NCBI GenBank assembly: GCA_030581615.1
Contig: JAKTTT010000001.1
Span: 682,001-746,000, forward strand
DNA length: 64,000 nucleotides
Source: Alloascoidea africana
Taxonomy: Eukaryota > Ascomycota > Alloascoideomycetes > Alloascoideales > Alloascoideaceae
Direction: 5' to 3'
Positions 1 to 64,000 of the stretch are shown in pieces; the stretch's first letter is position 1, and every line of letters starts with the position of its first letter. The notes under the pieces were generated by a model. It had not been told where the DNA came from. It ran no database searches and saw only the letters and a list, made by a program, of their open reading frames with translations. Both the position numbers and the translations under genes were made by a program.

Positions 1-697
1 GAAGAGTTATATAGGTTTGGGATATTCATTGTTTGGAAAAAAATTGTTTACTACAACTACATCAGCATCTATGAGTATTGGTTGCCACTTTTAATGCCCA
101 AGGTACATGTCATGTCTTTTAAAAATGGCTTTGCTCAAATATGCGAGTTTCACAATACCATTTTCCATAACAATTGACTACCTATCTATTTGTAAATGGT
201 ATCCTCGTTTATGAATACAAACATTCTTTATTAATCAAATGAGAGTCTCCCTTCCAAACGAAATACAAATTACAAAAGGCGGGAACGGAATGGAAGCAGT
301 TTTTTTTTCTCGGTGTTCATATTAACCGCCCTTTTCCCTATGGTTTCCGTTCTCAGGTAAATTAAATCAGATACTAGAAAGACTGGTGGCGAATATGCCC
401 ATAAAAATAATATTGATGAACCGACACTTGCTTATGAACCCAGATACGGAGACCATGGATCAGGTGCTAAATCGCCTTATAATCAAATCCGCCCACTACA
501 ACACTTTTTTTTTGGTATTTCTTGATTAAATCTTAGTAATGCTAAATTAAAATGAAATTACCATATGCTCAATTTAAACTTCACCAATAAATTTTTTCTT
601 CTTCTTTGGTTCTGTAGTTTTATACAGATTGTGCAATAGACGCAGCCAATTAACTAAAAACAAATCAAAATCAAAATCATCATAAAACATAAGCATA
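1..697. other. Intergenic, 3' side of the permease gene
   Basis: No convincing gene. The stretch is AT-rich with short T runs. The longest open stretch I noticed is a 44-codon ATG-initiated frame on the plus strand from about 394, with no recognisable motif. The window may begin downstream of a gene lying further left. Confidence 0.5.
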
Positions 698-2392
698 TCA
701 ACTAAACGCTTTCAATTTTTTTTCTTTAACATTTGTACTATCAATAGATGATGGAGGTGAATTTCCATTTAAACTGATCACTTGATCTTGAATAGGATCA
801 TAAGGATCTATCCCCATATCCTTTGCCTCTTTATCTGTAAACGTTCCAAAAAGATCACAATTATCCAATCCTCCAGCATTTTTTACAGGCCATTTCTGAC
901 ACATTGCCCAATAAAGTACAAATGCAATTGCAAATCCAAAATAACAATTCCCATTGTAATATTCCATAATTCCCTTGTTTAAATCCACATTTGTATTTAC
1001 ATTCGCTATCAAGCCGGGGATACCAGGTGCAAACCCCACAACCCAAGCAATTAAAGATCGAAAGTTGAAACCTTTTGTATAGTAATACGTTCCATTTGGA
1101 TCCAATGTATAGAGTTCTGAAAGTACAATGTTTCGTTTCCGAATCACGAAAAAATCGCAAATTAACAACCCGGCCAAGGGAGCCATGAAAACTGAAAATG
1201 CAGACATAACAGTGACAAAGGTACTCGAGGTATTGTAAAACCGCCATGGTTGAACGACCCATGAAAGTAGCGCCGTGAGAACCGAGCCTCGAGCAATGTT
1301 GATATACTTTGGAAACACTCCCGCAAGATCCATCCCCCCAGCATAGCCATTCGAAACAACGTTAAGACCCAATTGAGAAAGAACGAGAACAAGAGCTGCG
1401 AAAAAACAACCTGCTCTTACTTTGGCGGTCCAGTGATACTTAAGCCATATTAAAAGAACTTTTGGAGGTTCCCAGATGTCCTCACCATAACTTCCAAGTA
1501 GAGCGCTTGTGGAAATAACCCCCATCAGAGGGATAATCGTTCCGAAAAGTAGCGTAGCGGCAATAACACCGGGGATAATTGCGTTTTTGCGACTTGAAAA
1601 ACGGGAAAGATCTGAAGCATTTGCAACTCCAGCTGAAAGATTCCCGTACCAGGAGGTGATACCGTAGATCCAAGCCCAGGCAAGCTCAGAGCCCGAAATC
1701 CCATTTTTGGTGGTCATCAAGGGTCCATTGCCCCCATTCTCAGCAACGGCCGCTATACAGATCCCCAACATGCCAAAAAAAGATATACCTGAAACCAAAT
1801 TCAAAAATTTGTTATATTTTTCAGGTCGTACGAAAAGAACTGGCATAGAGATGGCCTGGAATAGGAAAAACCCGATAAAATCTCTTCTTGTCATGTAAAC
1901 ATTTTCAGAAAATGTATTTTCCAATTCCAGAAAGGAGCGACTCCAGGATGAAATCAAGGCAGTCATTGCGAGACCACCTACCCACGCCTGGGATCCATAC
2001 CAGACAATTGAGAGTACAATACGGATCAGTAGTCCCAAGTAAGAACCGTTCATTCCAAACACCATTCTTTGACAAACTGTGAATCCCACATGCCATTTTG
2101 AACCTGGCCAAGATGTCAATATGAGTAATGTGGAAAGAAGTATATTACCGATAACTATTATCCCCATTGTATGTGGAATTGCAAGTCCCAGACTGAGAAT
2201 AGAAGAGCCGCCAATCCAAGTCGAAACACAAATGTTTGAAACCCCCCAAACACCGAACAATGACCAATACCCCCATATCCGCCGTTCAACGGGCATAGGG
2301 ATGATATCTTTGTTTTTAAGATTGGTTGAAGCCCTTGTCTTTTTGGACTCTTTCGGTACTTCCAAAAAGTGTATTATCTGCTGCCACTGCAT
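698..2392 (-). CDS. NCS1-family permease, Fur type (uracil/uridine/allantoin-like)
   Basis: A 564-residue polytopic membrane protein, of the usual length for fungal NCS1 transporters (about 550-640). The N-terminus carries the family-typical block around RRIWGYWSLFGVWG, followed by about 12 hydrophobic segments. Other family signatures visible are WPGSKWHVGF and VWYGSQAWVGG in the early membrane segments, SDLSRF near the middle, and a long hydrophobic C-terminal half ending in a hydrophilic tail. NCS1 proteins are proton symporters for nucleobases, nucleosides, allantoin, thiamine or nicotinamide riboside at the plasma membrane; the pattern fits the Fur branch (FUR4/DAL4/FUI1/THI7) better than the Fcy branch, but the substrate cannot be read. 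The start is the ATG at 2392; the frame stays open upstream only through non-ATG codons. No intron seen. Upstream lies a 3.3 kb gap. Confidence 0.9.
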   Translation of the reverse strand: MQWQQIIHFLEVPKESKKTRASTNLKNKDIIPMPVERRIWGYWSLFGVWGVSNICVSTWIGGSSILSLGLAIPHTMGIIVIGNILLSTLLILTSWPGSKWHVGFTVCQRMVFGMNGSYLGLLIRIVLSIVWYGSQAWVGGLAMTALISSWSRSFLELENTFSENVYMTRRDFIGFFLFQAISMPVLFVRPEKYNKFLNLVSGISFFGMLGICIAAVAENGGNGPLMTTKNGISGSELAWAWIYGITSWYGNLSAGVANASDLSRFSSRKNAIIPGVIAATLLFGTIIPLMGVISTSALLGSYGEDIWEPPKVLLIWLKYHWTAKVRAGCFFAALVLVLSQLGLNVVSNGYAGGMDLAGVFPKYINIARGSVLTALLSWVVQPWRFYNTSSTFVTVMSAFSVFMAPLAGLLICDFFVIRKRNIVLSELYTLDPNGTYYYTKGFNFRSLIAWVVGFAPGIPGLIANVNTNVDLNKGIMEYYNGNCYFGFAIAFVLYWAMCQKWPVKNAGGLDNCDLFGTFTDKEAKDMGIDPYDPIQDQVISLNGNSPPSSIDSTNVKEKKLKAFS

Positions 2393-5300
2393 AGTGAAGG
2401 CTATTATTAACGTTATTTCTGGCGACAGAAACACAAAAGACAATAGGGAAGGTTAGAAAATTAAGAGAGAGGGAGGGAGGGAGAAGATAGTCGTTATGAA
2501 TTAGGAATTGATGATGTTAATTAGTAGAAACGAGACCACTGATTTGTTTTTCCCTGTGTCAAAGCTAACCCAATTTGAAAAAGCTTAATGATAGAGACAT
2601 GCACAGACACAATCACAGGTACAGATGCAGAAATCTAGGAATCCAAGAGGGAACGATGCAAAGATAAAGTATTCAAAACACGAAAAGAAGGGAGATAAAA
2701 AAAAAAAAAAAAAAAAAAGAAAATGTCCGCAGGGGCCATGGGGGTGTTTATAAACATGTGTGTTCATCTGTTGATTATAGATCTTGTGTACGATTATAAC
2801 AGCTGCGTGCGTCCCCGTTTGTAGTTCGTCCTGCAAACTGCGAAATGATATAATCCTGACCCTTGAAAAATAAAGATAGAGCGAGGATCAGCCGCGGTTG
2901 GGTTGACTTGTCAGCAGAAACAAAAAAAAAGAGAGCAGCGGCAGGAGAGCGCAAAGGAGCACAGGGCAAACGGTCATGGCTGCTGCCATGCTCATGTTTC
3001 ACTCATCCCTGACCAGTCTGCCCAGGTAAGCCTATCTAGACGGCTTCTACTTCCAACGGTGGCCGTGGAAGCCAATCTCATTGTGCAAACAGCACCAGCC
3101 TTACGAGCTCCCCAAATCCAAATCCAAATTCCATGGTCGTTCTCGATGTGTGGTGCGTGTTTCCTCCGATATTGCCAAACCTGTCCCTTTCCCTTTCCCC
3201 TCTCCCCTTGTTTTTGTACCCCTACTCCTTCGTATCTTATCTCCAATACATCATTAATCATCGCTTTCTGCCCGGGTGCATGCCTAAAGGTCTCCACCCC
3301 AGGAAGCCCACGGCGGGTATCAGAATCCCAGAATATGACTGGCCTGCATAGATAGATACTGGCAACATGAAAAAAAATGAAAATATACATCCCAAAAAAA
3401 AAAAAACATGCCCTTTATACAGAAAAGCACAGAGATCAGAACGCATCCACAATTATCTGAGACAAGCCAACCCGTATATCAAGGTTCAACAATTCGTTCG
3501 TATTTTTTTTGTTCTTCTGGTTTGTTTCACTTGGTGATGGCTTCGGCTGGTTTAGACTTCTTCTGCATAAACCTCCGAACTATGTTTGCACAAACTTTGG
3601 GGTAGCTCAATCTCAAGTTTAACAGTCATAAATCAGTGTTCTTCCTCGTGAGTTAGCCCTTTATATCGTTTTTCTCCTGATTTGGTCCATCACAGACCGC
3701 TCAATTCAGACTGGATCTGAAGTTTTAGAGATGTAATATACACTAGATTCTAAGCGCGTAGTGGTACAAAAGAGAAAAAAGGGTAGATGCAAGACACATC
3801 CGCCAAAAATTCATGACTTTTTTTGGTCTTGTCTTGAATTTTAAAAAATCTCGGTGTTGTTGACCTCATGATGGAACACTCCCTGTGGAAACCGTCTTTC
3901 TACAGTTCTTCTGGGATGTAGAACAGTATTCCTCCTCCTCTTTCGGTAAATTAGCTTAGAGTTAAGGTTATTGTATTTTCCCTGAAAGTGTCTTTGCACT
4001 TCCTCATTGAAACCAGTTGGAGCTGAGTTCTGCGGTGAATCTTGCATCTAGTACCCATATTCTTTTCTAATTGGAACACCGTTGATCCTTCCGCATAATA
4101 CTGAACAAGATGAGCGTTATGTGTATTGAGAGAGAAAAAGAAAAAGTCATTACTGCAAATCCCATTAACTAGCAATCACTGGTAACACAGAGAGAGAAAA
4201 TGAAAGTGGTTGGTGGGTTTTAGTCCCTGATTAAAATTGTTTGTGATGAAACAACATAAAAATCTACATGCCACAGACAATTCTCATGTTTCGGTTTCTA
4301 TTTCTCTTATTCCCATTACTACTTGGGGAGAAAATGCAACTAACAATGTAACCATGAAGATCAAGCATTATTACATTCATGAAAATATTCTTTTGCTACC
4401 GCATGAGTTTTCCCAGTAATTTTTTTTCTCCCTCCTGTCTTGCATTATCTTTTGGATATGCACTAGCAGTTTTATTAATATTATTTTGCTTTTAAAGATA
4501 GAGAAAACTCGGTAAGATGATACTGGTAACAGCTTAAGGAAAAAAACTTCTACTACAATTTATGGAAAGTGTAATGTGTGAGCGCAGTATAATAAGTCTA
4601 ACCCACACAAGTTGTGTTCCGACCATCGATTTTTCCAAAGATAACACCGAAAGGGGCGGGCTTTGTGAGCATTTCTTGTGTATCAAGCCGCAATTTAAAC
4701 AAATATATGCTCTGACTGACTCTGATAAAGATTTTGCTTCACATAGACAAAAATATCTTCTTGATCTTCGCTATTACTCGTTGATTTCTAATTTCAAAGA
4801 GCTTTGAACACGACAATTCGCCTGAATGCACGTTTGTTCGCATTAGTGGTCTACTTGCTGTTGTATACTTCAAGGAAAACGTTTTCCTTAATGGCGTGAT
4901 GAAAGATATCGTAGAACAGAGAATCTCAAGCGTAATGTGTTAACACTCGGTGTTCAAAATTGTCTTCAACGTGTGCTCAATTATCGTAGATATGCGCCCA
5001 CTTGTTTGTGTCCATTGTATTCTGTCTGATTCGTAGGATAGGTACTTTGAAAATCATATCCATCATAAGAAAGGCGAGCTGGAGAATTTCTGCGTTGAAA
5101 AGTCTCGGAATTTTAGCCATAAACTTCAAAACTCCAGTGGTTAAATGGATTTGGGGAAAGAGAGTGACCATTATATGTTGGAGGAGGAGACTTTAAATGT
5201 TGATTAGACAAGGATAGTTCCTCCTGTTTGCCCGTTAATTTCTCCCTTCTGGGTGGACTTGCCAAACACAAACAAAACAAAACATGGGGGTACAAAATTG

Positions 5301-5709
5301 TCCCTCCTTCCAATTTGTGTATACTCGTTTCTATACTGGTCAAAATCAGGATACGCCCGAATTAGAAACAACACACCAGTACAAACAAGTTCAAAGTTTT
5401 GTACACCAAAAAGAGGTTTTTGTATCCACACATTTCGTTCGGGTCACAAAGAAGATGAAATTCTATACCTCTGACCACTTTAATACGGTACTGTTTCCAA
5501 TTTTGAAGTCTAGGGATACACATTTAATAAAACCACAAGTGTTGTTTGCATAGAATGCTATTGATGCAAACGCAATCAAACCTCCTCCTCTTCTATTACC
5601 CCCACACTTCGTAAAGAAATGCTAAAATGGAAAAAAACTCGTGGAAGAAAAATGCTTTTAACAATCTAATTGAAACTATACACGGATAACTTGGTATGTT
5701 CCCAATCAT
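2393..5709. other. Long gap between permease and RCO1-like gene
   Basis: About 3.3 kb with no recognised gene. It holds a pure A run of about 19 at 2698-2716, a pyrimidine-rich block around 3181-3215 and several short open frames. Two ATG-initiated frames are mentioned only as weak possibilities: 4562-4807 (+, 81 codons) and 5284-5553 (+, 89 codons); neither has a recognisable motif and both overlap other open frames, so chance is the simplest explanation. The part next to 2393 must hold the permease promoter. Confidence 0.5.
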
Positions 5710-8065
5710 CTAAAAAAAGCCAAGCTTTACCCCATGAATCGGAAGCTTGTGAACAATGCCATTTACGCTAACCGTCTGAAATTGGGCCTCTCCCGTAGAC
5801 TTTGCGCCTCCTGTTCCAGACTTTTTTGCCAATAGAGGATTCGCCATCTGCATCTTTTGTTGTTGTTGCTGCTGCTGCTGCTGCTGTTGTTGTTGTTGTT
5901 GTTGTTGCTGTTGCTTCTGTTGGTTCTGTTGCACCGCTGCAAACCCTCGCTTCTTTTTCGGGGGACGGCCTCTTTTCCTTCGTTTAGGCGTCTCTGCAGT
6001 TGTGTTTGGATCAATAACAGTTTGTGTCTCTTGTGTACTAAACGAATCTCGTGCACCTGTCTGCTTCACACCTTCTGATTCCGTTGTTGATGACACAAGA
6101 AATAGAGCGCTCGACCCACCATCTGCTAAATTGCTTATCTTGAGCTGGCCAACATAGTCTCTTAGTCCGTCTTGTTCATTCTCCAGTAGTAGTGACTCAT
6201 TCCTAATCTCTATGTCTCCATTATTCTTAAAACCTCGTCTCAAGTGAACATCCACAATCTCTGCTTTTCGAAGCCTTCTATGTCTGCTTTTCCCAACCAA
6301 ATCATCCGTGTGAAGAGGACACTTCCATTTCTTACCTATCGTCTTTACATAGGCCATAGGAGGATCAAGACAGTCCAGATGATAACTCGCAGAACAGTAA
6401 TCACAACATTGAAACGGTCCATGTAATGCAGACAAATGACATCTATAACACAAAATGTTGTCTCCTTTTTTGTCAAACAGCTTTAAAGGGTCATTTTCTT
6501 CTACAACACCTGACCGGACAGGAGGTTTTAAAGATTTCATACTTTCATCTTTGTATTCGCCAAGTTTCCCAGTGGAAACACCTGCGAATCTTTCTCGAAG
6601 ACTTTTCGGAAGTTGGAAGATTCTGGGATTCGCGCTGTCTACACTCGACACAAGCGTAGAAAAAAGCCCAGACCCTGTATCTAAACCCTGGAATTGTTCA
6701 TGTTCATTTTCAGACATGTGCTATATTTCTTCTTGTTAATAATTCAAATAGGAATATGAATCTAGAAAAGTTCAAACATACCAGCTTAGCCTCACACTCT
6801 CTACAGTGCCATTCACCTTCAGGGAGTTCATCTTCACCTAAAGGAGGATTGCAACATGTAAAATGAAAAGATTTTGGACATGATTCACAGCATAATAAAA
6901 TGCCAGCACCTCCACAACAAGAGCAAAACTCGTTGTTATTCTTTAATTCTCGAGTCAGTAAAAATAAAATATACATATATACGCAAGAGGCAAACATTGA
7001 ATTCAAACTTACACGCGTAGGATCATCATAGGAAACACTACTTGCGTTTGTTCTCGGCTGTTTGGCCACAGCTGGTGGTCCAAACCCAAAGGGATTAGGC
7101 CTGTGGATCGGTTTTCTAAATGGGGTCAGAATCTTGCCTGAAAAAAAAACAACAAAAAAAGACATCCAGAATACTCACGATGGGACCTTAACTATAGCTC
7201 GCTTTTTCCTCAGCTTCTCTTTCTCCCTCTTTTTTCTTCCATATCCATGCTTCCGACTCAAAGATGGAAGGTATAGAGAAACAGTAAGAGATGGAGTAGG
7301 GTTTCTCGTAGTCGCCACGTTCTTTTCCTCTGCTTTGCTTGTCAAAAAATCATTTTCCGTTTCTACTTTCATTACCTTTCCATTTTCTTCTTCTTTAATT
7401 TTTTCCATGATGCCTGGCTTGCCCACGGGATTAATACCAGTCGTTAAAGAAGTCCGTAGTTCACTCTGTTGAACCAACCCATCCGAGATGTGCGTAAGAT
7501 TACCACGCTCCAACTTTTGCAAAATCGCGTCCTTTGGCATTACTGTCAACGGTACTGTTGTCGCTGCTGTTGTAGCTACTGGTGTTAACGTTGAATTTGT
7601 AGTTGTCACCGTTTTCGTCGTTGGTATTGTCGGGGGTGTCTTTTCTCGACTTAGAGGATCGCTTGCTATCGGACTCGACACTTCGCTCTCGTCTTCCTCA
7701 GTCATGCTCATCAGCTCATCCAACTGTTTTAATGATCCAAGCCCATTACTTCCATCGGTTGATGCTTCTAGAACTGCTGGCAACGCGGGTGAAGGAACCG
7801 CAGATGTTGGCTCTTCGATATCCACTTTGCGAAGCTCACCGCCACCATTTATTGCTCCCAAAGGAATAGGAAGACCCTGTTTATGATGAATTTGTTTTTG
7901 CTTTCTTGGCCTGCCAGGCCTGCTTTTTCCCTGTAACTTTCTCAGCAGCTTCATAGGAGGAGGCATCCCAAGTGGATAACCACATACTCCAGGCTCAGCT
8001 GCAGCGAGAGGAGGCTCGATCCATGTTCTAGACAACTCCTGAAATCTCTGACCCTCGTCGCCCAT
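5710..8065 (-). CDS. RCO1: RCO1-like double PHD-finger protein (Rpd3S-type subunit), four exons
   Basis: Model complement(5710..6720, 6782..6940, 7013..7115, 7179..8065), 719 residues, in phase throughout. PHD finger 1 (about residues 331-383) begins EFCSCCGGAGILLCCESCP and ends WHCREC. PHD finger 2 (about 473-523) has CYRCHLSALHGPFQCCDYC, then HLDCLDPP and CPLH. Between them is the IFQLPKSLRERF block typical of Rco1-type proteins. AT-hook-like GRPRK (about residue 52) and KRGRPPKK (about 635) are present, and a long Gln tract follows near the C-terminus. In yeasts Rco1 binds nucleosomes within the Rpd3S deacetylase to silence cryptic transcription in gene bodies. Donors are GTGAGT, GTAAGT and GTATGT. 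Intron 1 keeps phase only if it ends at TTTAG (7116). Intron 2 keeps phase with an unusual AAG acceptor (6941-6943). The gene is divergent from NUP192. Confidence 0.85.
5857..5913 (-). repeat. CAG/CAA trinucleotide tract encoding polyGln
   Basis: On the minus strand this is a run of mixed CAG and CAA codons inside the last exon of the RCO1-like gene, encoding an unbroken Gln stretch with further Gln just N-terminal to it. Mixed codons slow down slippage, but length variation between strains is likely. Confidence 0.95.
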
Positions 8066-8320
8066 CTAATTATCTCGTCTCTTTATCAAATCAAGCACAT
8101 ATTTCAGAGAGAAGACCAATTTCAAAGCAAAGTGCCATTTTGGAGGCACGTGATATACGATGAGTCATCCTTTTTGGTTTATTACTAACTCAGATCTTTA
8201 CGCACGCGTTTTCTCTTACCCTGCTTTTTCACTTTTGGAACAATTAGTATTGACTTTGGCGTTAAGGTGAAAGTGTGAAATCTGGACCATCATCTCTTTC
8301 TCGTTCTACCAACAGTTACC
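8066..8320. promoter_or_regulatory. Divergent promoter, RCO1-like / NUP192
   Basis: 255 bp between the two ATG codons must hold both promoters. A CACGTG E-box lies at 8147-8152 and a pyrimidine-rich stretch precedes the NUP192 ATG. No TATA box stands out. Confidence 0.6.
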
Positions 8321-11300
8321 ATGGCCTCTTCGCTGCACTGGTCGACGGAACCATTTGCTGCTCTCCATGATACTATAGCTTTGGTGACACGGAGCGAACC
8401 GGGGACACGGGAACCTCAAGCATTGGCCCTCCTCCCAGGTTTGGTAAACAACATCCTCCCAGATATCAAGAATCTATTGGTATCTCCTGCAAAATCTGAC
8501 AAGAGCCGAGAAGCACTAAAAAACGGTGAGTTTTGTTGTTCTCCATTTGTTTGTCGAGAGAAAGATTTGCTGAATTACTGACTTTAATTAAAAACTTAGG
8601 AAACGTCACGTTCAATGGACAAGAGTACAATCTAAATGAAGAATTTATCGAGGCATCAGCGACAATCTCTGGTGAACTAAACATCGATGAATTAGTAGCT
8701 GCTGAGATTTTGCACACAAGTAGCCTTGAAAGTGCTCGAATGGGTTTGGACCTGGTTCCAGCTGCAATCGCTTCTTTCTATGTACGACGCCAGTATATAC
8801 TAGGCATTCTTAGCTATTTTCTCAATGAGATTCCAAGCGTGAATGAAAATGAGGATGATTTCGAAACCAGCATCTTTAAAGAAATCCTTTCTATAATTTT
8901 CCAAAATTCCGATGAGTCTGAGTTTGTCGGTAAAGTGATTAATTCGTTCAAGATTGTGTTAAAATGTCTAGATGAGGTTACAGAGCGAGAAAAGAGAAGT
9001 TTACTCTTGGGAAGTAGCCCGACTCCTGAATTTCAACAACTTATAAAGCTGCGTCGTGAGTTTTTGTACCAAGAACACGAATATCTTGGGGAAATCTTAC
9101 TGGGACTTGTCAAGAATGGCGCTGTCAAGTTTGAATCCTTCATAACTGTTGTTGAACAGTTTGTTTCTATGGATTTGCAAAACCCAATGATTCTGCATTT
9201 ATTTCCAACCATCGTTAACTACATATCTTTGATGGATAATGATGCAAATACCGCTAAGAGTTTACAGAAGACTGTTGAGAAATGGCTTCCAAATGAGAAA
9301 GGTACTGGCGACTCTAATTCTCCCTCAGGGTCAGGCATTTCTGGAATCAACTCCGGTGCCTCTGATCCCAAGACTGTAGCAAACACAGCTTTAAAATCCA
9401 CAATACCACTGCTGATTTTGACCTTTTTCAATGGATACTGCAAAAGCGACCTTGCTATGGCCTCCACATACAATTACAACCGAGACATTTTGATACCGGC
9501 TAAAATCGCAATTGACTGTGGTGCTTTAGAGACTCTAATGTCTTTTGCAGCAGAATCATCAACTTTTGTACAACAAAACATTTCCAGCGATTCTTTTTAT
9601 GATTTCCGCAGTCTTTTCCAGAGACGTGTCCCGTACTTTGGAACCCCCAATAGCTCTGCCACTACTGCAACCACCAACAATACCAATGCCTCTTCCACCA
9701 CTGGAAACAGCAGCGTAGTTGGAAATCAAATAAAAATGAAGCTCTCAGATCATTTTGTTGGTCATTTAACTTTTGCTTTCTCCCAGTTTGTCACTTCCTT
9801 TATTGGGAACTTTGCAGATTTACTAATGGATATGCAATTGGCAGAGGAGGATTTCCTGATTTCGAATTCAGAAGAGCAATTGGATTTGTTTGAAATTGCT
9901 GAGCATGCAAATTTGGAAAGGCTTTTCCTGTTGATCAAATATCTCTATGCAAACAGACCCGAAATGTCTTCTATCTTTTTCAACGATCCGGAATCTGATT
10001 GTTATGGGTTTTTGGTTTGGGCAGCTCAGTCAATGCAACCTTTAGTCACAGCGACATTCTGCGATATGCTGGCAGCTCTTGCATGCAATGCCGAGAATAG
10101 TAATGTTGTTCACACTTTTTTAAAAGATGATCCAGTTGGCGTCGATGGTCCTGGATCTGTCGGACCTGGCGTTGCATTGATGATATCCAAGACCAAGAAA
10201 CAGACTCGTCTTTCTTGGGGATTTATATTTGGAGCATTCAGATACTACATTGAACAGCTAAGAACACCATCTCCTAATCAGAGAACAACTTTTGGAGTCG
10301 GCGATGCTCATGCACCCACATCGACATCTTCAACTTCTCCTTCTGCAAACTCTCGTTCTAGATCGTTGGCAGTTGCCCAGCAGCAACTCAAGTATCAAAC
10401 AGCAGAGTTGGATGAAGAAGCGGTGTATGTTTTGGCAGGATATTTATCTCTTATCAAGCAGGTTGCTTACAACAGCGACGAAGCGAAAATTGAATTATAT
10501 GACGACGAAAATTTAAAAGTCATGAACTGTCTATTTAATTTTATATCTTTCCGAACGCCACTTATAGGACCTGTCCTTCATGTAATCAAATCCTTTGCGC
10601 ATACAGATTTGATCCAAGTTAGAAGACAAATATGGACTGCCCTTGATCTTTGGGTTTTTAATACAAAGTTCCCTGATCCAGATGGCAATTATCCAGTGGT
10701 TCCACTTTCACCAAAAGAGCAATTTTCTTCAGTGCTGAGATCGCTGCCAGACACAATTGGTTTTATAGAATTGCTTGAGTCTTTGATGGCTGTTATCAAG
10801 GAAGAAAACAGTTACGCTGAACTGCAACTGCCTTTTCCATATGGGCTTGGAAGTAATTATCGCAGACCATCGATTTGGCCTTATATCGAGTTTGTTTTAT
10901 CAGAAGTTTTTTACTGTTCTGCAACTTTGGATTTTTCATACTCTCAACGCCTATCCTTACAGCTGCCCCTTTTACGGTTTATAAAGTCCTGTTTGGAATG
11001 GTTCAACCCGAACTTGATTCACTACTCTGCTGCCGCTGGAGTGTCTCTGGATCAGATAATAGAGGGGAAGAGCTTTGCAAAATACTGCTCAGAGAGCCCC
11101 TGCGTCCCTGCAATGAATTTTCTCTCTGACAATAGGATCTATGACATTTTGATTGCAATATCCGCGACAGGAATTGAGGAACTGTCAGACAAGGACTTTG
11201 ACGATCCACAGATTCAAGCCGTGTATCTTAGTCTTCAGATCATTAACGATATTTTGGAATTACAGTCGACATTTATCGATGTTATGATCCCACTTCTAAA

Positions 11301-14076
11301 ATTCACGAACAAGTCACCTTCAGATAGTAATCCTGGCGATAAGAAATCGTCTGAACAAGAGGTAGGAGCTACAGGCCCGCTTGCTGGTGCTGGATTAGGC
11401 CTCCATGAACGCGCGTTAGGCGGGTTAAACGGAGCAACAGCGTCTGCCCATGATCATTCCTTAAACAACCTATATTTTGCGAATCTTAGTTTCCATGGGC
11501 TCAAGTCATTTGAGGATGCGATATTATTCCACTTGCCAGTTGTTTCACACATGTTTTTATACATTGGGCTTCCACATACAAAACTAGTAAACGCTTCTCT
11601 AACACTGTTGAAAAAATTTGCAAAATCCCGTCAGTTTGTGTCATCTTCAAAAGGAAGACACATTGGTGATCCATTGATTCGAAAGAATAGACTTCTTACT
11701 TCGCTGGAAACAGTTGACGAAAGTGTTCGCATTAAGCTGGCATTTGTGGAGCAATTAGAGAGGGATATCGAATTTGATGAATCAGATGAAATGCTTGAGG
11801 TTAAGATCCAGCTATTGGAATTCATCGTTAATAGCTTGTCAACAACTTCAAGAGATCCTTCAATTTCCCACTTTTTACTTGGATTCTCTATCCATGATAA
11901 TGGTACTCTTTCTTTGGGTAATCCAAAAGATCATGGTGACATTGCATCTCCTGTTTCTTTATTCAACAGCATTCTAAACGTTATCGATGATTCGTTGACT
12001 TTGATTTCAACTCGAGGTTCTGTGGATAAGGATGTCATCAAGCTTTCGTCTTTGTGTTTTGAAATTGTTCTCTTGCTCTGCCAAAATACCCTTTCTTCAT
12101 CTGTGGTATTGGATCATCTCAGAGAATCTGGATTCTTTTTGTCGCTTTTGAACAGAGAGATCACTGTTGATTCGAAAACGCTTTGGAATGGCCGCCAATT
12201 TTCTGCTGATAGTTCTGAATTTATTCTCTCTGATAGCATGAAGAGCATGCTAATCTTTATACAACACCGCTCCACAATGCTACAATACTTTTCCTTGGAG
12301 TTGCACAAGAGTTCAAGCAAGGGCTCCCTGCTATTAACAACAAAATATGTGGATGCTTTGGCAAACTTGAAAGTAAGATCTAGGCGAGGTACTTCATCTT
12401 CTTCACCAAGGGTACTTTCATTCTTAGATATTTTTGAGTTTGTTTTACAAGAGCCCGTCACACTTCCCAAAATCAGGTTTTTTAACAGTGTTGATTTTGA
12501 ATACATTTTGAGACGGAAAGAACAGAATCCAAATGAAGACATTACAGCTCTTTTGGGATCAATTCTTGGTTTTAAAATGAAGGAAATCGAATTAGCAAAT
12601 GCCCTAAGCAACGAAGAGGAAGGTGCAAAAGAGGCGATGGAAAAAGAAGCTGAAACAATTGAGCGAATCGTGGAGCAATATCTAATTCAGAAGAAGTTTA
12701 ACAATGTTCAGTTGGCTGGATTACACTCATGGGTACAGTTGATCTTGATCATTGCAAGCGATAGTACTACTATGGATCCGCACAGGAGGTCAAACTTTAT
12801 TCTGGAAACTTTCCAACTGACTGTCCCAAAACTCAATTTTTATCCTGCAGTTGGTCCAACGTTTGCAGAGGAGATTGCTTCTCTCTGTGTATCATTATTT
12901 GACATGTATCAACAAGACCAAGAATATGTGATGAAGGAAGTGGAAGGAAATGCTATGGATCTGAGATATGACCGGCTACATGCTCTGTTCAGAGCCTCTC
13001 TAACTGCAATTCTAACGCCATTGTCATCTCCGCAGTTACGAAGCGACCTCTACACATTCTGCAACAAGTATTTACAATGGATTCTATACGATGACAAGAA
13101 TAAGGTGTCGAAAATGAATGATGCTGATGCGATAAAACAAGTTATTCCTTTCATTAGATCGTCAGGCGACCGCCTCCTGGATGTCATTTGCAACGATGCT
13201 ATATCCGGAGAGGGCTCAACCAGAATAATGTCTTTGATTTTCTTAGAAACTTTGACTAAGCTGTCGAGCTCCAACAGCAACGATTTTGTTACCCAGCAGC
13301 TGATAAGATACAATCTTTTGTTTTTGCTTGTGAGGTCAATCAAAAGGACAGACGAATCTATTTACTCTTGTGTAGAATCGTCTCAGCATCCAGTATCTTC
13401 GCAGAACATTGCAACCATGACCACTTTAACTATAGAAGATATCCTTTATGAAGTTACTGCTTTTAAAGCAATTCTTTATCTGTTGATACGTATTGCACAA
13501 AGCAAGGTTGGCGCAACACAGATTATTCAATGCGACTTTTTCAAAATCCTGAACAGACTTTTCATAATTAGCATTGATCCAGACTTGGGCATAGAATTGT
13601 CTTTTAATAATCAAGTTCAGCATCATAACCAGCAGCAAAGTTCGTATGGAGAACAACAAGGACTTCAAGGACAGCGATTACTATCTTCAAAGTTGTCAAT
13701 TAGTCTACTGTCTGCCGAAAATTCCATGGATTCGATTTCCCTCTACGAACTCCTTATACCTATTTTTCAACTAGTGACCACAATACTCATAACCATGGGT
13801 TCTGAGAACCGACCTGTAATCAGCACTATCAGGCAGTTTTTAAAAGAAATTCATCGCCTTTTACGGAGCATTTTGAAAAGAGACTTGATTACATCAAAGA
13901 ATCAAGGTAATGGGAAACAGCAGCCTCAGCAGCAGGGGAAACAATCGTTATCGATAGGTAAGAAGATGCTAAGAAGTAGCAGCGCGGCAGGGGAGAAGGA
14001 GGTTGAGATTGAGGATGACTCTGAAAAGTTGGTCAAACTGATTGTCCTTTTGATAACTTTAACAGATGATCAATGA
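8321..14076 (+). CDS. NUP192: Nucleoporin NUP192/NUP205, two exons
   Basis: Model join(8321..8525, 8600..14076), 1893 residues. The 74-nt intron has donor GTGAGT, branch TTACTGAC and acceptor TTAG, and splitting a Gly codon keeps phase across it. The protein is a giant alpha-solenoid; the block SSLESARMGLDLVPAAIASFYVRRQYILGIL near the N-terminus is characteristic of the Nup192/Nup205 family, and the size (yeast Nup192 is about 1680 residues, human Nup205 about 2010) fits. It is a scaffold of the nuclear pore inner ring. Ser/Thr/Asn-rich linkers occur near residues 370-390 and 600-615, and the last 60 residues are Gln/Lys-rich and probably disordered. The start is the first ATG, 255 bp from the divergent RCO1-like gene. 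Confidence 0.93.
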
Positions 14077-14339
14077 AGGGAAAGGCTAGAGCAGTAGATT
14101 TTACTAAACGGTGGTCTCCAAAACACATCAAGGCTTAGGTAGGAAACTAATAATGTCTTTACCATATTTTAAGAGTACTCTAAATGTTGATACAATTCAT
14201 GTGTTACTACAGTTACTGTTTGTTCTTTCCGAATCGAGGATTATGCATTGACAAGCACAGGTTCTTTCTGGATGAATACTACTTACGATGAAGAGCTCTG
14301 ATGTATTCTTTCCGAAGTTAGTTTAGTCAGAGTTAAATC
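14077..14339. other. Intergenic, NUP192 3' flank
   Basis: AT-rich sequence with no gene; it should contain the NUP192 polyadenylation site and the left border of the copia-type fossil, which I could not place exactly. Confidence 0.4.
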
Positions 14340-17300
14340 ATTCTAGTGGATATTGTCAGGTCCGGAGGAAGCTAGGGGTCTGTGATTCACGCACATACCC
14401 GCTGAATTGCTATAGAATAGGGGTCTAACTACTTATATAGTTTTAGACCAAGCTTACCCGGACTGGATATCACCCTAGTCCTAACATTAAGAGGAGGCTT
14501 TCAATGTGGAGGAAGACCTCCATGTACTTTCATCCAATTCATCCAGATTCCCCATTACCACGCAGCGGGCCTTGCTCTTAGTAGAAAGAGAGTCATCCTC
14601 GTTCTGGATCTCCTTCTGAGTCAATACCCTCTTTGTTGGTAAGATTCTGCATCCATCCGGGACTTAGTCAACTGGAATCAAGGTATCCAGCAATAAGGCA
14701 TCAAAATCTTTACGCATAGCTTCCTTATAGACTGTAAGGGTAGTTTGATGTGAAGGAGAGATGTGACCTGAGACCCCGATGTGTGGAGGCGTCATCAGGA
14801 AACGGAAGAAAAGGGTTTTAAGGAAAGAATTGTCAATAGAAAAAGAATTGGTACTGCAAAAGTCTCCAATGGCGCAAAATCTTCCTCAAGCGTTGGGACT
14901 GTTGAGAGAATCTCTCGGTTCTAAATCTCACTAGGTCCATAATATTGGAGACAGGTCTGCAGGCGAACTATTGGGATATGATCTGCTTGTACAATGTTCA
15001 CGACCACAACTTGGTGAAAGACACATCCAAGAAGATAAACCTTCCTCTCCTAAAATGACTAACTCATATCCATCCGTTTGGAACAAAAGTGGTTTATAGA
15101 GTATCTAGTCCACATCGCCCCAAACTCCATCCTGATTCTAGAGGGGCGTTTGGAATCTATCTTGGAGTTTCTAATAACTTGGCTATCATAGAAAGCACTA
15201 CGGGATTTCGATTCAGAACTAAGCATTACAAAATACTTAAAAATCAGGATGAAAATAATACATCTGCTTTTGATAATCTTGATTGTTTTGATTGTTTTGA
15301 TTCGCAAGATTGAGATTTTCTGTTTAGGGCTGGATCTACTAACTTAGAGGGAAGTATCAGTCTCACAATCGGAGAATGAAATGTCATTTGCCCTTTCAAT
15401 TAGATTAGTAGAACCAGTTTTAAAATGAAAATCTTTATCTTGAGATTAAAACACTCAAGATGATCAAAAATAGAGGTATTATTTTCTTCTTGATTTTTCA
15501 GGATTTTTGTAATGTTTAGTTCGGAATCTAAATCCGGAAGTGCTTTCTATAACGGCCAAGTTATGAGAAACCCCAAGATATATTCCAAATGCCCCTCTCG
15601 AATTAGGGTGGAGTTTGTGTTTATTAGGACCAGAAACTCTATAAACTACTTTCGCTCCAAACGGATGAATGTGAGTTAGTGATTTTAGGAGAGGAAGGTT
15701 TATCTTCTTGTAAGCGTCCTTTACCAAATTGTGGACGTGAACATTGTACAAGCAGATCATATCCCAATAGTTCGCCTGTAGACCTGTCTTCAATATGATG
15801 GATCTAGTGAGATTTAGAACTGTGAGATTATCCCTCTCAACAGTGCCATTGCTAGCAGACGAATCTGCCCCACTAAACACTTGTTCAATTCCATTTTTGC
15901 CACAAAAATCTCGAAACAACTGATTGTTGAACTCCAACCCGTTATCCGAGCACAATCTTCTTATGGTGATCGATAGCTGGGTCTGCAGATAACTGTGCAA
16001 ATCCCTCACACAGGCAAACGCTGTTGTCGCTTCTTTATTGGGAATACAAATCTTTAATGACTTATTTGAGCTTGGTTCCTTTCCACTTCGAGGAGAAAAG
16101 GACCTCTTTATATAGACGAGCCTGAGAGTATTCCTTAGCATTCCATAGAAGATAGAACCTTCTAGAAAGCGAGTCATTGCCATGATGAGTGATCAATGGT
16201 TCTGACTGGAAGCTTCTGGATGCTTGAGAGAGTACTAGAAGTCCAGCTCTGTAACAACAAAAAGGAAAGACACATTTAGTAGATTCTTCATTAACCAATA
16301 AAATATATCTGTTTTTCGACATTTTTGCAGGTACCATAGGACCACAAAGATCCATGTTGTAGACTCCTTCTGTTGTGTATTCTGCAGGTTTAGATACTGT
16401 TGCAGACCTTGTTGCTTTCCCTCTTGCGCAGTCCCAACACATAAATGTCTTCTCCTTAAGAGCTTTGTACACAATTTTGGACTCAGCTTCGGATAAAAAT
16501 GGTGCACCTTTTAACGTAGAAAGTGCTAGATGACCAAACTTCTGATGAACCGTCATTGGCGTAAGAGATAACACATGTGTTACCTCCCCAGCCACGATAT
16601 CATCATCGGTTACATTCTCCTCAACAGCAGTTTCTTCTGTGATCTGATTACAGGAAGGCAGAACCAAAAAATTGCCAGGACAGAAAGGAAATCCCTCGTA
16701 AATTCCAAGTTCAGCAACCAAATTATCTTGAAAATGTGCATCAACGAGACACGCATTTTCCATCGTTTCGCGGAAAAGAATACCAGCATTTTTAAGTTGT
16801 TTTGTAGCCAAAAGATTTGGTATTGCTTCTTTGATTAATACAACCGTAATAGAAACTTTTCTGCTAAAATCTAACACCAAACTTCCAGTTCCTTCAATCG
16901 TCAAAGCCTGTTTTGACTCAACACCTTTCAGTTGCATGTTATTGTTACCAGTATTAGCCACATAGTTATGAATGTACTTTCTCATGAGAGCATTCACCGC
17001 ACTGTGGTGTGCTCCAGAGTCGATTACCAGTCTTTCTCCAAAATGAGAATACTCATTCTCATTATGCCCGACTATCCCAGTTAACAACATAATTCTATTG
17101 CTCTTCTTTGGACAACCGCCCACTTTGTGACCACTAGAGCCGCAATGTGTGCACTTTCCAAGTTTGAGCCAGCAGTTTTTCTCTAGATGGTCACTGCGCC
17201 CACAGAAACCACATGGTTCCTTCTTTTTCACTTTCTTTGGCATATTTCGTGTCGAGTTCCCACTGCAGGCAATTAAACTCTGGGTAGATGTACCAGAATT

Positions 17301-17930
17301 ATTCTCCATGTTGATTAAGTTTGTTTCAATATTTTCCATGCACGATTTGATTTCGGCAATGGATGGAGTCAAAACTGTTGACAGCTGCTTGCAGACCTCC
17401 AAATAGTCGCCTCGCAGACTGTTCAAAAGAAACTGTCCTCTAAGACGGTCTGAGAGAAGCTCATTTGATGCTTCCTCCAAATCTGCAATAGAGGTGTTGA
17501 ATTTTGTAAAGAATGAAGTCACTTTTCCTCCCTGCAAACCGTCATAATTCAGGTTGAGAATTTCCCGAAAAAGTAAAGGAATTGAAATGTTCCTTTTTAA
17601 GGACGACTTCAACATATTAATTGATGATAGAACCGATTTCTCTGTATCAATATAAATGTGTAGGCCCTGTGAGGTGGATCCTATTAACAATCGCATCACT
17701 TCCTCGTGAGAAATCGCATCCCTTTCTCCTAGGTTTGTTCCCAAATTATCCTTTCCATATAAAGCAATTTCCTCGTTAGGATCGAGGAGACGCCCGTAGC
17801 CCAAAGATCGCACTGAACCCCTCAAGGAGTATTCCCAACTTTTTAGGTTTGTGGTTTTGGCGGTAATCTTGTGTAAACTTTTGATGTGGACCACTACATC
17901 TTGAACGCCATCATCGCTACCATATCGGAC
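14340..17930 (-). mobile_element. Ty1/copia-type LTR retrotransposon fossil, broken
   Basis: A minus-strand remnant. From right to left one can recognise: a primer-binding-site-like TGGTAGCG (minus strand, 17915-17922) matching the initiator-tRNA-Met type used by many copia elements; a gag region; two CCHC zinc knuckles (about 17100-17230); an aspartic protease motif VIDSGAHHSAV (about 17010); the integrase HHCC zinc region with CWDCARGKA (about 16430) and core; the integrase tail (about 15500-15870); and a short reverse-transcriptase-like stretch (about 14490-14760, pattern VYKEAMRKDFDALLLDT). The left part also holds an inverted piece, listed separately. The element is clearly broken, with several breaks. 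I could not resolve paired LTRs. It sits in the 3'-to-3' gap between NUP192 and the next gene. Age looks intermediate: some long frames remain, yet the two integrase tails differ noticeably. Confidence 0.85.
14890..15245 (+). mobile_element. Inverted second copy of a copia integrase tail (fossil)
   Basis: This plus-strand segment matches, in inverted orientation, the integrase tail of the main fossil at about 15500-15870. Both encode the same stretch around GLQANYWDMICLYNVH and HPFG.KVVYRVS, ending RFRTKHYK. By eye the two differ at roughly one base in eight, so they are either two independent insertions of related elements or an old inverted duplication. The two arms are separated by about 250 bp. 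It is a broken fragment. Confidence 0.8.
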
Positions 17931-19336
17931 TTATGAGCTCTGAAGTTGATTTACAAGCAGAGACATAAGTTCCTCAACACTGAAAGAAGCCTTGGACGAG
18001 CTCTGGGAAGGAGGTGAAGGGTATGTTGGTATGACGAATCCATGAGAGAAGATGATCAAGGAACTAAAAAGAATGGAAGAATTTCTATTCGATAACCCTA
18101 GAAATGATGGGAAATATATCACTATTTATACATCAATATCTATGAGTAAGAAACAAACAAAAGAGCCGCAAAAGGCCTCAAAACAGAAAAAAAAAATGGT
18201 GCTTTGTGCATGCGCGTTTATCACCAACAAAGGACAGAAACCAAATGATTCTTTGTTCAAGCATACCTATCACAAACAAATTCAATTAAACATTCATTTC
18301 CTTTTTATTTGAAATGTGCTTGACAAACAATTATCCTTCTTTTAGACAGTTTAATATTTGATTGATAGTAGATCCCTTTGTACTGCTCAAAAACGCTGAT
18401 CCTGAAAAGAATTGAGTACTCTTGCTCCATAAAGCCAAACGCGGAGACTAATTTTCAGCCTATCTCGACCTTTTCCCATGTCTGGGTTGTTTCCACTGCT
18501 ACTCGCTCTTCCTCAGTTCCTCCATGTTGTGTAGTGCAATACCCTATCGAAAACTCGAGAAGTAGTCATAGAAGAGCAACATTTCAGAGGGAACGCAGTT
18601 GTAAGGCCTTCCTAACTCTGCCTTCTTGTCTCCATCCATCACAGTGACATCGCAACACCTCGTCTAGAAACACTTGGTGGTGGGGGCACCGAGAAAAGTT
18701 CCAAACGTTTCTCGTATATCACTTAGTAGCATCAACATCCATGCCATTTATTTCGTCATCCTCATCCATGTGTCGATGGATGTGTCTAACAGAATTGGCA
18801 CCCTGAGGCTGTTTCGATTTTGCTCCAGTTCTTGTAGAGCTTGCTCTAATTCTCGACTCCCAGCCATTGGGTCTTCGATCCCCTTAGAAAAATCACAGTA
18901 AACGCCTGGAATCTCCAATTTTACATGACAGTCTTTCACAAAGATTTTTTCGAAATAAGGAATGAGCTCCACAGGAACTGGAGCAGAAATCGAAACAGCC
19001 TCAGGGTGCCAATTCTGTTAGACACATCCAACGTGCGTGTGGTTTCAATCAACGCCATACCCATACATACAATTGTATTCATCTTTTTGAGTATCTAGAC
19101 CTTGAAAATGCTTATGCGCATTAACTCTTGACTTCTATTAAAGTTAAATCTATGGTACATGATTTCATTCTCATAAATGCGAAGGGTCAATATAGCTACA
19201 CCGTTCGCTGAAAAATGTTTCGTTTCTTTACATATTATCTGTGGTCATCTGATTTCCACGTTTCTATTTTAACAGGCTTTATAATCAAACAGGATAATCA
19301 TGATTATAGCAATTTTTACTTCCAATACTGTCACTC
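17931..19336. other. Gap right of the copia fossil
   Basis: The first 200 bp may belong to the 5' leader or LTR of the fossil (a TATAAATA-like box reads on the minus strand near 18125), but no matching second LTR was found. The rest, apart from the foldback at 18777-19030, contains no recognised gene. A minus-strand open frame of 74 codons (18748-18972) runs through the foldback and is not credible as a gene. Confidence 0.5.
18777..19030. repeat. Foldback: long inverted repeat, arms of about 55-66 bp
   Basis: The left arm starts TGGATGTGTCTAACAGAATT at 18777; the right arm ends with its reverse complement at 19030. Over the outer 55 bp (18777-18831 against 18975-19030) the arms match almost perfectly, with one extra base; weaker matching continues inward to about 18842/18964. 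The spacer is about 120 bp. The outer flanks show no clear target-site duplication. It could be a small non-autonomous foldback/MITE-like element or a local inverted duplication. Confidence 0.85.
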
Positions 19337-20884
19337 TCACGACCCGAACTTTGACTTTTTTAATTTTTTCAGTTTCTCTTTCCGAGATTTTCTGGTCAAA
19401 CTTCTTTCGAGATTCTGATTTTTGAAATGTGAATGCCAGAGAGCACTTGTCTTTAAATGTGTTGACTTTGTCTTTTCCTTGCGCTGGGAAGTTTTCCTCC
19501 TTATGAAAGAAAAAACAAGCTTTGGATATTTGTCGTCGTCGTCAGAGGAATCTGAATCTGATGAAGAGTCGTCTTCAAACAAATAATCATCATTCGCTTC
19601 CTGTTTAAATTCCAATTGTTCATTACTACTGTTCTCCTTAGGTTGAGGGGAGAGTCTTTGAACAAGTCGCCTATGTTTATTCTGTGTTGGTCTTGATTTT
19701 AGTACCCCAGTGATACTTGGGTCTTCGTCATCGGTAAGTTGCAGAGATTCATTAATATTGTCAGTAAACTCCCTGTCCTCAGTTGTTAATATTGGAGAGA
19801 GAGGTTTTCTGCTATACTCTCCAGCTTTCCGTTTTAATGGAGCAGCGACTTCATCATCTTCACGTTGCCGTTTAACATGTTCCGGCACGCTTTTCTTGGG
19901 ACTGTTTTCCAATCTGGGAAATGGACTTTTGTAATCCATATCTCCATTTGCAAATGAGTTTATCGATGTCTCTTTGACTATTTGTTTTAAAAACTCGATT
20001 TTAGCGTTTGATTCGGTAGATAGGTATGTCTTCTCGCTGTTTGAATCAACCGTTTTTTCATGATTTGAGGTTGGCAGTATCAAGTCTTGTTGTCTGCCAT
20101 TTTTGTCTTGTAAATGCAAAACCTTGTTCCAATCTATTCTTTGTGGAGTTGTTCTCTCTCCAAATACTTGAGCCAGTTCGTCTAACGTTAACCCATATCG
20201 ACGATTGCTGTTTCCTTCTCTATCAATTGCATCCATGTCATTTTCCAATTTGATATTATCCTTTATAAAAGGTGGAGTGTACTCTTGATCCAGTGGAATA
20301 TCGAAAATGTCAACGGCATCATCTTTCACTTGTGAAAGGTTGTCCTGTAAGCTCGAAAACAATGCAAGATTGTGGGGGTAGTTTTTTCTAGCCACTGTTA
20401 AAATATTAGCCTGATGGTATCTCAGGAGCGGCTTCTCATTCGTATAGGTATTGTATAATGATGAAAAATTTCGGTTTACGCTCAGCAATCTTCTTTTATC
20501 AAAGTATTCTCGAATTAAACGAGCCAAATCTGCAGTATCCTTTTTTGGAGTCTCAAAGGGATTTGACTCTAATACAATCAAATCATTATCGCTATCCTCG
20601 GCTAGACTTTGTTGGTCGAAATGTGGTTCACAGTTGTTAGATTTCTGGTCTTCACTTTTCTCCAGTTTCAGCAACTGTGCCAGCCTTTCTGTGTATTCAC
20701 TATGAACAAATAAAACATTGCTGGCGTCTAAAAATGTGCTAAAATGCAATTCAGCGTTCCGTTCGTTAAAGCTACTAGTGTGATTTGTGCCATTAATAGA
20801 TGGTGATCCCACTTTCGTGCTTGTCAGTAAGGAAGTGTGGATTAACCCTGATGTATCCTCGATATGGAAGTCCTGAGATTCCAT
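19337..20884 (-). CDS. Unrecognised acidic/basic, probably nuclear protein
   Basis: A 515-residue protein I do not recognise. The N-terminal half contains a predicted-helical segment (DLARLIREYFDKRRLLSVNRNFSS region) and a compact stretch around RRYGLTLDELAQVFG, the most domain-like parts. The C-terminal half is low complexity: KR-rich clusters (KRQREDDE, PLKRKAGE), an acidic Asp/Ser run (EDDSSSDSDSSDDDDK) and a strongly basic tail (RKSRKEKLKKLKKSK) that looks like a nuclear localisation signal. Start taken as the ATG at 20884; a TTG-led extension exists upstream. No intron seen. It is divergent from xanthine dehydrogenase and convergent with NUP192 across the copia fossil. A chromatin, replication or ribosome-biogenesis factor is possible, by composition only. 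Confidence 0.75.
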   Translation of the reverse strand: MESQDFHIEDTSGLIHTSLLTSTKVGSPSINGTNHTSSFNERNAELHFSTFLDASNVLFVHSEYTERLAQLLKLEKSEDQKSNNCEPHFDQQSLAEDSDNDLIVLESNPFETPKKDTADLARLIREYFDKRRLLSVNRNFSSLYNTYTNEKPLLRYHQANILTVARKNYPHNLALFSSLQDNLSQVKDDAVDIFDIPLDQEYTPPFIKDNIKLENDMDAIDREGNSNRRYGLTLDELAQVFGERTTPQRIDWNKVLHLQDKNGRQQDLILPTSNHEKTVDSNSEKTYLSTESNAKIEFLKQIVKETSINSFANGDMDYKSPFPRLENSPKKSVPEHVKRQREDDEVAAPLKRKAGEYSRKPLSPILTTEDREFTDNINESLQLTDDEDPSITGVLKSRPTQNKHRRLVQRLSPQPKENSSNEQLEFKQEANDDYLFEDDSSSDSDSSDDDDKYPKLVFSFIRRKTSQRKEKTKSTHLKTSALWHSHFKNQNLERSLTRKSRKEKLKKLKKSKFGS

Positions 20885-21284
20885 TCGTATGCCATTCAAA
20901 CCTAATCGTAGTATCGTCTAGTAGAAGCCCAAGGGTATTTTCGATAGAAGATGTTCTAGCTTTAGTATCTCGATCAGTGGTTCATCAGTGTTATAGCAGA
21001 TTAAGGCCTTTAGAAAAGGTCACTATAGATCCATCAACGTTATGCTAAGTGGAGCACCAAGTGATGCCCTGGCGGTCTCAAATATACGCTGGATCAGAGT
21101 TAGTGTGAGTCCATTCATGCATGGGAGGTAAGAAGATGGGGAAGGAAAGAAATGTCGGACAGCCCCGACAAGACGGGGCCGCTTATCAAGAACCAGACAA
21201 GCACACAAAACATGTAGAAGAAGTAAATATAATAGACAAGCCCCCCTCAGCTTCTGTTGGAGGTTGGAGGTTGACAGACAAAAA
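20885..21284. promoter_or_regulatory. Divergent promoter, orphan gene / xanthine dehydrogenase
   Basis: 400 bp between the ATG codons. A CTTATC (GATAAG on the other strand) at 21182-21187, about 100 bp upstream of the XDH ATG, is the core bound by GATA nitrogen regulators. This is suggestive only, since a single six-base match is weak evidence. An AT-rich AAATATAATA lies at about 21225. Confidence 0.4.
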
Positions 21285-24200
21285 ATGGTTCCCGCTCTTT
21301 CAGAATGTCGTAGCTCCAGCGACGAGGAAGACGCTTATTCAACTGAACTTACTGTATTGGCTCCCTCTTTAGAGCCTTTGAATTTTTCAAACACTCTGGT
21401 GTTTTACATAAATGGCAAAAAGCAGACAGTTTGCAATCCCAATCCGGAAGGTACTCTATTGGATTATATCCGCTCAATTGGTCTCACGGGTACTAAGCTT
21501 GGATGCTCAGAAGGAGGATGTGGGGCATGCACGATTGTGGTTGGAACGTGGAATCGAGAAAAGAAAAAAACATTGTAAGGATTTTTGATCTAAACAAATG
21601 ATCACTTTTCGCTAATTCATATATTTAGCTATGCTGCTCTGAATTCATGCATTGTCCCTTTAATCGCCGTGGAGGGGAAGCATCTACTCACTGTTGAAGG
21701 AATAGGTTCATCTGAAGATCCACATCCGGTTCAGGAGAGAATTGCTAAATTCCATGGTTCTCAATGTGGATTTTGCACACCTGGAATAGTAATGAGCTTG
21801 TATGCTCTAATTAGGAATTCAAATGGGTCTCCAACGAAAGAGGAAATTATGGATTCTCTGGATGGGAATCTTTGTCGGTGTACTGGTTATCGTCCAATTA
21901 TCGACGCAGCAAACACTTTCAGTTGTGGACGTCCAGGAGGGTGCTGTCGAGAAAACAAAAAGAATAATTTGTGCTCAACTCCTTCAATGGGCAATGGTTT
22001 GGTTGATTCCAACGAAATCGATATGAACGGTCTGTATACTCCTAATGGTCATAAACTGAAACCATACAAAGCAAATTCGGAGATTATCTTTCCTCCGTAT
22101 TTGAAAAGACACATTAAACGACCATTATTTTATGGCAACGAACGAAAGATTTGGTTTAGACCGATTACAAAAGCACAGTTGTTGCTAATCAAACACGAAT
22201 ATCCTAATTGCAAGATTGTGGCTGGTGCCTCGGAAATCCAAATAGAGATAAAGTACAAGGCAATGAATTACAACGTTTCTGTTTTTGCAAACGACATTGA
22301 GGAATTAAAAAGTTTTAAATATATACCGGGGAAAGGAATAGAGTTTGGCTCAAACATTTCAATTTCGGATTTGGAGCATCACCTACATGATTTGATCAAG
22401 TCTTGTGAGGAAATGGGTACGGAACGACGAGTACAGCCTTTCAAGTGCATGCTTGAACAAATACGTTATTTTGCTGGGAGACAAATCAGAAATGCAGCTA
22501 CTCCTGCAGGGAACATAGCAACCGCGAGTCCCATATCTGATCTAAATCCTGTTTTCGTCGCTTGTGGGGCAGTATTAACTGTGGAATCACTTTCCAAAGG
22601 GGTTCAGACTTTGTCTATGGACGATTTTTTCATCTCTTATAGAAACACAAAGTTACCACCTCATGGCATAATAACCAAGGTTTTTGTACCTGAAGCAATA
22701 ACAGGGGATCACTTTGCAGCTTTTAAACAGTCGAAAAGGAAAGATGATGACATAGCCATTGTCACCACGTGTATGAAACTAAGTCATGATTCAAGTTTCA
22801 ACATCACAGATGCGAAACTTGTATTTGGAGGAATGGCTCCAATTACAAAAGCGGCAGTTAAAACAGGTGAATACTTGGTCGGGAAAAATCTTACAGACTC
22901 TTCGACATTGGAGAATGCGATAGATTGTTTATCGGCTGAGTTCAAACTGCCCTATTCTGTTCCTGGAGGTATGGCAACATATCGAAATACCCTAGTGCTA
23001 TCTTTTTTTTTCAAATTTTACAATCAAGTGTTGAAGAAACTCGATTTGGATTATGATTCTGATGCGATTCTCGAAGTGACTAGAAATCCAATGAAGGGTA
23101 TCAGGGATTTGTCAAATCCTTATGAACAAAGAGTCGTTGGTAAAAGTGAACCACATGCTGCTGCAATTAGACATGCGACGGGGGAAGCCCAGTATGTAGA
23201 TGATATACCTTCTACCAAAAATGAGCTTTTTGGGGTTCAGGTAATGTCGACAAAAGCACATGCGAGGATAGTATCGGTGGATCCATCAGAAGCTCTCAAG
23301 ATAGAAGGCGTTAATGGATATGTTGACATTAACGATGTGGTTTCGAAAGAAGGGAATATCTGGGGGAATCTCCCCTTTGGCAAAGAGCCTTTCTTCTGCG
23401 ATGGGGAGGTTTTTTACGTTGGTCAATGCATTGGAGTCGTGGTTGCAGAGGATCGAGAACGGGCTGCTGAAGGAGCTCGTGCAGTCAAGGTAGAGTACGA
23501 AGAATTGCCAGCGGTTATCACTATTGAAGATGCGATTGAGCAGAACAGCATTTGGGAAGATTTTCGGACTGTAGTGAAGGGGGAAGAAAATTTGGAACAT
23601 GTTTTCTCCCAATCTCGTCATGTTTTCGAAGGGACTACGAGATTTGGAGCACAGGAGCATTTTTATCTTGAATCACAGGCCACTTTAGCAGTCCCTGAAG
23701 AATTTGGTGAGATGAAGTTGTATTGTTCTACACAGAATCCGACTGAGACACAACTGTGCGTTTCAAGAGTAACAGGTGTACCAGCTTCACGAATAGTGGT
23801 CCGTGTGAAAAGACTTGGAGGAGGATTTGGAGGTAAAGAGTCGAGAAGTGTACAGGTATCTGGGGTTGCAGCTGTGGCTGCTCGAAAGTACAAAAAGCCA
23901 GTTCGAATGGTTTTAAACCGATCTGAAGATATGCTTAGTTCGGGACAACGACATCCTTTTCTTATAAAGTGGAAAGTTGGTCTTGATGAAAACCTAAAGT
24001 TTACAGCTCTTCAAGCTTATCTTTATGCCAATGCTGGATGGTCAATGGATCTTACACGGGGGGTTATTGATCGAGCAGTGCTCCATGTTGATAACTGTTA
24101 TTATTTCCCCAATGCATTTGTACAAGGGGTTCCATGTAGGACCAACACGGCTTCAAACACTGCTTTTAGAGGATTTGGTGGACCTCAAGGAATGTTTACA

Positions 24201-25439
24201 GCGGAATCGATTATAGTTGAGGTTTCGGAGAAACTTGGGGTTGATCCGGACACATTACGAGAGTTGAATTATTATCAAGAAGGGCAAACAACACATTATA
24301 AACAAAAGATTACAGAAGATTTTACAGTTCCAGATCTCGCGAAGCAGAATAAACAAGAGGCTGAGTATGACTTGCGTCGTCACCAAGTTGATGAGTTTAA
24401 CAAACGTCACAGGTGGATCAAACGTGGTCTAGCCCATGTTCCTACAAAGTTTGGAATTGCGTTTGGCAATGTTATCAGAGCACAGGCAGGAGCTCTTGTT
24501 CATATATACACAGATGGATCTATTCTGATAACACACGGTGGGACGGAAATGGGCCAAGGTTTACACACGAAAATGTCAATGGTGGCATCACAAGAACTTG
24601 GAGTTGAATTGGATGAGGTGTTGATATCCGAAACTGCCACAAATACCATTCCAAATACTTCTCCCACTGCAGCTTCATCATCCAGTGATGTTTACGGAAT
24701 GGCAGTTAAAAACGCATGTGATAAGTTGAATCAAAGACTAGCGCCTTATCGGGAAAAACTTGGCCCAAATGTGAATATGGAGCAAATGGCAAAAGCAGCG
24801 TATGCGGATCGAGTAAATCTTTCTGCCCAGGGGTTTTACATAGTTCCAGAGATTGGGTATGAATGGGGACATCCGAATCCCAAACCTCCATTTTTGTATT
24901 ACACACAAGGATCAGGGATCGCAATGGTTGAGATGAATGTTTTGACGGGCGATTGGGCCTGTTTACGGGCCGATATAAAGATGGATATAGGCCGAACGTT
25001 GAACCAAGCCATTGACTATGGTCAGATTGAAGGGGCTTTTGTTCAAGGCCAGGGACTTTTCACCATTGAGGAATCGTTATGGTTGAAAGATGGAACTCTG
25101 TTCACACGTGGGCCAGGGGCGTATAAGATACCTGGATTTCGGGATATTCCTCAAGAGTTTAACGTTAGTACGCTTTGTGATCGAGAATTCAAGCATTTAA
25201 AGACGATTTTCAGGAGTAAAGGGATTGGGGAACCTCCATTGTTTCTGGGATCTTCAGTTCTATTTGCATTAAGAGATGCATTAAACTATGCAAGAGGGGA
25301 ACAAGGGATTTGTGAAGTAATGAGTATGGCCAGTCCTTTGACGAGTGAGAAGATTCGGCTTTTCGTGGGTGATAAATTGCTCCGGAAGGGAACTGTCAAT
25401 CCTAGAGAAAATGAGAAAGCATTTTTTGTTACAGCATAG
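21285..25439 (+). CDS. XDH: Xanthine dehydrogenase, two exons
   Basis: Model join(21285..21574, 21629..25439), 1366 residues, the usual size for eukaryotic XDH. The 54-nt intron has donor GTAAGG, branch CTAATTC and acceptor TTTAG. Domains in order: N-terminal 2Fe-2S ferredoxin fold (GCSEGGCGACTIVV); second 2Fe-2S domain (CGFCTPG, GNLCRCTGYRP); FAD-binding domain (KIVAGASEIQIE, GNIATASPISDLNPV); molybdopterin domain (GGGFGGKESR, GQGLHTKM, SKGIGEPPLFLGS). Substrate-site residues typical of XDH rather than aldehyde oxidase are visible: Glu in HFYLESQATLAV and Arg in SNTAFRGFGGPQG, plus the catalytic Glu in GIGEPP. It oxidises hypoxanthine to xanthine and urate with NAD+, in purine catabolism. 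The start is the ATG at 21285, preceded by a TTG-led open stretch. Confidence 0.95.
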
Positions 25440-25859
25440 TTATGTAACTAACAGTTGATAATGGAGTTTTAAGAGTGCTTGAGATTATACAAACTGTAAT
25501 TGGGGTGTGGTGAGCCAAACCCTTTACTTCCTACTTTGACATGCGGTATGTTGGAAAACGTAATGTGCACGTTCACAAAACGTACAGTATTTATGTGATT
25601 GAGTAATGCGATTCCAATTGTCTAGGCCATACCCAGGATACATATCAGAAAAGATGTATTAACTGTGAATGGAGTTGATGATCATGTGCAGTAGCATTTG
25701 ATTAACTCCTTATGAGGACATGGCGGTTGAGCCGACGTTCAAAACTCGTTTTAGAGAGACAACAATGGGTATCTTTTTACCCCTCGAAACAGATTTTGGT
25801 ACTTGGGAGAGAGGGATAAATGCTAACGTAAAGATGGAACGGGAAAATAACCTGTGAAA

Positions 25860-25919
25860 CTTCTACCGGGATCAAAACCCTAGCTACTTAGCACCTGCCT
25901 GTGTCAGCCACATTAGAAG
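25860..25919 (-). pseudogene. tRNA-like stretch, about 12 nt too short
   Basis: On the minus strand the 60-nt segment starts CTTCTA and ends TAGAAG, which pair as an acceptor stem. Internally it has an A-box-like TGGCTGACACAGG and a B-box-like GGTTTTGATCC, followed by a T-arm-like CCCGG. The anticodon arm is missing or collapsed, so it is a tRNA pseudogene, a SINE-like remnant or chance. No T-run terminator follows. Confidence 0.35.
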
Positions 25920-26410
25920 GTAAAAAAAACAAGTATTTATCATCGCCATTGGGAGACCCTTATCTCATCTTTTCGCACGTTTAATAATAAGCTTAAGTGA
26001 TATTGAGATAGACCATACATCTACAGTTTTTTTTTTTTTGATAGTGCTGTTACTTCAATTACAGATAGCTGCAGATTAGAAATATAATCACATCGCAGTA
26101 ATTGGGATGGAAGGCATATAGGGTTAGCAGACACCGGAATACACTTTCCGATCTCCTATTTTGTATTGGGATCGGGCATGGGATGTCTCATCTATATTGT
26201 GCTAATAACGTAAACGTATAGCACGCTGAGAGAACAATTGCCTACGTATTTTTGCTAGGTCAATCTAACGACCAGCAAACCGCCGGTGCGACTTGACAAC
26301 GAGAATCTGGACAGAAAAGCAACACTGTGGAATGGTCTATCTGGCAGGAACAGCCGTAACGGTCAGCCGTTGAAGTTTTGCTTGGATGCTCAACGGTCTT
26401 CACCACGATT

Positions 26411-26488
26411 CTCAGCCTCAGCCTCAGCCTCAACCTCAATCTCGATCTCGATCTCGACCCGCCAGAGCCAGAGCCAGAGCCAGAGCCT
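26411..26488. repeat. Compound hexanucleotide microsatellite
   Basis: Successive short arrays of related hexamers: CAGCCT, then CAACCT/CAATCT, then CGATCT, then CCAGAG. The unit changes stepwise along the array, as if slippage had spread successive variants. Confidence 0.9.
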
Positions 26489-27342
26489 GAAACAGAGTTT
26501 TGGCATCACGAGCACCAGTTCGGCACACCACTCGGACCAAAATGAGCACATCGCTTTCAATCAAACAGACATGTGAAATAATCGAGAGGAGAAACGGTCA
26601 ATCTGGCCTCTTCTCGCTTTCTGGAGCTTGTGGATTGGGGGTGCATTCTGGTTCTGGTGCTCGTGATCGATACAACCTTATCCGTCTTGCAGTTGGGGGC
26701 GAAAACTCTGATCCTGCTCATAATTGAGTTCAGACGGACAAAGAACCGACCAGAATTAAGCACAACCTTTGCGAGCCAGCTCATTAGCATTTCCTCCCCC
26801 TCTCTCTGTAGCAAGCTAACAGACCAAGCACACAAAAGAAGAGAAACCGCTGAGATGTTCTGTGGGTCTGTGTCGCGATAAGAGTTGTCACAGAGCCTCA
26901 AACAGACTCGGTGCGAGAATCACGTGCCCGCCGTTTTGGTCGTTTCTTTTTGCGCTCGTTGCCCGGGTTAACTCGGTGCGCGGCGCTGATTGGCCAGCGA
27001 GCTGAAATCTGGCCGAGCGACGAAACGGCCGGCGTCTGCGGGCTCTTGTTCGGGCTCTTGTTCGGGCTCTTGCTCTCGTCCTGGACGTCTTGTCTATTCT
27101 CGTCTCTCTGAGTTCCAATCGCCGATTTCTGGGTGTTTGAAGTCTAGGGCTCGCGGGCATGCCCTCTGCCAGACACCCGTACACCCCTCCCGCCAAGCGC
27201 TTTGCCTCGGCAATCAGCCCGCATGCATGTGCGTGTGCCAACGGTCGCCGTGCATGCGTATCTGCACGTTCTAGAGCGTCTGGCCAGTCAGCGGCCGCGG
27301 CGACCCAATGACGCACAGAAGTCTGCATAACGGCAATCTCGA

Positions 27343-27348
27343 TATAAA
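27343..27348 (+). promoter_or_regulatory. TATA box of the RGS gene
   Basis: TATAAA lies 70 bp upstream of the ATG at 27413 and is followed by a pyrimidine-rich tract (about 27366-27400), a normal yeast core-promoter and initiation layout. This argues that the upstream in-frame ATG at 27308 is outside the main transcript. Confidence 0.65.
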
Positions 27349-27412
27349 GGGCGCCTGCCCGCTGCCCTTTCTCTTTCTCTTCTCTTCTGTTCTTCTCCAG
27401 AGAGCTCTCCAA

Positions 27413-28768
27413 ATGTCCCGAAGGCGAACCAGCTCGACCTCGCTGACCGACAGCTGGGAGCAGGAATTGCACATGCACTCTTTGAGACACAAGCGACAGA
27501 GCTCGTTCGCCAGCTCGCGACTGCTGTCTCCGGCCATCCAGACAAGACTCTCGAATGCCTCAAATTTCTCAACAATGTCCGCAAATTCCTCCATCCTGGG
27601 CAGATATCCAAGCCTGGACGAAATACTCGAGGGCAGAGCCCCACAGCCCTATTCTCTGGTCTGCTTTTCTCGACACGCGGCTCAGAACCATTGTCTCGAA
27701 AACCTGGACTTTTTGCTCGATATAAACGAGTTTTGGTTCCATTTCAAAGATTACGCAACTATAGAAACGGACGATAAAAGAGATGACATGATATCTCAGT
27801 TCCATTATCTTTTCAACACCTATATAAAGCCGGAATCTGCTTACGAAGTGAACCTGCCTGGCGATTGTCGAGCAACTCTAATCAATGTAGATGAGAAGAT
27901 TGACCATTACGACAATTTGGAATTGGAAACAATCCCAAATATCCTAACTGAAGCTTACAATTGTGTTAAAGAGCTGGTTAGAGACAGCACATATGTTTCC
28001 TTTATTGGAACCCATTGTAACCAATATTCAACAACCACTACATTTACAAGTTATCGATCCTCAACAGATGAAAACGTGATTGAGCACAAGAAGATCAACT
28101 TTACTTCTCCAATTTTCTCAGAAAATCCCTCAATTATAGATAGGATGAGCAATAGTAAAAACAAATCTGCTGTGAATTTCGATATGAATGACCTGGATCC
28201 AAATACCACCTTAGAAATGGATGCTAATATAATCGATAACAAGCCCACAGCTTATAACCATTCTTCTACTGTTGCTCCGAACGCTGCTCGACATCCATAC
28301 ACCAGAAGTTGTAGTATCGATGGGAATGCTTTTTTCCAGATAGGCACGCCACAACCGGCACCTACTCTGAAGAACGAAGACACTGTTGGTGCTCTTTTCG
28401 GACACTATCCGAATTCATATAAGCCATTTGCTTCAATATCAACAACAGCAACAACAACGGGAAGAGCAAGATCTGCTACTCTTTCACCATTCACATTTTC
28501 TGACAGCGATGACTTGCAGGACGGGTCAGATGGCTGTTGTTGTGACGAGACTAGCTATCCGCCATCTACGTTTTTACAATCGCCTAGATCTAACTCATTA
28601 TGTTCTTCACAACAAGATCATGAGTGTGTAAAATCGAATATTGTGAGGAATGGAAGCTTCAAACAGAGCATCGACATGTCCAGAGAATGGGGCAAAAAAA
28701 TGACAAAAAAGTTGAAGCTAAAGACAAATTTTTCAAGAAACTCGAAAAGAGGTGTTTCTTGTTCCTAG
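27413..28768 (+). CDS. RGS-domain protein (regulator of G-protein signalling)
   Basis: A 451-residue protein with one RGS domain at about residues 67-198: SLDEILEGR at its start, FLLDINEFWFHF in the early helices, then YLFNTYIKPESAYEVNLP and the closing AYNCVKELVRDSTYVSFI. RGS proteins speed GTP hydrolysis by G-alpha subunits, here probably in nutrient or pheromone signalling, in the manner of the short Rgs2-type fungal proteins; it lacks DEP, PX or membrane-spanning parts. The N-terminal 60 residues are Ser/Arg-rich, the region after about 205 is disordered, and the last 30 residues are strongly basic (KKMTKKLKLK), suggesting membrane or acidic-partner contact. Start chosen at 27413 because a TATA box lies between it and the in-frame ATG at 27308. 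Confidence 0.88.
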   Translation: MSRRRTSSTSLTDSWEQELHMHSLRHKRQSSFASSRLLSPAIQTRLSNASNFSTMSANSSILGRYPSLDEILEGRAPQPYSLVCFSRHAAQNHCLENLDFLLDINEFWFHFKDYATIETDDKRDDMISQFHYLFNTYIKPESAYEVNLPGDCRATLINVDEKIDHYDNLELETIPNILTEAYNCVKELVRDSTYVSFIGTHCNQYSTTTTFTSYRSSTDENVIEHKKINFTSPIFSENPSIIDRMSNSKNKSAVNFDMNDLDPNTTLEMDANIIDNKPTAYNHSSTVAPNAARHPYTRSCSIDGNAFFQIGTPQPAPTLKNEDTVGALFGHYPNSYKPFASISTTATTTGRARSATLSPFTFSDSDDLQDGSDGCCCDETSYPPSTFLQSPRSNSLCSSQQDHECVKSNIVRNGSFKQSIDMSREWGKKMTKKLKLKTNFSRNSKRGVSCS

Positions 28769-30067
28769 ATTGCATAGTTTTTTCTGTTTTTCCGGTTTGA
28801 GGTTTGAGGTTTGAGGGATTTGACTTGATTTACTATTTCTACTCCGCACTGTTCATACATACCACTCCCCTTTCATTTTTTTGGACTCATTTACAAGCAT
28901 TGATTGTAGTGATCGATTTGCAGTTTTGTTTTCTTCTTGTTGAACATGATTGATTAATGGTTTGGCAAAGTTTTATGAATCCGTTTCGATCGCTCTTTTG
29001 TTTAAAGCTGCTGGACACCGTTTTTTCAAACTGATAATCAAAATGCGCACTGGATATTGGGACTCTACTTATTTATTCATTTGATTGATTGATTGATTGA
29101 CTCTTTCCTATTTATATGACACTTCAATTTTTTTTTTTTTCTCATTTTTGTTTGCGTTTGCGTTTGTACTTTAAAGCCGATATAGAGGAGAACTTGACTC
29201 ACCACCCATGCGTTAAGAAAGATGGTCTATGTGTTTAACCAATTGTATATTCTAATCTCAATTGAAAGAACCTGAGAAATTTATTTGTAAAATTGATGAT
29301 GATGAAAAGATCGTATAATATGTGTGTGTACATGTGCTGCTGCTATGCTGTCCTCATCATGAGCAATTGTTTGCATGAAGCGTACGACAACTGTAGAGTC
29401 ACAGTCCCCCATTGTTCACGTAATTCCATTCCAAGATCACACTCGATAACATGATTTCACAAAAACAATCAAAAACTCAAAATTGTTGGCGTTTGTTGTT
29501 CTGTGTGTGGGGGGAGGGAGACAAATAATCTCCAAACTCCAAACTTCAAAACCATTCTTGAGCTTAACCAAATCCGGAAACACCCCACACGCGGACTTTC
29601 TATTTTGGATTTTTGCACTTTCTTGGACAATGCACACAACTGGAAAAGAGCATGATGATCATGGCAGCACACAGCTCACTTAATATATTGACCAAATAGA
29701 GAATTTAAGAAAAGTTTTTTGATAAATGCAACAATTACGCATTTCTTGTTGTAGACACACGGCGTAAACAAAAAACTTTTGAATGTTTCTAATGGTACAC
29801 TAAATCCAAAAGTTTAGTTTATCAATTCGAATTAATTGACTTTTAAAGCTAAGTAAAAATCGATTTCCAGTATGATTTTATCCTGTAATGTGTTTGAATT
29901 TGGAAAAAGGTTAGTTAGTTAGTTATTTAGTTGGAGCAATGTTCAATTATTGTAGATGTTTATCTGACTAGTTAGTGTTTTGAAAACTATACCAATTGTA
30001 TGTCACTAGTGAGATAGACACATCCCACAACTTTTCAATAAAAAACTGTTATAACAATACTATTTCA

Positions 30068-30800
30068 TATTTGTCTCATCTGAACCACTAGGCATTTATA
30101 CATCTCCTGTACATGCCCAGGAGTTATTTCCTGACTTCCACAAGTATCACAACGCCAAATAATTGTTGCTTGTGTAGGAAAGACCTCCACATCGTCGACT
30201 TTTCTGAGTTACCTCCTTATCGGTGTCTTTCAGAGCAGGCCCTACTGTAAAAGCTCTTCTTTGCCTGTATCCTTTCTCGATCCTTTAGCATTTACCAAGC
30301 ATCTCAACTGCTTTGCAAAGTGCTTTGTTCTCCTCAAGCACGATCGCAACCGCATACATAAAAGACCGGATGTCGTTGGCAATTTGATCAATAGTAGCAT
30401 AGTTTGGTATTGGAAAGCTGTGCTGATGTAGAGAAATTCAATTCTTATCGTAGACAGATTGCTATAGAGCTTGCCGTTTTAGTATCAAAAAGACTCAAGA
30501 GTTTGCCTCTCCTGGGTATCTCCAACCTTTGATATTTGTTCTTTTCTTGCCCATAGATATGATATCAAATAAAACTGAACCCCATCAAAACCAGTCGCAT
30601 CATCAACCCATCAACTTTCAAAGGTTTGATTTCACAAGGACACGGACTACTGCTTTTTGCTTATTGCATTCCAGCCCTTTTTGATACAAACAGGAGATTG
30701 ATTACCAGAGAGTTTGAGGAAGAAATCATCAATGGCATAGGGTCGTATTAGATAAACTGGAATGCAAAGATTCTCATGGGCATTTTTTGGTTTGACGAGA
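30068..30800 (-). pseudogene. Possible decayed coding relic, family unknown
   Basis: On the minus strand, short open stretches read like protein: a helical segment (IDQIANDIRSFMYAVAIVLEEN, about 30280-30400) and, in another frame, a zinc-finger-like IIWRCDTCGSQEITPGHVQE (about 30090-30165). The segment is less AT-rich than its surroundings. I cannot name a family. It could be a dead host gene, a transposon relic or coincidence. Confidence 0.25.
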
Positions 30801-31570
30801 CACGTTTTGTGGCTGGCGTATATTATAATATGAATATGGTTAGGTAAAGATGGAGAAAGAGAACAGTTACCTCATAATACAAAAGAGATTTCTATCATTT
30901 TCATTATCCCTTTGGAGTTGTAGAAACTTGATGAGTTGGCTCTAAAGTTCAAAGTGGGAGCGCTGAAAATGGAACTCCCTTCAAGACGGAAAACAATCTT
31001 TGGAACTTTTAACACATTTTGAAGTCAACTTGATCTAATTATTGATTTAGAATATGCCAAAAAATGTTAGTTTTCTCTTTTGCTTCAACAACTTCATTTA
31101 CCGGGGGTAGTAGGACAAGAAACATAAGAGTATCACTACAGACACTTACCAAAAGATAAACCGTTTGAAATACGTTAGCGCGATGAAGACATTCTTATTT
31201 ATGCATTAGCTTCCCTGTATACTAATAATCATTCATATCAAAATTTAGTTATATTACAATGCAAAGAAAAAGATTGAACATCACTTACTACCTGTTACCA
31301 GAATTTTGGAACTGTGAATGAGAGTTGAAACCCGGCCGACACAACAACAAGGGTTAACAAAGATTCTCATCCATTTTCAATGCTAAAAAAACTCATCATT
31401 TGATCAGTTTTATGTTTCTTCTAGTATCAAAAAACTAGCTGTTTTCCCCTAGTGAGACAAAATCTGCCAAACCAAAATGAAGAAAAGTTGTGTTACTACA
31501 AATTCTTGACTTTGTTTACTTTTTGCGCCACAACCAATCTTCATTTGTGGGTTTATACATACTAACAATA

Positions 31571-31792
31571 ATGCCATTTTCCCAAAATATTCCCCCATTT
31601 CATGCCTCATTGCTTTTGAAGCATATACTGGGGATATTTTTGCTGATTTTAGTAAAGAGAGTCGAGAAGAGAAGAAAAAAAAATTTCACATCGTTCGATT
31701 CATCTGAAGGAGAAGGAGAAGGAGAAAATAATGAAGATCACATTATCGCACGCTATCCATTTCAACAACACGAAGCTGTCAAAGCCAAGTAA
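31571..31792 (+). CDS. Possible small single-pass membrane protein
   Basis: An ATG-initiated frame of 73 residues: a short polar N-terminus, one hydrophobic segment (LLLKHILGIFLLILV), a basic cluster (KRVEKRRKKN) and an acidic tail with an EGEGEG run. The layout follows the positive-inside rule for a small membrane protein, but no family was recognised and the surroundings are non-coding. Confidence 0.25.
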   Translation: MPFSQNIPPFHASLLLKHILGIFLLILVKRVEKRRKKNFTSFDSSEGEGEGENNEDHIIARYPFQQHEAVKAK

Positions 31793-32016
31793 TAGCACAT
31801 CCCCCCCTTTTTTTCTTTTTGCTCCTTGAGAATCCAGCTTTTGAATAGAATAATCCAAAACTCCAGCTTTTTGTAGAGAAATAACTAAAGCTCAAAACCA
31901 TCTGGATTGCGAAAACAATAGAGGTTTATGAGATTAGTTGCTACAAACTTTAGGAATTCATCAAATAAGCCAAATTTTAATATATCCCTTAAAAAGTTCT
32001 AACGTTTTATAATATA

Positions 32017-32769
32017 CTAATTGTCCCTGGCCCTACTTTTCAAGTTTCTTACAGTCTCATTGTTTCTCTGTCTGTTTTTCTCAACAATAAGACCTTTTAG
32101 AATTTCGTTCTCCATCTTCAACTCCCTTAATTTAGTTTCATAATTCTTGGACTGTTCTGTCAGCTCGTTAATTCGTTGCTCCATCTCCTGCTCCTTTAAT
32201 TTTTTCTTCATCCTGAACCGAGCAGATGCCTCCGTGTTTCTCCTCCTCTTTTCTTCGTCAGATATTGCCCGATGAGGGTCATTTCGTAGTGATGGTGACA
32301 AGCTTTTCTGTCGACTAGAAGTGGAAGAAACTTCTGATGAAGGAGAGGACTCGTTAAACGTTTGATGCGTTTGAGATTGAGGTCTCGGTTTCACCTTTTC
32401 CGGCTGAGGATTTCTATTGTACTCGAAACCAAGAACGTCTTGTTCCATAATTGATTGGAAACTGATCTCATTGTCGTTAGAATTAGGATTGGCACCACTA
32501 CTACCCAGTGCCCCTATTGCACCCTGGTTCTCATAATCTGAAAAGAAATCGTTTAAGCGAAGTATGTCATTGGGTTCAGAACCCAGCTGAATGGGTTGGT
32601 GTCCAGGCTGCGGAGCTTCCTGGAACTGTGATCGGTGCCTTTCTCTTGTTTCTGTTGTCATTTGCATTTGATATCTACTCATTCGATAGCCGAGATCTTG
32701 CTCAAACCCTTGCTTTTGACTCGGTGCGCCCTGTGAATTATTCGATTGAAACCCTCTTCTATTAGACAT
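32017..32769 (-). CDS. bZIP transcription factor, sulfur-regulator (CYS3/MET4) type
   Basis: A 250-residue protein with a C-terminal bZIP. The basic region reads KRRRNTEASARFRMKKK, where NTEASARFR replaces the NxxAAxxCR of AP-1/GCN4-type factors; N-T-x-A-S-A-R-F-R is the pattern of fungal Cys3, Zip1, Met28 and Met4 proteins that control sulfur-amino-acid genes. A leucine zipper follows with hydrophobic heptads to about residue 236. The N-terminal 160 residues are Gln/Asn/Ser/Pro-rich and probably disordered, possibly activating. No F-box-contact or ubiquitin-interaction motif could be identified. The start is the ATG at 32769. The gene is divergent from BST1 across an unusually wide 2.8 kb upstream region. 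Confidence 0.87.
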   Translation of the reverse strand: MSNRRGFQSNNSQGAPSQKQGFEQDLGYRMSRYQMQMTTETRERHRSQFQEAPQPGHQPIQLGSEPNDILRLNDFFSDYENQGAIGALGSSGANPNSNDNEISFQSIMEQDVLGFEYNRNPQPEKVKPRPQSQTHQTFNESSPSSEVSSTSSRQKSLSPSLRNDPHRAISDEEKRRRNTEASARFRMKKKLKEQEMEQRINELTEQSKNYETKLRELKMENEILKGLIVEKNRQRNNETVRNLKSRARDN

Positions 32770-35548
32770 TTTGTTTTACTCCATTCTCATACAATAGAAG
32801 AAAAAAAAGCTTGTTTATCGTCGTTTGTAGTCCGGGGCAGTGGATTTTAGAGGTCAATTGCCCTGCGTGGACGAAGGTACGAAGAAAATCAAAAAAAAGT
32901 TAAAGTCTAAAGAAGAGTGTTACTACTTTATACAATTGGGGAGAAGAAAAAGAAGTATCCTGGGTGAGAAAGAAGAAATGGTTGCTTTTTCATATAGAAT
33001 TTGGGAAGTGTATGGGATATACATCTTATTATGCGTGTGAGCTACATGCTCTTTATTACCTCTTAAGCACTCTGATTCTCGCAACACCATCCATGGTGAT
33101 TGGGATGGAAACGAAAAAAAAAAAAAAAACTACTACCAAAATGCAAGCGCTCATTCTTTTATCTCTACCTCATCGGCTAATTTGCGGCAAGACCTGTATT
33201 CAGACCGTGACAAGGCCAATGATCACCTTGACATCTCTATCATCTTGAGGCCCCAACGACTCCTTCCTGATTCTAGCTCCTTTTGATTAGACAGACCCGG
33301 TTGTCAAGCCAAACAGTCTCTTACATCCAATACCATGCTAATTAATTACAGCGATGACTATGGTTCCAGAAACATTTGGCGGTGGCTCTCCCAAAACCGC
33401 CGCAAAGTTATATAATTTCACGTGGTATGATGTTGGTGATGAACTCCAAAGTATACTCCAGCGAGCCTCCAAGGGTCTCCCGAACAAAGCTCCACTCCGA
33501 GTAGAGTGTCTGTACCGAGAGAGAGGCCCTGGGAGGGAAACCCAAATCCTCTACGTGTCGGTGCCCTGAGAGGAACAAGAGCGACGCCATTTTAGACTCT
33601 GAATATAGTTTCTTCTACTGCCCCATTACTCTCGTTTCTTTTCTTCTTCAGAAAGTTCTGTGAAGCTCTTTTTTTTTTGGTCAGATCTTTCTACACTGTC
33701 TGTTTATCAATGTAAATCCTGCAATAAAAGCAACACGAATTCAGAAAAAATGACATGAACATCACGTCTGGATATGCTTCAAACACATGAGCCTGCTTTA
33801 AATTACTTTCAGCTCAGTTTTATTTGTTCAAGAAATGTGTATTGAAATGCAAATTGTAAAAGTGGTGGTAAATGCCATAGAAATCGTATACTTCTACAAT
33901 AAACTGGTGTTACAATTCTAAAACATCAACCTTAGAAGCTTTAAGATTATGATTACACAGTAGCAATTTCCAAGTTCCGGTTCTTCTAATGCAAACGAAA
34001 AAACAAAAAAACAATCGTTCATGGCAGAAAGACCAGATTCATCTGGAATTTTCATTCAAAAAAATCGGAATCTCATGTTCAAGGACACTGTCAAGGACAC
34101 AATAAAAAAAACAAAAAAGCAAAAATTAAGCTTATTCTCAAGTGACATTTAAATTTAACAGCTCTATAGCTAAATCCTTCTTTCTTTTTATTTATGCAAA
34201 GACATGTAACAGCCAGACATTATAGAGCGTGTTGCGGAGAATGTAATGTTTCCTTGGCCTTTTCTTTTTGTTTAAAGAAACTTTCCTCACCATGGAATGA
34301 AAAAAAAAGATACTAGAAAGTTATTAGAATGCTTAAAACAATGATTATTGTTGATCATTCATAAAGACAATGTCACTGCGGATATCTGTTCTACTTTGTT
34401 GATTGGCCGCTTACATTGCCTTACCAATAAAATCGCATTTTCTTACTATTCACCATCATCCATCATTACGTTTAATACACACTTATAGTAGCTTTCAAGG
34501 TATTAGCAAATGAGAAAAGTTTAGAAAGGGTTCTCACATTATGGCTCCTCTTGGAGAGCTTTTCTCCCCTAAATTTCGACATTTCTCCATAGTTTAGGAT
34601 CATGGCTTGGGCAGTGACGAACATATAACTTCCAAAAACGTGCTACACGCCATCTTGCAATTATGTTTTTTCAAGCAAAATTTTATCATCAACCTTAGCC
34701 ATGATTAATTGTTGTTCTCGATAATGGTTTTTTTTCATTTACGCTCGTTTATGGCACACAGACATGCATTTTTGGGTGAGTCCAAACAGTAAATGATCCC
34801 AGATTTACAAATACTTCCTTTAAGAAGAACATACATTTGCATTTGTTTTAATCTCGATTGTTTTGAACCTAGTCAAGTCACAGAAACCTATAAATGAACA
34901 AAAAGACTTTTCTTTGGGCATTCAACAGTACTCTTTTCTTCAAGCAATAGAACAAAGACTCATCAGATATACTTGTACTTGAATAAAACAAGAAAAAAGA
35001 ATATATTGCCATTATCTAAATACGTTTACAGCTTCAGTTTTACATAAAAGCTGCTTTCTCGACATGTAGTCGCCGATGTCTACTCAAACGGATAAAGTCT
35101 ATACTACTTAATCAAAATAGGAAAAAATGCCACACTTTCAACTGTCAGATCTTCTTTTTCCTTTGTTCAAATTTCTAAAATACTGCTTTAAAAGCCGGGA
35201 AATTAATGAGTATGAATAGTCCCCGGAAAAGTGATAGAGGTTGAAAAGAGAGATTTGAGGCATACGACTTTGGCATTTTTGAACAATAACAAACAATAAT
35301 CTTTAATGTACATTTATACACATTTCCTAGGGTAAATACACCTAAAACAGATACTATTAACAATCGAAAAATGTAAAAAAATGTGAATTAATATCAAGAA
35401 CTTGAGATAATATATGTTACCCGGCAATTGTAAAGCTCAAGTCACATGACCAAATTTCCTCTATCATTTCAAGTTTGTGTTTGGTTTCTGATTGTTGGCA
35501 TAATCTCGATCTCATGAATAAACGGAAATATAGAATAATTGAGACATT
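32770..35548. other. Wide divergent gap, bZIP / BST1
   Basis: About 2.8 kb. It holds the bZIP upstream region on the left, a compact, less AT-rich stretch with the small open frame at 33354-33569, then about 1.9 kb of AT-rich sequence with A and T runs and no gene seen. TCACATGAC occurs at about 35443, near the BST1 promoter. Confidence 0.5.
33354..33569 (+). CDS. Candidate small protein gene, 71 residues
   Basis: An ATG-initiated frame with protein-like composition (ETFGGGSPKTAAKLYNFTWYD, then APLRVECLYRERGPG and a beta-like QILYVSVP end), and less AT-rich than its flanks. Directly upstream is GCTAATTAATTACAG, which looks like a branch site plus 3' splice site, so the ATG may lie in a second exon behind a spliced leader. 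I do not recognise the family. The competing minus-strand frame is less protein-like. Confidence 0.4.
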   Translation: MTMVPETFGGGSPKTAAKLYNFTWYDVGDELQSILQRASKGLPNKAPLRVECLYRERGPGRETQILYVSVP

Positions 35549-38500
35549 ATGACGACTGATAACGATGATGATTCTAATGCACATGATTTCCTAGAGAGTT
35601 TGGAGTCTCAGACTATGCTTTTGCCGCCTACAACCTTTCACAAAAGACACTTTTGGGGTCACAATTGGAGTATCGCTTCAAGGCTAAAAATCTATCATCA
35701 AAGAGCCTCAAAGCTCTTGCTAGCCATAGTTTTGCTCTTTTCCAGCATATTTATGATCACAGTTTACCTTTCCTACCAGCGTCTAGGACAGAGACCTAGG
35801 ATTTGTTCATTCATTGGAGTAGACCCTTCATATAAGCTGTTAGACAACTACAATACCAGTTACTCGCATTTAGCAGAAAAGTACAATTTGTATTTATACC
35901 AAGAGAAAGATGACGAAGCTCCACCCCGATTACGTGGCGTGCCAGTGTTATTTATTCCTGGGAATGCCGGGAGCTACGCACAAGGTAAAGACTTGGCTTC
36001 AGAGGCGAGACGAACGTTAAAGAACGAGGAAAACAAGCAAATGGATTTCTTTTTGGCAGATTTTCAGAATGACTTTACTGCTTTTCATGGAGGTACAATG
36101 TCTGATCAAGCTGAGTATATCAACGGTGCGATTGAATATATTCTTTCACAATACTCATCAACACCAGAAATACCCAAACCTTCATCCGTAATATTGGTTG
36201 GCCATTCAATGGGGGGTGTCTCTGCAAGAATAGCTTTAACTTTACCAAGTTATCTGAGAAATTCTGTCAATACTATACTCACATTATCAAGTCCACATGC
36301 TATTCCGCCTTTGACGTTTGACTGGGACGTTATCAAATTATACGAAAAAGTTAATCTATACTGGAGAGAAGCATTTTCTAAACCGATAAGTGAAAACCTT
36401 TTAGCTAATGTATCTTTGATATCTATCACAGGAGGAACTCCTGATACCGTCCTTCCATCTGATTATACGTTAACAGACTCTCTAGTCCCTGATAGCAATG
36501 GGTTTACTGTGTATACTTCTGGGATAAACAACGTCTGGTCTTCATTAGATCACATCGAGGTGGCTTGGTGCAACCAGCTCACAATAGAGGTTGTGAAATC
36601 TTTGATAGATGTTGTGGACATCAAGCAAGAATCAAAGACGAAACCATTAGCAGATAGACTTTCAGTTTTTCGGAAAGCATTTCTAACAGGATTTGAAGAA
36701 ATAATGTCTTTAGAATCTGAATTGAACCAGAAAGGTTTGAGGGATAATAATAGCTACGTTATACGACCATCTCAAGTGAGAAGCATTCACAATAATTTGA
36801 CCATTCCGGGGTTCGGAAGCGAGGAACAAGTTTCGGCGTATAATCTCCTTTTTCCAAAGAATGCAGAAAACCAACAGCTTACTTTTTTCTCAACAGAACA
36901 ACCTGACAAGTTTGAAGATGGATTGTGCGTTTTGTTATGTAGAAGGGAGGACAATGAAGATAACAAACAACAGAGAAGAAATATTTCGCTGGTACTAGAT
37001 GATCAAAATTACACTTGTTTGAACCTAGGAAACGATGCTACTGTTATTCCGCTCCAAGAATCAATCCACTCAAAACCTACAAAGCTATACTCATTGCATT
37101 ATGATATTCAGAAATTATCAGACTATGGGAATATGGTCGTACTTGACTCGTTTGATCACAAATCCAGCGGATTTGCCTCGATTGAATTATCCTCCAAATC
37201 ACAAAGCAAAATACAAGTTAATAAAAGCCTTTTCCATCTCTTAATGAAAGGAGAAGAATTGAAATTGAACATGAAAAATGTTGCAAGAATACTAGACATT
37301 GAAATTTCCTCGGCATGGACAAATTCTTTTGCTTACAATGTTGAAGTATACTTTGAAGGATGCAAAGAGCGGACAGATTTCTCACCTGTTTTGCGACAGC
37401 ATATATCTTCACCTTATGAATCAAAATACTATAGCGATCTTAAAAAGGGATCGATGAAAAAGATAATCTTCAACGGAGTGGCTCCATATGTTCCTCATGT
37501 CCAAACCGCTGATACTTTACATTTGCAATTGATTTCAAATTTACAATGTGACAATTCGATTGCGGTTTTCAAGATCCAAGTTGATCTATTCGCTTCTGTT
37601 GGACTACTCGTCCTGAGATACCGGTTAATTTTGGCATCCCTTCCTATTGCTGTCATCGCGCTTGTTTTGATTCTTCAGATAGGCGTCTACCGTTCAAGTG
37701 GCATCTTCATCTCTTTTGAGGAAGGCCTTCGAACCCTTTTTTACAGATTTTTCCCCTTAATTTTTATTCTGACTTCTTTTTTATCCTACATTGTGAAGAT
37801 GAATGCTGTGAAGAGACTTTTGTATTTTCTTGACATCTCATCATTTCGACAAATGGATGATTTACATTTATTTTCTGGGTTTTTAGTAAATGATTTTTTC
37901 TTAGGTTTGAACGACACAAACCTTCTCTGGATACTGGGTCCAATATTCTTTTTCATTGGTGTTTCTATATGTTCTGCAACTTATTGGCTTGTTGTGGCCA
38001 TGGTCAAGTTGATAAGCTGGATTGGAAAAGCAACGGGGATATCTAACGGTTTTCGATTTTTCTTCTCATATTCAAGACGTTTTCTTAAACACCCATTGGC
38101 ATTAGTACTCTTTTCTCTCATAATATTTGTTCTCTTATTCGAGATTACCTATCAAGTTTTGTATCCATTTTTGTTATTAATTCAAATAACAACATGCTTG
38201 AGAGCATTCAGTTTTCGGGAAAATTTCAGAGAAACTATTCCCTTGTCTCAATCGGAGGAAACCAATCACAGACTGAACAATACCAACAGGTTCAACTTTG
38301 TCATTTCAATTCTCATTGCCATGCTCTGGGTACTACCAGTTAACGTCCCAGTGGTTATCGTCTGGATTCAAAATTTATCATTGAACTGGAAAACTCCAGT
38401 TGACATTGTGTACAATATTGTTTCCCTGTTTCCAACAGCGCTTTTTGTGTTGACTCTTTCGAAAGGAGCAATGCTTTCTGTTGTCAGCTCTAGATTCCAT

Positions 38501-38662
38501 TTTATCGTTCTTCAAGTTATTTTGTGCTATCTGGCTTTTTATGCCTTTATTTTTGGTGTTAAACATACATTCCTGATACATCATCTATTCAACCTCTTCT
38601 GTGGCTGGATGTCATTGGTCTTGTGGATCGAAAGTTGGAACAATCAAACTTCAAAAGCATGA
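35549..38662 (+). CDS. BST1: GPI inositol deacylase BST1/PGAP1
   Basis: A 1037-residue ER membrane protein, the usual size for the family. There is an N-terminal membrane anchor (about residues 50-72, LLLAIVLLFSSIFMITVYLSY). The lipase domain starts with VPVLFIPGNAGSYAQG, has the nucleophile elbow GHSMGG at about 218-223, and continues with TLSSPHAIPPLTFD, all strongly family-specific. From about residue 680 to the end there are many hydrophobic membrane segments. The enzyme removes the acyl chain from the inositol of GPI anchors soon after attachment to protein, allowing ER exit of GPI proteins and quality control. No intron. It ends 570 bp before the convergent CCT2. Confidence 0.93.
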   Translation: MTTDNDDDSNAHDFLESLESQTMLLPPTTFHKRHFWGHNWSIASRLKIYHQRASKLLLAIVLLFSSIFMITVYLSYQRLGQRPRICSFIGVDPSYKLLDNYNTSYSHLAEKYNLYLYQEKDDEAPPRLRGVPVLFIPGNAGSYAQGKDLASEARRTLKNEENKQMDFFLADFQNDFTAFHGGTMSDQAEYINGAIEYILSQYSSTPEIPKPSSVILVGHSMGGVSARIALTLPSYLRNSVNTILTLSSPHAIPPLTFDWDVIKLYEKVNLYWREAFSKPISENLLANVSLISITGGTPDTVLPSDYTLTDSLVPDSNGFTVYTSGINNVWSSLDHIEVAWCNQLTIEVVKSLIDVVDIKQESKTKPLADRLSVFRKAFLTGFEEIMSLESELNQKGLRDNNSYVIRPSQVRSIHNNLTIPGFGSEEQVSAYNLLFPKNAENQQLTFFSTEQPDKFEDGLCVLLCRREDNEDNKQQRRNISLVLDDQNYTCLNLGNDATVIPLQESIHSKPTKLYSLHYDIQKLSDYGNMVVLDSFDHKSSGFASIELSSKSQSKIQVNKSLFHLLMKGEELKLNMKNVARILDIEISSAWTNSFAYNVEVYFEGCKERTDFSPVLRQHISSPYESKYYSDLKKGSMKKIIFNGVAPYVPHVQTADTLHLQLISNLQCDNSIAVFKIQVDLFASVGLLVLRYRLILASLPIAVIALVLILQIGVYRSSGIFISFEEGLRTLFYRFFPLIFILTSFLSYIVKMNAVKRLLYFLDISSFRQMDDLHLFSGFLVNDFFLGLNDTNLLWILGPIFFFIGVSICSATYWLVVAMVKLISWIGKATGISNGFRFFFSYSRRFLKHPLALVLFSLIIFVLLFEITYQVLYPFLLLIQITTCLRAFSFRENFRETIPLSQSEETNHRLNNTNRFNFVISILIAMLWVLPVNVPVVIVWIQNLSLNWKTPVDIVYNIVSLFPTALFVLTLSKGAMLSVVSSRFHFIVLQVILCYLAFYAFIFGVKHTFLIHHLFNLFCGWMSLVLWIESWNNQTSKA

Positions 38663-39231
38663 GATTTCAAATCTGTTCTACACCTCAACATATATAATTA
38701 ATATCAGGACAGTTGAATTGTTTCCTTTGGCTTACTTTTCACAGCTAAATACACGCCTTATGACCCGATTTGTTTAAGCATGAGTTGAATGACAAGGGGT
38801 CCTAAGAAAAAAAAAACCGCCATGTCATGGCCCTGATGATTGCAAAAAACAAACTATGCTTCGAGGCGAAAATCGACAGAGCCAACAGCATTGAAATGCA
38901 AGTCCCTTGCTAGTTGTAATATTTCGAGATGCTGAGCTCAGTGGTCATTTTGTCTACAAATCTATGGGTCACCCTTCTATGCTAAAGAGGAACGGTTTGT
39001 CAATGGCCCTTTGACTGTATCAATTTTACCACAATTCATGCCCAACTTGATAAATCTTAAAAAGTCTAATGTTTTAACGTACATGCTATATACGGTTTAA
39101 AGCTAGTTATAGTGCCGAAGAAAGCAAAAGTTTACATTGAAATGTAATTGAAAAGTTCACAAGTCTCGCTCTATCAAGATGACATATAAAAGCACTGAAT
39201 CCTTCATATATTAACTATACAAAGCACCACT
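38663..39231. other. Convergent gap, BST1 / CCT2
   Basis: 570 bp between two 3' ends; AT-rich with an A run near 38807. Nothing else seen. Confidence 0.6.
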
Positions 39232-40954
39232 CTACATTCGGTTTCTATCCGCAGTTCTTGGCTTGGCTCTGATAATATTGTCTACTCTGAGAAGCACCTC
39301 GGCTGCTTCAGAAGCGCTAGAAACAACCGCTTTCTTAAGCTTGTAACTCTCAACAATACCCAATTCCTTCATATCTCCCACAATACCACGCTCTAGGTCC
39401 AAACCAGAAGTTGTTATACCATTGTAGATAGAAGAACGCAGTTTTGAAACCAATTCGCTAGAGTCATAACCTGAGTTATCTGCCAAGATTGTTGGCAATT
39501 GTCGAAGGGCTCTAGAAAAGGCTTCAATAGCCAATGCCTTCTTTCCATCCTCATTCTGAGCCTGTTGCTCAACAGCTTTCGCCATCAGCATTTCAGAGCA
39601 TCCTCCTCCCAAAACAGTCCGTGTTTCTCTAGTGGTCTGGGACAACACAGATAGAGCATCATGAAGAGATCTCTCTGCTTCATCCAAAATCTGTTCGGTG
39701 GCTCCTCGAAGAACAATTGTGCATGCTTGGCCAGCAGCAACACCTGAGAACTTTGTCATCACTTCCTCTCCTATTATGACTTCCTCAATTAAATCGCAAT
39801 GACCAAGTTTGACCAAATCGGGCCTGTCAAAAGTAGAGACTACTTCTCCTCCTGTGACCAACGCCAATCGCTCAACGCCTTCAAAGTCAGCATGCTCAAT
39901 TGAATTAATCTTAGAATCAGTAAAGAGCTGTTCAGGCCAGTCGTAGATCAATTGTCTGTTAACAAAGCAGCTTATGCCAAAAGCCTTAATTTTCTCAACC
40001 TTATTCCTTAGCTTTTCTTTTTCTGCCTTCTCTAGTTCGGCCAATTTGCTCGTTGCGTCTACCTTGAATTTGGCACCAAAGATTTTCACTTTATCGGTAT
40101 CCAGAGCAGTGTTTGCTATCAAGATTTTTGCATTTTTGATCTGCTTGGGTTGGTTAACGCCAAACTTTTTGTTCAAGATGAACCCTTCATCCAAGAATGA
40201 ATCTGATAGTTTACCTCCAATAATCTTGATTATTTGAATATGGTCCAAATTTGTTCGTCCTTTTAACCTTAGGACAGCATCCACAGCCAGGTTCGAGAAC
40301 ATCTCTTTATCCTGACTAAGGACTTTGGAACTTAGCGTCGTTTTCGCTATATTGATCAGATCTTTCCTGAAGGCTTCACTGTTCTGTGAGTTGTCAACAG
40401 CAGCCTTTTCAAGCGCTCTTAGCGCAGTCTTGCTCGCAATTCTATAACCTTCAATGATTGTCTGGGGGTGTATCTTTTTATCAACAAGCTTTTCAGCTTC
40501 CCTTAGCAATTCAGCCCCAAGAACTGTAACAGATGTGGTACCGTCACCAACCTCATCATCCTGAACTTTAGAAATATTGACAAGAACCTTCGCAGCGGGA
40601 TTGTCGAGTGGAATAGATTTTAGAATTGTGGCGCCGTCATTGGTGATTAGTGATTCACCAGTGGAGCTCGACTGAAGAAGCTTGTCCATTCCCTTTGGGC
40701 CAAGTGTCGTCTTTACCAGATCGCCTACCGCAATGGCCCCAACAAAAGTTGAGAGACGGGCATTCTCAGCTCTCTCTTCGATAACTTGATCTCCAAAGAT
40801 ATTAACAGACTAGAATCAATTGAGAGTTAGAAGCCAGATCAACAGCTGAAAAGCTTAGGGTCAATGGAGAGCTGATGAACTTATTTTACACAGATTCAAA
40901 ATTAAAGCAAAAATAAAATAAGCCAAAGATTGTCAAGGAAAACAGGCTTACCAT
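39232..40954 (-). CDS. CCT2: Chaperonin CCT/TRiC subunit beta, intron after the ATG
   Basis: Model complement(39232..40809, 40952..40954), 526 residues (yeast Cct2 has 527). Exon 1 contributes only the ATG: the donor GTAAGC follows it directly, and exon 2 begins [20 protein letters not shown], the standard Cct2 N-terminus after Met. The 142-nt intron has branch TCTAACT and acceptor TCTAG. ATPase motifs are visible: [25 protein letters not shown] and [12 protein letters not shown]. The protein is one of eight subunits of the cytosolic double-ring chaperonin folding actin, tubulin and WD40 proteins. It is divergent from PMS1. Starting at the internal Met of GMDKLL would lose about 40 conserved residues, so the spliced model is clearly preferred. 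Confidence 0.94.
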
Positions 40955-41260
40955 TTTGAACCTTTAGCAAGTGATCCTGAACAAATGAAAAAGATAAAAT
41001 GTTGACTTGACCAGATGGCGTTCTCGTGTTTTTCAGCAAAGTCGTGTAAAAAAAGTATGAAGCAAGACACGTGATACAATACACCCATACATTTACCTCA
41101 TCTCCGCGAGGACCAACTCCAACATCCAAAAAGACTGTTTTTAATACTTCCCATATTAATTCATTACACTTTTAATCGCGTTACAGTTCGTATTGGAGTC
41201 TGAAAAATTACCTTCACGCGATAAAAAGAAAGAAATCGACGCGTCAGAGAGTAGCTATCA
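40955..41260. promoter_or_regulatory. Divergent promoter, CCT2 / PMS1
   Basis: 306 bp between the ATG codons. A CACGTG E-box lies at 41068-41073, and an ACGCG (MluI-box-like ACGCGT, about 41239-41244) lies some 20 bp upstream of the PMS1 ATG. ACGCGT is the MBF site of G1/S genes in yeasts, which would suit a replication-linked repair gene, but a single match is weak evidence. Confidence 0.45.
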
Positions 41261-44243
41261 ATGGCTGCGACCGGACTAATACAGGCTATCTCCAAAGACT
41301 CCGTTCACCAGATAACATCTGGTCAGGTAATAGTAGATCTTACCTCTGCAGTAAAAGAGCTTGTTGAAAATGGATTAGATGCTGGTGCTTCATCAATTGA
41401 AGTGAGACTGAAAAATTACGGAGTAGAGTCTCTCGAGGTGGTTGATAACGGCTCTGGAATATCAAAAGAAGACTATGAAGGAATCACTCTAAAACATCAT
41501 ACTTCAAAGCTACAGTCGTATAGCGATCTCTCATTTGTATCCACTTTTGGATTTAGGGGGGAAGCAATGAGCTCTTTATGTGCCGTTTCAAAAATCACAG
41601 TCACAACAGCAACTGAAGAAGAAGCGCCAAAAGCATCCAAATTGGAGTTCGATCATTCTGGGAAATTACAAAAGGTTTCAGTGGTTTCTGGTTTAAAAGG
41701 TACCAGCGTGTTGATTACAGGACTATTTGAACCTCTTCCTGTGCGGCGGAAAGACTTTATCAAAAACTGTAAACGCGAATTTACAAAAGCGCTTCAGCTA
41801 TTACAGGCATATTCTATTGTTACCACTGATGTTAAAATCACAGTTTCTCATATCACGCCAAAGAGCAAATCGGCCAATAGCGGAAGAAAGTCAATCTTGA
41901 TTTCATCAAGAGGGAATGCTTGTGTTTCTGACAATATATTGAATGTTTATGGAACATCAGGAATGAAGGGGTTGATTCCTTTGGCCCTTAATCTTACGAT
42001 ACAGCAAAAATCAAGGTTTTTGTTTGCCAAGAATGAACTTTCGAATATGACCAGTGAAAATGGAAACGACTTTGAGTTTGTTATTTCTATGGAAGGGTTT
42101 ATTTCTGCGCCGTCCTTTGGACAAGGCCGCTCTTCTTCAGATCGACAGTTGCTTTACATCAACTCGAGGCCTGTTAACCTTCCTCAAGTTTCCAAAGTCA
42201 TTAATGATGTTTATAAATCTTATAATCATTTACAGTATCCAGTTATTGTTCTAAACATGAAGATTGATACTCGATTTTACGATGTCAATGTTACGCCTGA
42301 TAAAAGAACTATTCTAATACACAATGAAACATCTGTGTTAGAGACGATGCGAGATGCAGTGATGGAGTTTTTTTCCCAGTTCAGCCATGTTATGCCAAAA
42401 AATTCTTCAGATCAAGAGCCAGCTAAAACGAATCACTTTGGGCGCTCATTAAGACACCTTGCCTTACCAGATAGTAAACTGACCCTTGAATCTGAACCTA
42501 AAGAGGACAGTTTGAATAGTAGTCAAACGAGTCATGACGATGGAATGACTGAAGAATTTGATTCTGATATTTCATCAAGCCCTTCAATGATAAAGAACAA
42601 AATTACCCCACTCTCATCACCACAACCAACGAATGATTGTACTCGTCCATTAAACGCTTCCACACCTGTCAAGCGTGCAAAATACGATCACACCATTACC
42701 GATACAAACAAATCTAAAAAATCAAAACGTGCACTTCGAGATCTTGATTTTAGTGTTTTTCAGAATTCCTTGAGTACAAGGAAAATTAAAAGTACGCCAA
42801 AGACAAAAGAAGTTATTCAAGCTACCATAGACGATGCAACAACCACACAACAAGAAGGTGAAATACAAGAAAGCTTCAATTCAGAAAATCAGCTAGGCAG
42901 CGAAAACAATAATGAGGACCAGACTGATGGAGTCATAACCCCTGATTTTACTCACAATCGTTCAGGGGATCTCATGAAAGACTCTATTGAAGTTTGTGAG
43001 ATAGATTGTATTGATGAAACCGAAAACAAGAGCAATGACATGGAGATCACTACTGAGTCGGCATATCGTGAAGCAAGGAATCTATCTGATGGAAAGGAAG
43101 ATTTACGAAGGAAATTCAGTCGTGTAGCTCGCACTATCAACTGCGATTGTGCCAGCTCACACGGGCCAAAGTTTTCTCATCCAAGACCAACAGCAGAAAA
43201 ACAAGTTGTGCCCGATAAGATATCTAGTTCTAGCACGTCTGGACTTTCATGCTTTCTTTCCGTGAACAATAAAGAGATCATATCTTTATTTAAGAAACAG
43301 AATACTTCAACAGTCGAGCCTCACTCTGAAGTTTCCAGTTCAAAACAAAAAGGGCTTACGGTTTTTGATATCACTGATGAAGAGGCCCAGGAAACAAAAT
43401 TATCCATGTCTGTTTCAAAACAGGATTTTGAAAAAATGAGTATTGCTGGCCAATTTAACCTCGGGTTTATACTGGCCGTTAAAGCCAACAAACGCAGTTC
43501 CCTAGAATCCAGTAACAACTCAAAGCTCGATTTGTTTATTATTGATCAGCACGCATCTGATGAAATTTATAATTTTGAAAGGCTTCAAAGAGAAACCACA
43601 TTCCGAGACCAGCCACTTGTCATGTAAGTTTCTTTGTTAGCACAAGATAACATTGTTCAATTGACTAATAGCGACATCAATACTGTATTCATAGCCCACA
43701 AACACTTGAACTGAGTGCTATGGATGAGCTGACTGTGATATCGCATGAGAAAGTTTTTCGCGAGAATGGCTACCGTTTAAAAATAGATGACGAAAAGGAA
43801 CCAGGAAGAAGGTGTCAACTCCTTTCTATTCCGTTTTCAAAGAATACAGTGTTTGATGAAACAGGTAAGTAAACTTTTGAGCATGGTTGGGAGTTGGGTA
43901 CTAACAATGCAACTAGACTTTCATGAATTGATCTATTTGATCAGAGAAAGCCACGGTCAAACGTCAGCTATCAGATGTTCCAAGATACGAAGAATGTTTG
44001 CTTCAAGAGCATGTCGGAGCAGTGTCATGATTGGGCAGCATCTACCAAATTCAGCGATGGTGAAGATAGTCCGACATCTAGGAACATTGGATAAACCTTG
44101 GGTAAGTATTTGTACGCTCTTTTACTACTTGTTTTTGGTGAGCTAACAAACCGAGATAGAACTGTCCCCATGGGAGGCCAACTATGAGACACCTAATGGA
44201 GTTGGATAAATGGAGTTCTTTTGATGAAGATTGCTTTTCTTAG
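41261..44243 (+). CDS. PMS1: DNA mismatch repair protein PMS1 (MutL alpha subunit), four exons
   Basis: Model join(41261..43623, 43695..43864, 43917..44101, 44160..44243), 933 residues, in phase across all junctions. The N-terminal GHKL ATPase shows VKELVENGLDAGA, VVDNGSGI, FGFRGEAMSSL and GTSVLITGLF. A long Ser/Asp-rich linker covers about residues 380-720. The C-terminal endonuclease has the metal motif DQHASDEIYNFE (762-773), then ACRSSVMIGQHL (about 877-888) and CPHGRP (about 908-913), all characteristic of eukaryotic PMS1/PMS2. With MLH1 it forms the nicking endonuclease of mismatch repair. Donors are GTAAGT throughout; branches include TACTAAC and GCTAAC. All three introns cluster in the last 600 bp, and the three small exons encode the conserved C-terminus. 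Confidence 0.95.
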
Positions 44244-44626
44244 ATACGAGTTTTAATTGGAGGGTTAAATACAGGAATCTGGGGGCATGGATCATGATAT
44301 TCTACAAACGATAGTAGATACATTAGTTTTACAATAAGGCCAATACTTTCCAGAACAAACAACTAAAATTAAAAATCATCTATAGTGCAATGGTCCATTT
44401 CAAAACAATTAATCCTGAATGTGATTGTTAGCGCCCAGGTTTTTCCACTCGGGTTCGGGTTCGGCTTGGCCCAGCACCACTGTACAAGTAACATAAAACC
44501 TCCTATAGTAATGTAACAGCCATATCGGTGAATTGACGAGCCCTTGGTTTCCCTTGAGCTCTTAAGTTATATATTAATTTCGCCAAATGGTTACACGCAA
44601 GGTTGGCTTTTATTGAGGTCTCCATC
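44244..44626. other. Convergent gap, PMS1 / flavodoxin-like gene
   Basis: 383 bp between two 3' ends. A direct repeat GGGTTCGGGTTCGGC sits at about 44452. Nothing else seen. Confidence 0.5.
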
Positions 44627-45379
44627 TTAAACCACCACACATCTTGGTAGGCCACAGAAAGAACTCTCTTTTTCCCCTTCTTCCTTCTTTACTAGTCGTT
44701 TTCTTTCTTTGGACTGGGCAATGCTATCTGAGGAACTTTTGGCTTTTTCAATTGTAGACGTAGATTTGGAAGAGCTCTTGGCGAATTTTGAGGCTTCTTT
44801 GAAAAATGATTCTCCTTGGATTGTCGCGATTTTGATCTCAGTCCCATTGGCGTCTCTCGAGTTGTCAGCACCAGTATATACGCCTGCCCCCCAAGGAGAT
44901 CCACCATGGACTTCCTCAAAGGTTGTCAATTGAGGAAAAGCATCTTTGTAACCTAAGGGAATGTAAATCATCCCATGGTGTATGAAATTTGAAAGGGCTG
45001 TTTTCACAGCCGCTTCCTGCCCTCCTCCAGGACCACCAGTAGAAACAAAGACACCAAAAGGTTTGTGATAAAGTGCAGAATTGGCCCAGAGAGCACCAGT
45101 TCCATCCCAAAAAGATTTAAATTGAGCTGGAACACTTCCAAAGTGGGCAGGAAAACCAAATAGAAATGCATCGTAGGATTCTAGGATCTCGTTTGTCACC
45201 AAAGGGAAATCTGGTTTTGGAGGAGCATCCATTTTCCCCAAAATCTCATCGCTTAGAGTCTCTGGAGTTTGAAAAATGTCAGCGTTTCCTCCAGCGGCTT
45301 CAACACCTTCCTTTTCAGCTTTGGCTAATGCGACAACGTGCCCATATGTTGTGTAGATTATGATGGCTATTTTGACCAT
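44627..45379 (-). CDS. Flavodoxin-like NAD(P)H:quinone oxidoreductase (YCP4/PST2/WrbA type)
   Basis: A 250-residue protein. The first 200 residues are a WrbA-type flavodoxin: KIAIIIYTTYGHVVALA at the N-terminus forms the FMN phosphate loop, AFLFGFPAHFGSVPAQFKSFWD and FVSTGGPGGGQEA are the family signatures, and the central FIHHGMIYIPLGY block is typical. These enzymes reduce quinones by two electrons with FMN and protect from redox stress. About 50 extra residues follow, Ser/Lys-rich and ending CGLPRCVVV. The terminal Cys-Val-Val-Val fits a CaaX prenylation box, with a second Cys five residues before it that could be acylated, so the protein is probably membrane-attached like yeast Ycp4. That localisation is inference. 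No intron. Confidence 0.9.
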   Translation of the reverse strand: MVKIAIIIYTTYGHVVALAKAEKEGVEAAGGNADIFQTPETLSDEILGKMDAPPKPDFPLVTNEILESYDAFLFGFPAHFGSVPAQFKSFWDGTGALWANSALYHKPFGVFVSTGGPGGGQEAAVKTALSNFIHHGMIYIPLGYKDAFPQLTTFEEVHGGSPWGAGVYTGADNSRDANGTEIKIATIQGESFFKEASKFAKSSSKSTSTIEKAKSSSDSIAQSKERKRLVKKEEGEKESSFCGLPRCVVV

Positions 45380-46085
45380 TGTTTTAATCCTCTGGTTCTA
45401 ATTTTTACCTGTGAAAGACTTTTGATGGTTTTACTCCGATGGACTAACTGTACAATTTATATACAATCTTTTATCTTAGTATATATCCTGTTGATCTGAG
45501 TATCGCCTACGTTACCATTAGTAATGCCCGTTACACTTTAGTGCGATCATATCTTGGTCAGAATTACATAAGTGCAGGACGTTAAAGATTGAAATATAAC
45601 TCGCGTGAGTCAGCGCGCCAAACAATCTTTTTCAAGAAATGACTAAGCTTCGTTGGCATTTTTAATTCTTTTTCTCTTGCTCTATCAACCACTCATTTCG
45701 TATTTTGCTGAGCATTCTCTGGTTTTAATGATTCCAAGGCTTCATGTTCGTCAGACCAGCCAGCGAAATACGTGATTTTGACACATGCACACCTATACAG
45801 TCCTTGAAATTACAGATGCCAGCACCTGAACTAGTCCCAATCCTGAAATATCACTAATCAGCCCAGTTTTACCTCAATTGTCGCCAAAACTGGGCCCTGC
45901 CATGTCAGGAACGATCCAGGAACATGCGTGGGAGCTCGATTTGTGACTGTTTTTCCCCAAATGTTTTATCGACATCACGTGTGTCAGATGACATAAGCAC
46001 CTGTTAATAGAAACTTTACAACGCTTCAACATCACCTTCCATTATTTCCCAAACCATTAGGTATGCGCTAATTCAACTATTTACA
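45380..46085. promoter_or_regulatory. Divergent promoter region, flavodoxin-like gene / KCS1
   Basis: 706 bp. A CACGTG E-box at 45976-45981, about 105 bp upstream of the KCS1 ATG, is the core bound by Pho4 and Cbf1. Since KCS1 products act in phosphate signalling, a Pho4 link is attractive, but the hexamer is expected several times per 64 kb by chance. No open frame of note. Confidence 0.45.
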
Positions 46086-49000
46086 ATGGCTGATACGGAG
46101 AAAGAGAAAGCACACAGACATCATTCCAACAAGACTGTATCGGCCTCTAGAAAAGTCTCTAGATCTCTCCGTCTTTTTAGAGGAGACGATAATCGCGAAG
46201 AGGATCATCTTCAAGGTACTCCTCATCTACCCAACCGTTCTCTTCGGCGGCATCCAAAACATAAGTCACCTGAAGAAAGCATCCAGGATGAAGAGCCTGT
46301 TAGCCTAGCTAGTGAAACGGTTGCAGGACCTACTGAAGATGTAGACATAGGAAGTGGGTCGCAACCGCCCATGTCTCTTCCGGTGTCAAGATCTAATCCT
46401 ATTCCAATGCCAACTGCAAAATATGGCTCCCAAATAAAAATACCTAGCCGAGGAGTGTCCCTTGCTAAGACTGGCAGTCCTTTCAAATCTAGTTTGGGGG
46501 CTACATCTACAGTTGCTTCCAGATCTTCAATTAGTGTTGCTGAGGGGCTACATAAGATAAGATCAACCACAAATAGAGATCCTATCTCTCAGAGCGTAGA
46601 CTCTCAGGATTCTACGTCTGAGAATTCTCTTGAGTCTCCTCATTATCTTTTCATTAGTGCGCATCGTCATGTGAATAGTTTTTCTCAAAAAACAGACACA
46701 GAATCAGCAAAAGTTTCTCGGGAGAGGATAGCCAACGAAGAAAACAAAACCGATTTGCCAGCAGATAAACACTCACCAGCGCTGGATATTTCGAGGTCTG
46801 TCCCAAAGATTATCGCGCGGACTTCAACATTGACCAAATCGCTTGCTGAATACAAAGAGCCTAAGAAGGAGAGTGGGAAAGAGCACCGGCAGAAACAACA
46901 TAATGTATCTTCAGCCACTTATATACCTCATAGATCAGGCTCGGGATCTGGGAGCTTTGAAAAAGCTGAGAGATTAACAAAAGAAGTTGAGTTCTCTGAA
47001 GAGGATGAATCGGAAGACTCTGTCTTGGAAGATGTGCAGACTGGTTCAAGTGATAATAAAAAATTCCCTGAGCCGAATAATACCAGAGAGAATATCCTGT
47101 CTAAACCAAGCAAAGATATGACCAGATCTCCTTCTCAAAGCTTTAAATTAATTCCACCGCCTACACTAAAAGAGCCAACAAAAGTGAAAGATGTTGAATC
47201 GGATACCCAAGATATCGAGAATGAAAATAAGCATCATTATCCATTGGCTGTAGAGTTGACACCTTTCAAGCATAAAGTTGGAGGACATACCGCTATTTTC
47301 AGATTTTCAAAAAGGGCTGTTTGTAAAGTGCTGGTCAACAGAGAAAATTCCTGGTATGAAGGCATCGAGCAGAAACACCCAGAGCTTTTAAAGTTTATGC
47401 CGAAGTATATTGGGGTCTTAAATGTCAGATACACTAATGCTTTGGATCCTTGTACAGAAAATGAATTAAATAGAACCAAAGCAGATATTCCTGTTGGATC
47501 ATTTAACTCAATAGACCGATCGTACCGAGATGACTTTCTTCCAGAAGTTGTCCTTGATGATAACAAGCACATTATACCAGATTCACTTTGGAACAAATAC
47601 TCAAGCTCGGCACCTTCGTCAAGCTATTTAACTTTACCAGTTGCACCAATGCTTAACAAGTTTCTTTCTGTTGCTAAGGAAAATGATAGCACCTCGAATA
47701 AAGTGAATGACTCAAGAAAGAGCGTTCAAACTTGGGGTTCTACTAAAGTCAATACCAAACTACAAGCTCAGGTTTGGAAAGAAGCAATAGAACCTATCTT
47801 TCAGCTTCCGAGGGATAGCTTGAGCAGGCATCGAGTTGCCCCTGGCTCAAATAGTTCAACGGAAAGTTACTATCACAAACGCCATTTCAGCAATGGAAAC
47901 ATGGCTTCACAGGTAACTTCTTCGAAAGAGAGGTTTTTCAAAAAACATGGAATTCAAATGCGAAGTTCTCATCACAGCATGACGGATTTGGAACATTTGA
48001 AAGAATCAAAAATAGGCGAAGTCTCTGCTCCCCCAAATGCCTCTTCCAAGTGCCAAGTTTTATCTTCAGTAGATGATATTGCCTCTAGATTAGAGGAAGG
48101 CTTGACTTTAAAAAACGCGCCTGCTCATAGCCCTGAAGTATTTGAGATGGAGGAAGAATCTCAGAACTCTGCCCAGAGCCCTAGGAACTCTCTGCACTCT
48201 TTTAACGATATGAGTCCAAGAGCAGATGAAGACGATGCTTTGAGCACATTTTCTACTTCATCCAACAAGCCGAACGAACCTTTTCAAATCACCTCTCAAC
48301 GTCTTGAGCGTTTTATTCTCTTGGAAGATCTCACTAGTGGGCGGAAAAAGCCATGTGTTCTCGATCTAAAAATGGGAACGAGACAGTATGGCATAGATGC
48401 AACGCCAGCAAAGCAGCAATCTCAAAATAAGAAATGCCGGAATACAACAAGTAGGCGTCTAGGGGTGCGAATTTGTGGGATGCAAGTCTGGGATGTTGCG
48501 AAGCAGAAATACATATCCAAAGACAAGTATTTTGGCCGTAGAATTAAGGCTGGAAAACAATTTCAGGATTGTCTAACGAGATTCCTATACGATGGCCAGC
48601 ATTCATATTCAGTTGTTCGATATATCCCTTCGTTGATCAGCAGAATAGATGAACTCAAAGAGATTTTTTCTAAATTGAACGGATACAGAATGTATGGGTC
48701 TAGTCTATTGTTAATGTATGATGGTTATCCCCATGAAAACATCAACACAAAGAATGAAGAGAGTCCCACTTCGCAGGTCGAAGACCAGCAACAAGATGAT
48801 GACAGACCTAGAAAAGGAATGTCGGCAAGAATTATTGATTTTGCACAGTGTGTCAACGAGGATACAAAATTGGAAGACACAGCTTTTCCACCACATCATG
48901 TGAATAGTCCTGACAGAGGCTATTTGAGGGGATTACAATCTCTAAAGTTTTATTTGACAAAGTAAGTTCTTTTCTTTCAAAAATATATTCACTACTAATT

Positions 49001-49227
49001 CTTGTTTTAGCATCTTCGAGCTTGTCACAGGAATGGAATATAATGAAGGCATAGCTGCTCAAATAATCAAAGAGCGCAAATCACCATACCGAGATCTCGA
49101 TGCACCACTCACAGATCTTCCTTCATATGATTCTGATGAAGAGAATCTAACAGTCGGTGATGCCAATGCTCCTCTGGGGCACAACGAAGTTCCATACTTT
49201 AGTAACGACGAAGATGTGTCAGAATGA
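46086..49227 (+). CDS. KCS1: Inositol hexakisphosphate kinase KCS1, two exons
   Basis: Model join(46086..48961, 49011..49227), 1030 residues (yeast Kcs1 has 1050). The 49-nt intron has donor GTAAGT, branch CTAATTC and acceptor TTTAG; phase is kept by completing an Asn codon in YLTNIFELVTG. The N-terminal 380 residues are Ser-rich and disordered, followed by [24 protein letters not shown], the start of the kinase fold. Catalytic signatures: [14 protein letters not shown] (the PxxxDxKxG inositol-binding motif, about 755-768), SSLLLMYDG (about 870-878) and RIIDFAQC (about 914). It phosphorylates InsP6 to 5-InsP7, a signal controlling phosphate homeostasis, vacuoles and telomeres. Lies upstream of the LINE insertion. 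Confidence 0.94.
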
Positions 49228-49554
49228 TGCAATTATTTGTTTTTAAATTTCGCTTGCATCACTTATGTTAACATAATGGCATGGTTTTTTATTTCTTTTT
49301 GTTGTCTTTTCCGGTTCCTTGTAAGTATTTACATTTAACGGCTTCTACTTACATTGTATAATATTGGTTTTTATTTTTTCACCTGTCTATATAGTAATAG
49401 TGATATACGTACATATAATACAGATTTTTATATATTCTTAGCCAACTTTCGAGATGATTAGTCGGACTTGTTCGCACTTGTTGGAAATTGCTAACATTCT
49501 TCATGTTGAGAGTATATCACGTGATCTTCAGAGTGTTTACTATTTATTCTGTTG

Positions 49555-49568
49555 AAGCTTCCTCTTCT
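49555..49568. repeat. Left target-site duplication of the LINE
   Basis: AAGCTTCCTCTTCT, identical to the copy at 50308-50321 after the poly(A) tail. It marks the exact 5' junction of the insertion. Confidence 0.9.
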
Positions 49569-50307
49569 GAAAGCCTGAACCTAGACAAAGACCCAACCAC
49601 AGAGCAACTGAAAAGCACATGGAAGAAACTGTGCAAAGAATATGCTTTCGAACTATGGGAAAAAGAATTCGACTCCAATACGTTGAACCCACGATATATG
49701 GCGAATAAAGATCACAACGTGAAAATCCCGACACAAAAATCCGACCTGATTCTGCAAAAATACTTCAAGGAACCCAAACCCATCCTCTCAGCCTTGGCTC
49801 AGTTGTTGAGTGGTACGAGTGTGATCGATCACAAAGTAAAGAAATATCTCTCCCCTGAGGACATAGCGTGCCGTTGTGGCAAGCTGGTACCTCGCTCCGA
49901 CCATGAAGTCTTGGAATGCCCCCTGTGGGCAGAGGAGAGAATCAAAAGCGGATTGGCCGACTTCCAGTCCACACACGAAATGCTAAAAAAGGAGAATATC
50001 CCAAAGCTGGTAGATTTCTACAAGCTGAGATATGCGGTGAACAGTCAAAGTAGCACAAGTTCTCAGAGTGAGCAATAAGCCCTGATTACCTGGCTATGAC
50101 GCAAACGCCAGGCGCGTGCCGGTTTGCTGACTGGTCAAAACTTTTCTCCCTAGTCGCTCCCAGAATGCCCCGGTGTCAATCGTGGAAAACCAACCCAAAG
50201 GCTCGAATAGTTTTGAGTGTGCCCCTCTCGGACGAGTAAGAGGAGTACGGGTGTTTACTTAGTAAGTACTTTAGGCACAGTAATATAAAAGTATAAAAAA
50301 AAAAAAA
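49569..50307 (+). mobile_element. 5'-truncated LINE (non-LTR retrotransposon) insertion
   Basis: A 739-bp insert bounded by a 14-bp direct repeat and ending in a poly(A) run (about 50295-50308). Its open frame ends at 50078 and encodes about 169 residues of the C-terminal end of a LINE ORF2. The CRCG...H..LECPLW pattern is the terminal Cys/His motif, and the preceding helical stretch matches the tail after the reverse transcriptase/RNase H region. A 3' UTR of about 215 bp follows. The insert is visibly less AT-rich than its flanks. The intact frame and identical duplications imply recent insertion. The open frame continues upstream of 49569 only through flanking host sequence, so translation from further upstream is spurious. 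Truncation at the 5' end is normal for target-primed reverse transcription. Confidence 0.9.
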
Positions 50308-50321
50308 AAGCTTCCTCTTCT
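50308..50321. repeat. Right target-site duplication of the LINE
   Basis: AAGCTTCCTCTTCT directly after the poly(A) tail; its first two A residues cannot be told apart from the tail. Confidence 0.88.
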
Positions 50322-52652
50322 ACTTTTTTCTCCAAGCCCTCAATCTTCCATGAGCTAAACTCATGGGTTTCGATCTACTATCTACGCTCATTTTTGGTTG
50401 ATGATAATCACATCTTGGCTTTTGGACATTTTTCTTTGTTGGATGCTGCCTCTGGCTGCTTTCATTGACTGAAACATTCTTAATCTGGTGAACCAGAGTT
50501 GACTCTTGATTATACCCCCATTCGTTTTTTAACGACTCTTGACCTCAGCATTCAAGAAATACGCGGTGAATAGCGCGTAGAAAAATCTTTTCTATAATGG
50601 AAAAGGTATATACCATACACCCATACCATCATAATTGATGAAACTTGTCCTTATTGGGGACGGCAGATTCAGGATTTGGGTAGAATAGAGTTGAATACTC
50701 TTAAGGCCAGAGGACCAACCGAGAAACTGGAAAGGCAGTATATTGTCCCCGACGCGTTACAATTGACCAATTGGGGTTTCTGCTGATGTGCACCGTAGGA
50801 GTTTGAAGATATGTGTCAGTCATGAGTTGAAAGTTAAGAATGCAAATTTAGTACCTTACAAAAGGAATCTAATTTTGATTCAAGATGGTGCTTTGATACG
50901 TTCCGGGCGGCTTTCAATTTGTCAAACAGCAGTTTCCCCGGTCTTTTTGCATCGTTGTCATTTGGGCCGGTTTTTCGACCCTTCATAGAAGGGTTTTGGA
51001 ACTCCTCTCCTTCTACTATGAATCTGTGGCAAGTGCCAGTTTTGTTTATGCGTGGCTATTTTTTCCTTCCTTTGGAGGGGAATTGAGCCGCAAGGGTCTT
51101 TTTCCTTATGAGAGCCATTTTTCCCCTTGAACTTGAGAAGCTGAGATTGTAGTGGTCTCATGCCGACATGTTCGCATCAAAAAAGAAATAAGCTGTCGAG
51201 CTTGCCGCCGCTACATAAGGAAAATGCTTGGGAGTGTTGGGATTTGGGGTATATGCTGAGTTGATTTGATGTATTTGTTGGTCTCTGGGACATGTTTTTC
51301 GTTGCATACCAGTGGGAAATTTGTCCAAAGCAGAATAAAAGATGGTTATTATTGTCAAAGTGGGTTGTCGAGCCCTTTTGTGTCAATAATACTAGAAGTC
51401 TCTTACCTTTAAACAAGCCCGTTGCTGTGACATATCCTCTATTAAGGGACCTCTCAATGGAGGGAGTCAATGGCTATTTCTATTCAGGATGGCCATGTCT
51501 TTGATGGAATCGATCACTGCTACAGATAATGAGTTTTGTTAAGGTAATGCTGCTTCGCTCTAGAGACAAATTGCGTTTGGAGTGGATAGAGATACAAAGA
51601 TGGAGGGCTTCTTTTTTCCTGGATAAGTATTACGAATTATGGGTAAGCTGAGTATTTTTACTAATACAAACGCACAAGGGTACTAGGTTTTGGGAAGATG
51701 AGAGAGCTTCTACTGTGTCTTTCAAATGATTTAAGGTGAGTCAAAGTTCCACAATTTCAGAAATTGCTAGATTGTCAAAGACATAGTAGTAGGTTAGGTT
51801 AAGTTAGGTGGATAAGAGCTTCAAGATCTACAAAAATATTGATTCGTTGCCAATAATGGCACTATTAAGGTTTGACAATCGTTGACATTGTCAATCTGGT
51901 AAACTTGATATTGTCACCGTTTACGAATTGTGGGGGACATTTACATCTGTAGATGAAAACTGCTGGATGTTAACGTTAGATCCAAGTTTTCATTGTAGTT
52001 TGGATAACTTTGTGACATTCAGATATTTCAGATATTGAATTCTTCCTGACAAAGTTTAATTGGTATCTGGGGCTGGAGCTGAATGGAATTGTCATCCAGT
52101 ACCAACAGTAGATAAATAGCAGATAAACCGCTTCAACTGATATTTTGGGGAAGAAAAGACTAGCCATTTTTGTTTTTGTCCAGCCTCTTCTCTTTTACGC
52201 CTTTTCAACCTCTAAGCGGCTGGTTAAGCTTAATTTATACTCTACGCATTGGGTTCTATTTCGAGACACCTGCATCCCCAGAAAAGCTCATATTAGGGAA
52301 GGGTATTGAGAATTAGAATTTAGGTGTGTTTTTTGATTAACTGTTTAGGATGTAAGTAAGACAGACAAAGCTCTCTTCGAATGGCTTACGAATTAAAAAG
52401 TTGACTTTGTTTCCAAAAACGAACAGGTAAATGGAAATCCAGCCTTTGAATTTTTCCTTTACAAGAAGTAAGAGGGATCATGTGGGGTTTGGTTGCAAGC
52501 ATTGAACGCCTATTGCTTTATAGCGAGTACTTTTTTTGTTTAGTTTATTTGTATCCAATCTGCCCTTCTCTTCTCTTCTCTTCTTCTCTCAAACACTTTT
52601 TCAAGCTCCATTATTGTATTGCGCTATTTTCTATTAACAATTAGTTTCGGCA
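50322..52652. other. Gap between LINE and KTR gene
   Basis: About 2.3 kb without a recognised gene. A 49-codon open stretch at 50637-50786 (+) reads protein-like (CPYWGRQIQDLGRIELNTLK) but has no start codon of its own and no continuation, so it is at best a relic. The 300 bp before 52653 contain a TCTTC-rich pyrimidine tract (52566-52590), probably the KTR core promoter. Confidence 0.5.
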
Positions 52653-54011
52653 ATGGTTCCGCTGTTTAGATATTACAAGCTGGGGACATTACTGATAGCA
52701 ATATGTGTTTCTTACATGCTCGCTCGCAGAGTATATTGCGGTGAACTTTTGAATTTGAAGGAAGCATTAAGTCATCTTCCTTACAAGGGCCGGTCGACAC
52801 CAGCATTTGAAGGTACTGAACTTGGTAAAGAGATTAGTGGTATGAAGGAGGAATTGGCCTCACAAATGTCTCTGTTATCTCAAAATCTCAACAGACTAGA
52901 CGACTTGAAAAACTCTATCGGGAAATTTAACTCATGGAACGAAAAAATATTAAATCACCAGGAGAAGTTAGAAACGGAATTGAATAAGGAAAAAATGAAA
53001 ATATTGGGCAATTCCGAGGAAGATGGGGAATATGAACGAGAGAATGCTACTTTTGTTACTCTTGCCCGAAACAAGGATCTTTGGACTCTTGTACACTCCA
53101 TTAGAGATATAGAAGACCGTTTCAATATGAAATACAAATATGACTGGGTATTTCTCAATGACGAGCCTTTTACCGAAGAGTTCAAAAATGTGACCAGTTC
53201 ACTTATCTCTGGAACCACAAAATTCGGAGTAATTCCAGAAGAACATTGGAGTTATCCTGATTTTATCGATCAGCATAAAGCAAGTTTGGCACGGCTGGCT
53301 ATGGCCAAGGCCAAAATCATATATGGACATTCAGAATCGTATCGTCACATGTGTCGGTTTGAAAGTGGCTTTTTCTGGAGACATCCTTTGATGAATGAGT
53401 ACAAGTACTATTGGCGTGTGGAACCACATATTGGAATCATGTGTAATGTTGACTATGACGTTTTCAAGCTTATGAGAGAAAGGAACAAGACTTATGGGTT
53501 TGCGATTTCCATGTATGAGTTTGAATCGACGATTAAAACTCTTTGGCCTACAACGCTCAAATTTATAGAGATGCATCCCGAATATATAGCAGAGGATAAC
53601 ATGCTCCATTTTATCTCTGATGATAACGGTAAAAGCTACAACCTTTGTCATTTCTGGTCGAATTTTGAAATAGCAGATATGGATTTCTGGCGCAGTGAGG
53701 CCTACAGAAGTTATTTCCAGTTTTTGGATAGCGCTGGTGGGTTTTTCTACGAGAGATGGGGGGACGCACCCGTCCATTCATTAGCCGCTGCTCTGTTCCT
53801 ACCAAGAGATCAGATCCACTGGTTTGATGATATTGGTTATACACATCCGCCTTACACGACATGCCCCATTTCAAAGGCCACCCGATTGAGAAAACAATGC
53901 TATTGTGAACCAGAAGCAGACTTTACGTGGGCAGGATATAGCTGTATGAGTAAGTATTTTGAGTCTAACAACTATCCACGTCCTGAAGGTTGGGAAAATT
54001 ATGTGAAATAG
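52653..54011 (+). CDS. Alpha-1,2-mannosyltransferase, KRE2/MNT1/KTR family (GT15)
   Basis: A 452-residue type II Golgi membrane protein: a short cytosolic tail, one membrane anchor (about residues 10-25, GTLLIAICVSYMLA), a coiled-coil stem (about 60-115) and a GT15 catalytic domain. Family signatures: NATFVTLARNKDLWTLVHSI at the domain start, YDWVFLNDEPFTEEFK, YRHMCRFESGFFWRHPLM, YYWRVEPHI (metal/donor site, about 254-262), NLCHFWSNFEIADMDFWRS with the Glu proposed as nucleophile-like in Kre2, and GDAPVHSLAAALFLPR. These enzymes transfer mannose from GDP-mannose to O- and N-linked glycans of cell-wall proteins. Which KTR paralogue it is cannot be told. No intron. It is convergent with the TANGO2 homologue. 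Confidence 0.94.
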   Translation: MVPLFRYYKLGTLLIAICVSYMLARRVYCGELLNLKEALSHLPYKGRSTPAFEGTELGKEISGMKEELASQMSLLSQNLNRLDDLKNSIGKFNSWNEKILNHQEKLETELNKEKMKILGNSEEDGEYERENATFVTLARNKDLWTLVHSIRDIEDRFNMKYKYDWVFLNDEPFTEEFKNVTSSLISGTTKFGVIPEEHWSYPDFIDQHKASLARLAMAKAKIIYGHSESYRHMCRFESGFFWRHPLMNEYKYYWRVEPHIGIMCNVDYDVFKLMRERNKTYGFAISMYEFESTIKTLWPTTLKFIEMHPEYIAEDNMLHFISDDNGKSYNLCHFWSNFEIADMDFWRSEAYRSYFQFLDSAGGFFYERWGDAPVHSLAAALFLPRDQIHWFDDIGYTHPPYTTCPISKATRLRKQCYCEPEADFTWAGYSCMSKYFESNNYPRPEGWENYVK

Positions 54012-54307
54012 AACCAGGAACTCTTGGCTTGATGAAGTTTTTATAACGTTTTTTTGTATTTTTGCACTTTGCTTTTCTCGCTCCAGGGTAAACAAATAAT
54101 AGTAACTGTTTGAAACAGATAGCCGTACCAGACTTTTTAATACGTTTTTTTTTTATTATTAACTCCAAAATAGTAAGGGAACTTCTATTTTCTCATGATG
54201 GGTGTGACCCAAGGGGTATTTAAGGCACAAGTTATTGTAATATTGAGAACGACCCGGCGCGCGACTAAAATGACAGAGGATGCTATTCTTGTAGTATGAT
54301 GGTTGGT
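54012..54307. other. Convergent gap, KTR / TANGO2
   Basis: 296 bp between two 3' ends, with a T run at 54145-54154. Nothing else seen. Confidence 0.5.
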
Positions 54308-55338
54308 TCATGGCACTATCTGAAACTTGAATTTGTGTATGATGGGTTTCGAGTCGTCCAGTATGTCGTTTTCATGAAGTGTTTTTTCAACATAGGTTAC
54401 TTGTCCGTGCATATTAAGGAGGATAACAGTTTGTGTTCGTGTTCCGTAATGCTTGTTTGGTATTGTTGAAGATTGTTGTTTTTGCATATTCAAAAGTTTT
54501 GATATATTCACAGCAGGAATAAAGATCGAGTTCCGTAAAGCTTCAAAATAAGCATCTCTAGATCTGATAGAGTCTTCATGCGGAAACGTCTCTGTCGATA
54601 GAATATTAAACATTTCGTGAATCAAAGCATTTTCATCATATCCCTTTTCAACACAGGTTTTTATAGCAGACGCCAAATCCTCTTTGCCTCGTTTGACTTT
54701 TGGCCAAGGGTTTGTAATCAGGGAGTTTGAAAGACACAAAAATTCATTTTCCTCTGATTCTTTTGTACCTTCACGTTGTGGAGAAAGTCTGGTCTGTGAG
54801 TGACCTCCTCTGTTGTTAATAATGCTCAATCCTTCTCTCTTTCCTTCTGTGTGGGTTTTCAGCAGGGAATTGAGATCACCATAGACAAACGAAAATCCCG
54901 CTATCTCTGTATAGTCTTTGCCAAACATGTCTTTAACCCACTGTTCGGTGGCATCTGTGGACGAACCGCCATCACCAGTCGAGCTCAGAAACATCTTTGC
55001 CAATTGGCCCCTGGAGACCCTGCGAACAACGTCTTCATCTGTTCCAGGAGGCTCTCTGAAATTTAACAATACTGCTATCCGTCCAGCCGTGTTCACACCG
55101 ATCCAGGTTCCAGCGCCTGGCCGGGCCAGATCTGCAGGAGCCAGAATTCGTGTCTTGTTCCCTGTTTCCGTGAAACATGCGAATGCTGTGGGTCTGGAGA
55201 AGTACTCATCTCTATTATTCAGCAGGATGAGGGGACTGGGATGAGAAGCAGTTAGCTAGAACAAGCTATTGACGAAGGCAGGCTATGGCAGTATACTCAC
55301 TAGTCAGGATGGGCAGAGGTACAAAGCAGGATACACAT
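54308..55338 (-). CDS. TANGO2/NRDE-family protein, two exons
   Basis: Model complement(54308..55235, 55301..55338), 321 residues. Exon 1 encodes MCILLCTSAHPD plus two bases; the 65-nt intron has donor GTGAGT, branch GCTAACT and acceptor CCCAG, and exon 2 continues YPLILLNNRDEYFSRPT. This gives the family signature NRDE at residues 20-23 right after the N-terminal Met-Cys, then GAGTWIGVNTAGRIAVLLNFR. The C-terminal part has FPHEDSIRSRDAYFEALRNSIF and YGTRTQTVILLN, both typical. TANGO2 proteins are implicated in Golgi/ER organisation, lipid or haem handling; the molecular activity is debated, so no reaction is assigned. A chain starting in exon 2 alone would lose the NRDE motif, so the spliced start is preferred. 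Confidence 0.9.
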
Positions 55339-55350
55339 TTTCCTAAGGCC

Positions 55351-55385
55351 AAAATCCAAAATCCAAAATCCAAAATCCAAAATCA
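55351..55385. repeat. Heptanucleotide CCAAAAT tandem repeat in the TANGO2 leader
   Basis: About four to five units of CCAAAAT, starting 13 bp upstream of the TANGO2 ATG, so probably in the 5' UTR or core promoter. Copy number could vary between strains. Confidence 0.9.
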
Positions 55386-58300
55386 GGGAGATGGCGATAG
55401 TGATGAAAATGGAGAAGATGAGACCAGTGCTGTCTGGTCTAGACCTGCGATGGAGGTTTTCCAGCATAACCTCTTTACACTCGTTCGAAAAGTACAAAAG
55501 CCCCAAACCAAAAGGATCGGCTTTTGTTTCGTAGGAGGATCTTCACGAGGCCGTGCATGGCAAGCACGGGGAACTGAGAGCAAGAACAAGAGGAAGACCA
55601 GGAGTAGGAGTGAGACTGGGAATTGATATGGGAGTGCAAGCTCAAACCGGATAATCTTCCTGGGTCCGATCTCGCAGCGGGATTGCTTTGCGAATATCCT
55701 GGTCGTAGTCGTTGAAAGTGTGAAATTCATTTGGTCTATATCATCTATTCATTTTGTTAGGATTTGAATTGTACGCATTGGAGAAATCTACAGTGTATGT
55801 GTGCCTGGACCTAAACATGGAAAATGGACAAGGACTTAAGTTACACAAGCGTAGATTTTTGAACAGACAGTCGGCAGCGGTTTTGCAAACAGGCACAGAC
55901 ACAAATCACAAATCACAAATCACAAAACACAAAGCCCCCTTCTTTCCCCCGGCCGAATTACCAGTTTCAATGTTTGTTTTGATCCTCGTATAGATTGTAC
56001 CATTCTTTTCTTCCTTGAAAAAAAAAATGCGCAATGCTTGTCCCACAAGACAAGAAAAGACAAGACAAAAAGGAGGTGGAAGTAAGGCGAGGCTTGATTT
56101 CAAAACATTTTCTTGTGTCTGATATCGTTTCAGACCCTGTGTCTACTGTTCCTGATAGTATACAATTGAATAGCGTATTTTGTTAAAGTGTCAAGGGCAT
56201 TTCTTTTTTTTATCCATACAGAGGAGAAGCAAGTAGAAACACAGAGAACCCATCCACTTTGCAAACAGCCATCGCCAGCCTCGGTAAAATCATAGTCATC
56301 TTTATCGCAAGTCTGGACCTTATAGGTTGAGAGATAGACCTGGCATGGCTTTTTGCTCTTTGTACATGCATTGGGATAGTGTATGAATTTTTTGCTTCAT
56401 CTGGTAATATTCCACTTGTGCTGTAGACTCACCAGCATTACTAGGATAACTGGATTTTCATGACATGTCCCATCGCGAAAAATCAAAAGAGAGTGCGAAA
56501 AAATAGATTGAGTTGATTATACCCATAGCTTTGTGATGGTTACCATCTCGCTATTGATAGGTATACTTGCAAGTCTACTCGAGGAGAAGCACAAAGAGAA
56601 AAACCGTCATTTTTTAAATGTGAGATAAAAAGAAGGCGAATAGGAAAAGCCATCCATCTGGAAATTTCACAACCACGGGCATTGGGCCAAAAATTCAGAT
56701 CATGACTACTTGACTGGACGGAAAGCGAAGCATATGCCATGCGATCAGAAACTAGACTAGGATATGAAATGGATATCCAGGAAATGTCTCCTTGGCCTAA
56801 CCTTGAGCACCGCATGACCTGTGTTTGCCTTCTTTTTTTTTTTATAAAAAAAGAGTGGAGAAAGATAGTTGTCAAAAATGTTTTCCCATTGCTTTGGATA
56901 ATTACCAAGTGATGAGATACGACAATTGCAAAAGCATCAAAAAGAAATTCAAACGAGTCTAAAATACATTCAATTTTTTTTTCTTCACAGCCAATAATGT
57001 CTACCTACCTTTTACACTCTGAGTGTGGGTAAATGTGTGGGGAAAAGCTTCAGTATGAATTTTCTTGTCCAACAGTAAAGCAAAGTGCGATTGTATTTTA
57101 TTATGCCCATACATGTGGGTGGGGAGGATATGAGTATATAGCCAATATACTAGTTGTTCAAAACTCGATAAAAAGAGGAGAGGAATGAAGAGTGTAAAAA
57201 AGTAAAAAAGCAAAGTTCTATCCATTCAAGTGAAAATAATTAATCACTTTTAGACGAGCAAATAAAAACAGACATACAAATAAATAAATAAGTAATAAAA
57301 AAAATAGTAAGGCAGATCTGCGATAATAAATGTAGCACCGCCTATCGGTAGAAGCACAGAGAGTCGTCCTGTATATAATAGGCGACAACAAAAAAAACAA
57401 ACTAAAAGGACTAAACTTATGGAGAAGAGGTACGAAAGAATAATAAAGCTCATAATCAGCATAAAGATAAAGTCAAACATAAATGATAATTAATTATTTT
57501 TGTTTTTGTTGAACGCTTTGCTTTTCCGCTTACTGTCTATCTACATCTATTTTTTTTTTAGGGATTTTTTGCTGGTGGCTTGTAGCTTGTGTTCATTATG
57601 GATCTCTGACCGTTTGTGGCAAAAATCGCAGCTTTTAGTGTCCATCACCTCTATCATCTTCAGTCTGTGTATGATTTCCGATCGATCAATCGATCGATAA
57701 CACAAATCAAAAAAAGATAGGTCTCTTATGTGTGGTTCCAAAAATACCAGTAATCCGTATATATCCCATTCAACTCTTGTACCAACATCCAAAACGTTCA
57801 CTGCATATCCGTCAAGGAGGAAAAAGGAAGGGGCCAAGACTGGAGAATCGAAAATTATTGAATGGGGGAAGGGGGGAAAGAAGGAAAATGAGACGAAAAA
57901 CCAATCGCGAAGGGAAAGGTAATCTTAGGAGCTTTAACATATTCCCGAGGAGAGAAACACGCTTCTGGTGTCCGATTCCAATTTCGTCCCGCAATCCTTC
58001 GCTCGCACTCGTGGGTCCAGGATCCCATACTTGGCGTCTTTCCAACATCGCCAGCGCCAAGCTCAAGTTGAAGTTGAAGTTCAAGTTCAAGTTCAGGCTA
58101 TGCAAGAGCACGAGCACAAGTACAGACATGGACATGGACATGGACATATCTAGTGCGACCAACCAATCGATCGGGGATATCCAGAGGAGTGAGTCGGAAA
58201 TGCCTCCTCTTTCAAACGCAAACGCAGAGGGCAAAAAAAGATCTTCAACAAGTTGAAATATTGACACTTAGGGCTTAAGAAACCCCGAATGGATATTACC

Positions 58301-58811
58301 ATTTCCATTTTTTTCATTTTTAAACTCGTTTATTGGTTTTGTATGTTTAAGAAAAAAAAAAGATGGAACTAAATAATAATCCAATAATGATGATGATGAT
58401 GATAATAATAATAATAATAATAATAATGATAATCATAAGGAATTCGAAAATCAAAAAGAAAAAAGAAAAAAGGTGGGAAAGAAAAAACTAAACAATGGGG
58501 GAATTATGACATGAAGGTATTAAAAAACAAGTTTTTTTTTTTGCTTTAAAGCATACAAATAAAGACATGACGATGACAACTAATGCTTAGAAAATAGATA
58601 ACTGAGAAACCAAAAAAATTGTGTTGAAACAGAAACAGACTCAGAAACACCATGCTTTCAGAAAATAAATGAAGAAAATTAACAAACAAAACTTTTATCT
58701 TTATCTCGCTTCTTCTCCCGATGAGATTGTAATAGTGGTAGTGTATATAGATAAAAGGATGAGAATGATGATTGAGGGTAAAGGGAAAGGGAAAGGGCAA
58801 AAAAAAAAACA
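55386..58811. other. Long gap, TANGO2 to CENP-B-like gene
   Basis: About 3.4 kb with no credible gene. It holds compound hexamer arrays at about 58060-58150 (units GTTGAA, GTTCAA, then CATGGA), a trinucleotide array (listed separately), a short palindromic GATCGATCAATCGATCGAT at about 57678, and AGGGAAAGGGAAAGGGC just before 58811. Open frames at 57700-58270 on both strands are by-products of the repeats. Confidence 0.5.
58386..58433. repeat. ATG/ATA trinucleotide microsatellite
   Basis: A run of TGA/TAA-phased trinucleotides (ATGATG then AATAAT units). It lies about 380 bp downstream of the CENP-B-like gene's stop codon. Confidence 0.9.
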
Positions 58812-60725
58812 TTAATAGAACGGTGCAAATGGAATCAAACCTGCCTTTTTATAACCTTTTTCAATATTTTCCTTCGTCAGGGCAAAATACCGTGCTTTTT
58901 TCAAACACATGATCCATTCTTGTTTCATTACACGGGGTAAACCCATTGCCAACATTTCATCCATTTCATAGGCCATTCTATATTTCAAAGGACCAAAAAC
59001 ACTTAGATCTAGAGGTTGTAACATTTGTGAAGTACTTGGGGGCAATATCAACAGTTGAATGTTATGGGTTGCACAATAATCGAGAAAGTTGGATGTTATA
59101 TGTGTTGGATGTCCGTTATAAACAAGTAATCGGGTCTTGTGATTTGCCTTTAACCTTGTTGCTCTATCAAAAGAGTTTACAAGCCAGTCAAATAGAATAT
59201 GACTGCTTGTCCAGCCAGATTCACTACAGATGAATTGCCAGCTTTCATCTGTATCGTAGGGGAACCAGTTCCGATCAATGTATCGACCCTTAAACACTAT
59301 GTAAGGGTTTAGGGCTGTACGATCACCACAAATACATTCCAACTCTGTTATAATGTCCTCTCTGTGATGCTTTGCCTTAACTGTGCTATCAATAATAGCC
59401 CACCTTCTCTGGGATTCTCCAAGAATAAAACCTGTTTCATCAAGATTGTATACATTATCCTGCGTTATGCTGTATTTTGTAACGAGATATTCGTATCCTT
59501 TAAACCATCGTTTGAGAGCGGACTCTAGATATACACCAGTACGGTTTTTATCAATTGATTGACACAGATGAGAAGGCAGTTCTGTGTGACGTTTGAGGAA
59601 CCTCTGGATCCAGGCTTTACACGTCTTGTAGTCCGGTATTGTGGAAACGTGTGAAGATGAAAGGCCGTTTGCACCAGGTACGAGATTTTGGCTATGGGCA
59701 TGATGATTATGATGGCCGTTGAGACCACTGGCGGTGGAGTTTGAGCCAGCACCACCATTGGATCTATCGAAGAGAGAACCTACGGATCCACCGTTCGAGT
59801 GTGGAGCAGTTGGAGGAGGTGGCACGACCACCATGCCATTACCGTTCCCGTTGATTATGTGTCCGTTTTCGTTAATGTCGACTATCCGGTAGTCATCGCC
59901 GTAGCCGTTTGTTGTAGAGGCCTGGTGGACGAGACCCGGATCCGAAAACGAATTGATGTCGTTTGTGAGAACGTTGGGGGTCATATCTGCGTAGCCGTAG
60001 GCACTGGAAGAAGGCACGTAGGATGAGTATCTGTTGTTGTTTGTGGTGGAGCTTGTATTTGAGTTTGAGTTTGAGTTGGAATAGGAGCTTGAGCTTGAAT
60101 TTGAGCTTGGATAGTAACCTCCTCCTGTGTGGGACGAGGAAGAGGAAACTGAAGGATTTGTCATTGGCATTGAGGATGTGCCATAAACTCCAGCACCGTT
60201 TGAGTATCCTGAGAGTCCCAACTGGTGTTGATGGGACATATTGGGGTAGGCCGTGGGGTAGTAATAGGGACTAACGTTTTGGTGGCCGGGGGCTCCTGGT
60301 GCTCCTCCAGCACTGTATGAATTGCGAGGAGAAGAGGATGAGGAGGAGTAGTGGGAGAGCTGGGGAGATGAGGCAAGAGCCGGGGCAGCTGAAGGGGAAT
60401 CTGCTCTGGTGACTCGCTTGTTGATGATCTCTTTGACGAGTTCGTAGATGTGTCGATAAGTGCACGGATAACCACCAGCTGAGAGGGTTGCAACATACTG
60501 GACAAGCAGCCGTTCCTCGTTCATGGAGAGCAATTCCTCTTGCTGATGGGAGTTTGCGGGCTCTTTTGTCTTACGTCCCTTGACTCTGAAGTAGAGGGTT
60601 GTGTAGGGGATTCCATGGGCCCGAGCAGCGTCTTTGATGTTGGCATGGACGCCCTTTCCGAGCTCTGTGATGGCTGTTTTGATGCTCATCTCTCTTGGAG
60701 AGTTGACGTTTTTGACGGCGACCAT
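58812..60725 (-). CDS. CENP-B-like protein derived from a pogo/Fot1 transposase
   Basis: A 637-residue intact frame. N-terminal psq-type helix-turn-helix at about 12-52 (KDAARAHGIPYTTLYFRVKG); CENP-B/Tc5-type DNA-binding half at about 62-107; about 250 residues of Ser/Asn/Gly/Tyr-rich sequence (108-360); the second half of the same domain (KAWIQRFLKRHTELPSHL, 370-387); then a DDE_1 domain (about 418-580). Catalytic positions: Asp429 in NLDETGF, then Asn537 where LLxxDGHxSH is expected (here LLVYNGHPTH), then Asp573 in LQPLDLSVFGPLK. The 35-residue spacing between the last two is exactly that of Fot1 (DD35D). Asn at the second position should abolish transposition. Known domesticated relatives are CENP-B and fission-yeast Abp1/Cbh1/Cbh2. 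No flanking terminal repeats were found. It has regulator-style wide gaps on both sides. Probable role: DNA-binding chromatin or transcription factor (inference). Confidence 0.9.
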   Translation of the reverse strand: MVAVKNVNSPREMSIKTAITELGKGVHANIKDAARAHGIPYTTLYFRVKGRKTKEPANSHQQEELLSMNEERLLVQYVATLSAGGYPCTYRHIYELVKEIINKRVTRADSPSAAPALASSPQLSHYSSSSSSPRNSYSAGGAPGAPGHQNVSPYYYPTAYPNMSHQHQLGLSGYSNGAGVYGTSSMPMTNPSVSSSSSHTGGGYYPSSNSSSSSYSNSNSNSNTSSTTNNNRYSSYVPSSSAYGYADMTPNVLTNDINSFSDPGLVHQASTTNGYGDDYRIVDINENGHIINGNGNGMVVVPPPPTAPHSNGGSVGSLFDRSNGGAGSNSTASGLNGHHNHHAHSQNLVPGANGLSSSHVSTIPDYKTCKAWIQRFLKRHTELPSHLCQSIDKNRTGVYLESALKRWFKGYEYLVTKYSITQDNVYNLDETGFILGESQRRWAIIDSTVKAKHHREDIITELECICGDRTALNPYIVFKGRYIDRNWFPYDTDESWQFICSESGWTSSHILFDWLVNSFDRATRLKANHKTRLLVYNGHPTHITSNFLDYCATHNIQLLILPPSTSQMLQPLDLSVFGPLKYRMAYEMDEMLAMGLPRVMKQEWIMCLKKARYFALTKENIEKGYKKAGLIPFAPFY

Positions 60726-63700
60726 GTTTTTCCGTCCGGGTTATAATAGAATATGGAGATTAATTGTTGGATTCAGCAGAAGGACTGGGGCATTAGCCAG
60801 GATACGAAGGCTGGATCTTGGAGCTTTGGAGTGTTGGACGAGAAACCGCAGTCTGGAGAAAAACGAGCACGAGCCGGCTATTATATCATTTTCAAAAACA
60901 AGAACAGAATCAAAAAAGAAAAAGAAAAAGAAAAAGAAAAAGAAAAAGAAAAGGATTCGCTTCTTGTTGTATGTTCCTCTGCAGCTGCGCATTTACGACG
61001 GAACGTCATGCTCGTCGCCGAAACAGGCTCCCGCCGCACAGGCGCAGCGCGTGTGCACTGCAGCGCACTGCACTGCACCACATGCAACTGCATATACCGT
61101 GCACTGTGACAATGCACATGTGGACGTGCAGGTCCGCTTCTCTCTCTCCTTCTCTCTCTCTCTCTCACGTGCGTCTGCGGGTGCGCGTGGGAGGCCTCCG
61201 CAGACCGTTGCGATAATAGAAGTGCGAGCAAGAGTGCGAACAAAAGTGAAGAGGCTACAAGTAGTACAGTAGAGACAGAGATAACTGGGAGAATAGTGGT
61301 CCACAAGAGAAATGGGGCTTGTCGCGCTAAGCGCTGGTGGCCGTGGCTCTATGTTTCGCGGTCTGTGTTTGTGTTGGAGCCGGTGGTAGCTGTTGGCGGT
61401 TAGCAGTTAGTAGCTGTTTGCTGTGAACGAGAATGTGGACACAGCTTTTCTCCAAACAATGGGATTCTTTCTGGGGCTTGGCCTGAAATCATGAAAAGCG
61501 CATCAAGTAGTTCATGTCCTAACACTTTGATCCATCTTGTATTTCACGGACTCCGGAGCCCAGAGCCAGAGCCCAAGCCGGAGTCGCACTAGATACACTA
61601 CGATTTTCTGACAGGAATGGGCCGTGAGCTTTTTAGATATCTACTTGTTAACTCAACGATCCGAAGCTTCCAAAATGTGGAAAATAAATTTGAACCTCGT
61701 GGTAAGATGAGAAAAATAGACCCAATAAAAGTAAAAGATACAGCATAAAATTCGATGGTCAGATCTAGAAGCAAACAATACCAAAAAAAAAAAAAAAAAG
61801 AAAGATCAAAAGGTCCAATTTTTTTTCACATCTTATACCGTTCCATCATGTCATCGTTCGGTAAATGTCAAAAATTACACGCCATTTGGGACTGAAAGAA
61901 TGGAAGAGGTGGTTGTGTCGGAGCGAGTGAGTGAGTGAGTGAGTAAACCCATAGCCAACTCCACGTTGCACTTCATCCATCCTGTGAAGAGCAGCTAAAA
62001 AACAGAAACAGTAGATCGAAAACGGGCTGGCGTTGGCCATCGCTTATCGGTCTACACTTTTGTATTCTCAATTGAGTTTACCAACTCTTTCTCTCAGAGA
62101 CCAGTACTAGTAGTATCGGTGCTGTGCTGAGCTGAGCTGAGCTTGCCAGTTGTGTCCACTCGTTCATCCATCGGAGCCAAATCCTGTCTCGAGCATCAAT
62201 CCTTGGTGACTTTTCCTCTTTTCTTTTCACAATTGTGCAAATCTCTTACTAGTCCCGCCATGGCTTAAAATTGTTTTTCCATAAAAAGTAGAAACTCACC
62301 TTTAGAACCAGGATCTTTTCCCTTTTCCCTTTTCCCTTTTCGCTTTTTACCCTTTTCGCTCAACCTCTTGTCTTCTCTCCTATAGTCTGTGACACATAAG
62401 CTCCTGTTCTTCCCACGAGGAAAATAAGAATATTATTCACGTAGATGTACTCTCCTGAAAAGTCCCTTGAAATATTAACATCAAGGAGCCTCGTAGATAC
62501 AATGAACAAAATACCATGGGTGGAATTGAACAAAAAATCCTGTAAAAATAAACGGGATCTCCACTATCAAATACTCGGCTCTACCAACCAACCAACCAAT
62601 ATATACATTTTTAATCCTTGTCATTAGGCCCTCCACTATCAGTCCAGTCACTCAACTCTTGTCATTATATTTTTTCAAAACTATTTATTTTTACTTATAC
62701 TCCCTTTTTTTTTTGGCTCTCTCAGTAGAAGAAAAACAATAAATAATAAATATTTGACAAAAAATAAACGGGGTATAGTGTCAATATGGCTCATTGTCAA
62801 GCGGGATTAGCTGGGGGAAGGCCAAAAAAAAAGAGCATTGATCTACCTATTTTGTCTTTTTCTCCACCGCTTAACAATTTTTTTCCCTTTAATTTCATTC
62901 ATTTTCAATTTTTTCTTTTAGGTTTATTCCAATTCTCTCAACTTCTGCTTATGAACCTTTCCTAAATTCTACAAAAGATTGTAAATAAATGTGTGGCTTT
63001 TGTTCTTTTACTTTCTTTTTCTAATGGATGATGCTTAACAAGTCTGCACAAAGATTGTTGATGATCGATCGATCGATCGTCACTGCATAGGGCTAAACTC
63101 AGTAAAAAGATTCGTCTTTTTCGTTTCATCATCATCGGCTGTTTCACAGGCCAAAAAGCAAAAAGCCGGTGGAAAAGTCTTCTCTTTCTATTGTATGTAT
63201 TTGTCTATCTTTCTATCTGCCTGACAGAACCTCCTCCCCTCCCTTCTCCATCCTTATTTTCATGACCACTGTGGTGTCTTTTATAGCTAGAAATTTGCCG
63301 CAGTCCTGTAATATTTTTTTTTTTAAGTATATCCCGGATTGCTGGAGGCCTGTAAACGTTCAAACAAAACCTCCTGCTGTGCTCCCCTGTGCTGATGCTC
63401 ACACACGAGAGAGTCTGCCGGAGTAAGCTACTCCTCCTCCATGTCTAATCCCAACTCCGACTCGCGATTGAGATTCAAATTCAAATTCAGATTCCAATAT
63501 CTAAACCTATCCACGCGGTTCTTAATGACCTCAAACAGACACCCCAGGGTTGATCTCCCGATCGTACAGCTCCAATCCGAACCGCCAGCGGTGTAGAAAA
63601 GCAAGAAGCTGTGTCTTTGCATCTTCTCACGCAAGACTCGATATTTCATTATCGTTAACGCCATCATCATCACCAAACCCTCGCCTTTCTAACTTTTCTC

Positions 63701-64000
63701 TTTTTTGTTCTGCTCTCTTACCCTTTTGTCAAAAGTACGGGTTTCCCGGCTCCTGAATCGGGATTTCTCCAAACAAGCAAAAAAACCGAAACACTTCAAA
63801 AATTATGTATCCTGTAATAAATCGGAGAAATAGAAGCTTGGGACATTCGAAATTCGATGCAAAGATATCTAATCTGCTGCGAGACCAGTATAGATTAATA
63901 CTCCAGATTTTACACACCTTTTTTTTTTTTAATGGTTGTGTTATGAGAATCGCCTCGGGAATTTTCTTTGCCTTTGCTTATGTTTATGCTCTTCTCCAGC
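60726..64000. other. Long upstream region of the CENP-B-like gene, to window end
   Basis: About 3.3 kb with no gene recognised. The first 900 bp are GC-richer, with a polypurine array (listed separately), a CT-rich run (61139-61166) ending in CACGTG at 61166-61171, and GCA/TGCA-rich sequence at about 61040-61120. Further right: GAGT units at 61923-61945, GAGCT units near 62130-62150, TTTTCCC units at 62319-62345, GATCGATCGATCGATCG at about 63064 and an ATTCAA hexamer run at 63472-63490. The far right may be the flank of a gene outside the window. Confidence 0.5.
60912..60953. repeat. Hexanucleotide AAAAAG polypurine array
   Basis: About seven units of AAAAAG, about 190 bp upstream of the CENP-B-like gene's ATG. 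Long polypurine runs of this kind exclude nucleosomes and often mark yeast promoters. Confidence 0.9.

Follow-up and report, generated by a model that had tools for sequence, protein, structure and literature searches.

The window analysed here is a stretch of 64,000 nucleotides (682001-746000 of contig C1, which measures 1.24 Mb, in an assembly of 23.2 Mb and 138 contigs), and the gene under study, hereafter P1, occupies 58812..60725. According to the list of open reading frames and its translation, P1 comprises 637 codons without an internal stop and lies on the MINUS strand; the initial annotation had correctly described the unbroken frame, to which the strand is now added. The following features were delimited in P1.

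58812..60725, minus strand: P1, Fot1/pogo-derived, catalytically incomplete (D-N-D); ORF scan, Pfam and alignment
60570..60653, minus strand: core of the first helix-turn-helix (HTH), psq type, residues 25-52; Pfam and paralogue alignment, 28 of 28 columns invariant
60414..60545, minus strand: CENP-B/Tc5-type HTH, first half, residues 61-104; alignment with paralogues having an unbroken HTH_Tnp_Tc5, moderately conserved, with 22 of 44 columns invariant
59637..60413, minus strand: Ser/Gly/Asn-rich insert, residues 105-363, with no consensus in-frame intron candidate; composition and paralogue alignment
59571..59636, minus strand: CENP-B/Tc5-type HTH, second half, residues 364-385, with WxxRFxKRH; alignment, 16 of 22 columns invariant
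59439..59441, minus strand: Asp429 (GAT), first catalytic position, kept; translation and alignment
58851..59348, minus strand: DDE_1 domain, residues 460-625; Pfam
59115..59117, minus strand: Asn537 (AAC), second catalytic position, Asp lost; alignment
59007..59009, minus strand: Asp573 (GAT), third catalytic position, kept; translation and alignment

Of the 18 other frames of the window that were scanned, 13 have a Pfam match at E 1e-5, including Nup192, CCT-beta (TCP-1 family), PGAP1, a Glyco_transf_15 mannosyltransferase, TANGO2 and a xanthine-dehydrogenase-type enzyme, which identifies the region as host chromosome. In the CCT-beta frame four of the five CTG codons are placed at Leu and one at Val of the best solved match; CTG is therefore read as Leu, and the standard translation is valid. 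Upstream of the P1 start, a single ATG frame of at least 100 aa (111 aa) is found over C1:743272-C1:753030, in a count that joins two loci at C1:744900 and would miss spliced genes. The earlier description of a long promoter-like region is, spliced genes aside, a fair one, and highly regulated genes typically have long upstream regions.

The previously proposed combination of a psq-type HTH, a CENP-B-type domain and a DDE_1 domain was recovered, although with very different scores. The DDE_1 match is strong (E=1.5e-25, 90.2 bits against a cut-off of 22), HTH_psq is barely above its cut-off (E=2.9e-4, 20.9 bits against 20.4), and HTH_Tnp_Tc5 is represented by a tail under the cut-off (profile positions 50-62 of 66, residues 370-383, E=0.19), as expected for a split domain: the match is reduced to these 13 positions because the insert interrupts it. 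In Pfam no HTH_ABP1_N was detected in P1 up to E=1, HTH_psq being found there instead; the available text of PMC10799480 associates HTH_ABP1_N (PF18107) with Abp1/Cbh. The identity of the three catalytic residues and the 35 residues that separate 537 from 573, likewise reported before, proved exact. Single-sequence structure prediction of residues 363-637 gave a mean pLDDT of 35.6, too low for use; the five matches of P1 to solved structures by sequence (E 0.15-0.53) include no transposase, and none of 16 pattern matches in viral contigs is a true relative.

A family of paralogues in the same genome

P1 is not a lone gene. Two intact paralogues of 669 and 584 aa (C12a and C12b) are located on contig C12, with 51-61% identity to P1, depending on the alignment, and both share with it the Asn, the 35-residue spacing, the insertion site and an open frame. 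The Asn is thus found in all three members of what we call the N group, and in none of them has the Asp been restored. The initial reading of P1 is supported, with the amendment that the gene belongs to a family. As to the origin of the three copies, segmental duplication was considered and rejected, since blastn reveals no homology beyond the genes among the three stretches of 9.5-10 kb.

Genome searches yielded at least 27 six-frame matching stretches and at least 19 with DDE_1, gene pieces and relics being counted in. An alignment was built from 13 long open frames of both lists that contain DDE_1-type sequence, and two relic pieces were added for the tree, which contains no named Fot1, Lemi or Cbp1 sequence and has four long branches, for which the program warns of false joins. 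In this tree the N group (support 99/99) and a K group formed by C17, C14, C6 and C1:405k (100/100) are recovered, and C29:114k, C92, C57 and C2 form a separate clade (100/99). The first three members of this clade we take to be Pdc2-like, from their apparent resemblance to Pdc2 of S. cerevisiae and from the Pfam domains of C29:114k. C31, C29:86k (hereafter C29t) and both relics join the N and K groups in the other part, which we call Fot-like, in a branching order without clear support. Nine long frames are therefore Fot-like, eight of them without D-D-D, and the further four belong to the separate, partly Pdc2-like clade. The one Pdc2-like protein scanned (L045) carries HTH_Tnp_Tc5 and DDE_1, and its first domain weakly resembles HTH_ABP1_N, at 18.2 bits and so below the cut-off of 22.5. 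Both HTH domains, without a DDE_1 match, are present in L018:2656-4260.

The catalytic letters differ from group to group. All three N-group members read D-N-D and all four K-group members S/T-D-K, the latter with 32 residues separating the last two; C29t reads D-D-D, and in the distant rows, where the letters hang on a weak alignment, C31 reads D-S-E, the three Pdc2-like proteins D-D-S and C2 D-D-V. Altogether D-D-D is missing in 12 of the 13 long frames, by differing changes. Low-complexity segments occur in two of the four K-group members, where they lie within the DDE region and C-terminally, and C17 and C14 have about 160 bases in common upstream of the start.

The insert of P1, announced as about 250 Ser/Asn/Gly-rich residues that split the CENP-B-type domain, measures 259 residues (Ser 22.4%, Gly 11.6%, Asn 11.2%), and its counterparts in C12a and C12b measure 277 and 176. 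In each N-group protein the insert sits between the first part of HTH_Tnp_Tc5 and the WxxRFxKRH helix, whereas in the K group this domain is continuous (in C17, residues 66-132, 23.6 bits against a cut-off of 22.2). The inserts evolve fast, with a dN of 0.93-1.25 and 22 of 259 columns invariant in the three members. Nevertheless, SSPRxSYS and DYRxxDIxENGxIxNG are common to the inserts of P1 and C12a, PDYR to those of C12a and C12b, and DYR to all three. From its composition the insert is predicted to be disordered.

Constraint, copy number and terminal repeats

Outside the insert, the N-group proteins are well conserved at the amino acid level while their synonymous sites are close to saturation. 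At conserved residues, the identity of fourfold sites in the three N-group pairs is 0.352 (n=91), 0.333 (n=75) and 0.276 (n=76); full saturation would give 0.272, 0.279 and 0.256. For these fourfold sites, which are drawn from the whole protein, the 95% lower bounds of the Jukes-Cantor distance are 0.98, 1.01 and 1.28. Whole-gene dS is beyond estimation in this group: none of the three pairs yields a value by NG86 or YN00, and the maximum-likelihood values rise to 10.6-16.0. Over residues 363-637, in contrast, 195, 171 and 186 of 275 residues are identical (62-71%), dN is 0.205, 0.288 and 0.241, and omega is at most about 0.21, 0.29 and 0.19; these values, which pair the dN of the domain with fourfold sites of the whole protein, are upper bounds and not estimates, because the synonymous sites are near saturation. 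Likewise, 141 of the 252 columns of residues 386-637 are invariant across the three members. The dN/dS comparison, carried out on paralogues, thus indicates purifying selection on this region, with omega not above about 0.2-0.3. Although few, these three sequences, paralogues from one genome, point clearly one way: each copy has lost the same Asp, and yet the frames have long remained open and constrained. In the K group, YN00 gave a dN of 0.161, a dS of 1.22 and an omega of about 0.13 for the closest pair, C17/C14, and for the other five of six pairs neither NG86 nor YN00 gives a synonymous estimate.

A genome search at the DNA level revealed no near-identical copies of P1, the matches being P1 and, at 69-71% identity, two blocks that belong to one paralogue; the many near-identical copies that would be anticipated for a recent transposon were therefore not found. 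In agreement with the claim that terminal repeats are not visible, none of Fot length was found in the 1.5-kb flanks of P1, and a single perfect inverted pair of 13 bp is the closest approach. The best inverted flank score is 13 for P1, 11 and 9 for its paralogues and 10-12 for seven other genes, against 51, 37, 17 and 19 in four relic controls, all four above all of 60 shuffles, with control positions set from ends already visible in the relic comparison. Between 57000 and 63000 there are 39 inverted pairs of at least 14 nt, and the longest among the 25 listed are low-complexity; one example extends over 39 nt at 72%, with one arm within P1.

Genuine remnants of Fot-type transposons are found elsewhere in the genome. 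C137, C5, C13 and C79 carry relics that belong to a single Fot-type family and share 86-89% identity over 1.0-1.2 kb. These relics have inverted ends, and their protein matches, confined to the N-terminal part, break off near the first catalytic position, with a stop codon in three of the four matched pieces. One terminal-repeat end has 37 matches in the genome at up to 3 mismatches (reversed control, 0). Among these matches are 11 inward pairs with a spacing of 1.09-1.15 kb and one pair with a spacing of 0.27 kb, and 13 are single. In a second relic family, C16 and C10 match at 91% over 1,040 bp and at 90% over 484 bp; the C16 relic reads D-D-D with 35 residues between the last two, as counted by eye. 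The C58 relic, with no DNA relative among the loci compared, has three stops and reads, by eye, Y-E-D; for this reason a broken triad alone is no mark of domestication.

P1 among domesticated pogo proteins

CENP-B, Cbp1 and the TIGD genes are textbook cases of domesticated pogo proteins, and Pdc2 is a pogo-type protein as well. Taken together, the data are best explained, at a probability of roughly 0.68, if P1 is a domesticated Fot-type pogo transposase that probably no longer cuts DNA and most likely acts as a sequence-specific DNA-binding regulator, with the DDE domain as a scaffold and the loop as a recruitment segment. The domestication put forward in the initial annotation is supported by paralogues with the same Asn, spacing and insertion site, and by constraint despite fourfold sites near saturation. 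Counting against this reading are the HTH_psq match just above and the HTH_Tnp_Tc5 match under the Pfam cut-off, and the Fot-like C29t, which keeps D-D-D. We favor a regulator that recruits other factors because the first DNA-binding domain is invariant, the DDE fold is kept, one Asp is lost and the low-complexity loop is variable, and DNA binding would be what selection maintains. In the ancestor of the three-member family, and before the duplications, the second catalytic Asp would most simply have changed to Asn and the CENP-B-type HTH would have acquired the insert that separates its halves. The psq-type and CENP-B-type HTHs may bind a bipartite site inherited from the old transposon end, the DDE fold would be retained as a scaffold, perhaps for dimerization, and the putatively disordered loop may recruit transcription or chromatin factors.

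Among known transposases P1 is closest in design to Fot (Fot1, Fotyl and kin), which is described in the available part of PMC7386202 as DD35D with a psq-type HTH, a Tc5/CENP-B-type HTH and DDE_1; P1 has DDE_1 and the 35-residue spacing, with a psq-type HTH just over its cut-off and a split Tc5/CENP-B-type HTH matched under it. The spacing is not exclusive to Fot, DD35D also being given there for Passer. Unlike Fot, P1 has Asn in place of the second Asp and an insert of 259 residues in the second HTH, and neither repeats of Fot length nor near copies were found. Pdc2 of S. cerevisiae and C. glabrata, which the accessible text of PMC10246790 presents as having an N-terminal DNA-binding part and a disordered activation part, is similar in being a yeast regulator of this dual build, and the Pdc2-like L045 carries HTH_Tnp_Tc5 and DDE_1. 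P1 and the three Pdc2-like proteins, however, belong to separate clades, the latter have another triad, and their long low-complexity part is C-terminal, whereas that of P1 is inside the DNA-binding domain. An activation-type segment had been called unusual for the family, and this holds for its position within the CENP-B-type domain but not for disorder itself: because Pdc2 has a disordered activation domain, such regions are not foreign to these proteins. Mammalian CENP-B and the vertebrate TIGD, POGK and JRK are pogo-derived host genes (PMC7386202, PMC10085805, both as far as available), reported in PMC10085805 to come from pogoR, Tigger and Passer, and not from Fot.

A chromatin role of the CENP-B or Cbp1 (Abp1/Cbh1/Cbh2) type, namely binding of centromeres or origins or silencing of transposon remnants including Fot-type non-autonomous elements, deserves consideration, since P1 has the same architecture class of two HTHs and a degenerate DDE domain. 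According to the available text of PMC10085805, the Cbp1 family (Cbp1/Abp1, Cbh1, Cbh2, Cbt1-7) consists of domesticated, Lemi-derived pogo proteins, several with degenerate triads; its members bind and repress retrotransposon LTRs, the repression of retrotransposons being reported for S. pombe. P1 resembles them in being a domesticated pogo protein with a degenerate triad in a small gene family, and the Fot-type terminal repeats that remain in the genome, with their inward pairs, would offer a target. Nevertheless, we consider this role unlikely, given that the Cbp1 family is assigned to Lemi and not to Fot while P1 has a psq-type first domain and the 35-residue spacing, and that P1 stands apart from the Pdc2-like clade in a tree without Cbp1, Lemi or named Fot sequences. 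Moreover, a large insert in the CENP-B-type domain is not mentioned in the text of PMC10085805 at hand, and the long Ser/Asn/Gly-rich insert is at least equally suited to recruiting transcription factors. On the present analysis we would accordingly place transcriptional regulation first, as most likely, and a Cbp1-like chromatin role second.

It might also be argued that the insert is an unspliced intron and that the true protein has a compact CENP-B-type domain, as it interrupts a domain that is unbroken in the K-group paralogues. This is very unlikely: a consensus scan, which a non-consensus intron would escape, gave no in-frame splice candidate in P1, C12a or C12b, and each of these genes carries its insert in frame. 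In addition, the insert alignment of P1 with C12a beats 499 of 500 local shuffles and that of C12a with C12b 483 of 500; the alignment of P1 with C12b does not stand out from chance, 167 of 500 shuffles reaching its score (333 beaten). Most likely the insert is translated, and the simplest reading is that of an old, fast-evolving protein part predating the N-group duplications.

A smaller chance still is given to P1 being a recently dead transposon whose frame is open by chance. It is transposase-derived, it has lost one catalytic Asp, like the C58 relic, and it is flanked by the 13-bp inverted pair (58147-58159 and 61583-61595), which has one arm 0.65 kb beyond the stop and the other 0.86 kb ahead of the start, and whose score none of 60 shuffles reaches. 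This pair could be worn terminal repeats, which would count against domestication. As a terminal repeat, however, it was rejected, since it is unique in the genome and shows no excess over chance in the paralogue stretches (2 and 3 matches at up to 3 mismatches, reached by 73 and 40 of 200 shuffles); in the window it has 3 matches when 2 mismatches are allowed, a number that 5 of 100 shuffles attain. With a rough chance of about 0.03 per 1.5-kb flank pair and ten genes tested, the pair agrees with a chance origin and is counted neither way. Against a dead transposon, all three copies bear the same lesion and have nevertheless remained open for long enough to bring their fourfold sites close to saturation, and no near copies of P1 were found in a genome whose multi-copy relics show clear inverted ends. 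An active or recently active transposase, with Asn537 supporting metal-dependent cutting, is the least credible reading of all: the first and third Asp and the spacing are retained, but the motif around the Asn varies in the N group (NGHPTH, NGRPTH, NGNPMY), the His of PSHMTH in the C16 relic is replaced by Ser, Ser and Gly in its members, and searches around the three genes yielded neither inverted ends of Fot length nor near copies.

How domesticated pogo genes arose in fungi has been examined less closely (PMC10085805, in the portion available), and the rate of transposon co-option is given as higher in Saccharomycotina in the accessible text of PMC10799480. In the literature found, including the available parts of PMC10799480, PMC10246790, PMC10085805, PMC7386202, PMC5014426, PMC7325037 and PMC5499181, no Fot-derived domesticated gene is described in a budding yeast, though the tables of PMC10799480 may list some. 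If P1 is indeed a domesticated regulator, a Fot-like family beside Fot-type remnants in a budding-yeast-like genome would show which parts of a transposase the host keeps after cutting is lost: in P1 these are the first DNA-binding domain and much of the DDE fold, with the loss of one catalytic residue and of the terminal repeats, and with a low-complexity loop of 259 residues inside a DNA-binding domain. Tentatively, and at odds a little short of even, we hypothesize a lineage-specific family of regulators derived from Fot-type transposases, in which the cutting sites failed by differing changes and each lineage acquired its low-complexity segments at positions of its own, as a series leading from relics through DDE proteins to C6:333k, a protein reduced to the two DNA-binding domains. 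If true, this series would record the conversion of a transposase into a transcription regulator.

Fot-like paralogues and Pdc2-like frames

The D-D-D catalytic triad is replaced by S/T-D-K in the four paralogues of the K group. Two of these (C6 and C1:405k) carry long low-complexity inserts, which occur within the DDE region as well as C-terminally; neither of the remaining two has such inserts. D-D-S is common to the catalytic columns of three long frames from one genome, which, by their resemblance, we take to be Pdc2-like. Positions refer to locus stretches (L) of the A. africana genome.

K group paralogues
L011:3737-5086
L012:3496-4857
L014:3221-5197
L019:2778-5015
Pdc2-like frames
L045:3177-5852
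L046:2848-5475
L047:2310-4775

Surroundings of the gene

The Fot1/pogo-derived gene is flanked by a perfect 13-bp inverted pair, TATCTAGTGCGAC, with one arm on each side, and a genome-wide search for further copies found none. The pair may represent a chance match, terminal repeats now worn, or putative binding sites that were retained. In the upstream stretch of about 10 kb, the sole ATG frame of at least 100 aa encodes 111 aa.

window 58147-58159 (+) and 61583-61595 (-), arms of the pair
G000:C1:743272-753030, upstream stretch

A molybdopterin enzyme of the xanthine-dehydrogenase/aldehyde-oxidase type, uncommon among budding yeasts, is also encoded in the window (21669-25439, +).

Short elements and a D-D-D frame

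Four Fot-type elements of about 1.1 kb display inverted ends, most starting with TAACGT, and retain remnants of the N-terminal DNA-binding part, the matched piece containing stops in three of them.

L022:2707-3852
L023:3307-4471
L024:873-1987
L025:3384-4477

D-D-D, with the 35-residue spacing, is retained in C29t, a Fot-like frame.

L017:3258-5477 (G000:C29, ~86 kb), C29t, 739 aa

Its inverted flank score was matched or exceeded by 11 of 60 shuffles. C29t is possibly a domesticated gene with predicted retention of catalysis, or else an old element.
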